A DNA stretch of 42,263 bases from a virus, in IMG/VR virus record IMGVR_UViG_3300025941_000048, positions 1 to 42,263 of that record; one strand, 5' to 3'. The translations under genes and the position numbers were made by a program. Within the stretch, counting starts at the first letter, position 1, and each line of letters opens with the position of its first letter. Under the pieces are notes generated by a model. That model made no database searches, was not told the DNA's origin, and worked only from the letters and a program-made list of their open reading frames with translations. Below, one piece after another: positions 1 through 42,263 of the stretch.

Positions 1-176
1 GCCCGAGCCGCTGCGGTCGCAGATGCTCTACGGCGACTTCACCATCGGGTTGTCTGCCGACCCGTACCAGCTGCTCGAGCGGCGTTGGCTGCTCGAGGCA
101 GGGACCCGCACCGCGGCCTACCGACCCGACGGCGGCCCTGTCGTCGCGGGCCTCGACGTCGCAGGCCCAGGGGAGG
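1..176. repeat. Left copy of terminal overlap (circular contig closure)
   Basis: These 176 bases recur at 42088-42263 with six differences (170/176 identical by direct reading). All six lie in the stretch 127-151 and at third codon positions of the terminase reading frame, leaving the protein unchanged. This is what a circular or circularly permuted genome looks like when the assembler closes it across two strain variants. A true terminal repeat of a single molecule would normally be identical. Confidence 0.93.
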
Positions 177-706
177 ATGAGAGTGTGCTGGTTGTGCGAC
201 AGGGGCAGGCCATCCTCGACGTCTGCGCCTTCGACGACGCCGACGCCCGAGGCCCCGTGCTGGCAGCGCTGCGTCCATGGCGCCATCGTGGGTTGGTGCG
301 TGTCAACGTCGACACCGCCGGGCTCGGTCACTACCTCGCACGCCACCTCGAGGACGCCGGCCTGCGGGTGCGCGACGTCAACGTGGGGACCTCCCCCACG
401 ACCGACGACGCCCGCGAGAAGTACGCCAACCTGAAGGCTGAAGCGTACTGGGCGCTGCGGGAGCGCTTCGCCGACGGCGACGTGTCCGGCCTGACCGACC
501 GCACCATGCTGGCCCAGCTGGCAGGTTTGCGCTACCAGCATGATGCCCGCGGCCGCGTCGTGATCGAGCGCAAGGAGGACGCCCGCAAGCGCGGCGTCAA
601 GAGCCCAGACCGCGCGGAGGCGCTGATGTTAGCGTTCCTCCCAGATGACCCCGCGGCACTGCGGGCGCAGGTCTACGGGCTCAGAACGGGGGCACCGCGT
701 GGCTGA
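2..706 (+). CDS. terL: Terminase large subunit, C-terminal part (nuclease domain)
   Basis: This is the second half of the packaging motor, in frame from base 2 and continuous with the segment starting at 41294 once the ends are joined. The joined gene would be about 499 residues. The visible part is the RNase H-fold headful nuclease that cuts concatemeric DNA. Its acidic metal-binding residues are recognisable: VAGLDVAG, then VNVDTAG, then KSPDRAEAL near the end. An ATG at 23 is internal and not the true start. The TGA at 704-706 overlaps the start of the portal gene. The assignment is secure because the ATPase half at the other end carries clear Walker motifs. Confidence 0.93.
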   Translation, partial: PEPLRSQMLYGDFTIGLSADPYQLLERRWLLEAGTRTAAYRPDGGPVVAGLDVAGPGEDESVLVVRQGQAILDVCAFDDADARGPVLAALRPWRHRGLVRVNVDTAGLGHYLARHLEDAGLRVRDVNVGTSPTTDDAREKYANLKAEAYWALRERFADGDVSGLTDRTMLAQLAGLRYQHDARGRVVIERKEDARKRGVKSPDRAEALMLAFLPDDPAALRAQVYGLRTGAPRG

Positions 707-2810
707 GCGCAGGAACGACCCGAGCCGGCCGCGCGACACCGACCCACTGTCGCTCACGAGTGATCCGACTGGGGGCCAGCTGACCGCACTCTGGAAACAC
801 GCGGATGCTCGGTTCCCCCAGTCCAGGAAGTGGATCAGGGACGCCCGCGACATCCTCAACAAGGCCCCGTCGACCCTGCTGGACCAGGGCCCGGCGCCCT
901 TTGCACTGCCGCAACGGATGTTGGCCGTGACGATGACGAACTCGTTGTCGTCGCAGTACGGCGTCCCCGAGCTGACCCGCTACGGCAAGCCCGTGGCAAG
1001 TGACAAGTCGGACCAAATCGAGACCGTCCTCAAGGCCACCCTTGAACGGCTGCTCTCGGTCCCCGACCTGTTCGGGAAAGCCACGCAAGACGGGCAGTGG
1101 GGGATCGCCGTCCTGCCAGCGGGCGCCGAGTGGGACCACATCCCCGTCTACTCCCCCGAGGGGTACAGCCTCGACAGCGAGGATCGGACACCCGACGACG
1201 ACGGGTACACGGGGCGCGACCCTGCCCGCTCGCGTCGGGCGTACGACAAGGACTACGAGGCCTACTGCGCGCGCTGCGACTACGTGGCCGTCGACCTGAT
1301 CGACCCGACCGACTGCGCCCCGATCCTGACCCGCGGGACCCACGGCCGCCGCTTCGCCTGCCGCGGCCTGCTGGTGCGCAGGCTGTTCGAGCGCGAGGAG
1401 CTGCTCGACCAGGGCTATTCCTCGCCCGCGCTCGCCTCCGAGAAGGCCACGCTGATCCCGAGAGGCGACCGCGGGACGTTCCGCGGCAAGGGTGGCAAGC
1501 TGTACCTCTACACGGCGTACGTCAGTCTCTGGGACGACGACGACGAGTGCCTGGTGCCCTGCGTCGTCTACAGCGTCGCGGGCGAGGACACCCGCCGCTA
1601 CAGTCCGCGCACGGGGTCCCACACGGCCGCCTTGATCAACCTTAAGGAGGAGTGGGGCATCACCACCCCGATGTGGGGCTACTACCACGGGTTGCGCACG
1701 GCCGACCCCGACCCCGACAAGGTCGGCCTGCCGTTCATGAACGCCTACGCGGGGCTGGTGATGGCGCTCGAGCGGATGCTGGCCGCCTCGGTCGCCCACG
1801 CCGAGCGCTCATCGTTCAAGGGCTCATGGGTCGAGCCTGCCGAGAACGTGCCACCCGAAGCGTACACCGAGACCGTCGAGAACCAGTTGCGCCTCAAGTC
1901 GTTCGACGAACCCGTCTCGGGCGAGCTGATGACGGCCCCAGGCCGCGTGACCCCCGTCGCTCCCCCGCCGCTCGGGACCGCCGCGACCCAGATGATGGCC
2001 GCCTTGATGCAACAGCTCCAGGTCACCTCGCCCGACCCCGCCCAGCCCGCGGGCTCTGGGGCCTCGGGCCACGCGATGTCGCTGGCGTCGGGGCTGATCG
2101 AGGCCGCGCACAGCGACATTCCGCGCGGGGTCCTGGAGTGTTTCGAGGACGTGGCCTCCTGGGTGCTCGAGTGCCTGTGCGCCGTCATGAAGACGAAGCA
2201 GGTCCCCTACGTCATCGACGCCAACGAGGAATTGCCGCCCGACGAGCCAGGCGCCCGCCGCTCCGTGTCCCAGCGCTACGTCTTGACCGAGAAGGACATC
2301 GGCGCGTCGTACAAGATCACGGCAACCTGGCGACAGCGGCCGGACCCTGTCAACGTCACGTTGAAAATGGACCAGGCCGACCGCGGTTATGCGTCGGTGG
2401 TCGACGTTCTCGAAGCGGCCGGGGAGACAAATACGACCTGGAAACTGGGCGAAATTCTCTACTACAAGGCCGTCATGACGCCTGGCAGCCCCGAAAACCT
2501 CGAGTTGTCGGCGTACGTGGCGCGAAAACGTGGGGAAACGTCACGGGCTGAGCAACTGGAGCTCGAAGCGAAACAGTTGCTCGAGCCGCAGGGGACCCCC
2601 ACCGACGCGATCGCGCCCGAAGCGGCACAGATGGCTCAGATGGCTGCAGGGCAACCCTCTGGGGTCGCAACGGGGGTCAAGAGCTCAATAGCTGCCACCG
2701 TGCAGGGCGCGCAGGAGGGTGGGCCCATCACGGCAGATGCGATGCAAGGCTCTGCGATGGGCGTCCGCGCTGCTGTTCCACCGAGCGTAGGGAACGGGAT
2801 GGCAGGCTAA
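699..2810 (+). CDS. Portal-like protein (703 aa)
   Basis: The probable dodecameric portal, through which DNA is pumped into the head and to which the tail attaches. Identification rests mainly on its place directly after terL and its length of about 700 residues, usual for podovirus portals such as that of P22. I do not recognise a diagnostic motif. The GTG start at 699 overlaps the terL stop and follows a G-rich run; the longer frame from 645 would overlap terL by 62 bases. The central part is rich in Asp/Arg/Tyr, and the C-terminus (from about residue 620) is Ala/Gln/Gly rich, as is common in portal barrels. The gene ends at 2810, four bases into the convergent HNH gene. Confidence 0.75.
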   Translation: MAERRNDPSRPRDTDPLSLTSDPTGGQLTALWKHADARFPQSRKWIRDARDILNKAPSTLLDQGPAPFALPQRMLAVTMTNSLSSQYGVPELTRYGKPVASDKSDQIETVLKATLERLLSVPDLFGKATQDGQWGIAVLPAGAEWDHIPVYSPEGYSLDSEDRTPDDDGYTGRDPARSRRAYDKDYEAYCARCDYVAVDLIDPTDCAPILTRGTHGRRFACRGLLVRRLFEREELLDQGYSSPALASEKATLIPRGDRGTFRGKGGKLYLYTAYVSLWDDDDECLVPCVVYSVAGEDTRRYSPRTGSHTAALINLKEEWGITTPMWGYYHGLRTADPDPDKVGLPFMNAYAGLVMALERMLAASVAHAERSSFKGSWVEPAENVPPEAYTETVENQLRLKSFDEPVSGELMTAPGRVTPVAPPPLGTAATQMMAALMQQLQVTSPDPAQPAGSGASGHAMSLASGLIEAAHSDIPRGVLECFEDVASWVLECLCAVMKTKQVPYVIDANEELPPDEPGARRSVSQRYVLTEKDIGASYKITATWRQRPDPVNVTLKMDQADRGYASVVDVLEAAGETNTTWKLGEILYYKAVMTPGSPENLELSAYVARKRGETSRAEQLELEAKQLLEPQGTPTDAIAPEAAQMAQMAAGQPSGVATGVKSSIAATVQGAQEGGPITADAMQGSAMGVRAAVPPSVGNGMAG

Positions 2811-3373
2811 TGCCGCAGTTGCACATGCTTCCACGCCCGTCCATTGACGATGGCCTGGATCTGGGACTGCCGTACGCCAAACTCGGCGGCGAGTGCCTTC
2901 TGCGTGACGCCGCCCGTGCCGTAGCGTTGAAGGATCTCGAGCACAGCTGCTTCGGTCAGCTTGGCCGTGCCGACGCGGTCGCCGCGCACGTGGCGCCCCC
3001 TGCTGACGGTGTCTCGCATGTTGTCCTGCTGGGTGCCGAGCGACAGGTGATCCAGACGCACGCAGGGCGGATTGTCGCAGCGGTGAAGCACGAACAGTCC
3101 ATCGGGGATCGGCCCGTGGGCCAACTCCCACGCCAGTCGGTGCACAAGGACGGGGCGCTGGCCGATTCCAATCCGCCCGTAGCCGTTCGGGTCGCGCATG
3201 CCCGTCCACTCAGAGCAGCCGTCGGGTTCATCGCTCGAGCGTACCCGCGACCACAGGCGGGACTCGGGGGTCCGTACGAAGCACGGTACCGAGCAGTAGC
3301 GTTGCGTGCGGCTCGTGCGCTTGAACGATCTGCCGCACGTCGGGCAGATCAGCATGGTAGGCTTCTTGGGCAT
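2807..3373 (-). CDS. HNH homing endonuclease 1 (188 aa)
   Basis: A free-standing HNH nuclease read against the structural genes. It has an N-terminal four-Cys zinc finger (CPTCGRSF then YCSVPC), a central HNH core (VHRLAWE, VLHRCDNPPC, then RLDHLSLGT), and a C-terminal helix-turn-helix ending in a W-x-H-V motif, typical of DNA-binding tails of phage homing endonucleases. Its stop overlaps the portal stop on the other strand. It has its own leader at 3374-3449 (promoter, hairpin, AGGAG). Such enzymes usually cut phage genomes lacking the insertion, which spreads the gene. Two relatives occur at 6983 and 21263. There is no sign of decay: all core residues are present. Confidence 0.92.
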   Translation of the reverse strand: MPKKPTMLICPTCGRSFKRTSRTQRYCSVPCFVRTPESRLWSRVRSSDEPDGCSEWTGMRDPNGYGRIGIGQRPVLVHRLAWELAHGPIPDGLFVLHRCDNPPCVRLDHLSLGTQQDNMRDTVSRGRHVRGDRVGTAKLTEAAVLEILQRYGTGGVTQKALAAEFGVRQSQIQAIVNGRAWKHVQLRH

Positions 3374-3449
3374 CGTCAGCTTACTCCTGGCGGTGTCACG
3401 CCCCCGGCTGTTCCAAGCAGCGCGGGGGTTTCGTGTCGCATGAAGTATA
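3374..3449 (-). promoter_or_regulatory. Leader of HNH gene 1: -10 box, bulged hairpin, Shine-Dalgarno
   Basis: Read on the minus strand: TATACT at 3449-3444; a hairpin at 3428-3401 with outer arms CCCCCG/CGGGGG, one unpaired C on the 5' side, inner arms GCTG/CAGC and a 7-base loop; then TGACACCG (3398-3391) and AGGAG about 10 bases before the ATG. The predicted transcript would start only a few bases before the hairpin. The same layout occurs at 7529-7595, 22055-22128 and (plus strand) 30545-30622, with different but complementary arms. Confidence 0.75.
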
Positions 3450-3460
3450 CGGGGTAGGGC

Positions 3461-4108
3461 ATGGTCAAGCCACGTACCACGAGCTTCCCGCAGGTGTATG
3501 CCTCGGTTGCCAACGAGCTCATGAAGCGGATCGGGGACTCAATGGCTATCCAAGCGGGGCCGCCCGTCTCCGAGGAGATCGTCCCTGCCACCAACGACCT
3601 GGCCGTCGACGCCTGGAACGCCAGAGACCCCGCGGCGACGGACGAGGCGATGCTGGCACTGGCGCAGCAGAAGTACCAGGAGCACATCGCGGCTGGGATG
3701 ACGCCTGACGTGGCCCAGCGGGCGACCGCCGAGGACCTGACCCACTTCAGGTACGGCCAGCGCTTGAAGCTCTACACCTACGGGCAGACCGACTACAAGG
3801 AGCAGGTCGCCGAGGCGAAGCGCCTGGCGAAGCTGGCCGCGCGGAAGACGACCCCGAACCCGCCGATGCCGCCGCCGAGCATGCCGTCAGCTGCGCTGAC
3901 GAACCTCACGACGCTGGGGGCGGCGCCGCAGGCAGCGTCCCCTCCCAGCGTACCAGCACCGCCCCTGGGAGGCCTCGGTGGATCTGTACCAACGCAAGAC
4001 CCTCCGCTGGGAGCACCGCCGTCCGCCGCTGCTGGCGCACCGTCGGTCGCGGCTCCCGCGTCCTCCGCGGGTCCAGGCATGGCCCCACGCCCCGGCGGCC
4101 AGTATTGA
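3461..4108 (+). CDS. Putative virion protein, Pro/Ala-rich C-terminus (215 aa)
   Basis: I do not recognise the family. The ATG follows GGGGTAGGGC and is the first good start after the HNH cassette. The N-terminal 130 residues are mixed helical (MVKPRTTSFPQVYASVANEL, later AQQKYQEHIAAGM). The last 75 are disordered and rich in Pro, Ala and Ser. Its position between the portal and the coiled-coil protein suggests a head-assembly or internal virion role, but nothing in the sequence fixes that. If HNH cassette 1 were absent, the gene would lie directly behind the portal in the same transcription unit. Confidence 0.7.
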   Translation: MVKPRTTSFPQVYASVANELMKRIGDSMAIQAGPPVSEEIVPATNDLAVDAWNARDPAATDEAMLALAQQKYQEHIAAGMTPDVAQRATAEDLTHFRYGQRLKLYTYGQTDYKEQVAEAKRLAKLAARKTTPNPPMPPPSMPSAALTNLTTLGAAPQAASPPSVPAPPLGGLGGSVPTQDPPLGAPPSAAAGAPSVAAPASSAGPGMAPRPGGQY

Positions 4109-4190
4109 GCGCGCCGTGACGATCGCGGCCGTGGAGCTGGCGCACGCTCTCGATGCGCTGTTCTTTGACGACCACGAGGAGGCCTGACCG

Positions 4191-5549
4191 ATGTCGATCT
4201 CTGCCGCGGATATGGCTGCCCTCCAGGGGATGTACGACAGCGCGGGCGCGCTCCAGGCCAAGCAAATCTCCCAGCAGTACAAGCTCGGCAAGGCAGACCT
4301 CGCGGCCAGGCTGAAGATCGCCTCGCAGTCCTCGAAGGACACGCGCTACGGCATCGACGCCGAGCGTGACACCGCCCGCGAGCAGATCGAGCAAGCACGC
4401 CAGGAGATGGAGCGGATCGGCATCCCCGACATGGAGATCCGCCGCTTCGTCGCCGAGACCACGGCCGAGCTCGCCAGGCAGGAGCTCGACCTCAAGCGGG
4501 AGCAGTTCCTGGCCGAGTCGGGCCTGGCTCGCGACCAGCTCAACAAAGACATCCGCGAGATGGAGGAGATCGGCATCCCGCGGGTGCAGATCGAGCGCTA
4601 CGTCGCCGAGAAGCAAGCTGCGATTGCCGAGCAGGAGCAGGCGCTCAAGGAGCGCCAGTTCAGCGAGGACCAGCGTCAGTTCAACACGACCTTCGGCGAG
4701 GGTCAGCGTCAGTTCAACACGACCTTCGGCGAGGGTCAGCGTCAGTTCAACACCACCGCGTCGGGGTACATGCAGACGCCAGGACGGCTCGATGCCCAGC
4801 AGCAGGAGCGCTACAACCAGCTCACCGGCTGGGACCAGACGATCAAGGCGCAGGGCGGGGCGGGTATCTCCGCGGCCGAGCAGGTCGAATTGCAGGGCCT
4901 CCAGGACGTGCTTTCGGGCAGGGCTGGCCCCCAGCAGACCACGCTCGAGCGCGAGGCGTTCCAGCAGACCCAGCTCGAGCAGGCTCGTCGCTATGGCCTG
5001 GACGTCTCGAAATTCGGCGCCGAGCTGGCATCGACGCCCGACACCTACTTTGCTGGGCGCAGATTTCAAGGAGTCGATATCCCGAGGTTGATGGGCGGCG
5101 CTGGCGCTCCCACCAGCGCGCCGTCCGGCTCACCCGTCCCTGGCGTGGCACGGATGGGGGCGTACCTCAGTGGTCAAGACCCGTTCGCGACCCCCTACGG
5201 TGGGCCGCAAGCTGGTGCCCCGCAGCCCTCGGCCCCAGGCACGCTCGGCCTCCCCGGCACGCCCGAGGATGACCGCCAGAAGCAGGTCGCGAAACTGGCC
5301 TCGATATCTCCTCCATCGCCGTTTGACGGGCTCGACGAACAGGACACCGCGACGCTACGCCTGATGCAGAGCATCTACCAGAAGGGCGGGCAAAGTGTTG
5401 CAGGAGGCGAGTACGAACGACTCGCCGCGAGCGGCCGTCTGGGATACTTGCAGAGCGCCGGCAAGGTCCTGGGTTTCGATCCTAAGCAGTTCGAGTCGGA
5501 CTACTTGTCGTATAGGCCTAGCCAGGGTAGTAGCTCGGCTGCGGGATGA
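4191..5549 (+). CDS. Coiled-coil virion protein with 11-residue repeats (452 aa)
   Basis: The first 170 residues are almost uninterrupted charged helix (EQARQEMERIGIPDMEIRR and a second similar segment EMEEIGIPRVQIERYVAEK), which looks like an internal duplication of about 60 residues. A tandem repeat of QRQFNTTFGEG follows (two and a half copies, residues about 161-189), then a Gln/Ala-rich region and a Pro/Gly-rich linker, ending in a small domain (FDGLDEQDTATLRLMQSIYQ). The order just before a transglycosylase and a giant protein matches the internal (ejection) protein cluster of podoviruses. That role is inferred. The ATG at 4191 follows GAGGAGGCCTGACCG. Confidence 0.72.
   Translation: MSISAADMAALQGMYDSAGALQAKQISQQYKLGKADLAARLKIASQSSKDTRYGIDAERDTAREQIEQARQEMERIGIPDMEIRRFVAETTAELARQELDLKREQFLAESGLARDQLNKDIREMEEIGIPRVQIERYVAEKQAAIAEQEQALKERQFSEDQRQFNTTFGEGQRQFNTTFGEGQRQFNTTASGYMQTPGRLDAQQQERYNQLTGWDQTIKAQGGAGISAAEQVELQGLQDVLSGRAGPQQTTLEREAFQQTQLEQARRYGLDVSKFGAELASTPDTYFAGRRFQGVDIPRLMGGAGAPTSAPSGSPVPGVARMGAYLSGQDPFATPYGGPQAGAPQPSAPGTLGLPGTPEDDRQKQVAKLASISPPSPFDGLDEQDTATLRLMQSIYQKGGQSVAGGEYERLAASGRLGYLQSAGKVLGFDPKQFESDYLSYRPSQGSSSAAG
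4671..4755 (+). repeat. 33-bp tandem repeat, about 2.5 copies, coding
   Basis: Unit 1 is 4671-4703 and unit 2 is 4704-4736. They are identical base for base and encode QRQFNTTFGEG. A third, partial unit runs from 4737. A preceding degenerate copy (EERQFSEDQ-like) suggests that older units have diverged. Identity at synonymous sites implies recent duplication or slippage. Confidence 0.9.
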
Positions 5550-5564
5550 GGATGACATCCTGAT

Positions 5565-7007
5565 ATGGCAGGTTTGCCGTACTTGCCCAAGTCGGTCGCG
5601 GATACCACCGAGAGCTGGGGCTGGACCTCGACGGTGCAGTCGGCGCTGGGCTCGATCAAGGAGCAGGGCGAGGCGATCATGGCCCCGATCGGCCAGCAGC
5701 TCGCCTCGGCCATGCCGCAGCCTGCGCCCTTCCAGATGCCCGAGGACGTCGGCGCAGCCGATGGTCGCGCCACGCAGTGGAAACTGCCCGAGATTCAGCC
5801 GTTCACGCTGCCCGACCTGTCGGCGTGGGGATTTGGCCAGTCAGCAGCCCAGCCGACACCCGCGCCGCCGCAGCAGGACCAGGGCTTCGAGCTCTCCGCT
5901 GGGGCCACGCCCGACGCCACGGTCAGGAGGCGGCAGCCAGCAGCCACCAGCGGCGGCTTCAGCCTGCCAGGGCCCGAGGCGTGGGGTATGGGCAGCAGCA
6001 CGGCTCAACCAGCGCCAACGGGCCGAACCGCAGGGCCAGCCGCAGCCCCGAGCGGAGCGCCCGCACCGAGCGACGTGAACGGCTACCTGGAGCACGCAGC
6101 ACGCAAGGCGGGCATCGACCCCGCCCAGGTCCTCGCCGTGATGGGCAAGGAGGGGCCGACGGGCTGGGGCTCGGTCGGGACGTTCGATACGGGCACATCC
6201 TACGGGCCGCTGCAGCTCCACTACGCGGGCGGGTCGAACCCGAAGGAGGGCATGGGCGACCGCTTCACGCGAGCGACGGGCATCGACCTGCGGAAGGACT
6301 CGTCGGTCCAGGCGCACCAGGCGGCGGTCGACTTCGCGCTCGGTGAACTGGCGAAGCGCGGCGACTGGAGCGAGTGGTACGGCGCTGACAACGCCTTCCC
6401 AGCAGCCTCGGGCGGGCAGGGCCGGTTCACGAAGGTCAACCGCGTGCAGCCCACGCAGCAGCCCGCGGCCGAGGTCGCGCCAACGGGCGCGCCGAAGCTC
6501 GGCACCTACACGCCAGAGACCCTGAGCCCCAACCAGTTCACTGAAGGCCAGGCGCAGGGGCTCTCCGCTGAGGAGGCCCTTGCCGTGTGCGGGCCAGCCG
6601 CGGCCGTGGCGTTCGCACGCGCGAACGGCCGCAACCCGACGCTCAGAGAGGCCAAGGAGCTCGCCCAGAACCTCGGCCTCTGGGACCAAGGTCAGGGGAT
6701 GCACGGGCCAGCCTCGCAGGTCCAACTCCTTGAGAAGATGGGCGTGCAGGCGTCGCTCCAGCCAGGCACCGACTGGACCAGGGTCGCCCAGGAGGTCCAG
6801 GCGGGGAGGCCGGTCATACTGGACAGTCCAAACCACTACTTCACGGTCTCGGGCTACGACCCACAGACGGGTGAGTTTGAGCTAGGTCAGAGCGCAGCCG
6901 TCCTCAAGGCATCCAAGGGGCGGACGAGATACAGGCCCGATGAGATACCGGGCCTCGGGATGGGAAATATCCGCGCGACGATCTACATGGGCGCGTCGGG
7001 GAGATAA
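5565..7007 (+). CDS. Virion-associated lytic transglycosylase with C39-like peptidase module (480 aa)
   Basis: Residues 1-170 are Pro/Gln/Ala-rich linker. Residues about 171-280 read as a lysozyme/SLT-like fold: a helix with the likely catalytic Glu in VMGKEG (about 196), then SYGPLQLHYAG. Residues about 335-475 read as a C39-type papain-like peptidase: Cys342 in AVCGPAAA and His424 in NHYFTVSGYD, followed by an Asp/Asn-containing strand. The protein would open the peptidoglycan during DNA entry by cutting both glycan and peptide bonds. It sits between the coiled-coil and giant proteins, so it probably travels in the virion. Its 3' end overlaps HNH gene 2 by 25 bases on the opposite strand. 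Domain names rest on motifs only. Confidence 0.8.
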   Translation: MAGLPYLPKSVADTTESWGWTSTVQSALGSIKEQGEAIMAPIGQQLASAMPQPAPFQMPEDVGAADGRATQWKLPEIQPFTLPDLSAWGFGQSAAQPTPAPPQQDQGFELSAGATPDATVRRRQPAATSGGFSLPGPEAWGMGSSTAQPAPTGRTAGPAAAPSGAPAPSDVNGYLEHAARKAGIDPAQVLAVMGKEGPTGWGSVGTFDTGTSYGPLQLHYAGGSNPKEGMGDRFTRATGIDLRKDSSVQAHQAAVDFALGELAKRGDWSEWYGADNAFPAASGGQGRFTKVNRVQPTQQPAAEVAPTGAPKLGTYTPETLSPNQFTEGQAQGLSAEEALAVCGPAAAVAFARANGRNPTLREAKELAQNLGLWDQGQGMHGPASQVQLLEKMGVQASLQPGTDWTRVAQEVQAGRPVILDSPNHYFTVSGYDPQTGEFELGQSAAVLKASKGRTRYRPDEIPGLGMGNIRATIYMGASGR

Positions 7008-7528
7008 ACGTGACGCCAGATGTCGCCGCGTCGAATCCGCATGATGACGCTCGGGTTCACGCCGTACTCACGGGCGAGTCGTGCCTGCGTGCCGCGTGGT
7101 GGGTTGGAGGCGAGAACGTCCAGGATCGCGCGGACATCCTCATCCGACAGTCTGGCGTTGTGGTTCCGGGTGCCGGGAGCGCCCTGATGTTGGTATCGCC
7201 CGCGTGCGTGCATGTCCCTGGTGTTGTCCAGCGGCGTGCCCACGTACAGGTGGCGGGGGTTGCAGCAACGCGGGACGTCGCAGGTGTGGAGGGCCCACTC
7301 ACCGCTGCGGAGCGGACGCCCAAGGGTGATCTCCAGGACGAGGCGGTGTGCCTTACGGATGTGCCCGAGGCCGTCGTTGATCTGGCCGTAGCCGCCGCGA
7401 TCAACCGATGCAGTCCAGGGCCAGCAGTCGTCGGGATCCCCGATGTCGATCTTGTACCAGACACGGACCTCGACTGGCCCCTCGGTGCGCGGCGAGCGCG
7501 GCTGGCGGATGATATCGTAGATAGGCAT
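6983..7528 (-). CDS. HNH homing endonuclease 2 (181 aa)
   Basis: The second antisense HNH gene. It lacks the N-terminal zinc finger of copies 1 and 3 and begins with a short domain containing DDCWPWTAS and GGYGQI, typical of phage HNH proteins. The HNH core follows (KAHRLVLE, ALHTCDVPRC, then NPRHLYVGT), and a C-terminal helix-turn-helix ends in IWRHVYLPD. It overlaps the 3' end of the transglycosylase gene by 25 bases, so insertion has rewritten or uses the end of that frame. The leader at 7529-7595 supplies its own promoter and AGGAG, with a good 8-base spacing to the ATG. Confidence 0.92.
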   Translation of the reverse strand: MPIYDIIRQPRSPRTEGPVEVRVWYKIDIGDPDDCWPWTASVDRGGYGQINDGLGHIRKAHRLVLEITLGRPLRSGEWALHTCDVPRCCNPRHLYVGTPLDNTRDMHARGRYQHQGAPGTRNHNARLSDEDVRAILDVLASNPPRGTQARLAREYGVNPSVIMRIRRGDIWRHVYLPDAPM

Positions 7529-7595
7529 CGAGATTACTCCTCGGTGTCAGTCCCGGACGGTGACAGCCGTGCCGGGACACTTCGCGTTAATTGTA
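7529..7595 (-). promoter_or_regulatory. Leader of HNH gene 2: extended -10, bulged hairpin, Shine-Dalgarno
   Basis: Minus-strand reading: TGG-TACAAT (-10 at 7595-7590); a hairpin at 7578-7550 with outer arms GTCCCGG/CCGGGAC, an unpaired C on the 5' side, inner arms ACGG/CCGT and a 6-base loop; TGACACCG at 7549-7542; AGGAG; ATG at 7528. Both helices differ in sequence from copy 1 but pair completely. Confidence 0.78.
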
Positions 7596-7611
7596 CCAGT
7601 CGGAGACTTGC

Positions 7612-10600
7612 ATGATCGACTGGAACCGCTGGCTGCCAGGCCTGGGCGACGAGCAGCCCGAGGACGACGACCCCGTCACGAAGACGCTCAGGGCGCTGGG
7701 CCAGGTGCCCGACCGCTCCGCGGCGGGAATATCGACGTTGTCGACATCGCTCGGCGACATCGGCCGCTCGGCGGGGCAGTCGGTGGTCGGCGCCGTCCAG
7801 GGCGCAGCAACGGCGGTCTCCGACGCCTACGCGGTCCCCACGGAGCAGCGGCCGCCGCAGTACAGCGGGCCGAGCTACAGCCAGCCGTCACTGGCTCCCG
7901 GTGAGCAGAGCACGGCCGAGCGGCTGCCTGGGATGGCGCAGGCGGGCATCGAGGGTGCGAGCGACATGCTCGGGGATCGCGGGGCCATGCTGGCGGGGCT
8001 CAAGCCGCCCCAGACCGCGATGGAGGTCATCGAGCAGGCGGCTCCCGCGCCCGTCAGAGGGTTGCAGATCGGCCGCGAGGCGCTCAGGGCAGCGGGTGGC
8101 GCCGCACTCGAGGCGGCCCCGCAGACGACCGAGCCCCTGTTCACGACGAACGAGATCCAGACGCCGCTCGGCACCATCCCGTCGATGACGGGGCCGACCC
8201 CGCAGCAGGCTGGGCGGTTCGTTGGCGAGGAACTGGCCGACCCGACCAACTACCTCAGCTTCGGCGCTGCTGGTCGGGCTGCGGATGCCCCCGTAGGTGC
8301 CGCGCTGAGTGCCGCTGGGCGTGGGCTGCGAGATGCGCCTGGTGTCGTGCGACGCGGCGCCAGCGCTGCCGTCGACGCCGTCAGTGGAGCACTCGACGAC
8401 AACGCAGGGCGCATGGCCGCCGCCGATGCCAGGATGGCTGAGCAGGGCAGCACGACGGCACCAGGGGTATTCGGGCTCTCGGGCATCGAGCCTGGCCGCC
8501 CCGAGGTTCAGGGCATGCGGCCGCGCATCATCCCTCCCGACGTGGCTGACCAGCTGGACATCCCGCTCAGGCTGCCCGAGGACCCGAGCGTCATCCGCGC
8601 CATCGAGGCCGCGGGGGGCACGGTGGACCCCGAGCGCGGGGTGACGCTGAACGTGATCCGTCACCAGGACCCCGAGGCCGCTGGCGGGGCGGCGACGCGC
8701 AGCATGACGTTCTACACGGCGGGGCCACCAGGGGCGCCGAGCGAGTACGCGCGGACGGGCACCGTCGGGCCGCAGGGCGTCGGCGGGCAGCAGCGCATCG
8801 AGGGGCCGACGCGGTTCCGGAATCCGCTGTTCATCAGCGACGCGCCAGGTGAGGCTCGGGGCTTTGATGACGCGATGCAGCAGATGGTGCCCGAGGGTGC
8901 GGGTAGCGGCCAGTTCGTGGTCAGGAATCGCCGCTCGGGAAATACTTCGCAGGCGTTCGCGTCAAGCGATGAGGCCCAGCGATACCTGGACGGCATGCCG
9001 GAAACCATCAGGACGGATCTCCAAGTGCGGGAGCGGCCCAATGCGCCCCCGCCGACCGCCTCGGAGGTCGAGGCCGGCATCCGCGCCGCCAAGCGCGCCG
9101 GCCCCGCAGGCTCGGCTGCGCGCGCAGAGGCCCTCAAGACGCTGGTGACGCGCTACGGCGGCGACGCCGACGTGATTGATGACCTGATCGAGCTCAGAGG
9201 CGCCGAGATGGGCGAGAGCGTCTACGCCGTCAAAGAGAACATCGTCGCCGGCAACGCCAGGCGGGCGGGGCACGACGGCGTGATCACACTGAAGCAGGGC
9301 ATCCCCGACTACGCGGCCATCAACGAGCACCCCGCGGTCGTGGCAGCCAATCAAGCGCTCCAGGACGCGAACGCTGCCGAGCGCGAGGCGCATCAGTGGG
9401 TCGACCTGTGGGAGTCGCGGCTGCGCCTGCACGGCCAGGGGTCGCGTGATGCCGCCGACGAGGGATGGGCGCGACTGCAACGGCTGGCTGAAAACGAGGG
9501 GCGGCGCACGCCCGTCGAGGCGCAATGGGTCGTTCAGAACAAGGCGGGACAGGCTGAGCAGCGCGCTCGCGATGCGGTGGCCGAGGTCAGAGCCGCCTGG
9601 CAGCAGGCCAGAGCCGAGCTGACGCCGCGCGAGATCACCGAGCTCGCCGACCCCCGCGAACTGCGGAACCCGACGCCTGGGACGCCGACCGCCGCGTTGA
9701 AGGCGGCGTACAAGCGGGCCAAGGATGCCGAGGCGCGCTTTAGCGACCTGTACCGTGGACCTCCGGCTGATGAGGAGGTGTTTGCCGCAGCGCGACGCGA
9801 GGTCGAGGAGGCCAACGCGGCGCTTGAAGCGCTGATGAACCAGACCGACACGGCGCCAGGCTACACCCTGCGCCCCGACATCCCAGCGCGTGCTGGAACC
9901 CCAGAGGCCGCCAGACGGGCTGAGCAGGCCGCCGAGGAGGCAGCGCACCAGGCTCGCCTTGATGCCGCGTTCAACCATCCCGATGTCCAGGCTGCCGGCC
10001 AGCGGGTGGGTGCGGCCGAGGAGGCGCTGAAGCAGGCCAGGGCGAGCGGAGACTCCGCAGCGATGGCCGCGGCCTACGCCGAGCGGGACGCTGCCTACGC
10101 CGAGCATGCGCGGCTCCAGCGCGAGGCGTTTCAGGCTGGGGGCGTCGCCAACGCCAGCGCGGGCGCTGCTCCTCGCGTCCCAGGCACAGGCGTCCTGCCA
10201 GCGGTGAACCGCGCGCTCTCGGAGGGCATCGCGGGCGGCGTCGGCGGCGCGGTGATCGAGCAGGGCCGCAACCCCGACGAGGACCCCAGGACGGCAGCAG
10301 CGCGAGGGTTCGCCGCGGGCGCCGTCGGGTTCCCGCTGGCGACCAGAGCAGCCAGAGGTGCAGCCAGGCTGGCGGGGCGCGGCGTTGATATGGGCGGCGG
10401 CGCTCGGATCGGGCTTGGTGATGTGCCACCGAGCAAGCTCAGGGAGCCAACGCTGCCGGGGATGGAGGCGCCGTACGTGCGCCAGACCATCCCCGACGTC
10501 TCGGACGTGCCGAACCGACCGCCCGTGCTCGGCGACGTGCCGCCATCGGCGATCCGCCAGCCAGGGCTGCCAGGGATGGGGCCCGCGCCGCCGCGGCCGA

Positions 10601-12465
10601 TCGGCGAGGAGCTCGCGGACCTGCCGATGCCTGGCATGATGCCATCGCTTCCGAGTGTCCAGAAATCGCTCACCGCGGCCGAGGAGCGCGCGGCCAGCAT
10701 GCAGGCGCGAGGACTCACGCCGCCGTCGGCCTGGGACTGGATCAAGCAGGCTGGCTACTCGGGCATCTTCGGCCCAGCGACGCTCGTCGGCAACGTCACG
10801 GCGGGCGTGGTCGACACGGGGTTGGCGCAGGTCAAAGAGGCCACCAGGGCCCTCACGATGCGCCAGGGCGGGCGCTACGGGGCGCAGGCGAAGGCCCAGC
10901 TCCAGGCCGTTCCCGAGGCGCTGGAGGGGCTCAAGGCTATCGCCTTCGGCCAGGGCGGGTCAGCGGGGGCGGCCGCGCGCTCTGGGGGATCGCAGGGCAC
11001 GGCCAACCTCTCCGAGCGCGTCGTCAACCCCGTGGCCCATGTCGCCGCCCGTCTGATGGAGAAACCAGGCGAGATCCTGGCCGAGGCGCCTGACGCCGTC
11101 TTCCGCCCGATCTTCAACGCGCAGGGTATGCAGCGTGAGGCGGACAGGATCGCGCACGAGCTCGGGCATCGCGGCCAGCAGGCAGCGCAGACGACCGAGC
11201 AGTTGATGCAGGATGCCCGCTCAGCCAGAGCCAACCCCAACCAGCCGCTGGTCTCCGCCGAGGCGCGGCGGATTGTCGACGCAGGGAAGGCCTACGCCGA
11301 CGAGATGGGCTACAAGGGCGACCCTGGCGGGCTTGCGACGTGGATCGGCGACCTCTCGAAGCGCGACGATGCCGCGGGCGTCGCCGCCTCGTTCCTGTTC
11401 CCGTTCTCGAGGACGCCTGGCAACATCGCCATCGCCGCGGCCAGGAGCACTCCAGGCATCGGCCTGCTCCCAGGGGTCCGCCGGGGGCGGCCGGTCAAGA
11501 GTTTCGACGTCATCTACGACCAGGCCTTTGGGACACTGGCGGCCTCCGGACTCGCGGCCTACGCCGCGTCGGGTGGCATCACGGGCTCGGGACCCGCGAG
11601 CAAGCCTGAGCGCGACGCGATGGTGGCCCAGGGCTGGCAGCCACGGTCGACACTGGTGGCGGGCCACTACATCCCCAATCGGGCATTCGGGAAACTTCAG
11701 CCGATGCTCGATGCGATCGGCGAGTCGCACGACGCGCTGGCGTACCGCAAGCCCGACCAGTCGGCGTCGGCGTTTGCCACCGACGCCGTCAAGCGGCTCG
11801 GGAAGATTGCAACCGATCAGGTCGGACTCTCGGGATTAGCCGACGTCTTCGACCTGATCGACGGCTTCGGCGCCCAGGCGCCAGGGCTGGTTGGGCGCTC
11901 GATCACGCGCTACACGCCGTTTGGCGGCGTCATCCGCGCCGCGGCGCAGGCGATCGACCCGAACGCTAGAAAGCCCGAAACGTGGGATCAGGCGGGCTTC
12001 TCCGAGGCCACGCGCCAGCAGGTCGAGCAGAGCATCCCAGGCTTGCGCGGCGACGTGCCAGCGGCCCAGGACGTGCTCGGGCGCGACGCCCCGAACCCCC
12101 AGCAGGGATGGGGCGCGCTCATTCCGAAGACGACGACGGTCAAAGACGATCCGACGATCCGTGCGTATCAGGAGTCGGGCGTCCCGCTCAGCGGGCCACC
12201 AGATACGGTCGACGGCGTGGCCTTGACGCCCGCGCAGCAGCGGCGGTATCAGGCCGTCAGAGGGCAGGAGATCCAACGACTGACGGGGCCACTGATCGCT
12301 CGAGCCGAGTGGGCCACGATGGCGCCTGAAACACGGAAGATGCTCTTGACGACGATGCTGGACACCGCTCGGACGCTCGCCGAGGTCGCGGTCGCTCAAG
12401 AAGGCGGGCAGGCGTTTTCCGAGGGGCGGACGAAGGCCATCCTCGACAAGGCACAAGGGCGCTAA
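7612..12465 (+). CDS. Giant internal/ejection virion protein (1617 aa)
   Basis: The largest gene in the genome. The ATG at 7612 follows GGAG at the right distance, preferred over the TTG at 7591. The protein is Ala/Gly/Pro-rich with long helical stretches of charged coiled coil (about residues 580-870), a Gly/Pro region with two near-copies of GDVPPSxxRxPxLPGM (about 940-1000), and a C-terminal part with hydrophobic helices (YSGIFGPATLVGNVTAGVVD; later SFDVIYDQAFGTLAASGLAAYAA). Giant proteins of this kind are carried inside podovirus heads and injected to build a channel across the envelope. This role is inferred from size, composition and neighbours. A tape measure is the alternative, but its place before the capsid gene argues against that. 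Confidence 0.78.
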   Translation: MIDWNRWLPGLGDEQPEDDDPVTKTLRALGQVPDRSAAGISTLSTSLGDIGRSAGQSVVGAVQGAATAVSDAYAVPTEQRPPQYSGPSYSQPSLAPGEQSTAERLPGMAQAGIEGASDMLGDRGAMLAGLKPPQTAMEVIEQAAPAPVRGLQIGREALRAAGGAALEAAPQTTEPLFTTNEIQTPLGTIPSMTGPTPQQAGRFVGEELADPTNYLSFGAAGRAADAPVGAALSAAGRGLRDAPGVVRRGASAAVDAVSGALDDNAGRMAAADARMAEQGSTTAPGVFGLSGIEPGRPEVQGMRPRIIPPDVADQLDIPLRLPEDPSVIRAIEAAGGTVDPERGVTLNVIRHQDPEAAGGAATRSMTFYTAGPPGAPSEYARTGTVGPQGVGGQQRIEGPTRFRNPLFISDAPGEARGFDDAMQQMVPEGAGSGQFVVRNRRSGNTSQAFASSDEAQRYLDGMPETIRTDLQVRERPNAPPPTASEVEAGIRAAKRAGPAGSAARAEALKTLVTRYGGDADVIDDLIELRGAEMGESVYAVKENIVAGNARRAGHDGVITLKQGIPDYAAINEHPAVVAANQALQDANAAEREAHQWVDLWESRLRLHGQGSRDAADEGWARLQRLAENEGRRTPVEAQWVVQNKAGQAEQRARDAVAEVRAAWQQARAELTPREITELADPRELRNPTPGTPTAALKAAYKRAKDAEARFSDLYRGPPADEEVFAAARREVEEANAALEALMNQTDTAPGYTLRPDIPARAGTPEAARRAEQAAEEAAHQARLDAAFNHPDVQAAGQRVGAAEEALKQARASGDSAAMAAAYAERDAAYAEHARLQREAFQAGGVANASAGAAPRVPGTGVLPAVNRALSEGIAGGVGGAVIEQGRNPDEDPRTAAARGFAAGAVGFPLATRAARGAARLAGRGVDMGGGARIGLGDVPPSKLREPTLPGMEAPYVRQTIPDVSDVPNRPPVLGDVPPSAIRQPGLPGMGPAPPRPIGEELADLPMPGMMPSLPSVQKSLTAAEERAASMQARGLTPPSAWDWIKQAGYSGIFGPATLVGNVTAGVVDTGLAQVKEATRALTMRQGGRYGAQAKAQLQAVPEALEGLKAIAFGQGGSAGAAARSGGSQGTANLSERVVNPVAHVAARLMEKPGEILAEAPDAVFRPIFNAQGMQREADRIAHELGHRGQQAAQTTEQLMQDARSARANPNQPLVSAEARRIVDAGKAYADEMGYKGDPGGLATWIGDLSKRDDAAGVAASFLFPFSRTPGNIAIAAARSTPGIGLLPGVRRGRPVKSFDVIYDQAFGTLAASGLAAYAASGGITGSGPASKPERDAMVAQGWQPRSTLVAGHYIPNRAFGKLQPMLDAIGESHDALAYRKPDQSASAFATDAVKRLGKIATDQVGLSGLADVFDLIDGFGAQAPGLVGRSITRYTPFGGVIRAAAQAIDPNARKPETWDQAGFSEATRQQVEQSIPGLRGDVPAAQDVLGRDAPNPQQGWGALIPKTTTVKDDPTIRAYQESGVPLSGPPDTVDGVALTPAQQRRYQAVRGQEIQRLTGPLIARAEWATMAPETRKMLLTTMLDTARTLAEVAVAQEGGQAFSEGRTKAILDKAQGR

Positions 12466-12477
12466 GGGAGGCACGAC

Positions 12478-14256
12478 GTGGCGATCATCTTCAGCCCTGG
12501 GCAGGTCGTGGCCCAGCCCGACTGGGAGGCGCTGGTCAGGCAGCACGGGGGCGACAAGCCCGCCGTCAGGCGATCTCGCACTGAGGCAGAGATCAAAGCC
12601 GCGGCGTTAGCCGGCGAGGACGACCCCGCCGCGATGCAGAACCCGATCTACCGCTCGTATCTGGAGGACGGCTCGTACGTCGAGTACCGCACGGCGCCGA
12701 ACGGCACCGACTACCAGATCGTCGACTACAAGCCGTCGGCGACATTCACGCAGGCCCAGACGAAGGCGGCCGCGGCAGCTCCTGAGAACCAGACGCCACA
12801 GCAGCAGAACGAGGTGATCCTGAACCAGCAGCGCGCGAAGAACGCGGCGCTGCCGCCCGGGCAGGACCCGCGCTACGAAACCGACCAGGAGCGAGCGACC
12901 AGGGCCGACGCCACGATCAAGGCACAGGGCGCCGCAGCCGAGACCGCGCGCAAGGAGGCCGAGGCCAAAGCGGAGGCGAACAAGCCCAAGGTCGTTCCAG
13001 GCACGCTGAACACGACCTCGCCGAACGTGGCCGCGGAGCAGCCCGACGGCTCGATCAAGTGGGTCCCGAACCCCAACTACCAGAAGCCGAACGCGCAGCC
13101 GATCAGCATCCCTGGCAACCCGCGCTACATCTGGTGGGACGACGGCCCAGGGACGACGCCGCGTCGAGAGAAGAACCCCGACTACGTCAAGCCGTCGAAG
13201 CTGATACCGCACCCGTCCGACCCGACGAAGATGGTCAACGTCACCGAGGACGATGCGGGCAACCCTGTGATCCTGCCCGTCAACGACCAGACGGTCATCA
13301 AGCCCGCCGACCTGCCCGTCCTGCAAGCCAAGTACGGCGAGATCGCCCAGGGGCTCGGCGCCTTAGCGCAGGACCTCAACAGCCGCTACGCCCGCGGCGA
13401 GATCACCGAGAAGCAGAAGAACGATGCCTTTACGGCGGCGCACCAGCAGGCCTCGACCCAGGTTGCCGAGATCAATAGCATCCTGGACACCTCGAAGGCG
13501 ATCTGGTCGGGCGAGCTCACCCAGCGCGGCCAGAGCCTGAACGAGACGCAGAGCCGTCGGAGCTACGCCCAGGGCATCTTCGACCGCTCGGCGGCGACGG
13601 GCATGGGGATCGCGACCTCGGCGGGGCCTGGGCACGGACGCGAGATCGCCGCGGGGGTCGGGGCGCTGATGAACATCGGCCAGCAGTACGCCCAGGGCAT
13701 GGGCGGGTTCAAGGAGTCGCCCGAGATCCCGCTGCCAGCTGCCCTCCAGCAGGCGCGGGGGATCGGGCTGCCTGGGTACGGTGGGCCAGCTCCGGGCCCC
13801 CCAGGAGCGCCACCAGCTCCGTCCGCTGGGGGTCCGAATGCCATCGGGGTTGGCGCCATCGGGGCCATCCCAGCGCCAGGAGCGCCACCAGCACCACCGT
13901 TGGGCATCTCCAACACCACCGACGCGGGCGGGGTGCCGAGAGTCAAGACGCCCGCATCGGCGACCAACGCCCCGCCGATGATGCCCCAGGCCGCTCCCCC
14001 AGGGCAGAACCCGCTGCCCTGGGGCCCCGCCGTCGGGGAGATGGGTGCCCATCTCCAGGGGGCGCAGCACTTCGCTGGCTCGCCCGTGGCCGCGGGCGGG
14101 CTCGGCGTGTACGACCCGACGCCTGATGTCCAGCAGATGATCGGCGACGGCGCTGACCCGACCTGGGCCGAGGCCGTCAGACGGGCCGCCGCTGAGGTCA
14201 GCCAGCCAGGGTACGCCTGGCAGCGGTTCCAGCAGCCCGCGTCGCGCGTCGGCTGA
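12478..14256 (+). CDS. Putative virion protein, Pro/Gly-rich C-terminus (592 aa)
   Basis: Starts with GTG after a strong GGGAGG, 12 bases behind the giant protein. Its N-terminal 100 residues contain aromatic beta-like segments (YVEYRTAPNGTDYQIVDY). A Lys/Ala/Gln-rich helix (about 90-170), a Pro/Asn-rich segment (PNYQKPNAQ, PDYVKPSKL), a helical core (about 285-400) and a long disordered Pro/Gly/Ala tail follow. I recognise no family. Placement suggests a companion of the internal proteins. A hairpin (14257-14275) lies just behind the stop. Confidence 0.7.
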   Translation: MAIIFSPGQVVAQPDWEALVRQHGGDKPAVRRSRTEAEIKAAALAGEDDPAAMQNPIYRSYLEDGSYVEYRTAPNGTDYQIVDYKPSATFTQAQTKAAAAAPENQTPQQQNEVILNQQRAKNAALPPGQDPRYETDQERATRADATIKAQGAAAETARKEAEAKAEANKPKVVPGTLNTTSPNVAAEQPDGSIKWVPNPNYQKPNAQPISIPGNPRYIWWDDGPGTTPRREKNPDYVKPSKLIPHPSDPTKMVNVTEDDAGNPVILPVNDQTVIKPADLPVLQAKYGEIAQGLGALAQDLNSRYARGEITEKQKNDAFTAAHQQASTQVAEINSILDTSKAIWSGELTQRGQSLNETQSRRSYAQGIFDRSAATGMGIATSAGPGHGREIAAGVGALMNIGQQYAQGMGGFKESPEIPLPAALQQARGIGLPGYGGPAPGPPGAPPAPSAGGPNAIGVGAIGAIPAPGAPPAPPLGISNTTDAGGVPRVKTPASATNAPPMMPQAAPPGQNPLPWGPAVGEMGAHLQGAQHFAGSPVAAGGLGVYDPTPDVQQMIGDGADPTWAEAVRRAAAEVSQPGYAWQRFQQPASRVG

Positions 14257-14289
14257 GCAGCACAGCGCCTGCTGCGTGAGAGGAGTCCG
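14257..14289 (+). promoter_or_regulatory. Hairpin plus Shine-Dalgarno leader of the 14290 gene
   Basis: A perfect 6-bp hairpin, GCAGCA (14257-14262) and TGCTGC (14270-14275), with a 7-base loop, is followed by GTGAGAGGAGTCCG and the ATG. No T-run follows, so it is not an intrinsic terminator. It matches the hairpin-then-Shine-Dalgarno pattern seen in front of other genes of this phage. Confidence 0.55.
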
Positions 14290-14553
14290 ATGCCCGAGAT
14301 CATCGTCCCCGCCGCCACCACAGCGAGCGAGCGTGCGTACGAGGGCGCGCTCCTCGACACCCGTCGGCGGATGGCCCTCGCCGCCCTGATCGCCGGGGCC
14401 GCCGCGCTGATCGTTGCGCTGATCTTCGCCCTCGCCGTGCTCTGGTTGATCCTCAGCACCCCGAAGGCCACAGGATTCGACGCCGATGGCGTGCGCTGCT
14501 ACCGTGCGGCTCACGAGATGAGCTGCATCAAAACGGCTGAGCCAGCGCGATGA
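14290..14553 (+). CDS. Small single-pass membrane protein (87 aa)
   Basis: One clear membrane segment at about residues 31-58 (ALIAGAAALIVALIFALAVL) lies between a basic N-terminal flank (DTRRR) and a short C-terminal tail with two cysteines (GVRCYRA, MSCIKT). The orientation is probably cytoplasmic N-terminus by the positive-inside rule. It overlaps the next gene by four bases (ATGA), which indicates coupled translation. The function is unknown; a virion or envelope-associated accessory is possible. Confidence 0.7.
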   Translation: MPEIIVPAATTASERAYEGALLDTRRRMALAALIAGAAALIVALIFALAVLWLILSTPKATGFDADGVRCYRAAHEMSCIKTAEPAR

Positions 14554-14708
14554 CGGCCGAGCTGGAGGTCTGGCGGTGTCCGCGCTGCCCGACCGTCCTG
14601 GCGAAGGTCCTGCTGGTGCCAGGCTCCGTCGTTGAAATTCGCTGCAAGCGGTGCGGGATGTTCTGCCGCCTCGAGAAAGCCGAGGAGCGTGTCGTCACCC
14701 ACCGCTAA
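14550..14708 (+). CDS. Com-like zinc-ribbon protein (52 aa)
   Basis: A tiny gene whose ATG overlaps the preceding stop (ATGA). The protein reads WRCPRCPTVLAKVL, then VVEIRCKRCGMFCRLE: two CxxC knuckles about 20 residues apart, with the IRCKRCG second knuckle characteristic of the Com family. In phage Mu, Com binds mom mRNA and activates its translation. Many phages carry Com-like ribbons in late regions. Here there is no mom-like gene nearby, and the next gene downstream has a long structured leader (14709-14797), so an RNA-binding regulatory role is attractive but inferred. Confidence 0.72.
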   Translation: MTAELEVWRCPRCPTVLAKVLLVPGSVVEIRCKRCGMFCRLEKAEERVVTHR

Positions 14709-14797
14709 CAGCGGTGCTATACTCGCGCCAACGAGAAGAGATGGCCCACCCCGAGGCCCACAAGACCGCCTGACGGTCGTTCTGTGGGCCTCGTTGC
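14709..14797 (+). promoter_or_regulatory. Extended -10 promoter and long structured leader before the scaffold gene
   Basis: TGC-TATACT (extended -10 at 14718-14723) is followed by GAGAAGAG and an 11-codon open frame (14741-14773, MAHPEAHKTA, then TGA). A long hairpin overlaps this frame: outer arms GAGGCCCACA (14753-14762) and TGTGGGCCTC (14783-14792), inner arms GACCG (14764-14768) and CGGTC (14774-14778). The small frame stops in the loop. The scaffold ATG (14798) comes six bases after the outer arm and has no Shine-Dalgarno of its own, so its translation may depend on the upstream frame or on unfolding. There is no T-run, so a terminator is unlikely. Confidence 0.6.
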
Positions 14798-15760
14798 ATG
14801 TCATCGCCAGACCAGTCCCCCGCCTCCGAGCCCATCGCATCGCCCCCAGGCAGCCCGCCCGCTGCCGCGTCTGAGCCCGCACGGGAACGCCCAGGCCTCA
14901 ACACGCTTGCTGAGGCCTTCCGGAGCGCGCCTGATGCGTTGAAGGACCGCGGAGCCAATGGGAAGCCCAGAGGCGATGCAGCAGGGCAGGAGCCGTCCGA
15001 GGAATCCAGCGGTGCCGAGGGTTCGGCGCCGCCGTCGAAGCCGGACGGCAGCGCGAGCCTGACATCTCAGGCTGGGGACATCCCACCATCGCGCAGGGGC
15101 GCCGCGGCGAAGATTTCGGAGCAGCAGTCCGAGATCGAGCGGCTGGTCGCCGAGCGCGAAGCCGAGAAAGCCAGGACCGCCGAGGTCGAGTCGCGCGTCC
15201 GCGCCCAGGACGAGGCGCGTGAAACGGCTCGCCGCGCGGCCTTGTCTCGGATCGGCGACGACCAGGAGTTCGCGCAGCTCTCGGCCAAGCGGATGCGTGG
15301 CGAGGTCCTGTCCTACGAGGACGACGAGAAGCTGTCCTCGATGCTGGCCTGGCGCGAGCACGCGGCCGACCTCTGGGAGATGACCGACCGCGCCCACAAG
15401 ACCCAGCTGGCTCGGGCCGTCTCTGACCGCGTCGAGCGCTACAGCCTGGACAAGGACGTGGCCTACAACGCGCCGCTGCCCGAGCTCCTCGACCACGCCG
15501 TCTCGGTCACCGAGGCCCGCGTCAAGAAGGAGCAGGCCAACGTCATCGCCGAGCTGAAGGCCGAGCTGCGGGGACTGCGCACCAGGGGTGCTGCAGCGTC
15601 GTCGCCGACGGTCGGTGGGGCATCTGATGGGTCCGACGGGCGGATGCCCGCCGATGGCGCGTCGCCGCTGGACTGGTTCAAGGCGGGAGCGAGACAGCAG
15701 GAGGCCGCCGCTGCTGCGGGCGGTCAGCGGAACGGCGCCACGGGGCGACCCAGGCGCTAG
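14798..15760 (+). CDS. Capsid scaffolding-like protein (320 aa)
   Basis: Placed immediately before the major capsid gene. It has the usual build of a scaffold: a disordered Ser/Pro/Ala-rich N-terminus (1-100), a long charged coiled coil (SEQQSEIERLVAEREAEKAR, about 110-160), helical segments with RHAL-like repeats (160-265), a Gly/Ser linker and a basic C-terminus (GQRNGATGRPRR), as in scaffold capsid-binding tails. It would direct procapsid assembly and leave before packaging. No protease domain is visible. The start is the least certain part because no ribosome binding site precedes it. Confidence 0.78.
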   Translation: MSSPDQSPASEPIASPPGSPPAAASEPARERPGLNTLAEAFRSAPDALKDRGANGKPRGDAAGQEPSEESSGAEGSAPPSKPDGSASLTSQAGDIPPSRRGAAAKISEQQSEIERLVAEREAEKARTAEVESRVRAQDEARETARRAALSRIGDDQEFAQLSAKRMRGEVLSYEDDEKLSSMLAWREHAADLWEMTDRAHKTQLARAVSDRVERYSLDKDVAYNAPLPELLDHAVSVTEARVKKEQANVIAELKAELRGLRTRGAAASSPTVGGASDGSDGRMPADGASPLDWFKAGARQQEAAAAAGGQRNGATGRPRR

Positions 15761-15776
15761 CTGACAGGAGAACACG

Positions 15777-16745
15777 GTGGCAGGGACTCTCGCTGACCTG
15801 GCGGTGATGTCGTCCGACGCCTACGAGCGCGGCGTCATCGAGCGGTTCAAGCTCACGAGCGACTTCATCCAGCTGTTGCCCCAGAAGACGATCAAGGGCA
15901 CGACCTACAAGTACCGCGTCGAGGAGGTCGCGCCTGGCGTGAGCTGGCGCGACGTGAACCAGGGCTACCCCGAGTCGACGGGCGTGATCGCGCCGCGCAT
16001 CGAGTCGACCATGATCGTCGGCGGCGACGTCTTCATCGACAACGCGCTGCTCAAGAACCAGCGCACGGGTGGCGACGCGCTCGACCTCAAGGCCGAGCAA
16101 TACGACCTCAAGGCGCGAGCCCTCGCCCGTGAGATGGAACGGGCCTACTTCGAGGGGGATGACCTGGTCAACCCGTCGGAGATGCCTGGGCTGCGGCGCC
16201 GACTGACGGGCAACCAGGTCATCAACGTCGCGACGGCGGGCGGGGCGCTGACGCTCCCGCTGGTCGACCAGCTGCTCGACGCGCTCGACCTGGCGATTGG
16301 GACGCCCCATCTGTTCATGTCGAAGCAGGTGCGACGGAAGTTGACGACGCTGGCGCTGACCCAGGGCAACAGCGTGAACATCACCTACGACAGTGTCAAC
16401 GAGGTGGGCAGGGTCATCGAGAGGTACGCGGGCGCCCCAATCCACATCGTCGAGGATGGCTGGGACGGCGCGAGCCTGCTGGTCGCGGACGAGGACCCTG
16501 GCGACGGCACCGCCGACACCACGTCGATCTACGCCGTGATCTTCGACGAGCAGATGGGCGTCTGCGGCCTGATCTCGGGCGGCGACGGCGACCCGCTGGT
16601 CTCGGTCCGAGAAGTCGGCGAGACGACCGCTTCGGGGTCTGGCAACCCGCCAGGCATCCTCGGGCGGATTGAGTGCTACCCAGGTCTCATGATCAAGAGC
16701 CCCAGGGCTGCTGCTCGTCTGCGCGGCATTCTGCCAGCTGCCTGA
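15777..16745 (+). CDS. Major capsid protein, HK97-fold type (322 aa)
   Basis: Starts with GTG after GGAGAACAC. The length, N-terminal helix (DAYERGVIERFKLTSDFIQL), E-loop-like region (YRVEEVAPGVSWRDVNQGYP), spine-helix-like segment (KAEQYDLKARALAREMERA) and the A-domain pattern LFMSKQVRRKL ... IHIVEDGW are all usual for small HK97-fold capsid proteins that need a separate scaffold. It follows the scaffold gene directly. About 300-400 copies would form the shell. Assignment is by pattern and position; a structural comparison would settle it. Confidence 0.85.
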   Translation: MAGTLADLAVMSSDAYERGVIERFKLTSDFIQLLPQKTIKGTTYKYRVEEVAPGVSWRDVNQGYPESTGVIAPRIESTMIVGGDVFIDNALLKNQRTGGDALDLKAEQYDLKARALAREMERAYFEGDDLVNPSEMPGLRRRLTGNQVINVATAGGALTLPLVDQLLDALDLAIGTPHLFMSKQVRRKLTTLALTQGNSVNITYDSVNEVGRVIERYAGAPIHIVEDGWDGASLLVADEDPGDGTADTTSIYAVIFDEQMGVCGLISGGDGDPLVSVREVGETTASGSGNPPGILGRIECYPGLMIKSPRAAARLRGILPAA

Positions 16746-16760
16746 TCTGGAGTGATGCTC

Positions 16761-17213
16761 ATGATTGATCCCGCGTACCTCGCCACCATCGGCGTGTTCG
16801 TGGCCGAGGACGGCTCGTACAAGCGCCACCGCGTGCGCGTCACGAACCCCGAGTACGACGCGACCGACCCGAAAGCGATGCTCAAAGGGCTGCTCGTCAG
16901 CTACGACGAGGAGTTGCTGTCCTACCCCGTGGTCCTGCCATTGGCGACCGACCCCGCCTCCATCGAGGAGGCTAGAGGCAAGGCCATCAAGACGGGGGCC
17001 GACTTCTACCACCCCAAATGGGGCTGGCTGCGCTGGGGCATCAAGCCCGAGCGCGACCACCCAGAGAACCTGGGTTCGGGATCTGTGAGGCACCCGACGC
17101 GTCGCGTCACGGTCGCGCAGAACCAGCCCATCCCAGCGCCAGAGCCCGAACCAGCGCCGGAGCCGGAGCCAGAGCCGGAGCCCGCTCGGGGCCTGGCCGC
17201 GAAAGGACGCTGA
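16761..17213 (+). CDS. Putative head protein with Glu-Pro repeat tail (150 aa)
   Basis: The ATG at 16761 is chosen because GGAG lies 8 bases upstream; the ATG at 16755 is too close to it. The first 115 residues form a compact acidic domain with many Tyr (DPAYLATIGVFVAEDGSYKR, YHPKWGWLRWGI). The end is a run of alternating Pro and Glu (about residues 126-142). EP repeats form stiff extended rods in other proteins. Its position directly after the capsid gene suggests a decoration or head-completion role. The family is not recognised. Confidence 0.68.
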   Translation: MIDPAYLATIGVFVAEDGSYKRHRVRVTNPEYDATDPKAMLKGLLVSYDEELLSYPVVLPLATDPASIEEARGKAIKTGADFYHPKWGWLRWGIKPERDHPENLGSGSVRHPTRRVTVAQNQPIPAPEPEPAPEPEPEPEPARGLAAKGR

Positions 17214-17217
17214 GACG

Positions 17218-17664
17218 ATGTACGACGCACTGCTCAATCTCGTTCCGCTGAGTATCACGCCGATCTCCGCGGCGGGCACGACCAAGGGCAACGGCATGTA
17301 CCTCGGCCGCAATCGGACCTACCGAGCGATCGGGCGGGCCGCGGGCGACTGGACGGCGGGCGCAACCTGCGTGATCGGCCTCGAGGAGTCCACGACTCAG
17401 GGGGCCGGCGGTTCCTGGACCGCGATCGTGGGCGCACCCTCACTCACGATCACCGAGCAGGTCGGCGGGTTCGCGACGACCCCGTCAGCCCGCCCCAGCC
17501 CCGAGATCCCGTCGACCGTGACAGCCCTCCCGAGCGTGACGTTCACACCCACCAAGGACTACGTCAGGGCGTCAATCGTGGTGGGCGGGACCACGCCCAC
17601 GGTGGCCGGCATGTCGGTCACCGTGGAGCCCGTCGATATGCCCGTGCTTGCCTCAGGCCGGTAG
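17218..17664 (+). CDS. Putative beta-rich head decoration protein (148 aa)
   Basis: Predicted all-beta from alternating Thr/Val/Ser patterns (SLTITEQVGGFATTP, TVTALPSVTFTPT, RASIVVGGTTPTVAGMSVTV). Four bases separate it from the previous gene, so the two are co-translated. Small beta-rich proteins after the capsid gene are often shell-stabilising decorations, but nothing here is diagnostic. The stop codon lies in the loop of a small hairpin (TCAGGC 17653-17658 with GCCTGA 17666-17671). Confidence 0.65.
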   Translation: MYDALLNLVPLSITPISAAGTTKGNGMYLGRNRTYRAIGRAAGDWTAGATCVIGLEESTTQGAGGSWTAIVGAPSLTITEQVGGFATTPSARPSPEIPSTVTALPSVTFTPTKDYVRASIVVGGTTPTVAGMSVTVEPVDMPVLASGR

Positions 17665-17694
17665 AGCCTGAGATCAGCCACAGGGAGTCTCCTG

Positions 17695-18198
17695 ATGCCA
17701 GACGAACGCAACCGGATCGCCGAGAACACCGTCGGAGAGGTGGGCAACCGAGACCGCTTCCACCAGGGCAAGAACCCGCAGATCCTGCCTGCCGACCTCA
17801 CCGAGGAGGAGCAGGCCGCGCTCGACCTCCACCGGGCCACGATCCACGCCCCCGAGTCCAAGCCGCAGTGGGGCTATGACGAGGATGGCAACCCGATCGA
17901 GGTCGGTCCGCAGGGTCTCATCGTCACCGACCCCGTGACGGGCGAGGTCGAGCCGCTCTCGGAGGACAGCCTAGCCCGAGCGGAGCAGGTCCGGAGCTGG
18001 CGCGCAGAGCGCGAGGAGCGGGGCCTCACGGGTGGCACGCCGCCAGAGCGGGGGCCACGCCGCGGCCCGCCGAAGGCCGAGGGCTCACCCGAGGCCCCGT
18101 CCGACCCCGCGGCACCAGCACCACCACCACCAGCGCCCCCGGAGCCGACGCCAGCACCGCCACCGCCACCGCCAGCGCCACCGCGGCGGCCAGGCTGA
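17695..18198 (+). CDS. Acidic protein with proline-rich tail (167 aa)
   Basis: The ATG follows GGGAG. The N-terminal 80 residues are acidic and polar (AENTVGEVGNRDRFHQGKNP, LTEEEQAALDLH), the middle is Arg/Glu helical, and the final 40 residues are mostly Pro and Ala with polyproline runs. The family is not recognised. It lies between head and connector genes in the same direction, so it is probably a minor virion or assembly protein. Confidence 0.62.
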   Translation: MPDERNRIAENTVGEVGNRDRFHQGKNPQILPADLTEEEQAALDLHRATIHAPESKPQWGYDEDGNPIEVGPQGLIVTDPVTGEVEPLSEDSLARAEQVRSWRAEREERGLTGGTPPERGPRRGPPKAEGSPEAPSDPAAPAPPPPAPPEPTPAPPPPPPAPPRRPG

Positions 18199-18207
18199 GT
18201 CGACCTG

Positions 18208-19248
18208 GTGCCGACGCTTCTCGAGCTGCGACGCGCCACGGCTGACAGGGTCGCCCCCTTCGAGCTCGCCACGTCGGGAGCGCAGGAGGCGGGCGGCTAC
18301 GTCGGCACGGCCATCTCCGGCAGTCGGCGGCGGATCGTCACGACCGACCTCGTCTCGATGGACATCCACGGGTCGGGCCCCGAGAACCCAGGCGACTATC
18401 TCAAGAACGACTGGGTCTACCTGCTGACCGACCCACCGCAGCAGCGCAGGGTGCCAGAGGGCGGCTTTGTCGGCTACGCCCGCGCCGACGAGGTCATCAC
18501 GGGCTCGTTCGCCACGACGGCGCCAGACGCGCCCGTGGCGTACATCGACGTCGAGCGGCCGTTTCTGGCGGTCGTCCCAGCTGGCACCGCGTTCGAGATC
18601 CACGGCATCCCGCCCGAGCGCGGCGGGCGCTCCTCTGGCCTGCACGCGCATCTGAACCATGCCCTGCGGGTGATGCTTCGCGAGGATACCGTGCTCGTGC
18701 CTGGGACGACGGGCCAGTCCACCCTGGACGTCACGGCGTCGTTTCCCTGGATGACCCACGTCGGCTGCTTCGTTGGCGCCCAGTACGTCGCAACCGTCTC
18801 GGGCGTCGAGACCTACGCCATCCCAGGTGCTCGGCTGCGCTTCGACGGCGAGAAGGTCCTGCTCACGCCACAGACGGCCGTCTCGACGGGCCAGTCGCTG
18901 CCCGTGCGGGTCCTGCGGCCACTCGCCACCTGGATCAAGCCCGTGCTCTCGTCGGTCTGGGTGGAGAGCAGCGTGGGACTGGTGGACGACGCTGACCAGT
19001 GCCTCGGGGATACCGACGCCATCTCGCTCGTCGCCGCGTACCACGCAGCCACCGAGCAGTCCCACCAGTGCGTCGTCGGAAGCGCCGAGCAGCTCTACTG
19101 GCTTGGCCGAGCTGGTGCCTTTGCCCAGCGCAGCGTGTTCCTCCGCGACCAGCGCGTCCAGCGGCCGAGCTCGGCGCGGTCGCCGTGGCCCGATCTGGTA
19201 TCCGTGGACGGGCCATTGGGTGGGAAGTACGGGCCTGGCTGGCGATGA
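18208..19248 (+). CDS. Putative head-tail connector or adaptor protein (346 aa)
   Basis: The GTG start lies ten bases after the previous stop. The N-terminus is helical (LLELRRATADRVAPFEL). Beta-rich segments follow, with a motif (FVGYARADEVITGSF) often seen in neck or adaptor proteins, then a DALRHxLN-like helix (HAHLNHALRVML) at about 150. It overlaps the next gene by four bases. Position between capsid and tail hub genes supports a neck role. The exact family is not recognised. Confidence 0.62.
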   Translation: MPTLLELRRATADRVAPFELATSGAQEAGGYVGTAISGSRRRIVTTDLVSMDIHGSGPENPGDYLKNDWVYLLTDPPQQRRVPEGGFVGYARADEVITGSFATTAPDAPVAYIDVERPFLAVVPAGTAFEIHGIPPERGGRSSGLHAHLNHALRVMLREDTVLVPGTTGQSTLDVTASFPWMTHVGCFVGAQYVATVSGVETYAIPGARLRFDGEKVLLTPQTAVSTGQSLPVRVLRPLATWIKPVLSSVWVESSVGLVDDADQCLGDTDAISLVAAYHAATEQSHQCVVGSAEQLYWLGRAGAFAQRSVFLRDQRVQRPSSARSPWPDLVSVDGPLGGKYGPGWR

Positions 19249-21257
19249 ACCGCTCGCGCGGCAAGCACGACATCGTGCTCCACAGCTCGGACTTGAGCAT
19301 GGGGTTTTCGCTGGCCCGCGACCTGACGCGCGGCGGGCTCCCGTCCCGCCCTGCCGTCGTCAGCTCGGAGCTGAGCCCAGCTCGGCTGGACGAGGTGGTG
19401 CGCAACGCCGACGTGCCGCGCGTGATCGACAATTTGGACCGCGGCATGGGGTTCAGCCGCAGGGTCCCCAACGCCGACAACGGGTACGCCTACTGCTTGC
19501 CTGGGTACACCCGGGCGCCTGGCGGCATCTTCTGTCCCGCGGGCAAGGTCAGCGAGATCACGCTGCCAGGGCCAGGCAGCTTCGCGCCAAACTGGATCAT
19601 CGGGTCGGAGCGCTTCGAGACCCCCGCGGGGGACTTCCTGTACCTGATCGCGAGAGGCCGGACGGTGCTGGTCTTCAACCCCATCGACGGCATGTCCGTT
19701 ACGGTGGCGTTTACGTTCCCCGCGGGCTTCGACTGCCAGGCCTGGGCGGTGTTCAACAACCGCCTCTACGTCAGTGGCGCGGGCGGGATGGCGTATCTGG
19801 ACGGCGCGACGGGGGTCTGGTCGGCGCCCAATCCGGCCGTCCAGCGGTCGCACCTGGCGGTGGAATTCTGGCGCCCGCAGGGCATCCCGACCCCGGTCCT
19901 GGTCGGCGTCTCCCCCGAATTCAACTACAACGCGCTCAGATGGTGCCCGATCACGGCGGACCCGATGGACCCCGCCGCCTGGTCGGCGCCCGTCAGGATC
20001 GGCGCTGACAGCCAGTACGTCGTCCACCGGCTGGTCTCGACCCCCAGGCACGTCTACGCGCTGCGGCCCGACGGCTGTTATGACATGGACGAGCTGGGGA
20101 CCAGGACGTTCAACATCGCCCCCTGGACCACCGAGGCCGTCGACCACTTCAACGGCTCGTGGGGGCTCCACGTCGGCACGGGGCTCTACTACAGCCACTC
20201 CCAGGGCCTGGCGTTCGTGCCGACCGAGGGCGAGGCCCAGTACCACCCCGAGTGGTGCCAGCCTGGCTGGGGGCTCCCGTACGAAGGGCCCGTCAGAGGC
20301 CAGGTGTTCGCAGGCACGCTCCACAACGGCTGGGGGCTGCTGGGGCAGTGGGACGCCTCGGGCGTGGGGCCGCTCCAGAGCTACGTCACGGCAGGGAGGC
20401 GTGCTCCCGATGAGGCGTACGGCCAGGCCTCGCACATCTGGCATGGGGCCGAGGCGGTGGTGCCAGGCTTCATCCAGCACATGCGGATCTGGACGATGAC
20501 CTGGGCCTCGGGTTGGCCCCAGCTGCTGATCACCACCACCGACGGGGGCACGCCACCCGTGGTCAAGGCCTACTGGCAGAGCCAGAGCAAGTGGGGCACC
20601 CCGATCCAGGAGATGATCCAGGGTGGGCTGTTCGCGCCTGCTGACAGCGCCTCGATGTTCTTGCCCGCGGACCCGTACGACCGCCCTTCGGCCGTCAAGA
20701 GTCTCATTCATCTCGAGATGCTGACCGAGCGATTGGCCGTGAATACCGACGTGCTGAAGGTCTACGCCCAGGCCGACGAGGAGACGACCTGGACGGAACA
20801 GGGCACGGCCGATGTCGGCACCTACAGCGCGTTTGCGCCGCTCGAGCTGACCGAGGGCCGATTCCTCAAGACCAGGGTCGACGCGATCGGGCACCCGATC
20901 CTGCGGGCGCTCGAGCTCAGAGCGGCGCTCGGGATCGAGATGCGGGAGGCCAGGACCTACACCGTGGTGCTCGGCTACGACAACGCCCTCAAGACGGCCC
21001 GCGGCCGTGAGCACCGCGATCCGATGGCGCGGCTGCTCGATCTGCGGACGATGCTGGGCCAGGTGGTGACCCTCGAGGCCGAGTATCCGATGCGGGTGCG
21101 GGTGCTCCAGGTGCTGGCGCCCGAGCTGCGGCAGCTGAGCGCGGCCAATCGGGCGGGGGCCTGGATGATGGTAGTCCCTGTGCTCGTGTCCATCCTGGAC
21201 CACCCGTTCAGATGGGATGGCGCGGACCACTACGACGCTGGGCGGACGTGGTCTTGA
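19245..21257 (+). CDS. Putative tail nozzle/hub protein, beta-propeller-like (670 aa)
   Basis: The ATG at 19245 overlaps the preceding stop. The protein is rich in aromatic and Gly residues with blade-like repeats (DFLYLIARGRTVLVFNPID, NRLYVSGAGGMAYLDGATG, HVYALRPDGCYDMDELG, GLYYSHSQGLAFVPTEG), resembling a beta-propeller. Podovirus nozzle proteins such as T7 gp12 have this size and fold. The C-terminal third (from about 520) contains an LxxRTMLGQVVTLE segment of the kind found in distal tail proteins. Function is inferred from repeats and position. HNH gene 3 lies convergently five bases beyond its stop. Confidence 0.65.
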   Translation: MNRSRGKHDIVLHSSDLSMGFSLARDLTRGGLPSRPAVVSSELSPARLDEVVRNADVPRVIDNLDRGMGFSRRVPNADNGYAYCLPGYTRAPGGIFCPAGKVSEITLPGPGSFAPNWIIGSERFETPAGDFLYLIARGRTVLVFNPIDGMSVTVAFTFPAGFDCQAWAVFNNRLYVSGAGGMAYLDGATGVWSAPNPAVQRSHLAVEFWRPQGIPTPVLVGVSPEFNYNALRWCPITADPMDPAAWSAPVRIGADSQYVVHRLVSTPRHVYALRPDGCYDMDELGTRTFNIAPWTTEAVDHFNGSWGLHVGTGLYYSHSQGLAFVPTEGEAQYHPEWCQPGWGLPYEGPVRGQVFAGTLHNGWGLLGQWDASGVGPLQSYVTAGRRAPDEAYGQASHIWHGAEAVVPGFIQHMRIWTMTWASGWPQLLITTTDGGTPPVVKAYWQSQSKWGTPIQEMIQGGLFAPADSASMFLPADPYDRPSAVKSLIHLEMLTERLAVNTDVLKVYAQADEETTWTEQGTADVGTYSAFAPLELTEGRFLKTRVDAIGHPILRALELRAALGIEMREARTYTVVLGYDNALKTARGREHRDPMARLLDLRTMLGQVVTLEAEYPMRVRVLQVLAPELRQLSAANRAGAWMMVVPVLVSILDHPFRWDGADHYDAGRTWS

Positions 21258-21262
21258 GCGTG

Positions 21263-22054
21263 TCACAGCACGTGCCGCCACGTCTTGCGGGTGATGACGC
21301 TCCGGATCGCGGTGTAGGCGAGGCCACGCTGCCGGGCAATCGCCTTCATGCTCACCCCCGCCGCGTGCTCGGCGCGGATCTCTCGAACCGCCTGCTCGGT
21401 CAGTTTGGCCTGATGGTGACGCTCCCCGCGCAGTCGCCCGACCTTGACGCGCCGCTCGGCCTGATAGCGTCGGGACCGTTCGTTGGAGCACGTACGGCAT
21501 CGCTGAGCCCCGCTCGCCGCGATGACGATGAGGTTCTTGCCGCCCAGGGCGTGGCCGCGCAGACAGGTGGCATCACGGTGCGCGGCGATGAACCGGTTCG
21601 CACCGCGCCTGACGTTCTCGGCGTGCGTCACCGGCTCGAGGTGGCTCGGGCGGACGCAGCCCGGCCTCCGGCACAGGTGGTCAAGCTCGAGCCCGTCCGG
21701 GATCGGCCCGTTAACGCCCTCGTAGACGAGGCGATGCACCAGAACAGCGCGCCCGGCGACATAGATCGACGGGTAGCCTTGGGGCCCGGCTGCGTCGGAG
21801 ATCCAGCACGCGCCAAGGTCGGGGCGGAGGTCCGGGACTGGGCCATGCTTGTCGACCCTCGCCAGCGCCCGAGCCAGGGCCGTTTCCGCAGAACGCCGAG
21901 TCCGCCACGCGTACCCACACCTAGGCGTGCAAAAGCGCCGGGTACGGAAGACCTTCTTCGGGGCCAGGAACCGCTGGCCGCACTGCTCGCAGGTCAATTC
22001 GACTTGGGTGAAGGGCAGGAACGGCATCCGGGCGGGCGTATAGTATCCGGGCAT
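21263..22054 (-). CDS. HNH homing endonuclease 3 with two zinc modules (263 aa)
   Basis: The largest of the three antisense HNH genes. An N-terminal four-Cys finger (TCEQCGQRF, then FCTPRC) resembles that of copy 1. The HNH core is VLVHRLVYEG, LELDHLCRRPGC, then RPSHLEPVTH. A second Cys/His cluster follows (CLRGHALG, then CRTCSNERSRRY) and a C-terminal helix-turn-helix ends in TWRHVL. The ATG at 22054 is preferred because GGAG lies six bases before it; the TTG at 22066 overlaps that site. It sits between the tail hub and the fibre genes and carries its own leader (22055-22128). Confidence 0.93.
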   Translation of the reverse strand: MPGYYTPARMPFLPFTQVELTCEQCGQRFLAPKKVFRTRRFCTPRCGYAWRTRRSAETALARALARVDKHGPVPDLRPDLGACWISDAAGPQGYPSIYVAGRAVLVHRLVYEGVNGPIPDGLELDHLCRRPGCVRPSHLEPVTHAENVRRGANRFIAAHRDATCLRGHALGGKNLIVIAASGAQRCRTCSNERSRRYQAERRVKVGRLRGERHHQAKLTEQAVREIRAEHAAGVSMKAIARQRGLAYTAIRSVITRKTWRHVL

Positions 22055-22128
22055 CGGGTGCTCCAATCACTCGGTGTCACGCCCTCGGCTGTTGCAAGCA
22101 GTGCGAGGGCATTTGCACGTCAATTATA
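22055..22128 (-). promoter_or_regulatory. Leader of HNH gene 3: consensus -10, bulged hairpin, Shine-Dalgarno
   Basis: Minus-strand reading: TATAAT at 22128-22123; a hairpin at 22110-22081 with outer arms GCCCTCG/CGAGGGC, an unpaired C on the 5' side, inner arms CTG/CAG (the fourth pair of copy 1 is an A-C mismatch here) and loop CTTGCAA; TGACACCG at 22079-22072; GGAG; ATG at 22054. The consensus -10 stands out against the GC-rich surroundings. I see no clear -35. Confidence 0.8.
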
Positions 22129-22152
22129 CCGCAGGACCTGGGGGGTGATGAG

Positions 22153-22935
22153 GTGGCGTTGACACTGGTTCCTCGGGGTACACGCGCGCTGGCGGAGCAT
22201 TTAAACCACTATTTCAGAGTTTTCCGCGGGGTGGACGCCGACTCGGTCTACGTGCGGATGCCGATCGGCGGGACGTTCGAGGTCCGACACTCGATCACGC
22301 AAGCCCCCGTGCTCCAGGTCACCGACGCGGGCATCGGCGGCGTGCTGACGGCGGGCGCGGTCCCCGCGGGCCTGATCACCAGTGCCATGATTGCCGATGG
22401 GACGATCGTCGGCGCCGACATAGCGCCTGCCACGATCACGTCCGACAAGCTGGCGGGTGGCATCCCCGTGCCCGCGGGCTCGATCACCACGAACGAGATC
22501 GCGAACGGCACGATCCTGACGGCCGACCTCGCGGACCTCCAGGTGACGACCATCAAGCTCGCGCTCGAGGCTGCCACCCACTTCATCTCGGTGCCGCTCT
22601 CGGGCTCCTCGATTGTGGCGAGCACCCCTGGGACGATCGCGGGCTCACCGCTGGTGATCACGACCACGGGCGGCCAGCTGGTGCTCGGCGTCACGCTCCT
22701 GGGCCTGAAGTCGACCAGTGCCGCGTTCGGGGGCATCGTGGTCAAGGAGGGGGCGGCCACGGTGTCGTTTATCGCCCAGGACGACTTCCTGACGACGGGG
22801 CGCACCCTGGCGGCGGTCCAGTCGATCGGGACCCCGACCGCGGGGTCGCATACCTACGCCCTGGAGTGGTCGATCGGCGCGGGCACGCTCTCACACGTCG
22901 GCGGGCAGTTCTGGGTAGTTGAGATCAAACGCTAG
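22153..22935 (+). CDS. Tail fibre protein with IxxxxIxxGTI repeats (260 aa)
   Basis: The GTG start follows GGGGGGTGATGAG. After an N-terminal attachment-like part (about 1-65) there is a repeating region (about 70-140) of the form LITSAMIADGTIVGADIAP, TITSDKLAGG, SITTNEIANGTILTADLAD, a pattern of short beta turns common in trimeric phage fibre shafts. The C-terminal half is beta-rich and would form the head or tip. It starts the fibre cluster behind HNH cassette 3. The repeat pattern makes the fibre assignment fairly safe; the receptor is unknown. Confidence 0.78.
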   Translation: MALTLVPRGTRALAEHLNHYFRVFRGVDADSVYVRMPIGGTFEVRHSITQAPVLQVTDAGIGGVLTAGAVPAGLITSAMIADGTIVGADIAPATITSDKLAGGIPVPAGSITTNEIANGTILTADLADLQVTTIKLALEAATHFISVPLSGSSIVASTPGTIAGSPLVITTTGGQLVLGVTLLGLKSTSAAFGGIVVKEGAATVSFIAQDDFLTTGRTLAAVQSIGTPTAGSHTYALEWSIGAGTLSHVGGQFWVVEIKR

Positions 22936-22952
22936 CGAGGCGAGGTAGCATC

Positions 22953-23528
22953 GTGAAGGTCACGAAACGGATCGACCTGGAGGCCCTTCAGCGCGAGCTG
23001 GCGGCGGCTGCCGTGCCGACCTCGGGACTCGGGAAGTCGGGGACCGATCAGGACGGCGAGGTCTACACCTACGATGCGGGGGGCGGGATCATCGACCTGC
23101 CTGCGGAGGCCACGCCCGTGGTCAACGCGCACACCGCTCCCCCGCGGGTCGTCGAGCACGTCGAGACCAGGGCTGTCGAGGCGGTCACGAGCACGACCGA
23201 CGGCGCCTTCCACGAGCTCTGGCGGCTTCCGACCGCGCCGAAGCACACCTACCGGGCGATGCTGGAGCTGCGGGCGACCGACCGATCGGACGGAACGACC
23301 AAGGCCCAGCAGGCCGTGCTGGTGTTCAAAGGGCTGGCGTCGACGGTGACCCAGGTCGGGAGCACGACCGTCCTCTGGTCGGCCCAGGACGCGGCGGCAA
23401 CGGGCTGGGCCATCCAGGTGCAGACCCAGAGCACCGAGCTGGTCTTCGGGGTGCGGGGAGCGGCGGGGAAGACGGTCGACTGGAGCATTTCCGGCGACCT
23501 CGTGGTGTTCAGCCCAGAGGGGCTCTGA
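22953..23528 (+). CDS. Putative tail fibre-associated protein (191 aa)
   Basis: The GTG start follows GCGAGGTAGCATC. A short basic N-terminal helix (RIDLEALQRELAAA) is followed by a Gly-rich linker (TYDAGGGIIDLP) and a beta-sandwich-like domain (FHELWRLPTAPKHTYRAMLEL, AVLVFKGLAST, WSISGDLVVFSPEGL) of the sort found in fibre-tip and carbohydrate-binding folds. It is four bases from the next fibre gene. The function is inferred from its neighbours. Confidence 0.62.
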   Translation: MKVTKRIDLEALQRELAAAAVPTSGLGKSGTDQDGEVYTYDAGGGIIDLPAEATPVVNAHTAPPRVVEHVETRAVEAVTSTTDGAFHELWRLPTAPKHTYRAMLELRATDRSDGTTKAQQAVLVFKGLASTVTQVGSTTVLWSAQDAAATGWAIQVQTQSTELVFGVRGAAGKTVDWSISGDLVVFSPEGL

Positions 23529-23531
23529 GCC

Positions 23532-24611
23532 GTGCCCGACCGCGAGCTGCTGGACGCGACCCCACTTGAGCAGCCACGTCATGAAGACGTCCAGCAACTC
23601 ATCGAGGCCGAATCTGGCCGTGGCCCCCAGGGGATTCACCGGGTCTGGCAGGCGTCGGACAGCGACAAGATCGTGCTCGTCTCGGATGCCTCGGGCGTCC
23701 AGATCAGCCGTGACAACGGCACGACGGCGCCGACGAACGTCATCAACGTCGGCACGCCAGCAGGTGGGGGGCTCGCTGGGACCTACCCGAACCCGACGCT
23801 CTCTGCCTCGACGCTCGGGGGTCTGGTCAAGGTGGGCGATCCCGCCGGCGGCGCGCTCGCTGGCAGCTACCCGAACCCGACGCTGGCGCCCGCGACCATC
23901 GACGCGCTGATCCCCGTGGGGACGGTCTGGGCCTATGCGGGGGGCGGCATCCCCGCGGGCTGGCTGCTCTGTGACGGGGCGGCCGTCAGCAGGGCCACCT
24001 ATCCGAAGCTGTTCGCGGCGATCGCGACGTTCTATGGCGCGGGCGACGGGTCGTCCACGTTCAACGTCCCCCTGTACCGCGGGCGCGTGGTGCTCGGGGA
24101 GGGGCCTGGGCACCCGCTCGGCCAGGTGGATGGAAACGAGGCGGTGCCGGGTCCTGTCCACACCCACCCTGGCAGTCATACGCACGGGCTGAACGGCCAC
24201 AGCCACACCACCACGGCCCACGGCCACGGGTTGCCGACCCACGTGCACGGCGGGCCGCTCCACAACCATAGCGGCGCACCGATGACGATCAGCGGCACGG
24301 CTGCCGCCTCGGGGAGCGCCCTCAACGGACGGTTCACGGCGGGCGGCGTCAACACCCTGCCAGACAGCCACACCCACGCCGTCAGCGGCAACGTGGCGGG
24401 CAACACGGCCGATGACGGCGCCGGCAATACGGGCCTGCCTGGCGGCTATCCGTCTGGTCCGAACACCGCCACGACGGGGGTGACCACCGATGGGCCGTCG
24501 CCGCCATCCTCGAGCAGCGACGCGACGGCGCCCGCGGCCAGCTACGGGGCCACGATCCCGACGATGATGCCCTTTGGGGTAGCCCAATTCATCATCCGCC
24601 ACGGGAATTAG
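23532..24611 (+). CDS. Tail collar-domain fibre protein with His-rich tip (359 aa)
   Basis: Residues about 125-200 are a phage tail collar domain: IPVGTVWAYAGGGIPAGWLL, CDGAAVSRATYPKLFAAI, then GDGSSTFNVPLYRGRVVLG. Just after comes a cluster of HxH motifs (HTHPGSHTHGLNGHSHTT, AHGHG, PTHVHGG) and later SHTHAVSG. In T4 short and long tail fibres, HxH motifs bind metal ions along the trimer tip that touches the receptor. Earlier (about 75-120), two copies of GDPAGG-LAG-YPNPTL form a short fibre repeat. The protein is probably the receptor-contacting tip. The start is GTG at 23532. Confidence 0.88.
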   Translation: MPDRELLDATPLEQPRHEDVQQLIEAESGRGPQGIHRVWQASDSDKIVLVSDASGVQISRDNGTTAPTNVINVGTPAGGGLAGTYPNPTLSASTLGGLVKVGDPAGGALAGSYPNPTLAPATIDALIPVGTVWAYAGGGIPAGWLLCDGAAVSRATYPKLFAAIATFYGAGDGSSTFNVPLYRGRVVLGEGPGHPLGQVDGNEAVPGPVHTHPGSHTHGLNGHSHTTTAHGHGLPTHVHGGPLHNHSGAPMTISGTAAASGSALNGRFTAGGVNTLPDSHTHAVSGNVAGNTADDGAGNTGLPGGYPSGPNTATTGVTTDGPSPPSSSSDATAPAASYGATIPTMMPFGVAQFIIRHGN

Positions 24612-24637
24612 CGGAGATACGCGGAGATACGCGGAGG
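24611..24637 (+). repeat. 10-bp tandem repeat before the 24653 gene
   Basis: GCGGAGATAC occurs twice in a row (24611-24620, 24621-24630) and a third time in part (GCGGAGG). Each copy holds a GGAG; the working Shine-Dalgarno for the ATG at 24653 is probably GGGAGGGG at about 24639-24646. The repeat begins at the last base of the preceding stop codon. Confidence 0.85.
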
Positions 24638-24652
24638 TGGGAGGGGCACAGC

Positions 24653-25294
24653 ATGAGGTTCTCGGATATTGCCTGTCAAAGAATGCTTGACCGCATGGAC
24701 GAGACGTCGCCAGGGGGCGCGGGCGTCGGGGCGACGCACGGCTCGTTGCACACGGCCTACTCGACGTCGGGAGCCAACGAGCTCACGGGCGGCACGCCTG
24801 CGTACGCCAGGAAGCCGGCGACCTGGGCGGCGGCCTCGGCCAGATCCAAGGTGATGTCTGCGTCGCTGGGGTTCGACGTCGCGGCGGGGACCACGGTGCG
24901 CTGGGTAGGGTTCTACGATGCCCTCACGGTGGGGACGTTCCTGGGCATGACGCCGAACGGCGGCGGGGTGCCCCAGCCGTTCGCCGTCAACGCGGCTGGT
25001 GTCACGTCGAACACCGTGGACGCGCCCTCGCATGGCTTCGCCGCGGGACAGAGCGTCGTGGTCTGGGCCGCCAACACGGGGGAGCCGTTGCCGACGCCCC
25101 TGGCCGAGGGCACCGTCTACTGGGTGATCGCCACGGGGCTGACGACCGACGCGCTCCAGCTCTCGGCGACGTCCGGCGGGTCGGCGATCGACCTCACGGC
25201 GGCGGGGGCCGGGTTCCTCCAGCGGATCGTGGAGGAGACGTTCGGAGCGCAAGGCACGCTCACGGTGACCAGTGCCACGCTCACGCTGGACTAG
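24653..25294 (+). CDS. Putative minor tail protein (213 aa)
   Basis: Opens with MRFSDIACQRMLDRM, resembling the start of small tail or baseplate proteins that precede a beta-rich body. The rest is Gly/Thr/Ala-rich beta (FDVAAGTTVRWVGFYDALT, FAVNAAGVTSNTVDAPSHGF, YWVIATGLTTDALQLSATSG), consistent with an Ig-like or fibre domain. It lies in the fibre cluster behind the collar protein. The role is inferred from composition and place. Confidence 0.65.
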   Translation: MRFSDIACQRMLDRMDETSPGGAGVGATHGSLHTAYSTSGANELTGGTPAYARKPATWAAASARSKVMSASLGFDVAAGTTVRWVGFYDALTVGTFLGMTPNGGGVPQPFAVNAAGVTSNTVDAPSHGFAAGQSVVVWAANTGEPLPTPLAEGTVYWVIATGLTTDALQLSATSGGSAIDLTAAGAGFLQRIVEETFGAQGTLTVTSATLTLD

Positions 25295-25304
25295 GGGGGG
25301 CGCC

Positions 25305-25928
25305 GTGGTGAATTTCCCCGCCTCGCTGGATGTGTTGTCGAACCCGACGGGTGTGCAGGTGCAGGGATCGACGACGCCGACGCACGCCGTCCACCACGCC
25401 AACGCCAACGATATCCTCGAGGCGCTCGAGGCGAAGCTCGGGACGGGTGCGTCGGTGGCCGCGGCGAACACGGTGCTACGCGGCACGGGGGCGGGCGGGA
25501 GCGCGTTCGGGGCGATCCAGACGGCCGACATCGCCGCCAACGCGATCAGCCAGATCTGGACGGCGACCGTCAGCACCGCGTTCCCGTCGACCACCCAGCC
25601 GATCGGGTCGGGCGCCGTGCTGATGCCGGACATGAGCGTGTCGATCACCACCCTCGGTGGTCCCATCCTCTATCTGTTCGAGTGCATGGCGAATAACACG
25701 GCAGCCGGCAACGAGAACGTCTTCGACCTGTTTCGTGGCGGCACCTTGCTGACGCGCCGCCAGTTCCACGCCCCCGTCGCGAACTACAACGCCTACCTGG
25801 CGCTGCTCTATACCGAGACGCCAGCGGCGGGGTCGTACACGATCGAAGCGCGCTGGGCGGTGACGGCAGGGACGGCCACCTCGATTGGGACCCAGCGCTC
25901 ACTGACGATCGTCGAACTGCGGCGCTAG
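25305..25928 (+). CDS. Putative tail fibre or tip protein (207 aa)
   Basis: Two adjacent GTG codons (25305, 25308) follow a run of seven G; either may be used. The N-terminal part (NFPASLDVLSNPTG, then HAVHHANANDILEALEAKLG) is a recognisable fibre-base pattern, with a His-Asn-containing turn and trimerising helix found in many phage fibre proteins. The remainder is beta-rich and ends in SLTIVELRR, similar to the end of the protein at 22153 (FWVVEIKR), which suggests related C-terminal domains. Confidence 0.68.
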   Translation: MVNFPASLDVLSNPTGVQVQGSTTPTHAVHHANANDILEALEAKLGTGASVAAANTVLRGTGAGGSAFGAIQTADIAANAISQIWTATVSTAFPSTTQPIGSGAVLMPDMSVSITTLGGPILYLFECMANNTAAGNENVFDLFRGGTLLTRRQFHAPVANYNAYLALLYTETPAAGSYTIEARWAVTAGTATSIGTQRSLTIVELRR

Positions 25929-25942
25929 GCGGACCCCCCTCG

Positions 25943-26962
25943 ATGGCGAGTACCGTCACCTACGACGACCTGAGCGTCACCTACGACGCCCTGCGCGTCA
26001 CCTACGACGGCGAGCAGCTCGACCGTACGACGACGGTCCGTCTCGGGGCACCTGGGAGGGCGAGTGCTGCCGCGAGCAAGGCCGCCCCCGCGGCACTGGG
26101 GGCGGCCAGGGGGACCGCTCGAGGCGGCGTCGCTGCAACGAGAGGCGCCCTGGGGGTGGCAGCGCTCCGTGGTCAGGGACGGGGTGCGGGGGCAGCGACC
26201 CGCGGGGCGGTCATCGCGGCGGCGCTGCGCTCGGCAGCGAGACGGGTTGTGGCGGCGACCCATGCCGCGGGAGCGGGCGCTGGGGCTGTCCGCGGCCAGG
26301 CTGGGGCGGCCGTCACGCTCGCCAAGGGCACGACCAGGACGGCCGAGCTGCGGAGCACGGCCAGAGCGGCCGCGCTCGGGGTCAAGGGGGCGCTCTCGGC
26401 GCCTCAGCCGAGAGGCACAGCCAGACTCGCGGGCGCAGCGGTTGGGGCCAGGACGGCGGCAGCGGCGGTCCGTGGTCAGGCCAGACGGGCGGTCTCTGGG
26501 TTCTCGACGATCGTGGGCCAGGCCTCGGCGGCGGCCCGTGGTACCGCGAGACTGCGGGCAACCAGCGTCCGCGCCGTGGCCGCCGTGGCCGCCGTCAGGG
26601 GTGGCGGGCGGGTCGGTGCCGTCGCTGCCCGTCTGGCGGCTGGACTGGCTCGACTGGGAGCGCTCGGGTCGGGCGTCGTGGTCACGGTGCCGACCGTCGA
26701 GACGGTGGCGGTGGCGTTCGCCCCGATGGCGGGTGTTGACCTGGTCTGGTCCCCTACGGGGGCCGTGGCCGTCGCCTGGGATCAGGCGGGGGCGGTGGCC
26801 GTGTTCCGTGTGACCGCGGGCGTGGGGGTGTTCAGCGTGACCGATGCCGTCGTGGTCCTCTCCGAGCGGTCGGGGGCCACGGTGGCGTTCGTGGCGCCAG
26901 CGACGACGCGGGTCACGCTCGTCTGGACGGGGGTTGCCAGCAGCAGGCTGGTGGAGGTGTAG
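25943..26962 (+). CDS. Low-complexity Ala/Arg/Gly-rich protein of the tail cluster (339 aa)
   Basis: I do not recognise this protein. It has three parts. Residues 6-25 are three near-copies of a VTYDxLx heptad (VTYDDLS, VTYDALR, VTYDGEQ). About 35-245 is an extraordinary Ala/Arg/Gly/Val sequence with loose repeats such as AARGTARGG, AALRGQGRGA, AAVRGQARRA, AARGTARL, strongly basic with almost no acidic or aromatic residues. About 250-339 is a set of short beta repeats (VAVAFAPMAGVDLVW, AVAVAWDQAGAVAVF, VGVFSVTDAVVVL). Direction, start (ATG) and spacing fit the fibre operon. The long opposite-strand frame here is judged a shadow. Possible roles are a surface-sticking fibre or a nucleic-acid-binding virion part. 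Confidence 0.6.
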   Translation: MASTVTYDDLSVTYDALRVTYDGEQLDRTTTVRLGAPGRASAAASKAAPAALGAARGTARGGVAATRGALGVAALRGQGRGAGAATRGAVIAAALRSAARRVVAATHAAGAGAGAVRGQAGAAVTLAKGTTRTAELRSTARAAALGVKGALSAPQPRGTARLAGAAVGARTAAAAVRGQARRAVSGFSTIVGQASAAARGTARLRATSVRAVAAVAAVRGGGRVGAVAARLAAGLARLGALGSGVVVTVPTVETVAVAFAPMAGVDLVWSPTGAVAVAWDQAGAVAVFRVTAGVGVFSVTDAVVVLSERSGATVAFVAPATTRVTLVWTGVASSRLVEV

Positions 26963-26963
26963 C

Positions 26964-27335
26964 GTGTCGGACCCATTCGTGGATTTCAAACAGCAGGTCG
27001 CCCGTGGTGACACCGTCATTTTTGACGCGACGATCACCCGCCCGCCTGGTGGCCCAGCCGTCAGCCTGACGGGGGCGACGCTGGTCTGCACGGGGCGGCG
27101 GACGCTCGAGGAGGCCGCCAGCGCGTACGTGTTCAGGGTTGCCGTCGGCAGCGGGATCGTCGTCACGAATCCCGCGGCGGGTCAGTGCCGGGTGACGATC
27201 CCGCCGAGCGCCACCGCTGCGCTCCCAGACTGGCCGGCGCTCTATGTCGACCTTGAGCTGACCGAGGCGGACGGGCGGGTCTCGACGCCGCTCAGAGGGC
27301 GGCTGGTGCTCACACCGGATGTATCGCGCCAGTGA
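26964..27335 (+). CDS. BppU-N-like baseplate or fibre adaptor protein (123 aa)
   Basis: The GTG start follows GGAGGTGTAGC. The fold pattern, FKQQVARGDTVIFDATITRP, then VSLTGATLVCTGRR, then RVTIPPSATAALPDWPALYV, is that of the N-terminal beta-sandwich domain of baseplate upper protein (BppU)-type fibre anchors, in which a generic ligand-independent description follows the scheme gain-of-type, limit, result. It would attach a tip or fibre to the tail. It overlaps the endolysin gene by four bases. The family match is by pattern only. Confidence 0.6.
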   Translation: MSDPFVDFKQQVARGDTVIFDATITRPPGGPAVSLTGATLVCTGRRTLEEAASAYVFRVAVGSGIVVTNPAAGQCRVTIPPSATAALPDWPALYVDLELTEADGRVSTPLRGRLVLTPDVSRQ

Positions 27336-28708
27336 CCGACCCGTTCGACTGGTGGACCGCCGAGCAGATCGCGCTCGCCTGCGAGTGTCCCCTGGCGAAC
27401 GTCCAGGAGCATTGGCCGCGGATCGTGGGGCAACTCGAGGCCTGCGGCATCAACACGCCGAACGTGCAGATCGGCGTTCAAGGAACGACCGCGATCGAAG
27501 GTGCCAGCACCTTCGAGCCAGTCCGCGAGGGCTGCTATCTCGGCGAGCCGGAGCCGGCCGAGACCCACCGCAAGACGCTGGCCTACTACCCGTTCTATGG
27601 GCGCGGACACGTCCAACTGACCCACGAGACCAATTACCGCACCTACGGCCGTAAAGTCGAGAGCTTGTGGGTCGCGCCGGCCGGCTCGATCGACCTCGTG
27701 AGCAATCCCGACGGAGCGCTCGATTCAGACGTCGCCGCGGCGGTGATCGCGCTCTACTTTCGCGACACCAGAGCGTTACCCTCGGCGAGCTATCCGGCCG
27801 GATACAGCCTGGTCGAGGCGTGCGAAGAGCAGGACTGGGGCTGGGTACGACGGCTCGTCTACGGCGGGCCGGACCCCGAAGGCGCGGCGCGCATCGCGGG
27901 GATCGAGCGCGACCTTGGTCCCCCAGGAGGCGTCGTGACAGCTCCACCCGTCGTTGAGATCGTCCTGCCGACCTATGACTGGCAGGAGCCGGCCATTGCC
28001 CAGAACGACCAGTGGAGCTGCGCGCCGACGAGCACGCGCTGGGCGCTCTCGGCCTGGGGGCGCTCGCCGTCAGAGCAGTGGCTCGAGAACAGCATGCTCT
28101 CGGAAGGCGTCGTCTCGACCGAGCTCGGGCTGCTGAATGCCTCGGGGTACGAGCTCGCGCGCTGGGTCACGCGGCACTACGGGGAGTTCGGCTACTGCGG
28201 TGAGAACGACGGTGGGGTCACCTTCCAGGAGATCGCCCATGAGGCCAGCCTGGGCCAGTATCCGCTCTGCATTGGCGGTCGCGGCTGGTATCACTGGTCC
28301 GGCTGCCGTGGGTTCGACGGGACCAGGCTACTCCTGGCGAATCCCGCTCCGGGCTGGAAAGGCGTCGCCCAGACCATGTCGTTCGAGCAGTTCGAGTATT
28401 TGGGTCCGTTCAGCCTCGTGCGTGTTCGTCACCCGGCCGCGGAAGCCGCCGGCGCCCTGCCCGAGCCGATCCCACCGACGCCACCCGACGGGAGCGATCC
28501 GTACGCGCCGTGGCGTGGGCACATTGGGTCTGGGATTCTCGAGGCGATGGCGGCCGACGGCACGCTGCCGGCCGTACGCCGCTCGACGTGGTTGCCGCTC
28601 GGCGCGCCGAGCCCGCATGACATCGAGCAGGCGACCGGCCAGAACGGCATCAGCTACACCTGGCTCCTGACGGTCGGGCGACTCGAACGGTACGCGCCAG
28701 TCGCCTGA
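27332..28708 (+). CDS. Endolysin: GH19-like domain plus C39-like peptidase (458 aa)
   Basis: The GTG start overlaps the previous stop. Residues about 1-195 resemble a GH19 chitinase/lysozyme: FYGRGHVQLTHETNYRTYG matches the substrate-groove motif, preceded by an acidic AIEGASTFEP segment that may hold the catalytic Glu. After a linker, residues about 205-370 resemble a C39-type papain-like peptidase with Cys230 (DQWSCAPTS), His321 (GWYHWSG) and a following LLLANPAP strand. The C-terminal 80 residues (PYAPWRGHIGSGILEAMA) may be a wall-binding part. No signal peptide is visible, so release would need a holin. Position after the tail genes fits a lysis role. Confidence 0.82.
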   Translation: MTDPFDWWTAEQIALACECPLANVQEHWPRIVGQLEACGINTPNVQIGVQGTTAIEGASTFEPVREGCYLGEPEPAETHRKTLAYYPFYGRGHVQLTHETNYRTYGRKVESLWVAPAGSIDLVSNPDGALDSDVAAAVIALYFRDTRALPSASYPAGYSLVEACEEQDWGWVRRLVYGGPDPEGAARIAGIERDLGPPGGVVTAPPVVEIVLPTYDWQEPAIAQNDQWSCAPTSTRWALSAWGRSPSEQWLENSMLSEGVVSTELGLLNASGYELARWVTRHYGEFGYCGENDGGVTFQEIAHEASLGQYPLCIGGRGWYHWSGCRGFDGTRLLLANPAPGWKGVAQTMSFEQFEYLGPFSLVRVRHPAAEAAGALPEPIPPTPPDGSDPYAPWRGHIGSGILEAMAADGTLPAVRRSTWLPLGAPSPHDIEQATGQNGISYTWLLTVGRLERYAPVA

Positions 28709-28781
28709 CGCGGACTCACCGCCCAGCGGGAGTGCTTGGCGTGTGTCGTACTACCCGCCGAGCTGAGTGAGCCACGGTGGG

Positions 28782-29027
28782 TCAGGAGGCACCAGTCCCG
28801 CCCTGCCAGGGAAGGTCGCTGAGGTCCTCATAGGGCCCGTATCCACGTCGGCGCTGTATACCACCTCGATGGTCTGCGACTGCGGGGACGACGATGAAGA
28901 CCACGAACCAGAGGGCCAGCGACAGCACAAAGGGGAGCCCAGCGCCAAAGAGGACTCCGACAAGGACCGGTCCGACCATCAAGAGCAGGAGCGTGGCGCA
29001 GGCGGCTACGGTGCGAACGATACGCAT
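28782..29027 (-). CDS. Small two-pass membrane protein (81 aa)
   Basis: The ATG at 29027 is chosen because AAGGA lies seven bases upstream; a longer start at 29048 would overlap the previous gene. Two hydrophobic segments (IVRTVAACATLLLLMVGPVL and FVLSLALWFVVFIVVPAVA) are separated by a short turn, followed by a charged C-terminal tail (HRGGIQRRRGYGPYEDL). Small two-span proteins beside an endolysin are often holins, but it lies on the opposite strand as the last gene of an early or lysogeny operon, so a superinfection or immunity membrane factor is as likely. Confidence 0.65.
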   Translation of the reverse strand: MRIVRTVAACATLLLLMVGPVLVGVLFGAGLPFVLSLALWFVVFIVVPAVADHRGGIQRRRGYGPYEDLSDLPWQGGTGAS

Positions 29028-29037
29028 GTGATGATCC

Positions 29038-29490
29038 TTAGAACGCATCCGTCAAGGTGTAGGTCGTTTCTTCATCCCGGTTCACCCAGCGCTCCCAGGT
29101 CGCGGCGATCGCCAGAACGTCGCCGGACTTCAGATTCGGGCGGGCCGCTCCAAACTCGGCGGCGGCCTTGAGAACAGCGAGGCGGGTGATGGTACGATGT
29201 CGGACGCAGTCCGATAGTTGCGGGGCCGCGCCCTCGCGCTGGCTGCTCTGTGGGGCGCTCTGAGCGGCTGGGCTGGGCTCGGAACCGTCAGTGCTGGTGA
29301 TGGCCCGCACGAAGCCCTGACGGTCGAGGGTGAGCGTCACGGACTGGCCGCGCATTGGCGGCACGAGGTCCTCGGCAAACTTGGAGAAGTTCCGCCACGA
29401 CCCATCGCCGTCGAGCTTGACGCCCTTCGGGTTCACGCTGCTCACGATGCCACGGATGAACTGATCGTACGCGCTACCATTGAGTGCCAT
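29038..29490 (-). CDS. Putative OB-fold-like protein of the minus-strand operon (150 aa)
   Basis: The ATG at 29490 follows GAGGAAGGATCTCCG. The N-terminal 65 residues alternate strand-like stretches (FIRGIVSSVNPKGVKL, PPMRGQSVTLTLDRQGFVRA) with Gly turns, reminiscent of an OB-fold single-strand DNA-binding protein. A Ser/Gln linker follows, then a C-terminal helical part (LKAAAEFGAARPN, AIAATWERWVNR). An acidic tip as in bacterial SSB is absent. The fold suggestion is tentative. It is the third reading unit in the operon and overlaps none of its neighbours. Confidence 0.6.
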   Translation of the reverse strand: MALNGSAYDQFIRGIVSSVNPKGVKLDGDGSWRNFSKFAEDLVPPMRGQSVTLTLDRQGFVRAITSTDGSEPSPAAQSAPQSSQREGAAPQLSDCVRHRTITRLAVLKAAAEFGAARPNLKSGDVLAIAATWERWVNRDEETTYTLTDAF

Positions 29491-29558
29491 CGGAGATCCT
29501 TCCTCGGGTGGTAGGCGCCGCTCGGGTCTGATACACCCGCGCGGCGCCGCTGTCGTTG
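29491..29558 (-). promoter_or_regulatory. Start-associated hairpin leader, family 2, copy for the 29490 gene
   Basis: Minus-strand reading: TAACAACGACAGC, then outer arms GGCGCCGC/GCGGCGCC with an inner CGGGT/ACCCG hairpin (7-base loop), then TACCACCCGAGGAAGGATCTCCG and the ATG. The upstream stop codon TAA is the first three bases of the element. Its start (AACAACGACAGCGGCGC) and its CCGAGGA are shared with the copies at 29745-29790 and 29991-30034. Confidence 0.7.
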
Positions 29559-29990
29559 TTAGCGGGTGGCTTCGAGCGCCTCCAGCGAGTAGCCTGCGGC
29601 GGCGTACGCCTCGTTGGCGTCGACCCAGTCCAGGTCGGCAGCGTCGATCTCGGGCTGGGCGGCGCCCTCGTCCCGCAGGCGACTGCACATACTGCTGGTG
29701 TCAGCGATGACCTGAGCCAGTTGGCGCTCGGTCTGATCAATCATGTCCCTGCTCCTCGGGCGCACCGGCGGCGCCGCTGTCGTTGGTTTGCGGCTCGGCT
29801 CGTAGACGCGCATGGCCTGCGCGTTCGCCCAGTCCGCGTCCTCGGCCTCGTAGTCGAAGTTGCCGACGTTCTCGACGGTGGCCTCGGCCTGCGTGATTGG
29901 CCCCGTGACGCCGATGACCTGACCGTCGGCTGCGATCCGCACCGCGAAGATGTCGCCGCTCGTCTCGTGCTGCCAGTAGATGTCGTTCAT
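29559..29990 (-). CDS. Fused two-unit acidic protein; upstream stop lost, leader read through (143 aa)
   Basis: This single frame joins two units. Unit 1 (residues 1-67) starts MNDIYWQHETSGDIFAVRI and ends VYEPSR. Unit 2 (83-143) starts MIDQTERQLAQVIADT and has its own GAGGAG seven bases before the ATG at 29744. Residues 68-82 are the translated leader hairpin of unit 2. In the next leader downstream the same position reads CGC TAA C; here it reads CGC AAA CC, so the stop was lost. Both units contain a DWxxAxxA segment (ADWANAQAM, LDWVDANEAY), which suggests duplication. Unit 2 may still be made separately. The family is unknown. Confidence 0.7.
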   Translation of the reverse strand: MNDIYWQHETSGDIFAVRIAADGQVIGVTGPITQAEATVENVGNFDYEAEDADWANAQAMRVYEPSRKPTTAAPPVRPRSRDMIDQTERQLAQVIADTSSMCSRLRDEGAAQPEIDAADLDWVDANEAYAAAGYSLEALEATR

Positions 29991-30052
29991 CGTCCCTGCT
30001 CCTCGGGCGCGCCGTCCGCGCCGCTGTTGTTCTGTGCTCTGTGAGTATTGTA
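29991..30052 (-). promoter_or_regulatory. Promoter and hairpin leader of the minus-strand operon
   Basis: Minus-strand reading: TACAAT (30052-30047), AACAACAGC, a 6-bp hairpin GGCGCG/CGCGCC (30022-30006, 5-base loop), then CCGAGGAGCAGGGACG and the ATG at 29990. The leader matches the one inside the fused gene (29745-29790) almost base for base outside the hairpin. I see no strong -35. It lies back to back with the repressor promoter. Confidence 0.68.
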
Positions 30053-30100
30053 CCCTCCCAGCTATTGCACATGCAAGGTCAGATGCACGACAATGAGGGC
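30053..30100 (+). promoter_or_regulatory. Divergent control region with dyad and possible leaderless repressor promoter
   Basis: A perfect dyad TTGC-ACAT-GCAA sits at 30065-30076. TTGCAC (30065-30070) could be a -35 for GACAAT (30089-30094, spacing 18), which would start transcription at about the repressor ATG at 30101. A leaderless message is typical of lambda cI made from the maintenance promoter. GAGGGC directly before the ATG is too close to act as a usual ribosome site. The dyad lies where a repressor could switch both directions. Confidence 0.5.
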
Positions 30101-30517
30101 ATGAACGGACACGAGTTGATCCGACGACGCGAGGCGCTCGGCCTCAGCCGTACCGAGCTGGCGAAACGAGTCGGCGTGAGTATGCCGACGGTCTGGCGGT
30201 GGGAGGCGGAGGGGCGTCAACCGATCGCCGCGGTGGCAAAAGTGCTGGAGCAGACGCTCACGCGCCTGGAGAAGCGCGCAGCACCAGTGAAGCCGAAGGA
30301 ACCCGCTCCAGCACCGCCGCCGCCGCCAGCGCAGCGCCCAGCACCGACAGCGATAGGGCCGAGAGCCGAGTCTGTAACGTCGCCGCTCGACCTGGCGATG
30401 GAGCGCTCCCACGCGCTCGCCGAGGCGCAATGGGCACGCCGTGACGGCAACGAGGCTGAGGCCGAGCGCTGGGAGCAGATCGCGGCGAGGATCGCCGCGG
30501 CCGTCGCGGCCGAGTGA
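30101..30517 (+). CDS. Xre-family repressor-like protein (138 aa)
   Basis: An N-terminal helix-turn-helix of the Xre/cI type is clear: HELIRRREALGLSRTELAKR, VGVSMPTVWRWEAEGRQP, residues about 3-55. A Pro-rich linker (KEPAPAPPPPPAQ) joins it to a helical C-terminal part (SPLDLAMERSHALAEAQWA) that could form dimers. No protease (LexA-like) domain is present, so induction would differ from lambda. Divergent from the minus-strand operon and upstream of integrase, it is a good candidate for the immunity repressor. The ATG at 30101 is preferred over an upstream one that lacks support. Confidence 0.78.
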   Translation: MNGHELIRRREALGLSRTELAKRVGVSMPTVWRWEAEGRQPIAAVAKVLEQTLTRLEKRAAPVKPKEPAPAPPPPPAQRPAPTAIGPRAESVTSPLDLAMERSHALAEAQWARRDGNEAEAERWEQIAARIAAAVAAE

Positions 30518-30544
30518 CGACGCTCAGCAGCTTTAGCGGCGCCG

Positions 30545-30622
30545 TATACTAGCGCCACGCAAGAGCCGCCGCGCAGATGCCCGTCTGCCGGCGGCACGGT
30601 GAAACCAAGGAGGTGATTTCAC
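30545..30622 (+). promoter_or_regulatory. Promoter and bulged-hairpin leader of the integrase operon (family 1, fourth copy)
   Basis: TATACT (-10, 30545-30550); a hairpin at 30565-30595 with outer arms GCCGCCG/CGGCGGC, one unpaired C (30572) on the 5' side, inner arms GCAGA/TCTGC and a 6-base loop; then ACGGTGAAACC and a near-perfect AAGGAGGTGA before the GTG at 30623. The same layout and polarity as the three HNH leaders, down to the bulge and the TGAxACC next to the Shine-Dalgarno, but on the other strand and before a different kind of gene. Confidence 0.72.
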
Positions 30623-30832
30623 GTGTACAGTCTACCCCCCACGCCGCCGCCAGCCGACGACGAGCGGCCGAGCCTTCGCGAGGCACTTGGCGACATCCTG
30701 CTGGACCTGATTGAGGCTGGTTGCCTCTACGTCCGCGACCACCCAGCCGTCAAGATCCGCATCAGTCGGCACGTCGGCGAGAACGTCGTCCAGATCGAGG
30801 TCGAGCACCAGCGCGCCGAGGGCGAAGCATGA
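30623..30832 (+). CDS. Small acidic protein upstream of integrase (69 aa)
   Basis: The GTG start lies behind the strongest Shine-Dalgarno in the window. A Pro-rich start (LPPTPPPADDERP) is followed by a helix (LREALGDILLDLIEAGCLYV) and two strands (AVKIRISRHVG, NVVQIEVEH). The helix-strand-strand build could make a small dimer. It overlaps the integrase gene by four bases (ATGA), so the two are coupled, and a recombination directionality factor is a possible role for a small protein in this place. The family is not recognised. Confidence 0.65.
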   Translation: MYSLPPTPPPADDERPSLREALGDILLDLIEAGCLYVRDHPAVKIRISRHVGENVVQIEVEHQRAEGEA

Positions 30833-32586
30833 GCGCACCGCGGCTGCTGCGTGGACGCACGGCGCCGCTCGACGACGTCACGATCGCCCGTATTTACGGT
30901 CGCGTATCGAGCGACGAGCAGGAGAAGGACGGCGTCTCGCTCGCCGACCAACTCGCCACGAATCGCCGCTACTGCGCGAGCAATGAGTTCGTGATTGGCG
31001 GTGAGTACCAGGACGTCCAGAGCGGCATGAAGGCAGCGCGGGCCGACTATCAACGGCTGCTGGCCGACGTGAGGGCCGACCGGGCCGAGGGACGACGGGC
31101 CGCCGTGGTCGTCAAGTTTCAGGATCGCCTGGGCCGCAACCTGCTCGAATCGGCCAAGGTATACGACGAACTGCAGAAGCTCGGGGTCGAGGTCCACGTC
31201 GCCGAAAGTGGCAGGGCGCCGAGCGAGGACGAATACATCCTCCGCGCCTTCGTCGCCCACATCGAGTCGCGAAATATTCGGGCGCGCACGAAGTCCGCCT
31301 ACCGCCACCTGGCCGAGAAGGGCTGGCATCGCCCCGGACAGCTCCCCTGGGGCTATGCGCTGCGTCCCAGAACCGTCGAGGAGCGGGCCGACGACGCGCC
31401 GCAGAACGTCATGGTGATCGACCCCGTGCAGGCGGCGTACGTCCGCGATGCCTTCGCCAGGGTCGCCGCGGGGACGTCGATCAGGGAGGTCGCACGCTGG
31501 GTCGCGACGCTGCCTGACGTCGCGAGAGGGGGGCGGAAGCTCACCTATAACACCGTGCGCAAGCTGCTTTCGGCACCCGTCTACGTCGGCCGTGGCGGGG
31601 GCCCTGATCATGAGGAGCCCGAGGCCGTGCTGGAGCGGCCAGCAGGCCGCTGGGAGCCGCTGGTGACGGAGGACACCTGGCGGCAGGTGGCGTCTCAGCG
31701 GCGACTGGCAGGCAAGATGCCGAACCAGGCGAGCGGCGAGTTCGTGCTCAGCGGGTTGCTCCGGTGTGCGCGGTGCGGCGAGCGGATGCAGGGACGGACC
31801 CGTCCGCTGCCGTCGGGGCCGCGCCGCGAGTATTGCTGTAGCAGTGCGCTGGTGCTTGGGACCGAGCACATAGCGAGGCCGTGTTGGTACACGGTGCCGG
31901 CCGACCCCATCGAGGACGAGGTGGAGCGCACCATCAGCGGGACGCTGAAGGCGGCTGGAGAACCGACGGCCAGGCGGGCCATCATTCGTGACCTCCAGGC
32001 CCAGGCGGCGGCGCCCGACGCAGACGCGCTGGGCCAGCAGATCCGTGAGCTCGAGATGGTTCGGACCAGGACCCAGGACCGCATGCACAACCTGACGATC
32101 CAGCTCACGGATGGGGTGGTCGACGCTGAGGCCTACAAGGACTCGGCAAAGCGGCTGCGCGACCAGCTCGACGCGACGACTCGGACATTGGAGGATCTGC
32201 GACGGGCGCGGCCGAGGGCGGCGGCGATCGGGCCGCTCGATGCGCTGCTGGGGTCGTGCGCGGGCTGGGCGCGGGTGTTGGCGTCGGGTGACGTGGCAGC
32301 CGTGCGTGCGGTGTACGGGCTGCTGCTCGAGGATGTGACGCCGATGCGGGTGGCCCGTGGCCGGTATCAGGTCGATCCGACGCCGACGGAGTCGGGGATG
32401 GTACTGCTGGAGGCGGCGGTGGTGGCGTTGAGGCAGGAGCGGAGCGGAGGGGCGAAGCGGCTGCTGATTCGTTTGGTCGCAGTTGGTGACCGAGCTAGCT
32501 CTCGGCACCCAACCCTGACCATGTCGGCGCTGTTGGGTGCCCAATCTGAGAACTTCAGCACTTTGTTATGTCCAACGGGCACGTGA
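30829..32586 (+). CDS. int: Large serine recombinase (phage integrase, 585 aa)
   Basis: The catalytic domain opens IARIYGRVSSDEQEKDGVSL, with Ser27 as the likely nucleophile, then VVVKFQDRLGRNL and SRNIRARTKSA (arginine-rich hinge). The recombinase domain follows (WHRPGQLPWGYAL, TYNTVRKLLSAPVYVG), then a zinc ribbon (CARCGERMQG with later Cys residues, about 313-350), a long coiled coil (about 400-460) and a short C-terminus. Length and domain order are normal. It would insert the phage at attB using attP without host topology factors. The ATG at 30829 overlaps the upstream small gene. The last 40 residues lie over an inverted repeat (32504-32541). Confidence 0.95.
   Translation: MSAPRLLRGRTAPLDDVTIARIYGRVSSDEQEKDGVSLADQLATNRRYCASNEFVIGGEYQDVQSGMKAARADYQRLLADVRADRAEGRRAAVVVKFQDRLGRNLLESAKVYDELQKLGVEVHVAESGRAPSEDEYILRAFVAHIESRNIRARTKSAYRHLAEKGWHRPGQLPWGYALRPRTVEERADDAPQNVMVIDPVQAAYVRDAFARVAAGTSIREVARWVATLPDVARGGRKLTYNTVRKLLSAPVYVGRGGGPDHEEPEAVLERPAGRWEPLVTEDTWRQVASQRRLAGKMPNQASGEFVLSGLLRCARCGERMQGRTRPLPSGPRREYCCSSALVLGTEHIARPCWYTVPADPIEDEVERTISGTLKAAGEPTARRAIIRDLQAQAAAPDADALGQQIRELEMVRTRTQDRMHNLTIQLTDGVVDAEAYKDSAKRLRDQLDATTRTLEDLRRARPRAAAIGPLDALLGSCAGWARVLASGDVAAVRAVYGLLLEDVTPMRVARGRYQVDPTPTESGMVLLEAAVVALRQERSGGAKRLLIRLVAVGDRASSRHPTLTMSALLGAQSENFSTLLCPTGT
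32504..32541. other. Candidate attP: 10-bp inverted repeat at the 3' end of int
   Basis: GGCACCCAAC (32504-32513) and GTTGGGTGCC (32532-32541) are perfectly complementary around an 18-base centre. Serine-integrase attP sites are about 50 bp, imperfectly symmetrical around a short crossover and usually lie next to int. Position and symmetry fit, but the centre cannot be identified by eye. A transcript hairpin is the main alternative. Confidence 0.4.
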
Positions 32587-32643
32587 GCGCCCCCCCACGT
32601 CCTGACATGCCCAGCACCTAGGATCGCTATCGAGACAGACGTC

Positions 32644-32682
32644 CACCCGGTGGTCATGCCACCGGGTGTTGTATTTCTTCTT
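32644..32682 (+). terminator. Intrinsic terminator after int
   Basis: CACCCGGTGG (32644-32653), loop TCATG, and CCACCGGGTG (32659-32668) form a perfect 10-bp stem followed by TTGTATTTCTTCTT. This is the best intrinsic terminator in the window. It separates the repressor/integrase unit from the promoter at 32753. Confidence 0.85.
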
Positions 32683-32723
32683 GGAGTCCAAGGCCCGCAT
32701 CGCAGGAGCCAGCAGATTGCGAA

Positions 32724-32781
32724 ATTCTCCTAGGACGTAGGATTAAGTCGCGTTGACGACTACTACCTAGGCTGCTACGCT
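32724..32781 (+). promoter_or_regulatory. Operator-rich early promoter before the Cro-like gene
   Basis: TTGACG (-35, 32753-32758) and TACGCT (-10, 32776-32781) are 17 bases apart, and the -10 is extended by TGC. Two dyads flank or cover the -35: TCCTA-N5-TAGGA (32728-32742) and AGTCG-N6-CGACT (32746-32761). CCTAGG occurs at 32729 and 32766, and once more at 32617. This is the usual build of an early lytic promoter controlled by repressor and Cro. The region 32587-32856 holds no gene otherwise. Confidence 0.72.
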
Positions 32782-32856
32782 CATCGTGCTGGGTCGCTGG
32801 CGTGGCCCGAGGACGAGTCAGGGGTAGGGTGCATCGGCCAAGGAGACATACGCACC

Positions 32857-33075
32857 ATGACGACGCGGCTCGCACGCATCATGCAGGAGCGCGGCCTCTC
32901 GCAGCTCCGCCTCCGAGTTCTGACCGGACTCGCGCGGCAGACCATCACCGAGGCCTTCCACGGCCGCTCGGTCTCGCTTGAGACCAAGCTGAAGATCGCC
33001 GAGGCCCTCGACGTGCCGCCCAACGAGTTGTGGCCCGAGACCGCGGAGGTGCTTGCCCGCGTCGTGGTGGGCTAG
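32857..33075 (+). CDS. Cro-like Xre helix-turn-helix protein (72 aa)
   Basis: The ATG follows AAGGAGACATACGCACC. The whole protein is one Xre-type domain: TRLARIMQERGLSQLRLRVL, TGLARQTITEAFHGRSVSL, ETKLKIAEALDVPPNELWP. The size and place, directly behind the operator-rich promoter and first in the lytic early block, are those of Cro. It probably competes with the product of the 30101 gene for the dyads at 32728-32761. The last base triplets overlap nothing; the next gene starts four bases later. Confidence 0.82.
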   Translation: MTTRLARIMQERGLSQLRLRVLTGLARQTITEAFHGRSVSLETKLKIAEALDVPPNELWPETAEVLARVVVG

Positions 33076-33079
33076 CGCC

Positions 33080-33310
33080 ATGACGGCGCCAGCCAGACGC
33101 ACACCCTGCCGCTCCGACGCCGCCGCGAGCTTCACATCTGAAGCTGGAGCCAGGGCGGACGCGATCGTCGCGACGCTTCCGCCCGCGGATCTCAACGCCC
33201 TGTCGGCGGCACTCGCACGGTTGCTTCTCTCAGCGGCGAAGAACGGCTTCAAGCCCCGCCGCGGGGTGTCGAAGAAGCCGCCGACGAAGAAACGCGCCGC
33301 CCGCGGCTAA
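33080..33310 (+). CDS. Small basic protein of the early block (76 aa)
   Basis: The start at the ATG 33080 keeps the gene four bases behind the Cro-like gene. An Arg/Ala/Ser N-terminus, one amphipathic helix (ADLNALSAALARLLLSAA) and a Lys/Arg/Pro tail (KKPPTKKRAARG) suggest a nucleic-acid-binding or regulatory peptide. No family is recognised. The stop is the first part of a start-associated hairpin (33311-33362). Confidence 0.62.
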   Translation: MTAPARRTPCRSDAAASFTSEAGARADAIVATLPPADLNALSAALARLLLSAAKNGFKPRRGVSKKPPTKKRAARG

Positions 33311-33362
33311 CGAGCGGCGCTGGTCCAGAGCGGCCACATCGCCGCTCCTGAAAGGATGACCG
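33311..33362 (+). promoter_or_regulatory. Hairpin plus Shine-Dalgarno leader of the 33363 gene (family 2-like)
   Basis: GAGCGGCG and CGCCGCTC pair over 8 bp around a 20-base loop, then CTGAAAGGATGACCG precedes the ATG. The element begins directly at the upstream stop (CTAACGAGCGGCGC), much like CTAACAACGACAGCGGCGC before the 29490 gene, and ends with a similar AAGGATnnCCGATG. No promoter-like box is visible, so it acts within a longer message. Confidence 0.6.
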
Positions 33363-33596
33363 ATGTCGGGCACAGCAACGCGCGTGCCACTGATCCACGC
33401 CGACCTGCCGCCGTCTCAGCGTCGCGCGTTCGGCCGCTGGGTGCGCGCGGTGTACGGCCTGGTCGACCACCTCGAGCACTGCCCGTTCGCCTGCTCAGCG
33501 GAGCAGACGCGCTGCGCTGAGGGTGACGCGGCGTTCGACGACGAGCGTAGCTGCTGGCAAGCCTGGCGTGACGCGCGCGGGGAGACGGAGCCGTGA
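33363..33596 (+). CDS. Small Cys-containing early protein (77 aa)
   Basis: A helical N-terminal part (PPSQRRAFGRWVRAVYGLVD) precedes a cluster HLEHCPFACSAEQTRCAEGD with a further Cys in SCWQAW. This could bind a metal ion (His/Cys pattern), but it does not match a zinc-finger family I know. It overlaps the next gene by four bases (GTGA). Function unknown. Confidence 0.65.
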   Translation: MSGTATRVPLIHADLPPSQRRAFGRWVRAVYGLVDHLEHCPFACSAEQTRCAEGDAAFDDERSCWQAWRDARGETEP

Positions 33597-33766
33597 TCCT
33601 GCTTGAGATCCTGCGCGGCGTCTACGAGACGATCCGCGAGACGCTGCCGAGCGACGCCAGAGAAGGCGCGGTCTTCCTCTCGGCCATGTGCTGGTCATTC
33701 GTGCTGTTCTGGACCTCTGTGCTGATCGCGTCGTGGCTGAGCTGTCGCGGGGCGGGGAACTGCTGA
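33593..33766 (+). CDS. Small single-pass membrane protein (57 aa)
   Basis: The GTG start overlaps the previous stop. An amphipathic N-terminal helix (ILLEILRGVYETIRETLPSD) is followed by one membrane segment (AVFLSAMCWSFVLFWTSVLI) and a short tail with two Cys. It is linked by overlapping start-stop pairs to both neighbours. The role is unknown; a membrane anchor for replication or an exclusion peptide is possible. Confidence 0.6.
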   Translation: MILLEILRGVYETIRETLPSDAREGAVFLSAMCWSFVLFWTSVLIASWLSCRGAGNC

Positions 33767-34365
33767 TGCCAGCCGACGTTGCCGAGCGCATGGCCCGCCC
33801 CGAAGCCATCGCGGTTGCGAAGGCGTTCGTGGCTGAGATCGAAGACTGCTGCGACCAGTTGATCGTCGGGGGCTCGCTTCGGCGGCGTCTGGCGATGATC
33901 GGGGACATCGAGATCGTGTGTGTCCCGAAGGTCGAGGCGGTCCCGCATGGACTGTTTGCGGATGTTGCCGTCGATGTCGACCGCCTCGCTGAGCGGCTGG
34001 ATCTCCTGCTTGAGCGCGGCGACGTCGAGAAGACACTGAACAAGAACGGGTCGCCGAGCTGGGGACCGACGGCGAAACGGCTCATCTACCGCGGCGCCAG
34101 GATCGATCTGTTCTCACCCTGCAAGGAGCGGCTCGGCTGGATTCTCCTGCTGCGTACCGGGCCGGCCGCGTTCTCGCGCCAGCTCCTCGTCGCGCGCGGT
34201 CGCACGACCAGGGACGGTCGTCCAGGATTGCTGCCGGACCACATCTACCCCGTGGACGGCTGGCTGACGTCGGGCGTCTCGGGCGAGCGCATCGAGACCA
34301 GAGACGAGCGGGACGTCTTCGCGCTGTTCGGCATCCGCTATCTCGAGCCGTGGGAGCGCACCTGA
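33766..34365 (+). CDS. PolX-like nucleotidyltransferase, minimal palm-thumb type (199 aa)
   Basis: The polymerase beta superfamily signature is clear: IVGGSLRRRLAMIGDIEIV (GGS at 35-37, metal ligands Asp47 and Glu49) and RIDLF (third acid, Asp114). The C-terminal FALFGIRYLEPWERT closely resembles the end of PolX thumb domains. The usual 8-kDa and fingers parts are missing, as in minimal viral PolX enzymes, and the second acid is Glu rather than the commoner Asp. It could fill gaps, repair DNA or add nucleotides to DNA or RNA. It lies in the recombination and replication block and overlaps the next gene (TGATG). Confidence 0.85.
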   Translation: MPADVAERMARPEAIAVAKAFVAEIEDCCDQLIVGGSLRRRLAMIGDIEIVCVPKVEAVPHGLFADVAVDVDRLAERLDLLLERGDVEKTLNKNGSPSWGPTAKRLIYRGARIDLFSPCKERLGWILLLRTGPAAFSRQLLVARGRTTRDGRPGLLPDHIYPVDGWLTSGVSGERIETRDERDVFALFGIRYLEPWERT

Positions 34366-35138
34366 TGACGGCGTATATCCAGCGGAGCATGCCCGGTTCC
34401 AGAGCCGACGCCGAGCCGACCGATCGACTGCCGACGCTGGTGACGGGCCGCGATCGCCTGCCGACGCGCTGCCCGCGCCCGACCTGCGGCTCGGCCTTCC
34501 TCGGTCGCGAGCCGCCACTCGGTCCGCATCAGCGCGGGATGGTCTGGTGCCAGACCTGCTCGCGCTCGATCTGCTGGCTGGCGGCTCCGCTCCCTTCGGT
34601 CCCCTCAGGGGGGGGCGCGGCGATGCCTGGCCGTAGCGTGCTGGCGGCCCCACTCCGGCCCCTCGTGGCGGCGCCGTCGCCCGTGGTCGTCTCGCGCCGT
34701 ATCATCGCGGCTGACTTCGAGCGGCGGTCGGGCTGTGGTGCCACCTGCACCCAGGCGTACGGCCACGACGCCGTGACCCATGAGCAGTACGGCGCCGACG
34801 CCGTCCACGCCGCGTTACGCGACCGTCGCTCGGGTGACGTCGCGACGGGGCGGCTGCTGGTACAGCTCGGGCCAGGCTGCGTCTACGTTGACAACGCCGA
34901 GGTCGCGCTCTCGCCCACGGAGTACCGCATCCTCGCGCACCTGGCGGAGCGGCTCGGCGACCTCTGCTCGGTCGAGGAGGTGACGCGCGACGTCTGGGGT
35001 GCGAGCTATGTCGACGACGCCCCGCATCTGCTGCGCGTGAACATGGCGAGGATCCGCGCCCATCTCGGGCGTGCTCGGTCGCTGATCGTGACCGCCAGGG
35101 ACCGCGGCTACCGTTTGTGTGACGCGCCGCCGTGTTGA
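34365..35138 (+). CDS. Zinc-ribbon / OmpR-type winged-helix regulator (257 aa)
   Basis: An N-terminal zinc ribbon (TRCPRPTCGSAF with Cys36 and Cys41, then WCQTCSRSI with Cys62 and Cys65) is joined by a Pro/Val-rich linker to a C-terminal OmpR/PhoB-like winged helix (about 165-252): ALSPTEYRILAHLAERLGDL, SVEEVTRDVWG, HLLRVNMARIRAHLG and LIVTARDRGYRL, including the terminal RGxGYxL-type wing. The receiver domain that normally controls such effectors is absent. A middle part (GCGATCTQAYGHD) is unplaced. It is probably a phage transcription regulator, perhaps of the middle or late genes. Confidence 0.8.
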   Translation: MTAYIQRSMPGSRADAEPTDRLPTLVTGRDRLPTRCPRPTCGSAFLGREPPLGPHQRGMVWCQTCSRSICWLAAPLPSVPSGGGAAMPGRSVLAAPLRPLVAAPSPVVVSRRIIAADFERRSGCGATCTQAYGHDAVTHEQYGADAVHAALRDRRSGDVATGRLLVQLGPGCVYVDNAEVALSPTEYRILAHLAERLGDLCSVEEVTRDVWGASYVDDAPHLLRVNMARIRAHLGRARSLIVTARDRGYRLCDAPPC

Positions 35139-35154
35139 GCGGCTGGAGGATCGT

Positions 35155-36201
35155 ATGAGTACCGAGGACGCTGCCATCGCCGTTCGTGAGCAGGCAGGTA
35201 TCGACGCGCTCGTTCATGTCCTTGGCACGGGGGATCTCGCGCAACTCTCCAATGAGGAACGGGTCGGCCACTACCTACGTGTGTGCCGGAGTCTTTCGCT
35301 GAACCCACTTTCACGCCCGTTCGACTGGATCTTCTTTCGTGACCCGGACGGCACCGAGAAACTCCAGCTCTACCCTAACCAGTCCTGCGCGGCGCAGCTC
35401 CGACGGCAGCACCAGATGCGGCTCGAAGTCACGCGCCGCGAGACGATCGGTGAGATGTTCGTTGTCGAAGTCAAGGCGACGACGCCGGACGGCCGCGAAG
35501 ACTTCGCGTCGAAGTACGTCCCACTGACGAACAAGTACGGCCGTCTGAACGGCCAGCAGTACGCGAACGCGCTGATGAAGGCTGAGACGGGCGCGAAGCG
35601 GAGAGCGACGTTCTCGATGGTCGGACTGGCGCTGCCGCCAGACACGGACGACGGCGGGGCCTGGCGGCCCGTCGTTGTCGACGGCACCGGCATGATCGTG
35701 CGGCACCCGACGCCAGAGCAGCAGTATCTGGCGGCGACGCCGACGGCGGCGCGAGCGATCGGTGAGCCCGTCTTTGAGGATTCGGGAATCGCCGAAGACG
35801 ATGCAACAACGACGTCTCAGGCCGTGCGTCCCGAGGAGGTCGAGCGCCCAAAGCGACCCCCTGGCCCGCCGCCGACGTTCCGCCCGACCAAGGAGCAGGT
35901 CGACGCCTGGCAGCGCGCGTTTTTCGCAGCGGTGACGTCCAGCTCACTGGACGGCGACGACGCTCGCCACCGCTACGTCGAGCAGTACTCGTGCAGCATG
36001 CCAGGGTGGCCCGTGGCGAAGCAGACCGACTCGCTGCCGACGTTCCTGGCGCGCTGCACGCCGCGGGAGGCCGAGGACTTCCTGGCGCACACGCGCGCGC
36101 TGGTGGCCGACGAGAAGGCCGCCAACGAGGAAGCGCTCGCCGAAGCGCGCGGTTCCGTCTCTCCCGTCGCAGATGAGACCGTGGATGAGGAGCCGTTCTG
36201 A
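35155..36201 (+). CDS. RecT/Red-beta-like single-strand annealing protein (348 aa)
   Basis: The ATG at 35155 has GGAGGATCGT in front; the upstream ATG at 35119 overlaps the previous gene. The core (about 30-165) has the RecT pattern: HYLRVCRSLSLNPLSRPFDW, KLQLYPNQSCAAQLRRQ, EVKATTPDGRED, and a helix YANALMKAETGAKRRATFSM before GLALPPD. The C-terminal half is Pro/Arg-rich with a later helical part. It would anneal single strands for recombination-dependent replication. No matching exonuclease is beside it, but a VRR-NUC nuclease lies 2.3 kb downstream. Confidence 0.78.
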   Translation: MSTEDAAIAVREQAGIDALVHVLGTGDLAQLSNEERVGHYLRVCRSLSLNPLSRPFDWIFFRDPDGTEKLQLYPNQSCAAQLRRQHQMRLEVTRRETIGEMFVVEVKATTPDGREDFASKYVPLTNKYGRLNGQQYANALMKAETGAKRRATFSMVGLALPPDTDDGGAWRPVVVDGTGMIVRHPTPEQQYLAATPTAARAIGEPVFEDSGIAEDDATTTSQAVRPEEVERPKRPPGPPPTFRPTKEQVDAWQRAFFAAVTSSSLDGDDARHRYVEQYSCSMPGWPVAKQTDSLPTFLARCTPREAEDFLAHTRALVADEKAANEEALAEARGSVSPVADETVDEEPF

Positions 36202-36479
36202 TGGGCCGCGTCTGCTCCTGGTGCGGCGTCGTGCGGGTCGCCGACCGGCGCCATCGCTGTGCGCCGGAGGATCTCGCCCGGCAGCAGTGTACGAGCGCTG
36301 AGCGGACGACGCTGGCGGCCGTGGTGCCCGACACGCGATGGGCGCGCGGGTTCACGATCCGCGCGGACCGCATCCCGCGCGGGACGGGCAAGCGTGGCAT
36401 CATCGCGCGCCGCGTCGTGCTGACCGAGCTCGGGTGGGCGCAGGTCAGCCCCGAGGTGCGGCGGAGGATCGGTCGCTGA
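36201..36479 (+). CDS. Small zinc-finger-like protein (92 aa)
   Basis: The start overlaps the previous stop. CSWCGVV and HRCAPED give a Cx2C...HxC arrangement at the N-terminus, probably one zinc site. The rest is strand and helix with many Arg (IRADRIPRGTGKRGIIARR) and ends in a small helix. Overlapping start-stop pairs tie it to the annealing protein and to the replication initiator, so a role in replication is plausible. The family is not recognised. Confidence 0.65.
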   Translation: MGRVCSWCGVVRVADRRHRCAPEDLARQQCTSAERTTLAAVVPDTRWARGFTIRADRIPRGTGKRGIIARRVVLTELGWAQVSPEVRRRIGR

Positions 36480-37246
36480 TGTCGTCGCAGTCTCCCTGGT
36501 TCGAGTTTCACGTCGACCTCCGAGACCACCCGAAGACGGACTTGCTCATGGACCTGCTGGCGATCACGCGGCGCGACGCCGTCGGACTCCTCAGCTTCGT
36601 CTGGGGGCGCGCCATGCTGTACGCGCCGTCGGGCGATCTCTCGGACTTCACCGACGGTCAGATTGCGCGCTGGGCCGATTGGGACGGCGATCCAGGGCAC
36701 CTGGTCTCGGCGCTCAAGACGGCGGGCTTCCTCGACGCGCAGCGCACGTTGCACGACTGGCAGGCCTACGCGGGCCGCTGGATCGATCGCAGGAACGCCG
36801 ACGCCGACCGCAAGCGGAAGGCCCGTGAGCTCGCGGCCGGCAGGGTGAATGGCAGCCATCCGCAGATGTCCGGTGGACATCCACCCGGACGGCGACCGGA
36901 ATCCGGCGTACCGGACCTAACCGGACCGGACCTTAACCGGACCGGACCGGACCGGACTGACCTCCCCCAGCCCCCTCCGCCAGCGGAGGGGGAGCTGACA
37001 GCGCCGACGAAGGGGGACGTGACGCTCTGGACGGCGGCGCGAGAGCGGCTCAGATCCGCCATGAGCCCCGCGAACTGGGACCAGCTCATCGCGCCGCTCG
37101 AGCCGCTCGGCCGTGCTCCCGACGGCGGGCTCAGGCTGCGAGCGCCGCCAGGGCACCCGCGCGAGGCACCGCTGAAGTACGTACGGAAGGCGTTGCTCGA
37201 CGCGGGCGATGCGGCGGCGAAGCACAGCGCGATCGTGGAGGGATGA
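36479..37246 (+). CDS. Replication initiator with DnaA-N-like C-terminus (255 aa)
   Basis: The N-terminal 120 residues are the winged-helix domain of phage replisome organisers (WFEFHVDLRDHPKTDLLMDL, DAVGLLSFVWGRAMLY, DGQIARWADW, LKTAGFLD). A low-complexity linker (about 125-180) holds the GPDRT-type repeats. The C-terminal part (VTLWTAARERLRSAMSPANW, LRLRAPPGHP) matches the N-terminal helicase-loading domain of DnaA. It would bind its own origin and recruit the host helicase. Iteron-like repeats (36911-36957) lie in the linker, as in lambda O. It has no ATPase motifs. Confidence 0.82.
   Translation: MSSQSPWFEFHVDLRDHPKTDLLMDLLAITRRDAVGLLSFVWGRAMLYAPSGDLSDFTDGQIARWADWDGDPGHLVSALKTAGFLDAQRTLHDWQAYAGRWIDRRNADADRKRKARELAAGRVNGSHPQMSGGHPPGRRPESGVPDLTGPDLNRTGPDRTDLPQPPPPAEGELTAPTKGDVTLWTAARERLRSAMSPANWDQLIAPLEPLGRAPDGGLRLRAPPGHPREAPLKYVRKALLDAGDAAAKHSAIVEG
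36911..36957. other. Candidate replication origin: seven CCGGA iterons inside the initiator gene
   Basis: CCGGA starts at 36911, 36921, 36926, 36937, 36942, 36947 and 36952, most in a 5-base register (CCGGACCGGACC...), with CCTAA and CCTTAA inserts. A 5-base period is not a codon multiple, so the repeat is not a by-product of a repeated peptide. Lambda-like phages place iterons for the initiator inside its own gene. Just upstream (36869-36890) is a weaker dyad, TCCGGTGGA / TCCACCCGGA. Confidence 0.6.
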
Positions 37247-37948
37247 GTGGACAGCAACGGGCATGTGGACTCTCTGGCACTCATCGACAGTGCTCGCGCC
37301 GCGCTGGAACAGGCGCGGACGCTGGCAGATATTGGCGCCGTCATGGAAGTTGCCGAGCGAGCGCGCCGCTATGCGTCGGCTGCAAAGCTCGGCCAGGAGG
37401 CGGTGAACCACGCTGCACGCCTGCGCGTCGATGCCGAGCGCAAGGCGGGCGAGGTGCTGCTAGAGAGGCCGAAACACCCGCCAGGGCCAACACCGAGAGA
37501 TAGGTCGGATAGCGCGACCTATCTCCCGCCGAAGATCTCCGACCTGGGCATCAGCAAGCAGAAGGCGTCCAACTGGCAAGCGATGGCACGGATGCCTGAC
37601 ACGGCGTATCAGCGGCACATCAAGGCGAAACTCGAGGCGGACAAACCGATTACGACCGAGGGGATCGTGAAAGAGGCCAGGAAGCTGGAGCAGGCCGAAA
37701 CCGCGGCGATGCTGGAGGGGCTGCCCGATCCTGGGGACGCACACCGTCGGGCAAGTATTCGCCGCGCCTACTCGTCGGCCGTGCTCCAGGTGATGCAGGG
37801 CTTCATGACGCTGGACATCGCGCTCACCGTCGAGGTGCTCGATCGGAACGACTGGAGCGACTTTCAGCACTTTGCAGCGGCGTTACGGGCGCGGATCGAT
37901 GCCTGGGAAGGCGCGATGCAGCAGGGCTTACGTGTGGTTGGAGGGTGA
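37247..37948 (+). CDS. ParB-associated-type phage replication accessory protein (233 aa)
   Basis: The GTG at 37247 follows GGAGGGATGA. A helical N-terminus (ARAALEQARTLADIGAVM, AAKLGQEAVNHAARLRVDAE) is followed by the motif KISDLGISKQKASNWQAMA (about 98-117), seen in phage and plasmid proteins that precede methylases or ParB-like genes. The C-terminal part is helical (QVMQGFMTLDIAL, FAAALRARIDAW). It probably binds DNA through the helix-turn-helix-like core. The exact role is unknown. Confidence 0.68.
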   Translation: MDSNGHVDSLALIDSARAALEQARTLADIGAVMEVAERARRYASAAKLGQEAVNHAARLRVDAERKAGEVLLERPKHPPGPTPRDRSDSATYLPPKISDLGISKQKASNWQAMARMPDTAYQRHIKAKLEADKPITTEGIVKEARKLEQAETAAMLEGLPDPGDAHRRASIRRAYSSAVLQVMQGFMTLDIALTVEVLDRNDWSDFQHFAAALRARIDAWEGAMQQGLRVVGG

Positions 37949-37952
37949 ATCC

Positions 37953-38519
37953 ATGCCAGGTGCGCAGCGGCCGCGAAAGACGATTACCCAGCTGAGCGTG
38001 GAGGACCAGTCTGAGCTCAATGTCCTGGTGGACAACGCGCTGAAGGCCGGTCACGGCAGGGTTGGGGCCACCGTCTATCCCGACCTGGAGAAGACGGCCG
38101 CGCTCGCGGCGGGTGGGGAGTGGGCCGAGCGCACCATGAAGACGCTCCTCATCGAGCGCCTTGACATCTGGGGCAAGGAGCGGGCCCGTGAACAGGGCTC
38201 GCTCGTGAACCTTGGGGGCCGTAGCGCCTTCATCTCCGACGTACGGTCGCATCGCGTGCGCGTCTACGAGCGGGATGGCGTCGTCTTCGCTTGGCAGCCT
38301 GAGATCTGGTGGGCCGTGGATTGGGATGTGCTGGCGACGATCATTCAGGCAGCGGTCGCTCAGCGCAACGTCGCGGACGAGAAGATCGCCGGCATGCGGC
38401 GCGGACTGGCGCTCAAGGATCGGGTGAAGCACGCCAAGAACGTGGCCGAGGCGTGCGCAGTGCTCGGCCTGTCGGTCGAGGAGTTCCTGGCATCACCGCC
38501 GAAGGCGGTCGGGCAGTAG
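37953..38519 (+). CDS. Hypothetical early protein (188 aa)
   Basis: The ATG at 37953 follows GAGGGTGAATCC, four bases beyond the previous stop. The N-terminal half has helical segments (SELNVLVDNALKAGHGRVGA, ERTMKTLLIERLDIWGK). A strand-rich middle reads SDVRSHRVRVYERDGVVFAW, and the C-terminus is helical (VLGLSVEEFLASPP). The family is not recognised. It is in the same operon as the nuclease and accessory genes. Confidence 0.68.
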   Translation: MPGAQRPRKTITQLSVEDQSELNVLVDNALKAGHGRVGATVYPDLEKTAALAAGGEWAERTMKTLLIERLDIWGKERAREQGSLVNLGGRSAFISDVRSHRVRVYERDGVVFAWQPEIWWAVDWDVLATIIQAAVAQRNVADEKIAGMRRGLALKDRVKHAKNVAEACAVLGLSVEEFLASPPKAVGQ

Positions 38520-38521
38520 CC

Positions 38522-38869
38522 GTGACCTTCCTCGACACGCCGCTACGCCAGACCGAGGCGTCCTTCCAGAAGCAGGTCGTCGAGGTGGCCGAGATGCTCG
38601 GGTGGCGGGTGCGCCACGACCGAGCGACGAACGCTCCGCGGCGCTGCGCCACCTGCGGGGCCGAGCGGCGACTGCCACGCAACGATGCGGGCTACCCGGA
38701 TCTCTTGCTCATACGCCGGCCCAGAATCCTGTGGCTCGAGCTGAAGTCGGATCGCGGGACCGTGACCCAGGCGCAGCGCGCCATGCTCGAGGACCTCCGC
38801 GCCTGCGGCCAGGAGGCGTACGTGATCCGTCCGCGGCAGTGGGAATCCCTCGTGAAGCTGCTGAGGTGA
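38522..38869 (+). CDS. VRR-NUC family nuclease (115 aa)
   Basis: A GTG start two bases after the previous stop. The VRR-NUC fold is recognisable: SFQKQVVEVAEMLGWRVRHD, the catalytic GYPDLLLI (Asp60), LWLELKSDRG (Glu73, Lys75) and TQAQRAMLEDL. A small four-residue Cys knuckle (RCATCG, Cys42 and Cys45) is inserted before the PD motif, which is common in phage copies. VRR-NUC proteins act on branched or flapped DNA; phage copies are thought to resolve replication or recombination intermediates, in keeping with the annealing protein upstream. Confidence 0.88.
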   Translation: MTFLDTPLRQTEASFQKQVVEVAEMLGWRVRHDRATNAPRRCATCGAERRLPRNDAGYPDLLLIRRPRILWLELKSDRGTVTQAQRAMLEDLRACGQEAYVIRPRQWESLVKLLR

Positions 38870-38874
38870 CCGCG

Positions 38875-39294
38875 ATGCAGAGCCGGCGACTCCGAGCCGT
38901 CCCTGACCCCGAGGCTGCGGCGTTCGGCGCGTTGCTCTGCCGGCTGCGGACGGCGACGCTGGTCACGGTCGCGCGGGAGCGGGAGCGGAGGCAGGGCGGC
39001 ATCGCTCGCTGGACGACGCAGACGACGATGTCCCAGAACGAGCTGGCGCGCAGGGCTGGGCTCGACCCTGCGCTCATCAACCGCCTGGAGGCGGGCACAC
39101 GTCTGCCAGGCAGAGCGACGGTCGAGAAGCTCGCCGACGCGCTCGAGCTCGACGCCGACGACGCAACGCTGCTCCTGATCGCGGCCGGCTACTGGCCGTG
39201 GCACGCGCTCGACGAGGACACAGCTATGCTGGTGGCGCAGACAGCAGTCGCCGTCATCGCTGGCGACTACCGACGCCTGGAGGACCGATCGTGA
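38875..39294 (+). CDS. Xre-family regulator with C-terminal extension (139 aa)
   Basis: A central Xre helix-turn-helix (TTMSQNELARRAGLDPALIN, RLEAGTRLPGRATVEKLADA) at about residues 46-90, preceded by 45 residues of basic helix and followed by a hydrophobic helical part (TLLLIAAGYWPW, AMLVAQTAVAVIAGDYRRL). The C-terminal part resembles those of some Xre proteins from Actinobacteria that sense small molecules. The ATG is six bases after the nuclease stop. It may time the switch from early to late genes. Confidence 0.8.
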   Translation: MQSRRLRAVPDPEAAAFGALLCRLRTATLVTVARERERRQGGIARWTTQTTMSQNELARRAGLDPALINRLEAGTRLPGRATVEKLADALELDADDATLLLIAAGYWPWHALDEDTAMLVAQTAVAVIAGDYRRLEDRS

Positions 39295-39428
39295 GCCGAC
39301 TGGACCGCATGTTCGCGGACGCCAGGGCTGCAGCGCTGCGCAAGCCCGTAGTCAGGGCGAACCAGGAGAGCCTCCCGAAGATCGAGCTCCCTGGTGGCGT
39401 CGCGCTGGCGCTCTCGGTCAACCGTTGA
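39291..39428 (+). CDS. Small peptide gene coupled to the Xre regulator (45 aa)
   Basis: The GTG start overlaps the previous stop, and GGAGG lies 10 bases before it. The product (RLDRMFADARAAALRKPVV, then GGVALALSVNR) has no recognised family. The coupling and Shine-Dalgarno make it credible despite its size. It is the last gene before a short gap to 39438. Confidence 0.55.
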   Translation: MSRLDRMFADARAAALRKPVVRANQESLPKIELPGGVALALSVNR

Positions 39429-39437
39429 AGCGACGCC

Positions 39438-39944
39438 ATGCGGGGCTCCCCCGTATGGCTGGCGAGCGTGTCTCGCCGATCGTTGATCGTGAGAAACAAG
39501 TCGATCTCGACGCAGCTCTGGGAACGAAAGACCCGTGACGATATGGAAGCGAACCTCCTACGGCTCCTGGGTCCGGCCGGGAATCCGGCGCGAGAGCGCC
39601 TGTTCCGGATGAACGTGACCATGTGCTTGCACCGCGCGCTGACGGTTGCCGAGGTTCAGGCGCTGCCCGCGTACTTCCATGTCGGCGAGCCCGTCGACCT
39701 GGCTGGCGGCCCGATCGAAGTCCTGCGGGAGACCGAGGAAGGCTGGGAGACGACGAAGCCGTGCCACAGCCCGATCCGCCAGGCGCTCGATCCACGTGAT
39801 CCGCTGCTCTGGATTCCGGTCGACTGCGGTGACTGTCCGCCGTGCCAGGCTCGCAGCGCGTTGCGAGACGAGCGCGATCGGGTGTCGGGAGCAGCGCCGA
39901 TCTTCCTGGCCGATGGGCTCAGCTCCGCGGGCATTGCACGATGA
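39438..39944 (+). CDS. Hypothetical protein with CxxCxxC motif (168 aa)
   Basis: The start is uncertain: ATG 39438 keeps the gene nine bases behind the last one; ATG 39543 would give 133 residues and also has a plausible upstream site. The conserved-looking body holds a possible winged-helix-like segment (LTVAEVQALPAYFHVGEPV) and a C-terminal DCGDCPPCQAR motif that may bind zinc. The family is not recognised. It overlaps the next gene by four bases (ATGA). Confidence 0.6.
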   Translation: MRGSPVWLASVSRRSLIVRNKSISTQLWERKTRDDMEANLLRLLGPAGNPARERLFRMNVTMCLHRALTVAEVQALPAYFHVGEPVDLAGGPIEVLRETEEGWETTKPCHSPIRQALDPRDPLLWIPVDCGDCPPCQARSALRDERDRVSGAAPIFLADGLSSAGIAR

Positions 39945-40147
39945 TCACGGGCGACACGCTGGTCTATCTCGATCCGGACGGCCATCACTACGTCGCGCTT
40001 CTCGGCGAGCAGTGGTGGCGCTGGCCGGCCGAGCGCAACGGCTGGCAGCAGCGCGTACGCTGCTCCGAAGCGCTGGCCGACGCCTGCTCCGAGCTCGAGC
40101 CCCGGCTGGCACGGCTGGCGCTCAGGCTGAGCGGAGTGGATCTATGA
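39941..40147 (+). CDS. Small aromatic-rich protein (68 aa)
   Basis: Starts at an ATG overlapping the previous stop (ATGATC). Strand-like N-terminus (GDTLVYLDPDGHHYVALLG) with five Trp/Tyr, then a helix (SEALADACSELEPRLARLAL). It is coupled to the next gene by an overlapping ATGA. The family is not recognised. Confidence 0.62.
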   Translation: MITGDTLVYLDPDGHHYVALLGEQWWRWPAERNGWQQRVRCSEALADACSELEPRLARLALRLSGVDL

Positions 40148-40317
40148 CGGACTCAGTGGTGCTGACCATTGCGCTCGGCCTGGCGGCGTCGGCGGCGGCG
40201 CTCGGGCTCGCCGAGTGGATCGCTGTCGCCCGCGCCCGGCGTCAGCGGCGCATCGCCGACGCCGTACTCCGCTGGTACCTGGACGACCTGGCGAGGGAGA
40301 GACATGGCCGACATTGA
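40144..40317 (+). CDS. Small single-pass membrane protein (57 aa)
   Basis: A membrane segment occupies almost the first half (VVLTIALGLAASAAALGLA) and is followed by a basic cytoplasmic tail (RARRQRRIADAVLRWYLDDL). By the positive-inside rule the N-terminus is outside. It overlaps both neighbours, so it belongs to a tightly coupled string of four small genes that ends in the coiled-coil protein. It could be a spanin-like or holin-regulating part; nothing fixes that. Confidence 0.62.
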   Translation: MTDSVVLTIALGLAASAAALGLAEWIAVARARRQRRIADAVLRWYLDDLARERHGRH

Positions 40318-40642
40318 GCGGGTGAATATCCTGCAGCTTCTGGAGGCCGAGCGCGACGATGCCCGGCGCTGGGCCGTCCGGCTCGAGGGCGAGCTGGCGG
40401 CAGCTCAGGAGCGCGGGACCGAGGATCTGGCTCGAGAGCACGCACGCTGGCGTGCCGCCGATGCTCGAGCCGTCGATGCCGAGCAGCAGCGTGACGCCGT
40501 GCTCGGACGGCTGGCAACGTCGAACGGCGAGATGGCCGCCTTCCGCCACCAGCGCGACCAGGCCCGCCGTGAGCGCGACGAGGCGAGAGCGGCGCTCCAG
40601 GCACGCCAGGTGGTCCCACCTGATGCGCACGAAATGGGCTGA
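40304..40642 (+). CDS. Coiled-coil protein (112 aa)
   Basis: The ATG at 40304 follows GAGGGAGAGAC and overlaps the previous gene. Nearly the whole protein is charged helix (NILQLLEAERDDARRWAVRL, DAEQQRDAVLGRLATS, QRDQARRERDEARAALQ). Together with the membrane gene before it this might form an inner-membrane spanin or an anchoring pair, but no signal or lipobox is present. Scaffold or packaging accessory roles are alternatives. Confidence 0.65.
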   Translation: MADIERVNILQLLEAERDDARRWAVRLEGELAAAQERGTEDLAREHARWRAADARAVDAEQQRDAVLGRLATSNGEMAAFRHQRDQARRERDEARAALQARQVVPPDAHEMG

Positions 40643-40644
40643 AG

Positions 40645-40681
40645 TGGTACCATCGCGAGCAGCGTAGCGCTGGGAGGTGAC
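40645..40681 (+). promoter_or_regulatory. Possible promoter and short hairpin leader before the packaging genes
   Basis: TGG-TACCAT (about 40645-40653) resembles the extended -10 seen at 7590-7595. CAGC-GTAGC-GCTG forms a small hairpin, and GGGAGGTGA follows before the TTG start at 40682. If real, this is the promoter for late packaging and virion genes. There is no clear -35, so the confidence is modest. Confidence 0.45.
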
Positions 40682-40885
40682 TTGGAGTCTATCCTGATCC
40701 ATCTCATGTGGCTCCTGGTCTACGCCCTCATCATTGCCGTTGTCTGCTGGATTGTGGTGCGGATCCTGGCGACGTTCGCGCCGCCGGCTGCCGCCTACTC
40801 CTGGATCATCTGGGCCATTGGCGGCCTGTTGCTCCTGATTCTTGTCGTCCGACTGCTGGGATCGGTGATCCCGTCGCCGCCGTAG
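40682..40885 (+). CDS. Two-pass membrane protein, holin-like (67 aa)
   Basis: The TTG start is supported by GGAGGTGA directly before it. Two long membrane segments (LIHLMWLLVYALIIAVVCWI and YSWIIWAIGGLLLLILVVRL) with a short turn (ATFAPPAAA) and short flanks are usual for small holins. It lies nine bases before the small terminase. If it is a holin it would release the endolysin coded 13 kb away; the two-span protein at 28782 is the competing candidate. Confidence 0.68.
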   Translation: MESILIHLMWLLVYALIIAVVCWIVVRILATFAPPAAAYSWIIWAIGGLLLLILVVRLLGSVIPSPP

Positions 40886-40893
40886 GAGGTCAT

Positions 40894-41310
40894 GTGGCGA
40901 GGCCGACGAAGTACACGCCCGAGCGGGCGCAGCAGATCGCCGCGGCCCTGGCCGCGGGGAACACCCGCCTCGCGTCGGCGGCCTCGGCAGGTATTACCCA
41001 GCGCACCTTCGAGCGCTGGATGGCACGTTTTGACGGTTTTGTCGAGGCCGTAGAAAAGGCCGAGGCCGAGGCCGAGCTGGCCCACGTCGCCACCATCAAA
41101 GCCGCCTCGGAGGGTGGCACCTGGCAAGCCTCAGCCTGGTGGCTCGAGCGCCGACGCTCGGATGACTGGGGCAAGCGGGACCGCGTCGAGATCATCAGTT
41201 CGGTCCGCGACCTGGCGCGCCGCGCTGGCCTCTCCGCCGAGGACGAGGCCCTCGCGGTCCAGGAGGCGGAGCAGGTGCTGGCGGAGCTGCGCGGTGGCCG
41301 CGGCCGTTAG
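40894..41310 (+). CDS. terS: Terminase small subunit (138 aa)
   Basis: The GTG at 40894 is behind GGAGGTCAT. The N-terminal helix-turn-helix reads KYTPERAQQIAAALAAGNTR, LASAASAGITQRTFERWMAR. The middle (VEKAEAEAELAHVATIKAAS, WWLERRRSDDWGKRDRVE) is the characteristic phage terminase small-subunit end with the WWLERR motif. The protein recognises the pac or cos site and loads the large subunit. It overlaps terL by 17 bases. A pac site is likely to lie in or near this gene but cannot be picked out by eye. Confidence 0.9.
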   Translation: MARPTKYTPERAQQIAAALAAGNTRLASAASAGITQRTFERWMARFDGFVEAVEKAEAEAELAHVATIKAASEGGTWQASAWWLERRRSDDWGKRDRVEIISSVRDLARRAGLSAEDEALAVQEAEQVLAELRGGRGR

Positions 41311-42263
41311 CGCGGCTGAGGCCGCGATCGTCTTAGCGCGGACCCGCCGCTTCGTCGAGTCGTGCGTCCCCGTGGCACCCCCGACCGCCCCCGCCTGGAC
41401 GCCGCTGCCAGGCCCCCAGAGTCGCGCGCTTGAGAGCCAGGCTGACGAGCTGTTCTACGGGGGAGCTGCTGGTGGCGGGAAGACCGACCTGCTGCTCGGG
41501 TTGGCGCTGACCCAGCACCGCTCGGCGATCATCTTCCGCCGGGAGTTCCGTCAGCTCCGCGGCATCATCGAGCGGTCGCGCCACGTCATCGGCAGACTCG
41601 GGCGGTTCAACGGCCAGGAGGCCGTCTGGCGGTTCGACGACGATCGGTTCATTGAGTTCGGGGCCGTCGAGCACGAGTGGGACAAGTCGAAGTACCAGGG
41701 CCGGCCGCACGCGGCGAAACTGTTCGATGAGCTTCCGCAGTTCACCGAGTCGCAGTACCGCTTCCTGATCGGCTGGGCCAGGTCTACCGTGCCAGGCGAA
41801 CGAGTCCGCGTCGTCGCGGCGGGCAACCCGCCGACCTCCGCCGAGGGCGAGTGGGTGATTCGCTACTGGGGACCGTGGCTTGACGAGACGCACGCCCACC
41901 CCGCGGAACCAGGCGAGCTGCGCTGGTACGGCGTCGTCGACGGCCAGGACGTGGAGGTCGAGTCTGGCGAGCCCTTCCGCCACAACGGCGAGACGATCTA
42001 TCCGAAATCGCGGACCTTCCTGCCCGCTCGACTCGCCGACAATCCGTATCTCGAGGCGACGGGGTATGCCGCCACCCTCCAGGGCATGCCCGAGCCGCTG
42101 CGGTCGCAGATGCTCTACGGCGACTTCACCATCGGGTTGTCTGCCGACCCGTACCAGCTGCTCGAGCGGCGTTGGCTGCTCGAGGCAGGGACCCGCACCG
42201 CGGCCTACCGACCTGACGGAGGCCCCGTCGTGGCCGGGCTCGACGTCGCAGGCCCAGGGGAGG
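41294..42263 (+). CDS. terL: Terminase large subunit, N-terminal part (ATPase), runs off the window
   Basis: GTG at 41294 inside the end of terS. The ATPase motifs are clear: Walker A YGGAAGGGKT (about 56-64), the adenine/arginine-rich segment IIFRREFRQLRG, and Walker B KLFDELPQ (Asp145, Glu146), then a coupling motif VVAAGNPPT. The window ends in the frame; the gene continues at bases 177-706 after joining the 176-bp overlap. It pumps DNA into the head with energy from ATP. Six third-position variants separate this copy of the overlap from the left one. Confidence 0.95.
   Translation, partial: MAAAVSAAEAAIVLARTRRFVESCVPVAPPTAPAWTPLPGPQSRALESQADELFYGGAAGGGKTDLLLGLALTQHRSAIIFRREFRQLRGIIERSRHVIGRLGRFNGQEAVWRFDDDRFIEFGAVEHEWDKSKYQGRPHAAKLFDELPQFTESQYRFLIGWARSTVPGERVRVVAAGNPPTSAEGEWVIRYWGPWLDETHAHPAEPGELRWYGVVDGQDVEVESGEPFRHNGETIYPKSRTFLPARLADNPYLEATGYAATLQGMPEPLRSQMLYGDFTIGLSADPYQLLERRWLLEAGTRTAAYRPDGGPVVAGLDVAGPGE
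42088..42263. repeat. Right copy of terminal overlap
   Basis: This repeats bases 1-176 with six synonymous differences in 42214-42238. See the left copy for its interpretation. It shows that the genome is a closed circle or a circularly permuted headful product and gives a nonredundant length of 42087 bases. Confidence 0.93.

Follow-up and report, generated by a model that had tools for sequence, protein, structure and literature searches.

In the window, by which we mean the whole stretch of 42,263 nucleotides of viral DNA analysed here, three HNH endonuclease genes and a transcript carrying a serine integrase are preceded by a common type of leader, in which two adjoining hairpins, P1 and P2, form an RNA fold tying in the Shine-Dalgarno sequence (SD), the base at position −1 and the start codon; this fold is well shown by the comparison of related sequences. 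We consider it rather probable that the leader is a portable cis-acting element of about 75–90 nt, which would limit the translation of genes of mobile elements until the start site opens.

A preliminary description of this DNA had assigned to the three HNH genes a shared leader made of a −10-like box, a P1 hairpin with a bulged C, the octamer TGACACCG and an SD, and our base-by-base reading agrees with it for all three (Table 1). These genes lie on the minus strand amid plus-strand phage genes, and a GenBank megablast with the first 20 kb of the window found no relative. Copy 1 scored 41.5 bits (E 4e-12) with the covariance model R1, which was built from the sequences of anchor search 1 (see below) irrespective of the downstream gene, and 42.2 bits (E 1e-10) with the covariance model R2. 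For the third HNH gene the ORF caller had set the start at TTG 22066, within the RNA leader, while the position of the leader implies ATG 22054. The fourth sequence that had been put forward as a seed (30545-30622) proved to be a genuine plus-strand copy, as judged from the reading of the sequence and from R2, which detected it with 38.8 bits (E 1.2e-9) and whose training set did not contain it. The 69-aa ORF located between this copy and the serine integrase gave no PHROG match, and may act together with the integrase.

Table 1. Features of the leaders in the window, and of related loci in other sequences.
Feature	Position	Strand	Basis or remark
Copy 1 −10-like box TATACT	3449-3444	-	read from sequence; TANNNT enrichment at matching P1 distance, 233 elements
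Copy 1 P1 CCCCCG-C-GCTG-cttggaa-CAGC-CGGGGG	3428-3401	-	unpaired C 3422; direct reading
Copy 1 octamer TGACACCG	3398-3391	-	direct reading
Copy 1 SD AGGAG	3388-3384	-	inside P2; direct reading
Copy 1 P2, CACCG (octamer end) with CGATG including start codon	3371-3395	-	sequence and comparative P2; MFE fold differs
Copy 1 start codon ATG	3373	-	direct reading
HNH_3 endonuclease gene 1	2807-3373	-	Pfam HNH_3 E 7e-17
Copy 2 −10-like box TACAAT	7595-7590	-	direct reading
Copy 2 P1 GTCCCGG-C-ACGG-ctgtca-CCGT-CCGGGAC	7578-7550	-	unpaired C 7571; R1 15.8 bits, E 0.007
Copy 2 octamer TGACACCG	7549-7542	-	direct reading
Copy 2 P2 CACCGAG-gagtaat-CTCGATG	7526-7546	-	start codon in 3′ strand; sequence, within predicted MFE fold
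Copy 2 start codon ATG	7528	-	direct reading
HNH-like endonuclease gene 2	6983-7528	-	HNH_3 E 2.8e-5, slightly short of Pfam cut-off
Copy 3 −10-like box TATAAT	22128-22123	-	direct reading
Copy 3 P1 GCCCTCG-C-ACTG-cttgcaa-CAGC-CGAGGGC	22110-22081	-	unpaired C 22103; R1 30.3 bits, E 5e-8
Copy 3 octamer TGACACCG	22079-22072	-	direct reading
Copy 3 P2 CACCG-a-GTG-attggag-CAC-c-CGATG	22052-22076	-	ATG 22054; sequence and comparative, MFE fold differs
HNH_3 endonuclease gene 3, start moved to ATG 22054	21263-22054	-	HNH_3 E 2e-14
Copy 4 −10-like box TATACT	30545-30550	+	direct reading
Copy 4 P1 GCCGCCG-C-GCAGA-tgcccg-TCTGC-CGGCGGC	30565-30595	+	unpaired C 30572; direct reading
Copy 4 P2 GTGAAA...TTTCAC	30599-30625	+	AAGGAGG inside; direct reading, in MFE fold
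69-aa ORF led by copy 4	30623-30832	+	GTG start 30623; ATGA overlap with integrase start
Serine integrase, gene 2 of copy-4-led transcript	30829-32586	+	PHROG 95 integrase E 7e-66; Resolvase domain
HNH relatives with P1-like hairpin (L004, L006, L007, L020, L052, L074, L087, L099)			
Cas1-like gene, L417	7350-8891	-	behind the element, actinobacterial genome
Cas1-like gene, L418	3340-4926	-	behind the element, actinobacterial genome
Cas1-like gene, L419	6223-7785	+	behind the element, actinobacterial genome
Small gene, L429	4653-5074		at the site of HNH cassette 1 of the window

Taken singly, the leaders are not decisive: the z-scores of minimum free energy (MFE) folding range from −0.4 to −3.0 (−0.4 for copy 1 and −1.3 for copy 2), and the best single RNAfold structure of copies 1 and 3 leaves the start codon outside P2. 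The octamer TGACACCG, tried as a free-standing motif, gave 5 matches where 2.2 were expected and is accounted for as a strand of P2; in the subclass found in the window its CACCG is the 5′ strand, opposite CGATG. Since the folding energies of copies 1 and 2 are unremarkable and the octamer alone is weak, the proof of the structure is comparative and not thermodynamic. HNH relatives in viral contigs, scanned for a stem, one unpaired base and a further stem, have the same hairpin with different arms before the HNH gene (Table 1). Anchor search 1, in which the pattern fixed part of P1 and the linker and nothing downstream, matched at least 119 viral-contig stretches, and behind nearly all true matches we found a P2 with the SD in or beside its loop. 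When 40 of these sequences were aligned, the inner stem of P1 showed paired changes only, double changes were present in 7/7 P2 pairs, and the covariation score reached 0.401, while shuffles gave 0.090 (sd 0.011) and slid partners no more than 0.073.

Anchor search 2 fixed the linker and P2 only, leaving the upstream sequence free, and matched 53 viral-contig stretches and 25 stretches of Streptomyces chromosomes, corresponding to about 70 distinct sequences. The bulged-C P1 was visible throughout the free upstream region with paired changes in both arms, as in CCCCG/CGGGG, CTCCCG/CGGGAG, CCTCGG/CCGAGG and CACACG/CGTGTG, and the use of two independent anchors, one on the side of P1 and the other on that of P2, removes circularity. 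An alignment of 86 sequences had 92.5% of its cells paired, double changes in 16 of 20 pairs and a covariation score of 0.394 (shuffles, 0.120; slid partners, no higher than 0.074), the counts being of non-independent events, as the aligned elements are mutually related. The unpaired base of P1 is a C in 235 of the 237 elements parsed, and has a G on its 5′ side in 234/235. The claim that pairing is conserved despite sequence change is therefore strongly supported by these 86 relatives, and the arms vary with compensation, the opposite of the unpaired divergence that the preliminary description had named as fatal to it; the element can thus be regarded, as proposed there, as one acting at the RNA level, with a two-tier covarying hairpin, an invariant bulged C and arms that vary while remaining paired. 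A side observation concerns pair 2 of the inner P1 stem (columns 22-36 of A4), in which an A-C mismatch, resembling an A+-C wobble intermediate, occurs in 12/86 sequences beside A-U and G-C.

Mutual information in the 86-sequence alignment ranked at the top the pairs of P1 together with a previously unproposed one, R48-Y91, which joins the R of GTGRC to base −1 (G-C 88, A-T 47, A-C 3 and G-T 1 in 232 elements; Fisher p 3e-32). This pair lengthens P2, so that CGU comes to lie opposite the start codon AUG, and P1 and P2 directly adjoin. By RNAfold, the start codon is paired in 160 of 229 MFE folds, and its mean pairing is 0.61 versus 0.44 with shuffled linkers. The earlier statement that the hairpin leaves the ribosome site uncovered agrees with P1 alone, but has to be revised for the whole leader, whose adjoining P2 encloses the SD, within or close to the loop, and pairs the start codon as part of the stem. 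The predicted occlusion of the start codon is only moderate, as would suit a P1 acting as a protein- or ribosome-binding enhancer of initiation, with P2 just displaying the SD in its loop in a non-repressive manner; moreover, the conservation of the G-C-G bulge motif, which faces CC, and of the A-N3-UA motif described below goes well beyond the needs of a plain blocking stem. We nevertheless judge such an enhancer unlikely, since the R48-Y91 covariation ties the start codon and base −1 into a stem that it would not need.

The A-N3-UA(C) motif occupies codons 3-5 (ORF nt 8-14) behind the element. Of 232 elements, 144 have a TA at ORF nt 12, against a background of 1.3%, and 140 of these 144 have A8. 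In the subclass with the GTGRCA linker, which is that of the window, the A-N3-UA motif lies one codon later (19/24); since its position shifts with the linker subclass, its location tracks the RNA subclass and not the protein sequence. An alternative fold in which the GUG of the linker would pair with the UAC of the coding sequence, thereby freeing the start codon, was rejected for want of support from covariation: in linkers with A or U replacing the G, the third base does not change as that pairing would expect.

Upstream of P1, a TANNNT box shows a peak at 18-24 nt, and 118/233 elements have one at 18-27 nt. The transcript is thus expected to start a few bases 5′ of P1, in keeping with the preliminary prediction. 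In the Cas1 loci described below this box is absent, and the element spans the gap between two genes. In roughly half of the elements a −10 box brings P1 near the 5′ end, and one may suppose that P1 is a non-regulatory stabiliser of that end, or an insulator shielding the ribosome site from upstream sequence, from which mobile cassettes would benefit. We find this improbable, because any stable hairpin would suffice for it, yet the bulged C is invariant (235/237) and the coding motif conserved, and because some elements, such as those of the Cas1 loci, are inside operons and have no −10 box. A similar arrangement is known from the put RNA of phage HK022, in which two adjoining hairpins, one of them bulged, are placed near the 5′ end of the transcript. 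The element recalls put in these respects, and might be an antitermination RNA read by RNA polymerase; we give this very little credit, as P2 is organised around the SD and the start codon, the motif reaches codons 3-5, and the element is also found within operons.

The model R1 recovered the three HNH leaders of the window and further ones belonging to other HNH genes, almost every one immediately before the HNH start; in the HNH loci the element was within about 300 nt upstream of the gene. The leader had been described as private to HNH genes, which does not hold, as about half of the followers sampled belong to other gene types, and the element stands in front of hundreds of unrelated mobile-element genes of phages and Streptomyces. 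Pfam assigned to the 131 sampled followers, with overlapping counts, HNH_3 (24), HNH (13), HNH_5 (10) and Cas1 (3), as well as endonuclease VII, GIY-YIG types, tyrosine and serine recombinases, Bro-N, SWIM, DUF6415 and others, and many followers are small Streptomyces proteins of no assigned function. This diversity rules out an HNH-specific riboregulator. By R2 search, which among bacterial genomes covered the Actinomycetota, at least one element was present in each of 29 out of 41 Streptomyces genomes and of 32 out of 246 Actinomycetota genomes. Among phages, it was found in the Arthrobacter phages Persistence, Bauer, ArV2, Richie, Kumotta (before endonuclease VII) and Jinkies, and in the cyanophage Pan2 of Pseudanabaena (E 3.6e-9). 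In three actinobacterial loci (L417, L418 and L419; Table 1) a gene with an HTH-like N-terminus precedes a Cas1-like gene and the RNA element occupies the short gap between them; these are possibly mobile or solo Cas1 genes. Several Cas1 genes follow the element, but a CRISPR leader is an improbable reading of it, as no repeats were found near three of these loci; among the genes of Table 1, those in L417 and L418 have no short direct repeats nearby.

The leader travels with its gene, as can be seen from empty sites. The relative L428, whose upstream protein is 97% identical, is without the first HNH insert, and its upstream gene continues straight to the next gene; the corresponding insert of the window, of about 650 bases, consists of the HNH gene, P2, P1 and the promoter-like box. 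An equivalent insert is gene 23 of Jinkies in comparison with Vibaki and Hirko, in which the flanking genes overlap. This joint movement of leader and HNH gene would also be expected of a DNA site, either an operator or the end of a mobile cassette handled as a single-stranded hairpin by a recombinase. Such a site seems to us highly improbable, since the arms vary freely with pairing retained, its tie to the SD and the start codon persists, and the element also stands before many genes that are not obviously mobile alone. At the site of cassette 1, L429 has a different small gene and no HNH (Table 1), which indicates an insertion hot spot.

The absence of any described element of this build, claimed in the preliminary description, is consistent with Rfam 15, in which cmscan of the window and of 12 plus 15 further element loci matched no family to the element (HEARO and JUMPstart included), and with the literature, in which we found no paper describing it. 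In the T4-type homing endonucleases I-TevI, segB and Aeh1 mobE the ribosome-binding site is sequestered in hairpins, which form solely on long early transcripts, as a late promoter leaves late transcripts without part of the structure; in seg43 of Aeromonas phage 25 a stable hairpin is immediately upstream of the ribosome-binding site (PMC2988022). The likeness consists of an RNA structure at the start site of a phage endonuclease with the SD held in it, and here both P2 covariation, R48-Y91 included, and start-codon pairing place these sites in the structure. By contrast, the −10-like boxes of the element are not inside the structure, where they could allow a late escape, but 18-24 nt upstream of P1, so that the gene's own transcript contains the whole of it; besides, a single family marked by an invariant bulged C here precedes unrelated genes. 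Repeated elements ahead of the start codons of varied phage genes are also known as SAS/ESAS in cluster K mycobacteriophages, within which they are conserved in sequence: SAS, GGGATAGGAGCCC, has the SD between complementary ends and an inverted repeat upstream, is described as almost exclusive to cluster K, and the changes in ESAS, according to the authors, do not favour RNA pairing (PMC3203893). Repeats of the Start-Associated Sequence type likewise precede start codons in Microbacterium cluster EF phages (PMC7302621). Our element differs in that its sequence varies with pairing retained and in having the bulged C and the coding-sequence motif: no GGGATAGGAGCCC with up to 2 deviations stands before its start codons, the loops and arms of P2 being different and varying between copies, and its P1 arms vary with compensation, unlike a sequence-conserved, non-pairing inverted repeat. 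Neither the T4-type hairpins nor SAS/ESAS, therefore, share its build. HEARO, or omega RNA, is a structured RNA immediately upstream of IscB, an HNH-containing gene. The element resembles it in this position, but is small, takes in the ribosome-binding site and the start codon and leads many non-HNH genes; in the window, cmscan found no HEARO even at E values up to 1, and in the other loci none that matched the element.

The leader would thus be a ready-made expression module of genes in phages and other mobile elements, and the genes behind it probably have in it a portable on/off control. In about half of the cases the −10 box would put it at the extreme 5′ end of its own transcript, and elsewhere it can fill the space separating two genes within an operon. 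A closed P2 would shield the start codon from the ribosome, resulting in low or conditional translation, although the occlusion may be mild, P2 being short. P1 and the coding motif could be sensed by a host RNA-binding protein, or by the ribosome itself, which would set the opening of P2, or could form a tertiary contact tuning the ease with which it opens. The diversity of the downstream genes disfavours autoregulation by their own products, and their lack of a common pathway disfavours a metabolite sensor or riboswitch; the likelier readers are a host factor and the ribosome. A CsrA-type GGA loop was also considered and seems unnecessary, the GGA in the loop of P2 being accounted for by the SD. 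For a homing endonuclease or an integrase, the leader might ensure tightly limited expression irrespective of where the cassette lands.

More tentatively, and with our doubts slightly outweighing, we propose that the element represents an abundant and so far unrecognised class of cis-regulatory RNA. Its fold would extend from the leader over the start codon as far as codon 5, and phages, integrative elements and even solo cas1 genes, at least in Actinomycetota and a cyanophage, would use it as an exchangeable switch of translation that responds to a single common factor. If this is right, hundreds of genes of mobile elements would be under a single RNA control that is uncatalogued at least in Rfam, and the low and predictable expression of homing endonucleases, integrases and similar DNA-cutting genes after their jumps would be accounted for. 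It would also provide a route to the true start codons of the genes led by the element, which could double as a portable part for controlling gene expression in actinobacteria, and would imply a common reading factor in actinobacterial hosts and perhaps beyond.
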